A stretch of 13,354 nucleotides of DNA from a bacterium (GTDB lineage Bacteria > Thermosulfidibacterota > Thermosulfidibacteria > Thermosulfidibacterales > JALWSI01): positions 1-13,354 of the forward strand of contig JALWSI010000196.1 in assembly GCA_027080315.1 (NCBI GenBank), read 5' to 3'. Shown in pieces: positions 1 through 13,354 of this stretch. The notes beneath the pieces are model-generated. The model saw only the letters and a program-made list of their open reading frames with translations, did not search any database and was not told where the DNA came from. Numbering within the stretch: the first letter of the stretch is position 1; every line of letters starts with the position of its first letter. The translations under genes and the position numbers were made by a program.

Positions 1-1061
1 ACAAAGTCCCTCACCATTCTCTTCCAAGGGCTCGGATACCTGAGACAGGCGTCGCTGTTTTCCGTCTGCAAATAAGATAGCCTCATGCTTTGATACGGGT
101 AGAGTTGGGAAATGGAGAGCAGATCGGGATGCTTCAGATTGAGGGTATCCTCCTTCAACAGCTTCTGCCCCAACCCAACAAGGCCGCTCTCTGCCAACGC
201 ATAAAGAACGGGATCAAGCTGTGTCCCCTCCTCTACGCATGAAAGCCCCCTGTATTCAATAAGACCCAACAGCATCCTGGAATACCACAGGTAAAAGTTA
301 TTACCCATGCCCTTACTGGCTTTTCTAAAAGCAGACACCGCCGCCCTCACTCTTCCCAGCCTATGAAGCAACCTTCCCTTCCAAAAGAGAAGCTCTCTGT
401 TTGAGGGAGATCTCTTAAGAGCCGTTTCTATGGTTGATAAGGCCCTCCTTGGATCCCCATCCCTCCAGTATGCCAGGGCCAACTTAAAAAGATTTGAGGT
501 TGAACCATGAAGAGAGCTAAAGGTGCTGTAGGTACCTATCAGCAGGCTATCTTCTCCCTCGTAAAAGAGGCGGTTAAAGGCGATCTGCACCGCCCTTCTC
601 TTCTCAGGAATCTCAGGGGACCAGAAGAGAAACCTCAAAGCTCTCCTCTTATCTCTTCGCCACAGAGAGTAAAACTTTCTCATAAACGGAGAGAGCCTTG
701 GTCTTCTGCCTTTTATGCTCTCTGGCACAACAACCTGTTCCTCAAGGAGAAGATCCGCTGCCTGACGATAAGGAGAATAGCGAGGAATCTCCCGCAGGTT
801 CCCGGTCCATCCTTTCTCCCCCAGCCTCTTCTCAATTAGTGCCAGCACAAGGGCCTTTCTCGCCTTCTCATAGGGGGTAGAAGCCTCTATTCTCTGAACA
901 TCCTCCTTAGCAGCAAGATAGAGTTCCAATGAGATCTCCCTTCCCACATCCCTCCACTCTGGCATTCTCGCAAAAGAGGAGGAGACATCCCAGGCACATA
1001 ACACCATAAACACAAAAAAGACCGTCAAAACCTTGACGCCACCAAGAGAGAATCTACTCAT
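1..1061 (-). CDS. Slt-type lytic transglycosylase, N-terminal part (partial)
   Basis: An open frame of 353 codons runs from ATG at 1061 off the left edge without a stop. The N-terminus is a signal peptide (basic MSRFSLGGVK, hydrophobic core, likely cleavage near SSSFA), so the product is exported. The rest is helical and superhelix-like, with recognisable TPR-type repeats around residues 195-260 (ALAYWRDGDPRRAL, LLFWKGRLLHRLGRVRAAVS). The last visible residues (RYPSPWKRMVRDF) resemble the linker that precedes the catalytic SLT domain in Slt70-like soluble lytic murein transglycosylases (RYPxPFrdlv...). That domain and its catalytic Glu would lie outside the window, so the enzymatic call rests on inference. 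The ATG overlaps the upstream glycosylase stop by 8 bp and is preceded by AAAGGGA about 9 nt away, which indicates translational coupling. Another exported TPR protein is the main alternative. Confidence 0.6.
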   Translation of the reverse strand, partial: MSRFSLGGVKVLTVFFVFMVLCAWDVSSSFARMPEWRDVGREISLELYLAAKEDVQRIEASTPYEKARKALVLALIEKRLGEKGWTGNLREIPRYSPYRQAADLLLEEQVVVPESIKGRRPRLSPFMRKFYSLWRRDKRRALRFLFWSPEIPEKRRAVQIAFNRLFYEGEDSLLIGTYSTFSSLHGSTSNLFKLALAYWRDGDPRRALSTIETALKRSPSNRELLFWKGRLLHRLGRVRAAVSAFRKASKGMGNNFYLWYSRMLLGLIEYRGLSCVEEGTQLDPVLYALAESGLVGLGQKLLKEDTLNLKHPDLLSISQLYPYQSMRLSYLQTENSDACLRYPSPWKRMVRDF

Positions 1062-1743
1062 CTTGGCACATCCCTTTAACCATCTGAAGATCTTGAATGA
1101 ATTTCTTCTTCTCATTAGGGTTTCTCAAAAGATAGGCGGGGTGAAAAGTGGGCACAAGGGTGTAACCATGAGGGGTCTTCAGGGTTGTGCCCCTAACCTT
1201 GGTTATGGGCATCTTTCTTCCCATGAGAGCATTCATTGCCACTGCCCCCAAGGCACAGATCACCATAGGTTTTATGGCCTCAATCTGCCTCAGCAGAAAT
1301 GGCATACACACAGCTATCTCTTCTGGAGCAGGGGTCCTGTTATTTGGTGGCCTGCACTTCAGTATGTTTGCAATGTAAACCTCTTCTCGGGGCATACCGA
1401 TCATCTCAAGCACCCTATTCAGGAGCTGTCCCGCTCTACCCACAAAGGGTACTCCCTGGGCGTCTTCGTCAGCTCCTGGTGCTTCTCCCACAAACATCAC
1501 CTTTGCCTCAGGATTACCTGCACCGAACACCAGATTGGTTCTGGTCTTATGAAGATGGCACCGGGTACACTCCCCCAATTCCTCTCTTATGGCTCTGAGT
1601 CGTTCCTCTGCCTCTGATTTAACCTCTGAGATGACACTACCTTCAGGAATCTCCTTCAGGGGAAGCTCCTTTATACCCATAACCTCTGCGTACAGGAGGT
1701 ATCCTTTAATCTGGGCTATCACATCTGCTGGGTCGCCTCTCAT
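1054..1743 (-). CDS. udg: Family 4 uracil-DNA glycosylase (4Fe-4S)
   Basis: Removes uracil from DNA after cytosine deamination and starts base-excision repair. The sequence has the family 4 hallmarks: motif 1 GEAPGADED at residues 86-94, the C-terminal HPAYLLRNP motif with its His at 201, and four cysteines placed like the cluster ligands (C59, C62, C130, C146). The variable N-terminal region (MRGDPADVIAQIKGYLLYAEVMG) is typical of bacterial members. I chose the ATG at 1743, giving 229 residues. The frame stays open to a TTG at 1812, but those extra 23 residues look non-conserved and have no ribosome-binding site; the ATG has only a weak GAGG about 14 nt upstream, so the start is not settled. 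Family 4 enzymes are frequent in thermophiles and anaerobes. The gene ends overlapping the transglycosylase gene by 8 bp, and 114 bases separate it from the gene upstream. Confidence 0.9.
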   Translation of the reverse strand: MRGDPADVIAQIKGYLLYAEVMGIKELPLKEIPEGSVISEVKSEAEERLRAIREELGECTRCHLHKTRTNLVFGAGNPEAKVMFVGEAPGADEDAQGVPFVGRAGQLLNRVLEMIGMPREEVYIANILKCRPPNNRTPAPEEIAVCMPFLLRQIEAIKPMVICALGAVAMNALMGRKMPITKVRGTTLKTPHGYTLVPTFHPAYLLRNPNEKKKFIQDLQMVKGMCQDE

Positions 1744-1857
1744 GGTGTGGGGGCTATACCTCAAAGCTCCACGGTTTTCCAGAAGGCAGAGCCAGAAGAC
1801 AGGGTAAGACAAAGGTTGAGAAAGTTGAAACTATTGGAAAGCAGGTTAAGGATAGTT

Positions 1858-2598
1858 CTACCCCAATAAAGGCTCACTCACCTCTTCTAAGATGGATTCC
1901 GCAGCCTCCAATCCTTTCTCATAGCCTTCAATGCCAAGCCACACACCACCCTCTGCTCCAAAGGCACCACCTGCTGCAACAAGCTCTACCTTCACCCCGG
2001 CTAAAACCTCCAAGGCATCTATCTCGGTAAACACCTCTCCAGGAGCAGGAAAGAGACGAGGACCAGTTGAAGATGGGCTGTTCGCTCTTCTGGCAAGGGA
2101 TAGAATGTCAGCGTAAACCCTCTTCTCAAGGCCAACGGGAACCAAAAGGCCCACTCGCCTTCCGGCAACCGCCTGCATGATCACGCCCATGGTCCCTGCC
2201 CTCTCATGTCCAATAAGAACCCCTGCCTCTCTGTTGGGCAGGTAGAGGACATTGGCTCCCTTGATGATAAGATCACCCTCTTTCAGCTCATCAACCACAT
2301 CAAATACGGTGCAACCCCTCTGCCACTTCCCTTTCACAATCACCACATCACCAGGAAACTCACCCTCTATTGAAGCATCTGGAGGCATGGTTACGCCCCG
2401 AAAGAACCTGTTGAAGGGGAAACCATCTGTGTCTTCCCCCAGATACCCCAGAATCTCCCGGGCCACCCACGCATTGGTGGTACCAGCCACAACCACGAGT
2501 CTTCCCCTCTCTAAGACCCGCTGAACATCACCACGACTCACAACTCCCTTGGCAATCAGCCTCTTACCGGCATCAACGGTGAGAAAGTGCAACCTCAT
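1858..2598 (-). CDS. Conserved-looking protein of unknown function
   Basis: I do not recognise this protein with confidence. It has 246 residues, no signal peptide and no membrane segment, so it is probably cytoplasmic. It is rich in glycine and in alternating hydrophobic strands, with motifs such as LVVVAGTTNAWVAREIL, DLIIKGANVLY, GHERAGTMG, GLLVPVGLEKRV and AAGGAFGAEGGVWLGIEG. These strand-then-Gly/Thr loops look like a nucleotide- or phosphosugar-binding alpha/beta fold; a loose likeness to the DeoR/ribose-5-phosphate-isomerase type fold is only an impression. The ATG at 2598 has a good AGGAGAAG about 7-8 nt upstream and was chosen over a GTG at 2646 that would overlap the radical SAM gene. 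It sits inside the surface-polymer operon, 32 bases after the radical SAM gene, so it is probably co-transcribed. Confidence 0.75.
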   Translation of the reverse strand: MRLHFLTVDAGKRLIAKGVVSRGDVQRVLERGRLVVVAGTTNAWVAREILGYLGEDTDGFPFNRFFRGVTMPPDASIEGEFPGDVVIVKGKWQRGCTVFDVVDELKEGDLIIKGANVLYLPNREAGVLIGHERAGTMGVIMQAVAGRRVGLLVPVGLEKRVYADILSLARRANSPSSTGPRLFPAPGEVFTEIDALEVLAGVKVELVAAGGAFGAEGGVWLGIEGYEKGLEAAESILEEVSEPLLG

Positions 2599-2630
2599 CT
2601 TGGTTCTTCTCCTGGGAAAGGAGTAGCCCC

Positions 2631-3560
2631 CTAAAGGGTTAAGCACCTTTTACACAAAAGACCATCAAGATCGCCTTCAAGATACCTCTTGCGAATCTCC
2701 ATGAAGCGTGGCGAGTTCCATATCTCTTCAAGGCTCTGATTTTTAAGATTGCCCAGAATGGTGGTGCGTTCCCAGTCAACGCAGCAGAGCACCACATCGC
2801 CGTTGCTCAATATGTATGCCTGCTCAAATAGCCTGTTGCAGAAGGTGAAGGGACGCCATCTTTTGGGATTCAATCCTTTTGAGGCGATCTCACTCTGGGC
2901 CCGATTCTCCAAGGGTCTTATGTTCACCTTCACCTCCCTCTTTTTCCAGTACTCTTTGATCTCACCAAGCTCCCTCTCAATAGCCTGGGTGCGCACCATG
3001 GTGACTCTAACCCTAGGCTTCTTACTACCCTTCTTGGCCTTAAGCTCAAGAAACCTGTCAATGTTATTGAGCACCTTCTCCAGCTTCATTCCAACCATCT
3101 GGGACTCGTAGGTCTCCTTTGTGATACCATGCACGCTGAAGTTTATCCTGTCCAAGCCAGACTCAATAAGGGCCTCCCCCATCTCCTGATCAAGAAGGGC
3201 TCCGTTTGAGTTTATCTTGATCACCGTTTCAGGCCTCTTGCGCTCGGCAAGGTAGCTAATCTTCTTGCCCAGCTCCCTGTCCATCAAGGGCTCATTCATA
3301 AGATAAGGGCTTATGCGAACCACAGGGTGCTTGGTGAGCTCATCGGCAATCTTGGTGAAAAGCTCCCACTCCATAGCCTCGTGGGGAATTGAATCGGCAA
3401 GAAGAGAGTTGGGACAGAAGACGCACCTTGCATTGCAACCCGTGCGGGTCTGAATCTGGACAACCCTTGGAAAAGAGGGCAGAGGCTTCTCCTTCTTGAA
3501 TACACGCCTGTAGAGTCCTTCTAACCCTCTGGTGTACTGGGGCAGGTAGTAACGTCTCAT
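2631..3560 (-). CDS. Radical SAM/SPASM domain protein
   Basis: A 309-residue radical SAM enzyme. The cluster motif CNARCVFC is at residues 42-49 (C42, C46, C49), within the usual strand context (VVQIQTRTGC). The substrate-binding barrel follows, with INSNGALLD and a strand-loop INFSVHG. The C-terminal SPASM-type region (residues 241-306) holds C241, C259, C260, C303 and C306, enough to bind an auxiliary Fe-S cluster. It also shows the usual ILSNGDVVLCCVDW and GNLKNQSLEEIWNSPRF signatures. The start overlaps the nucleotidyltransferase stop as ATGA. The substrate is unknown. SPASM proteins of this size occur in many lipopolysaccharide and polysaccharide clusters, and the neighbours (nucleotidyltransferase, alditol-phosphate transferase, GT4) suggest it modifies a sugar, an alditol or a lipid carrier rather than a peptide; no precursor peptide is visible nearby. 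Confidence 0.9.
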   Translation of the reverse strand: MRRYYLPQYTRGLEGLYRRVFKKEKPLPSFPRVVQIQTRTGCNARCVFCPNSLLADSIPHEAMEWELFTKIADELTKHPVVRISPYLMNEPLMDRELGKKISYLAERKRPETVIKINSNGALLDQEMGEALIESGLDRINFSVHGITKETYESQMVGMKLEKVLNNIDRFLELKAKKGSKKPRVRVTMVRTQAIERELGEIKEYWKKREVKVNIRPLENRAQSEIASKGLNPKRWRPFTFCNRLFEQAYILSNGDVVLCCVDWERTTILGNLKNQSLEEIWNSPRFMEIRKRYLEGDLDGLLCKRCLTL

Positions 3561-4318
3561 CTTAGGCTCTCCATTATCTCGCCAAACACCTCTTCTCGCG
3601 CCTTCTCAAGGTCTCCCACAAAGTCTATCTCTATCCAGGGCAACCCTTTAACATCCACTGCATAAATAGGAAACTCCCCCAACATCCTCTGAAAGGCTGC
3701 GGGAATCCATCGGTTCACCTCACCTCCCTTAATCATATTACCAACCACCCTCTTTAAGCATCTCAACCCTTCACCCCCAAACCTCACAATCCCCAAGTTC
3801 TCGCCGTCTGCTTTATTAGCCTCAATGCTCTTGCTTATCTCCACCACCCGAGAAGAGTTTAGTCTCACCTTCATAGTCTCTTCGTCCAGGACAGCACCTG
3901 TGTCAACAGAGAGCACCGCCTGCTCATCCGAGTTAAGGAGCCGGGTAACCACCTCAGGGTGAAAGAGAACATCTCCATTGAGGATCAACACATCCTCTCC
4001 CAAACGATCCATGGCGAGAAAGAAGGAGTATATGGAATTAGTGGTTAGATATTTGGGATTATCCACATACTGCACCCCATCACCCAGCTTACTAAAAACC
4101 CTCTCTTTGCCGTGCCCCACCACCACCAGAATCTCCTTCACCCCAAGGTTCCGCAAGGCAGAAACCTGGAACTCCAGTATTGTGGTGTTCGATTGGGGAT
4201 CTACCGGCAGAAGTGCCTTGGGTATCTCCTGGGTGAGGGGTAAAAGTCTTTTACCCTGTCCCGCAGCTAAGATAACGGCCTGTACCCCAGCCACAACCGG
4301 TTCATCTCTGCTAATCAT
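3557..4318 (-). CDS. Nucleotidyltransferase, LicC/inositol-phosphate cytidylyltransferase-like
   Basis: A 253-residue GT-A-fold nucleotidyltransferase that would join a phosphorylated sugar, alditol or choline-like group to an NTP. The N-terminal signature AAGQGKRLLPLT is at about residues 18-29, with PKALLPV directly after (K34). The metal-binding LNGD is at 113-116 (D116), and a late acidic pair EID at 230-232 fits the second metal ligand. The stretch TTNSIYSFFLAMDRL resembles the NNIYSL region of LicC-type phosphocholine and inositol-phosphate cytidylyltransferases more than hexose-1-phosphate enzymes. With a CDP-alditol phosphotransferase-like gene directly upstream, CTP as the nucleotide donor is the most economical inference, but the substrate cannot be read from the sequence. 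The ATG at 4318 overlaps the upstream stop by 8 bp; a TTG one codon earlier is possible. The 3' end overlaps the radical SAM gene by 4 bp. Confidence 0.88.
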   Translation of the reverse strand: MISRDEPVVAGVQAVILAAGQGKRLLPLTQEIPKALLPVDPQSNTTILEFQVSALRNLGVKEILVVVGHGKERVFSKLGDGVQYVDNPKYLTTNSIYSFFLAMDRLGEDVLILNGDVLFHPEVVTRLLNSDEQAVLSVDTGAVLDEETMKVRLNSSRVVEISKSIEANKADGENLGIVRFGGEGLRCLKRVVGNMIKGGEVNRWIPAAFQRMLGEFPIYAVDVKGLPWIEIDFVGDLEKAREEVFGEIMESLR

Positions 4319-5330
4319 CAAGAAGCTCTCTTATCACCTCCACCCCTCGCTGGGTAGCCCTTCCGGGATTGTAGAAGAGCCTGTTTGCCATGGCCCTTCT
4401 CTCGGCAGAGCCTTCTTCTGGGTAAGCCAAACCCTGGAGCAGAGCAGCGCCCAAGGCCTTAACCCTCTCCACAATGATGGAACCTGTATTACGCCACGAC
4501 TCCACATCGGCGGTCTCGGCGTAGCGTTCCCTGTAGCTTACCGGAAGAATGGTGACCAAAGGTCTGTCCAGAAGTAGGTACTCGTTGGCAACAGAACTCA
4601 TATCTGAGATGAGCAGATCACTTGCAGCCATGGCAGGCACCACATCGGGGTCATGGTAGATCATCACTCCGGCACACTCCCACTCCCTCAGCTTCTCAGA
4701 CCAGGTTGGATCCCGCAGGGTGTGATCGTGGAGTTTAACAACCAGCCTTATGCCTTGATCCAGGCAGGTCCTAACCACCTCTTCGCCAAAATTTTGAAGC
4801 GAGGAACCCGCGCCCCAGGTGGGGGCGTAGAGCACCACCGTCTGGTGAGGATCAAAACCAAGGTGGGCCTTGGCCCTCTCCATGGTCCAGGTGCCATCCA
4901 CCAAAGGATCAAGTTTTGGCATACCCACCCTGGCTATCCGACTATCGTTTTCGGAGAGGATTCCCTTGGCCGCAAATCTCTCTTCCATGTAGGGCCCCAC
5001 GATGAAGAGCTTAGTGTAGTCCAGCAGCTTTGGTGTGTATGCCCTGCCTTTGAAAGAAACCCCGTGAAAGGTGTGAACCTTGGCCTTGCACCTTTTGCCC
5101 ACCAGCATGGGGTCTGCGGAGAGATAGAGCTGAAGAGGCAACCACTTGGCCAGGGATACGGGAACCCGTTTCACATAAAACCCAAGGGGCTGAAAGATCT
5201 CTCTCCTGCTCTCACCTTTAGGTGGCTTCACGGTACCAAAGAAGGGCACCTCATCTTTAAGCCTCTCGTAGATGGACCTAACGCATACCAGGTTCATGGG
5301 TACCCGGGCGAAGAGCAGAATCCCCCTCAA
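4311..5330 (-). CDS. CDP-glycerol glycerophosphotransferase-like protein (TagB/TagF family)
   Basis: A 339-residue GT-B-fold protein of the CDP-glycerol:poly(glycerophosphate) glycerophosphotransferase family, expected to transfer an alditol-phosphate from a CDP-activated donor to a polymer or glycan. Visible motifs are VHTFHGVSFKG (H89), the donor-domain start VLYAPTWGAGSSL (about 166-178), VVKLHDH (about 197-203), and the family signature SDLLISDMSSVANEYLLLDRPLV (about 237-259). The protein ends in YNPGRATQRGVEVI. There is no membrane anchor, as in many Gram-negative members. The start is a TTG at 5330 in a TTGA overlap with the upstream glycosyltransferase stop, with GGGAG about 8-9 nt upstream. 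Starting there keeps the first beta strand ILLFARVP; an ATG at 5297 would lose it. The nucleotidyltransferase downstream overlaps by 8 bp and may supply the donor. Confidence 0.87.
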   Translation of the reverse strand: MRGILLFARVPMNLVCVRSIYERLKDEVPFFGTVKPPKGESRREIFQPLGFYVKRVPVSLAKWLPLQLYLSADPMLVGKRCKAKVHTFHGVSFKGRAYTPKLLDYTKLFIVGPYMEERFAAKGILSENDSRIARVGMPKLDPLVDGTWTMERAKAHLGFDPHQTVVLYAPTWGAGSSLQNFGEEVVRTCLDQGIRLVVKLHDHTLRDPTWSEKLREWECAGVMIYHDPDVVPAMAASDLLISDMSSVANEYLLLDRPLVTILPVSYRERYAETADVESWRNTGSIIVERVKALGAALLQGLAYPEEGSAERRAMANRLFYNPGRATQRGVEVIRELLDD

Positions 5331-6415
5331 CCCGTCAGCTCCCCATAGAGATTCAGCATCTTCTCGGCCCTGAGTCTATGGGTGAAAAGCCTGTAGGCAA
5401 GCACCTTTGCCTGCCTTGCCAAACGAACACCAAGGGCAGGAGACTCCACAAGCACTTCCATAGCTCTGGCAAGGGCATGCTCGTCTCCTATGGGCACAAG
5501 AAGACCGGTATGGCCATGCAGCACCACCTCGGGATTGCCCGACACCGCCGTGGAGATCACGGGTACACCCATGAGCATTGCCTCTCTCAGGGCCCCCGTT
5601 AATCCCTCTCCTTTGGTGGAGGCACAGACCACCACGTCCATTGCCTCCATGCAACGGGCCACATCTCCACGGTGTCCTGTGAAGAGTACCTGCCCAGCTA
5701 TAGGTTCCCAGAACTCCCGGAACTTTTCGGGGCGTCCTCTCCCCACGCACAGGGCCCTTAGGGTAGCCAAACGGCACGAGAGCCTGCCTAAGGCATTAAG
5801 AAAGTGGGGATAACCCTTCTTTCCCACAAGGGCCGCCACCATACCCACCACAATGGAGTTTTGTGGAAGGCCAAGGGATGAACGCATCTCTTCCCTGATT
5901 CCCTTTGGGGTGAACTCGCCTGTATCGGCGCTGCCGTAAACTACCCTAACCTTGTCAGGAGATACCCCGTGGGCAACCAGAGCCTCTCTCACCGCGTGGG
6001 AGACCCCCACAACCAGCCGCACCTTGGGAAATTTCAGAATCCACCTGACAAAACCCTTGGGCCGATAGGTGGTACCCCTTTGGGCCACCAAGGGTGTTGG
6101 AACACCCACAAGGGAGAGAAAGGAGAACCTGAGGGCGGGATCACGATGGGCGTGGATCACCTCATAGGCATTAGAGAGCACTAATTTGCGAAACTCCAAG
6201 AGCCCTCCAATCGTTGGTCTGTCCATCTCAAATAGCCTTACGGTAAAGCCCTCTTCTCTCAACCGGACGACCTCTAAAGGTGGAGACTCTTCGCTGCCGT
6301 TGAACACCAGGTCCACCTCTTCACCCATATCACGCAGGGACCTGGCCAGCCTCACCATTTGGACAGCCCCGCCTCTTGTTATGTTCCTGTGGCTTGCACC
6401 CTGAAGAATCTTCAA
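5327..6415 (-). CDS. GT4-family (group 1) glycosyltransferase
   Basis: A 362-residue GT-B glycosyltransferase of the large GT4 family, which transfers a sugar from a nucleotide-sugar to an acceptor in the cytoplasm. The N-terminal acceptor domain begins with LKILQGASHRNITRGGAVQMVRLARSL, a typical Gly-rich loop, and contains VIHAHRDP. The C-terminal donor domain begins near SIVVGMVAALVGKKGY and carries the EX7E element (EGLTGALRE), followed by MLMGVPVISTAVSGNPEVV and HGHTGLLVPIGD. The initiator appears to be TTG with AAGGTGA upstream; it places the first beta strand correctly. This is the first gene of the surface-polymer operon, 143 bases after the chemoreceptor-like gene, and its stop overlaps the next start. 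Sugar and acceptor are unknown; lipopolysaccharide core or a surface polymer is the likely target. Confidence 0.92.
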   Translation of the reverse strand: MKILQGASHRNITRGGAVQMVRLARSLRDMGEEVDLVFNGSEESPPLEVVRLREEGFTVRLFEMDRPTIGGLLEFRKLVLSNAYEVIHAHRDPALRFSFLSLVGVPTPLVAQRGTTYRPKGFVRWILKFPKVRLVVGVSHAVREALVAHGVSPDKVRVVYGSADTGEFTPKGIREEMRSSLGLPQNSIVVGMVAALVGKKGYPHFLNALGRLSCRLATLRALCVGRGRPEKFREFWEPIAGQVLFTGHRGDVARCMEAMDVVVCASTKGEGLTGALREAMLMGVPVISTAVSGNPEVVLHGHTGLLVPIGDEHALARAMEVLVESPALGVRLARQAKVLAYRLFTHRLRAEKMLNLYGELTG

Positions 6416-6558
6416 GAGGTCACCTTAAGCAGATCAGAAGAAAACTCTCATCTCCCCCCGCTTTTCTGCTGACTTACCATTCTATGAACCTGCACATCCC
6501 AAACTCAGAGAAGAACCTCCTCCTCTCACCAGGGATCCCAAAGCCGTCGTATTACATC
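6416..6558 (-). other. Intergenic gap before the surface-polymer operon
   Basis: No convincing gene, strong hairpin with a T-run, or good promoter is visible in these 143 bases. A short AAGGTGA element near 6421-6427 (minus strand) is the probable ribosome-binding site of the TTG-started glycosyltransferase. Without a terminator after the chemoreceptor-like gene, read-through into the polymer operon is possible. Confidence 0.5.
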
Positions 6559-8157
6559 TTATTCTTGACCTAAACCGGCCTCTATCTCCTGTACTCCTCT
6601 CAGTATATCTTGCCTCAGGTTATCCACCTTTTCCGAGATACTGGTGGGGAAGTTAATATCCTCAATAAGACTGGAAACCTCTTGGGCAATCTCGTTGCCT
6701 TTCGCCTCCAGCTCTGCTCCTACCCTCTTCAACTCTGCTGAGGCGGCGTGCAGGCGAGAGGAGACATTAGAGGCCTCTTCGGTTATCTCTCTGTTTCTAT
6801 CGTTCTTCTGGTATAGCTCTTCTGAGAACCTCCTAACCTCCTCCATAGACCGGGTTATCCCTTCAAGAAAGGTTACCCCTTGAGAGGTGAGTCCTTGAGC
6901 CTCACGAGAGAGATTCCTAAGCTCCTGAGCCAGAACCATCAAGGTGCGGTTGTCCCCTGCGGTACCAATAAACTCGGCCAAAGAGTTCAAGGCCAAAAAC
7001 TTAGCCGTCTCAGCAGTCTGCTCTATCTCGTCAATAAAACCCGACATCTGGGATACGTGATTCTCAACAATCTCTATTATCTCCTGCAGCTGGGTGGTTA
7101 GCTTTGTGCCAAATCCCAGAATGGCAGATAGTTTTGACAAGATGTTCTCGGTCTCAGATTCTATGCTCTCAATGATGGTGGTACGATCGTCCCGAGCGGC
7201 CATGATCTCAAGAATCCCCTTCACATAGGCTGTAGTATCTTCCATAACCCTCTCAAGATCCTCGTGAATCTTAGAACCCGCTTCTACCACCTCGTTGTTA
7301 ATCCTGTTCAGCTCTTCAGCCTGTGCAATAAGGGATCTTGAGACAGACGAATCATCATCTTTTCCAATAATCTCTCTTATATCAGAAAGAGCATCAGCCA
7401 CCGACTCCACTTGCCCTCTGGCAGTATCGTAAAACCTTAGAGAATCCAGGACTTCGGCTATTCCCTCTTTCACTCTCATCGCACGAACCGAGAGATCTTC
7501 AGAAAGCTCAGTAGCCTGGTTCATGTGCTCCTCAAGCAGTTGAAGTAACCCCTTAGTCTCGTTCTTCAAACGATCTATGTCAGCCTCATACCTTTCAGCC
7601 TCTGCAGTCTCCCTGATCAAGAAGGTTGATATCACCCCTCTTGCCTTTTCAACCCTCTCCCCAAAACGTACGCTATTCTCTTTTATGCTCTCAGATAGCT
7701 GGGTAACCTCTTGTGAAAGAGCCTTGAATCCCTCGCCTGCCTTGCCTGTAGTGGCGCTTTTTATCTTTATGTTTACGCCAACCATCTTTATATTATCTCC
7801 TATGCCTCTCAAGATGCGGTTAAGCCGAGGAAGTTTAGAAACCTCAACCTCAATATCTCTCAAAAGATCCAAACCCTGCCTGAGGGATGAAAAGACGTCC
7901 TCCAAGTTGTGGGTTGCCATCTCTAAAAGATTGGTTATCTCAACAAAAGATACCAAGCTCTCTTCAGAGTCAGCATAGCTACCAATACCAAGTAACCTGT
8001 TAACCTCGTCCGACATAGAGATGAGCTCTTGGGCCTTTTCAGAGAGGTTCTGCAAGCGCTCACCTATGCTCACGAACTCCCTCTCGGTTTCAGCAGGCAC
8101 AGAAAGTAGAGCCCTTCTTAAATCATCAAGTTCTAACTTAAACCTCACATCGTCCAT
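6559..8157 (-). CDS. Soluble MCP-like coiled-coil protein with two degenerate signalling tips
   Basis: A 532-residue protein, almost wholly helical heptad sequence, with no signal peptide or transmembrane segment, so cytoplasmic. Two segments resemble the hairpin tip of methyl-accepting chemotaxis proteins. The first is at about 116-156 (NIKIKSATTGKAGEGFKALSQEV, cf. the NAAIEAARAGExGRGFAVVAxEV consensus). The second is at about 376-421 (FLALNSLAEF then VLAQELRNLSREAQ). Between them (about 238-257) lies SLRFYDTARGQVESVADAL, which recalls the FxDxTxQ helix of CheZ-like and related cytoplasmic chemotaxis proteins. Key tip residues have drifted, so it may scaffold or sense rather than act as a standard receptor. 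The ATG at 8157 has a strong AGGAGGAG 3 nt upstream, preferred over a GTG at 8184. It follows the electron-conduit operon but behind a terminator, with its own upstream region. Confidence 0.8.
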   Translation of the reverse strand: MDDVRFKLELDDLRRALLSVPAETEREFVSIGERLQNLSEKAQELISMSDEVNRLLGIGSYADSEESLVSFVEITNLLEMATHNLEDVFSSLRQGLDLLRDIEVEVSKLPRLNRILRGIGDNIKMVGVNIKIKSATTGKAGEGFKALSQEVTQLSESIKENSVRFGERVEKARGVISTFLIRETAEAERYEADIDRLKNETKGLLQLLEEHMNQATELSEDLSVRAMRVKEGIAEVLDSLRFYDTARGQVESVADALSDIREIIGKDDDSSVSRSLIAQAEELNRINNEVVEAGSKIHEDLERVMEDTTAYVKGILEIMAARDDRTTIIESIESETENILSKLSAILGFGTKLTTQLQEIIEIVENHVSQMSGFIDEIEQTAETAKFLALNSLAEFIGTAGDNRTLMVLAQELRNLSREAQGLTSQGVTFLEGITRSMEEVRRFSEELYQKNDRNREITEEASNVSSRLHAASAELKRVGAELEAKGNEIAQEVSSLIEDINFPTSISEKVDNLRQDILRGVQEIEAGLGQE

Positions 8158-8353
8158 AGGCTCCTCCTGAACGGTATTTTGCACACCACGGCTCTATCAC
8201 ATCCTCTACTCTACTTCATCCCTTTGACCATAAAATGTCAAGCAAATCAAAAATTTCTTTGATTTCTTAACATAGGTCAAAGAAAAAACCTCAATAAGGC
8301 TTAAGCTGATAGAGGCTCAGAAGACGACTATTTAAAACATTCTCACCCTCCTC
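8158..8353 (-). promoter_or_regulatory. Upstream region of the MCP-like gene: candidate promoter and inverted repeats
   Basis: On the minus strand a perfect -35 hexamer TTGACA (8241-8236) is followed after 17 bases by a weak TGAAGT. It lies among AT-rich inverted repeats: an inner perfect 8-bp pair AAATCAAA/TTTGATTT (8244-8251 and 8258-8265, 6-base loop) and an outer perfect 8-bp pair CTTTGACC/GGTCAAAG (8222-8229 and 8275-8282). The outer arms straddle the candidate -35 box, so a dimeric regulator site is plausible. Further upstream is ATAGTCGTCTTCTGAG (8331-8316), nearly identical to a sequence before the cytochrome gene. The ribosome-binding site AGGAGGAG is at 8168-8161. Confidence 0.4.
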
Positions 8354-8385
8354 AAATAAAAAGGCCGGGGCAAGTAGCCCCGGCC
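8354..8385 (-). terminator. Intrinsic terminator of the cytochrome-barrel operon
   Basis: On the minus strand a perfect 9-bp GC-rich stem GGCCGGGGC/GCCCCGGCC with a 5-base loop (TACTT) at 8363-8385 is followed at once by TTTTTATTT. It starts 33 bases after the barrel stop codon, the expected place for a rho-independent terminator of that operon. It separates the conduit operon from the MCP-like gene downstream. Confidence 0.93.
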
Positions 8386-8417
8386 GGAAAACAGTTAAAC
8401 GAAGGGGGTGAGGGAAC

Positions 8418-10712
8418 TTAGAATCTCCAAGTCAATCCTGTGTTCAGGATGTAAACCTCTCCATCGGTATCCTCGTAGAGGTACTCCTCCTGGTCATCGT
8501 ACCAGCGATAGGTGAAGTTGGTTGTGATGCTCAGGTTCTTCCAAACGGTCCAGTCAAACCCCACGGTAGCATCCACGCGCTCCATCTCTAAATCGTACCA
8601 GTCAGACATGCCATCCATGTCTCCCGTGTAGGTTATGACAAACCATGGATCGTTTGTAGGGGTGTAGCTGGGTCCCACATGACCACCAAGATCAATGGTG
8701 TCAAATGGATTGCCAAAGTGTGGATCATCAGCATCGGCCTTGGAATAGGTGTAGGTTATATCACCGAAGAACCTGAGGTTCTCGTTAACAGTATAGTCGG
8801 CGCTTAAGTAGGCCACCACATTGTGAATATCATAATCAACCTTGTCACAACGTGAGCCAACCTGGCTCACAAAACTGTGGCCGCCTCACCCGCCAAAGAG
8901 GTTTAAGTCAAACCTGGTCTCATAGGTGTTGTACTCGTAACTGGCCCCCAGATTCACAAAGAGCTTGTCAATGGGAGAGAGCCAGAAGTTGATACCTGCA
9001 ACATAGGTGTTGCCCTCCCAGTCAGAATCGTCGTTCTTCTCGTACTTGTACTGGAGATTTAAAGTGGCAGAGTAACGGCCATTGGGGCTCCAGGTGGTGA
9101 CCAAGGTGATATCGTGGGTGTCCTCGGGCACGTTGCTGGCATCTTTGGTGCGATACTGGTTTCTGAAGACCTCGTAGTAGGGAACACCACCGGGCTTGGG
9201 TAGATCCCTATGATCCATGCAGATACCGTTGTGGTTCTCAAACTCGTCGTTCTGGTGCTCGTACTTGTAGGTGAGTCTGAAGTTCACATTGTTTAAAGGC
9301 CTGCCCAAAAGGCTCAGTTTAACCTTGTGAATAGAGGTATCCTCATCATCCAGGAACTGGTCGTCCTGAAGCTCGGGGTTGTCGTAGTCTTTCCAGTCTT
9401 TGTGATCGCGGCTTATCTTAGAGTACTCATAGCCAGCTCTGAGGGTGTAGTGCTTGGCCAGCTTGTAGCGGAAGTTGGCCCCCAGCTCAGTCACGTCTCT
9501 GTCCAGATTAGACTTACGCTCGTAGTTGAAGTAAGAGGGAGGAACCCCATACCCAGGGCCTGTAACCGTCTCATCGTTGGAGAGCTCACCTATGTTCACG
9601 TACACATCGTCGTTATCAATGGTGTAGTAGCGTCCTTTAAGAGTGACAGTAAGGGCATTGTTCAGCATGGTTGAGGTCACCCTGGCTGCATAGGCGTCAA
9701 GGTCGTACTCCTTGTTGGTGTAGTTGTTCTCAACATTGCTGGAAACATAGCTCCCAAAAACCGTGGTGTGGTAAGGAAGGTCAACTCTCAGTTTGAACTT
9801 ATCGGTGTCTTTGCGCATATCAGGCACTTCGGCATAGCCACCACGCTCACCGTCAAACATGAGCCTCTGGGGGAAGAAGGTCATCTCTTCCTCAGGAGCA
9901 TACACCTTATCAAACTGCCATTGGGGAGTTTCAGCGTCGTTGTCAAAGTGACGCCAGGTGTGGAAGTAGCTTGCAGTGACAATCCCGTACTTGGCGGTTA
10001 GCCCTGCAGTCACCTCTCTGGTGTGCTCGTTCACCCTGCGGCCATTGCCGATTATATGACAGGGAGTGCACTTTCCAGACATGAAGGTGGCCTGACGCCA
10101 TCCCCTCTTGTTCTCCTGCTTCACCCTAACCTCTGGGGTGATGTAGGGGAAGAAGGGAAGCTGCATCTTGAAGGTGGCCTTCTGGGTGCTACGCATGATC
10201 ACGTAATCCTTACCAGGATCCATATCATCTGCAGTTACCATCTGGGCACCACCAAGCCTTAGCTCAGGATCAGTCCTCCAGAAGGGGTTGAAAGCAACCA
10301 TACCGTTGTTCACCCCGTTTCCTGGGATGTTCTTGGGAAACCTGGGCTCATCCTTGTAGAGGTTGTCGTGCTGAAGTCTGTGAAGGAAGCTATCGTAGGC
10401 ATAATTCATGCGAATCACCCTGCCCAGATCCAGATAGCCCGACCACTCCTTCTCGTCTCCGTCATAATAGTACCCATGGCCGCCAAAGGCGAAATCTCCT
10501 ACCACTGCGTCAATATCCACATTGGCATGGGCACCAGAGGAGAGAGACTCGTACTCGCCAACCTTGGTCATCTCGTCGTTATGGCCAATGAAGTGGTAGC
10601 CCACAGAGACATTGGACTTAAGAGACTTCTCAACATCCTGGGCCTTAGCCACTCCCGCCATTACGAAGAGGGAGACAACCAGAATAGCAATAATCTTCCC
10701 GTGTCTAATCAT
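8418..10712 (-). CDS. MtrB/PioB-type outer-membrane beta-barrel with in-frame TGA (candidate selenoprotein)
   Basis: Outer-membrane porin expected to sheathe the decaheme cytochrome encoded just upstream and form an electron conduit. A signal peptide (MIRHGKIIAILVVSLFVMAGVAKA, cleavage before QD) is followed by alternating aromatic strands typical of a large barrel, and the chain ends in WRF, the usual barrel-assembly signal. Residues 215-219 are CTPCH, a c-type heme motif inside the porin. After residue 608 there is an in-frame TGA (8888-8886). The frame continues for 155 codons with the same strand pattern, giving 764 residues if read through, within the range I would expect for the family. 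Directly after the TGA lies a SECIS-like hairpin, so residue 609 may be selenocysteine, with C498 and C622 as possible partners. If not recoded, the gene is a truncated barrel lacking its C-terminal strands. The ATG has AAAGGAGG 9-10 nt upstream and lies 16 bases after the cytochrome stop. Confidence 0.82.
8846..8879 (-). promoter_or_regulatory. Candidate bacterial SECIS element after the in-frame TGA
   Basis: Read on the minus strand, 6 bases after the TGA (8888-8886), the RNA can fold as follows: lower stem CACAG/UUGUG (5 bp, one G-U), asymmetric internal loop UUUU against G, perfect upper stem GUGAGCC/GGCUCAC, and apical loop AGGUU (8863-8859). The apical loop starts 22 bases after the TGA. 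Known bacterial SECIS elements sit immediately downstream of the UGA with a G (often GGU) at the start of the apical loop about 16-37 nt away; the Escherichia coli fdhF loop likewise begins AGGU. The match in position, loop and bulge is clear in the sequence; binding of SelB is inference. Confidence 0.6.
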
Positions 10713-10728
10713 CGTATTCTCCCTCCTT

Positions 10729-11787
10729 TTACCTAGTTAGTCTGCTGCCACCACCCGGTGCAGACAGGGAGGGCAGATCTGAGCCGTGGATAGAGGGGTG
10801 ACACTCGGTACACCTGCTGGTCATGATCTTCTGCATTGAGTGTCCATTGGGCATGGTAGCAAGAGGCCCTTTAGCTCCATTCTGCTTCAACCAGTCGGTG
10901 TTAGGCTGGATGGCAGAGTGGAAGTGAAGACCATGGCACTGTATGCAGAGGTAGGGCTCGTTCTGCTTCAGCAGGTTGTCTGCAACACTACCGTGGGGAT
11001 CGTGGCAGATGGTGCAGTCCTCTTCCACCGGAGCATGCTCAAAGGCAAAGGGGCCCTGCTTGTCAGCGTGACACTCAAAGCATAGCTCGTTTTTACGCTC
11101 GTCGGTTCTAAGTAGGGGCTCTACAGTGGAACCATGGGGGTTGTGGCACTCCGAGCAGGTCATTTTACCCTCTTTGATGGGGTGATGGTTGGGGTAGTTG
11201 GTCTTGGCCATGATGTCTTTGTGACAGGTGAAGCAGAGCTCGGGCTCGGGCTTTTTCAACTGGGTGTCCTTCACATGCTTGTGTTTGTACCCCAACTTGT
11301 CTCTGTAAGCCTCTGCATCCTTTTTACCGTGGGGATCGTGGCAGTTGAGACAGCTCACATCGTTAAGGGCGTGCTCAGAACCGCGCCAATCCATAACCTC
11401 GCCATCGGTGTGACACTTAAGACATATGGCAGACTGCTGCTGGGGAGACAGATTAGCAGGATTGATGATGTACTCAGGATCTTCCTCGTCAATATGTTTA
11501 CTTGCGGGACCGTGACAGGCCTCGCAGGCACCACCCTGGGCCATATTGGCCTTAAGCTCAAAGCCGGCAAGCTTGCCATGAATAGTATGCTTAAAATCGT
11601 TCACCACATCCTCATGGCAATCAGCACAGGCCTCAGAGCCCACATAGGTGGCCCCCTCAATCACTGGAAGCTTGGCCGCGGTGCTCTGCTCTTTGGTCTT
11701 CTCCATGGAGGTACATGCACCCATGGCTACCAATGCGAACGCCGCAAAAGCCATCAGCCACAGCGCTCTGAATGACCTCTTTCCCAT
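10729..11787 (-). CDS. Decaheme c-type cytochrome, DmsE/MtrA family, probable lipoprotein
   Basis: A 352-residue cytochrome with exactly ten CxxCH motifs, beginning at about residues 54, 88, 122, 146, 185, 211, 236, 258, 281 and 326. Several are followed by a DPHG or NPHG His-supplying motif, as in DmsE/MtrA-type decaheme proteins. In Shewanella-type systems this protein threads through the MtrB barrel and carries electrons between periplasm and cell surface. The N-terminus is a signal sequence ending AFALVAMGAC-TS, with C25 in a slightly degenerate lipobox. That suggests a lipid-anchored protein, whereas classical MtrA is soluble. The ATG at 11787 has GGAGAGG 5 nt upstream and is preferred over a GTG at 11793. 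The barrel gene starts 16 bases downstream, so the two form an operon. The neighbouring divergent ahbD would help supply heme. Confidence 0.95.
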   Translation of the reverse strand: MGKRSFRALWLMAFAAFALVAMGACTSMEKTKEQSTAAKLPVIEGATYVGSEACADCHEDVVNDFKHTIHGKLAGFELKANMAQGGACEACHGPASKHIDEEDPEYIINPANLSPQQQSAICLKCHTDGEVMDWRGSEHALNDVSCLNCHDPHGKKDAEAYRDKLGYKHKHVKDTQLKKPEPELCFTCHKDIMAKTNYPNHHPIKEGKMTCSECHNPHGSTVEPLLRTDERKNELCFECHADKQGPFAFEHAPVEEDCTICHDPHGSVADNLLKQNEPYLCIQCHGLHFHSAIQPNTDWLKQNGAKGPLATMPNGHSMQKIMTSRCTECHPSIHGSDLPSLSAPGGGSRLTR

Positions 11788-12164
11788 TCTCACCTCTCCT
11801 CTCTCAAATATGGGATTTCACAACTCTATCCATCTTATCAGGTACTTCACATTGACTCATCTCAGAAGACAACTATCAGCTCCACTCTATCGTCTCGCTA
11901 CCACCTCCTTTCTCTACTCATCATCCCGCTATATTCGCATATTCTAATATACTAACCACTTAAAACCCTCAATTTAACCTGCGCCACACTGTTCGTGGGA
12001 ATTACCTGAAGCCGTGGCTATAGTCAACCCTTTTTCCATAGGTTTTCACAATAAAAGCCGCCGTTATCACCTAAGACTCTGAGAAGTTTGTGAAAAATGC
12101 CACTAATTTTTATCCTCAATTTAGGGTATGGCCAGAAAAGAACCAACGCCCTATATTCAAAGGC
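11788..12164. promoter_or_regulatory. Divergent intergenic region with candidate cytochrome promoter
   Basis: These 377 bases separate the cytochrome operon (minus) from the membrane-protein/ahbD pair (plus). On the minus strand, TTGAGG (11972-11967) followed after 17 bases by TATTAG (11949-11944), in AT-rich surroundings, is a possible sigma-70-type promoter. It would leave an untranslated leader of about 150 bases. The leader contains ATAGTTGTCTTCTGAG (11876-11861), a 15/16 match to a sequence upstream of the MCP-like gene, and an unused AAAGGAGG. I see no riboswitch, tRNA or convincing small gene. No clear plus-strand promoter for the ahbD side is evident; if the small membrane protein starts at 12090 instead, the region is 75 bases shorter. 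Confidence 0.35.
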
Positions 12165-12461
12165 ATGGAAACGGTGATTGGAATATCGGTGTTCACCCTG
12201 CTTTTCAACATCCCCTTTGGTTATTGGAGGGAGGGAACAAAAAAGTTCTCCAAGGGATGGTTTCTGGCAGTTCATCTGCCTGTACCCTTCATTGTGGCGG
12301 CTCGTCTCGGATTTGGAGCATCATGGAAATGGATTCCCCTTTTTGTACTCTCCTTCTTTTTGGGGCAGTGGATAGGAGCTCAGATACGCCGTAAAATGCA
12401 GCAGAGCCGCGAAGATCTCTCGCTGTGCATGGTGATGGACATTTTAAGGAGTAGGGAATGA
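12165..12461 (+). CDS. Small membrane protein of unknown function upstream of ahbD
   Basis: A 98-residue protein with three hydrophobic segments: about 4-20 ([18 protein letters not shown]), 36-53 ([18 protein letters not shown]) and 58-76 ([18 protein letters not shown]). It ends in a basic cytoplasmic-looking tail. The [23 protein letters not shown] stretch looks conserved in style, with charged loop residues between helices, but I cannot assign a function. The frame is open upstream to a GTG at 12090, which would add 25 hydrophilic residues. Neither start has a good ribosome-binding site; I chose the ATG because the hydrophobic domain begins there. Its stop overlaps the ahbD start as ATGA, so it is co-translated with ahbD and may assist heme synthesis or export. 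That role is inference. Confidence 0.65.
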
Positions 12462-13354
12462 GCAATCAGGAGTGGATTCCCAAGTGGATCGCCTGGGAGA
12501 TCACAGGCAGGTGCAACTTAAACTGCATCCACTGTCGTTCTGCGTCAGAGATGAACACCCCCGAAGGAATCTTTGATCTTCCCAGGGCCAAAGCCCTCAT
12601 TGAGGAGTTTGCATCTTTTGGTTCCCCTGCTGTAGTCCTAACCGGTGGAGAGCCTCTGCTTCGGGAGGATCTGTTCGAAATAGCCGCCTACGGCACAGAG
12701 AAGGGGTTACGCATGTGTCTGGCCACCAATGGCACCCTGCTTAACTCTGAAACCTGCAGGGGGATAAAGGAATCGGGAATAAAGATCATCTCTCTCAGCT
12801 TAGACGGTTCTACGGCGGAGGTCCACGACGACTTTCGGAAACAGCCAGGGGCTTTTGATGCCACGGTGAGGGCAGCTAATCTATTAAGAGACGAAGGGAT
12901 TCCTTTCTTGATCAACTCCTCTTTCACTAAGAGAAACAAGGACGACATCCCCAATGTGTACGCCAAGGCAAAAGAACTCGGAGCCACAGCATGGTATCTC
13001 TTCATGATCGTTCCCGTAGGACGGGGAGAAGATGTGATGGCAGAGCTCATTGACAAGGACGATTACGAAAAAATCTTAGAGTGGCACTACGAGCTTGAGA
13101 AAAGGGAAACAGAGATGCTGGTTCGCCCCACCTGTGCCCCCCATTACTACCGGGTCTTTGACCAGCTTTCTGAGCGGGATGGGGAGAACGCCCCCAAAAG
13201 GAGGACCCTGAAGTTTTCTACAGGAGGAGCCAAGGGCTGTGTGGCAGCCCAGCTCATTGCCTTTGTGGGAAGCGACGGCGAGGTGAAACCCTGCAGCTAC
13301 TTCCCCTTATCGGCAGGCAGCCTCTTGGAACAGAGCTTCAGGGAGATATGGTAT
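12458..13354 (+). CDS. ahbD: AhbD-like coproheme decarboxylase, radical SAM (partial)
   Basis: Radical SAM enzyme of the siroheme-dependent heme pathway found in sulfate-reducing bacteria and archaea. AhbD decarboxylates the two propionates of Fe-coproporphyrin III to vinyl groups, giving heme b. The 299 visible residues include the cluster motif CNLNCIHC (C19, C23, C26), the SAM-binding GGEP (63-66), ISLSLDG (111-117) and [10 protein letters not shown] (181-190). They also include TCAPHYYRV (225-233), which I associate with AhbD, and the start of the C-terminal auxiliary-cluster region (KGC at 259-261, VKPC at 276-279). The AhbD assignment over AhbC or the NirJ relative rests on the N-terminal [20 protein letters not shown] context and the TCAPHYYR motif. 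The gene runs off the right edge before the last cysteines. AAGGAG lies about 8 nt before the ATG, which overlaps the upstream gene stop. Confidence 0.85.

Follow-up and report, generated by a model that had tools for sequence, protein, structure and literature searches.

Evidence for selenocysteine at an in-frame UGA in an MtrB-like outer-membrane barrel of the GSU2204 family

Does a TGA codon within an outer-membrane barrel gene end the protein early, or is it read as selenocysteine (Sec)? The question arises in a 13,354-nucleotide stretch of bacterial DNA (contig JALWSI010000196.1 of assembly GCA_027080315.1; hereafter the window), in which a minus-strand gene starts at an ATG at 10712, runs for 608 codons, meets a TGA at 8888-8886 and then stays open for another 155 codons to a TAA at 8420-8418. 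The encoded protein ends in WRF, directly before the TAA. An outer-membrane barrel is an unusual kind of selenoprotein, and the one in the window appears to be part of an extracellular-respiration conduit. The initial annotation had proposed a Sec-containing MtrB/PioB protein here, and its coordinates, codon counts, TGA position and WRF terminus were all confirmed on the sequence. We consider it very probable, taking the whole reading together, that the gene encodes a full-length GSU2204-family selenoprotein with UGA as Sec609, which would form an MtrB-like barrel and probably a conduit. We read the codon as Sec609 because the TGA is conserved, a SECIS hairpin covaries, the Sec machinery is complete and the fold needs the part downstream of the TGA. 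Sec decoding at the UGA and the barrel fold are both strongly supported by these sequence-based analyses. The features are collected in Table 1.

Table 1. Positions and supporting evidence of the features of the barrel gene and its upstream neighbor in the window
Feature	Position	Strand	Basis
Full selenoprotein gene (GSU2204 family)	8418..10712	minus	764 codons, translated through TGA
In-frame UGA, read as the Sec609 codon	8886..8888	minus	TGA in 14/14 homologues
Putative export signal, ~24 residues, ends AKA	10641..10712	minus	helix 4-21 in model; MIRHGKIIAILVVSLFVMAGVAKA by inspection
CXXCH heme c-binding motif C215-T-P-C218-H219	10056..10070	minus	C215, C218 conservation and model strands
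bSECIS hairpin, 7-bp stem GUGAGCC/GGCUCAC, loop AGGUU (8859-8863)	8852..8870	minus	fold and covariation
GSU2203-family (DmsE/MtrA-like) decaheme c-type cytochrome	10729..11793	minus	NF041028, 459 bits (cut-off 325)

The interrupted frame and its conservation

The TGA is the sole interruption of the 764-codon minus-strand frame. The remaining two frames of the gene contain 37 and 58 stops, and the probability that the 155 codons after the TGA would stay open by chance, calculated from base composition, is about 4e-4. A ribosome-binding site (AAAAGGAGGG) lies 5' of the ATG. For the open frame after the TGA, no ribosome-binding site of its own is obvious, which bears out what the initial annotation had stated, and no export signal was found. 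This argues against the idea that two proteins, of 608 and 150 residues, together make one barrel. A GTG at 8870 would offer the second piece a possible start, but this codon belongs to the foot of the SECIS stem described below, and the homologues all keep TGA specifically rather than any stop, so that we give this arrangement almost no credence.

As the initial annotation had suggested, we aligned the protein with homologues at residue 609. All 14 homologues, which belong to three phylum-level groups and share as little as 25% identity with the window protein, carry TGA at the Sec609 column, and no homologue with Cys in place of Sec was found among the sampled genomes. The set includes orthologues from the organism's own phylum-level group, which is represented by only nine species genomes, eight of them with a member of the GSU2204 family, and two more divergent copies (one in the same genome and one in G007). 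A scan of genome contigs recovered close relatives only; the distant homologues came from a sample of 290 genomes, which yielded four more proteins, from one phylum-level group that contains both G104 and G242 and from another that contains G283. Each of the four again has TGA at the Sec609 column. Searches of the phyla around G242, G104, G283 and G145 gave no additional TGA homologue. Independent named assemblies stand behind five of the homologue genomes. Very distant barrel relatives that lack the TGA (L051 and L056) have Gly/Ser, not Cys, around the Sec site.

The two parts of the gene also evolve alike. By the Nei-Gojobori method, dN before and after the TGA was similar in every pair, and dN/dS between the window gene and its G002 counterpart was 0.086 before the TGA and 0.076 after it, with equally low values wherever dS was unsaturated. 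Judged by these substitution rates, purifying selection acts equally on the gene before and after the TGA. A lone TGA in an otherwise open frame is what a mutation in a decayed gene, or a base-calling error at a sense codon, would look like, but its presence in every homologue and in several independent assemblies, with purifying selection on both sides, makes either origin extremely improbable.

Recoding signals and the genetic code

Downstream of the TGA, we located a hairpin that was absent from the earlier reading (8870-8852); its AGGUU loop starts 22 nt 3' of the UGA, and the GTG at 8870 forms the foot of its stem. According to the published limits for bSECIS elements (PMC13188914 Fig. 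2), the loop has 3-9 nt with a G within its first two bases and lies 16-37 nt past the UGA, the stem has 4-16 bp, and the MFE is <= -7.5 kcal/mol. The hairpin of the window gene (AGGUU, 7 bp, 22 nt and, by constrained folding, -16.6 kcal/mol) lies within all of these limits. A plain fold of the 57-nt region surpassed dinucleotide shuffles by a moderate margin only (z -1.65); the hairpin was therefore assessed by covariation and against a null of synonymous recodings.

For the null, the protein was kept fixed and codons were redrawn from local usage, with 60 recodings per gene. For the window gene, 0/60 recodings were as strong as the observed hairpin, and the same held for five other homologues; overall, the hairpin exceeded this null in the majority of homologues. 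The signal was weak in a few homologues, with 14, 8 and 7 of the 60 recodings as strong in G104, G008 and G003, respectively. Across the 14 sequences, four of the seven stem pairs show compensatory changes and 84% of cells pair. The covariation score was reached by none of 500 shuffles (the sequences are related, and the counts are not independent), and shifting the partner by 1-3 columns reduced it to less than half. An Rfam search at the hairpin gave no meaningful match.

The genome check that the initial annotation had proposed found SelA, SelB, SelD and tRNA-Sec all present: the three proteins scored 631, 376 and 378 bits, respectively, and tRNA-Sec, on contig C237, scored 83.5 bits, all above cut-off. 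The SelA and SelB genes adjoin on contig C208, and the SelD gene is on contig C61. This SelD gene (L061) has an in-frame TGA of its own; from its sequence, the selenium donor SelD thus seems to be a selenoprotein too, as is known elsewhere.

UGA might instead stand for another residue, such as Trp or Gly, throughout the genome, or a near-cognate tRNA might read it with no selenium involved, and by inspection the Gly-rich flanks of residue 609 might tolerate Gly or Trp. However, two neighboring genes end at TGA, Trp is encoded by TGG, and no internal TGA occurs in the other window genes that were checked, so that the code is standard. Together with the full set of sel genes and the covarying SECIS with its loop AGGUU, this makes a reading without selenium very improbable. 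In the Sec609 reading, the ribosome would decode UGA 8886-8888 as selenocysteine by means of SelB, tRNA-Sec and the downstream hairpin.

Barrel fold and the decaheme partner

The window protein matched the NCBIfam model NF041027, named 'GSU2204 family CXXCH-containing (seleno)protein', with 517.3 bits (cut-off 350) over residues 12-608. The profile stops at 608, one residue before Sec, and the post-TGA piece searched alone matched no NCBIfam model. The second copy in the genome (L060) scored 414 bits against NF041027. Against the MtrB/PioB models PF11854 and TIGR03509, the window protein gave no match over the curated cut-off; the second copy reached PF11854 with 34.4 bits (cut-off 23). A sequence search of solved structures returned no match.

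Two AlphaFold models (mean pLDDT 65 and 69.5) show a 26-strand barrel, for which the best solved match in Foldseek was MtrB (6r2q_B, E 3.9e-18). The same MtrB chain was the best match in VIA-align, with Z 24.1 and 26.3 for the two models and about 17 (17.6) for the next row. The alignment with Z 26.3 covers 577 residues at an rmsd of 3.5 and spans residues 28-764, so that the predicted fold includes the post-TGA part, in agreement with the MtrB-type barrel of the initial annotation. In the model, a product ending at residue 608 would have 21 strands; strands 22-26 would be missing, as would the terminal Phe. We propose that the 764-residue precursor would be exported and would then fold as the 26-strand MtrB-like barrel; if translation stopped at the UGA, the remaining 21 strands would have no C-terminal insertion signal, and barrel production would thus depend on selenium.

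The gene directly upstream of the barrel gene encodes the decaheme cytochrome, and the order is repeated in L033. In L062, from another phylum-level group, a gene with ten CXXCH motifs is likewise directly upstream of the barrel gene. From the fold and the neighboring gene we infer a conduit function: the barrel would probably sheathe the decaheme cytochrome, and the pair would form an electron conduit across the outer membrane. No MtrC-like extracellular cytochrome was found beside the pair, either in the window or in L033. Judged by eye, the signal sequence of the decaheme cytochrome resembles that of a lipoprotein (...AMGAC), so that anchoring at either membrane face is possible. Beside the pair, and divergent from it, positions 12458-13354 hold the start of a radical SAM gene that is closest to the heme b synthase AhbD.

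Outer loops, the role of Sec609 and related systems

Barrels of this kind have both termini in the periplasm, so that the loops after odd strands, which are the long loops of the model, would be extracellular. The CXXCH loop (213-218) connects model strands 7 (191-212) and 8 (219-242), and Sec609 lies within the loop 607-616, between strands 21 and 22; pLDDT is below 50 in both the CXXCH loop and the Sec loop (607-618). The CXXCH heme and Sec609 are predicted by the model to be on extracellular loops of the same, outer face. C215 and C218 are invariant in the 12/12 sequences that cover both positions. The distant relative L051 has CXXXCH where CXXCH would be expected.

The initial annotation had named C622 or C498 as a possible redox partner of Sec. 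C498 is kept in 9/14 homologues and C622 in 8/14, and we rejected a Sec-C622 or Sec-C498 pair as a general rule because neither cysteine is universal. Each of the 11 main-type proteins has exactly two cysteines among positions 498, 602 and 622, and all three combinations occur; the three divergent copies lack every one of these cysteines. This distribution fits a separate disulfide better than a Sec-Cys pair: it looks like one disulfide near the Sec loop that has moved its ends over evolutionary time, and it suggests, in these 11 related sequences, that Sec609 is unpaired.

We propose that Sec609 works where the conduit opens to the outside, either as a redox contact or as a ligand. Alternatively, Sec may be real but take no part in electron transfer, and instead either gate the synthesis of the barrel by selenium or have a structural or metal-ligand role; this view contests only the last, inferred step of our explanation. 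The model lends it some weight, since a stop at the UGA would remove five strands and the C-terminal Phe and selenium supply would then gate the conduit; moreover, the distant relatives without Sec have Gly/Ser. The invariance of Sec, with its neighborhood of G608 and G611, suggests a chemical role instead, and we regard the alternative as possible but rather unlikely. Returning to Sec609 as a participant in electron transfer, a bolder and distinctly doubtful form of the proposal is that the barrel contains its own outer exit: one heme and the selenolate on the extracellular loops would replace an MtrC-type outer cytochrome, with Sec609 either ligating a heme or metal or contacting external acceptors, and with selenium gating the conduit.

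The selenoprotein family as such is not new: NCBIfam and two reviews have already catalogued it, one from 2022 that lists an 'MtrB/PioB family outer membrane beta-barrel protein' among selenoproteins (PMC9312934) and one from 2026 that lists the GSU2204 family with NF041027 (PMC13188914). These entries agree with the initial proposal of Sec in an MtrB/PioB protein. Zhang and Gladyshev 2008, the source given by the reviews for the GSU2204 family, do not mention it in the main text. In the literature searched, we found the family as a line in review tables only and no paper on the role of Sec in its barrel. The window protein adds a member to this catalogued, so far unexplained family. It shares with GSU2204 of Geobacter sulfurreducens the single CXXCH and the adjacent GSU2203-type decaheme cytochrome, and differs in coming from a little-sampled phylum-level group and in having a second copy in the same genome.

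Compared with MtrB of MtrCAB (6r2q_B), the window barrel has the same fold over its whole length and a decaheme partner gene, but it is only 13% identical and has its own heme motif and Sec. The porin:cytochrome conduit OmcKL, from Geobacter and HotSeep-1 (PMC10553843), is likewise a pair of cytochrome and barrel, the likeness to HotSeep-1 being by description; the text of that paper, which describes the conduit in HotSeep-1, does not mention selenocysteine. OmcK is GSU2203, and hematite and magnetite up-regulate GSU2203 and GSU2204 (PMC4070692). Since OmcK is GSU2203, the window pair is, by analogy, very probably the same conduit as OmcKL. ExtKL, a multiheme cytochrome selenoprotein of Geobacter (PMC5877670), is also a predicted exported selenoprotein within an electron-transfer gene cluster; it is a cytochrome, whereas the window protein is a barrel. 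The predicted structure of the window protein would place Sec and heme on one outer face and tie completion of the barrel to UGA decoding, which makes a selenium dependence of extracellular electron transfer directly testable in Geobacter.

Further genes of this type occur in the same genome and in G104. The second GSU2204-type selenoprotein barrel of the same genome (L060:3456-6074, contig C116, minus strand; 31% identity) has its own TGA, an AGGUU hairpin and a Cys-rich insert. The 13-kb L062 (G104 contig C166) carries two GSU2204-type selenoprotein genes, one of each subtype, and one of them sits behind a decaheme cytochrome gene.
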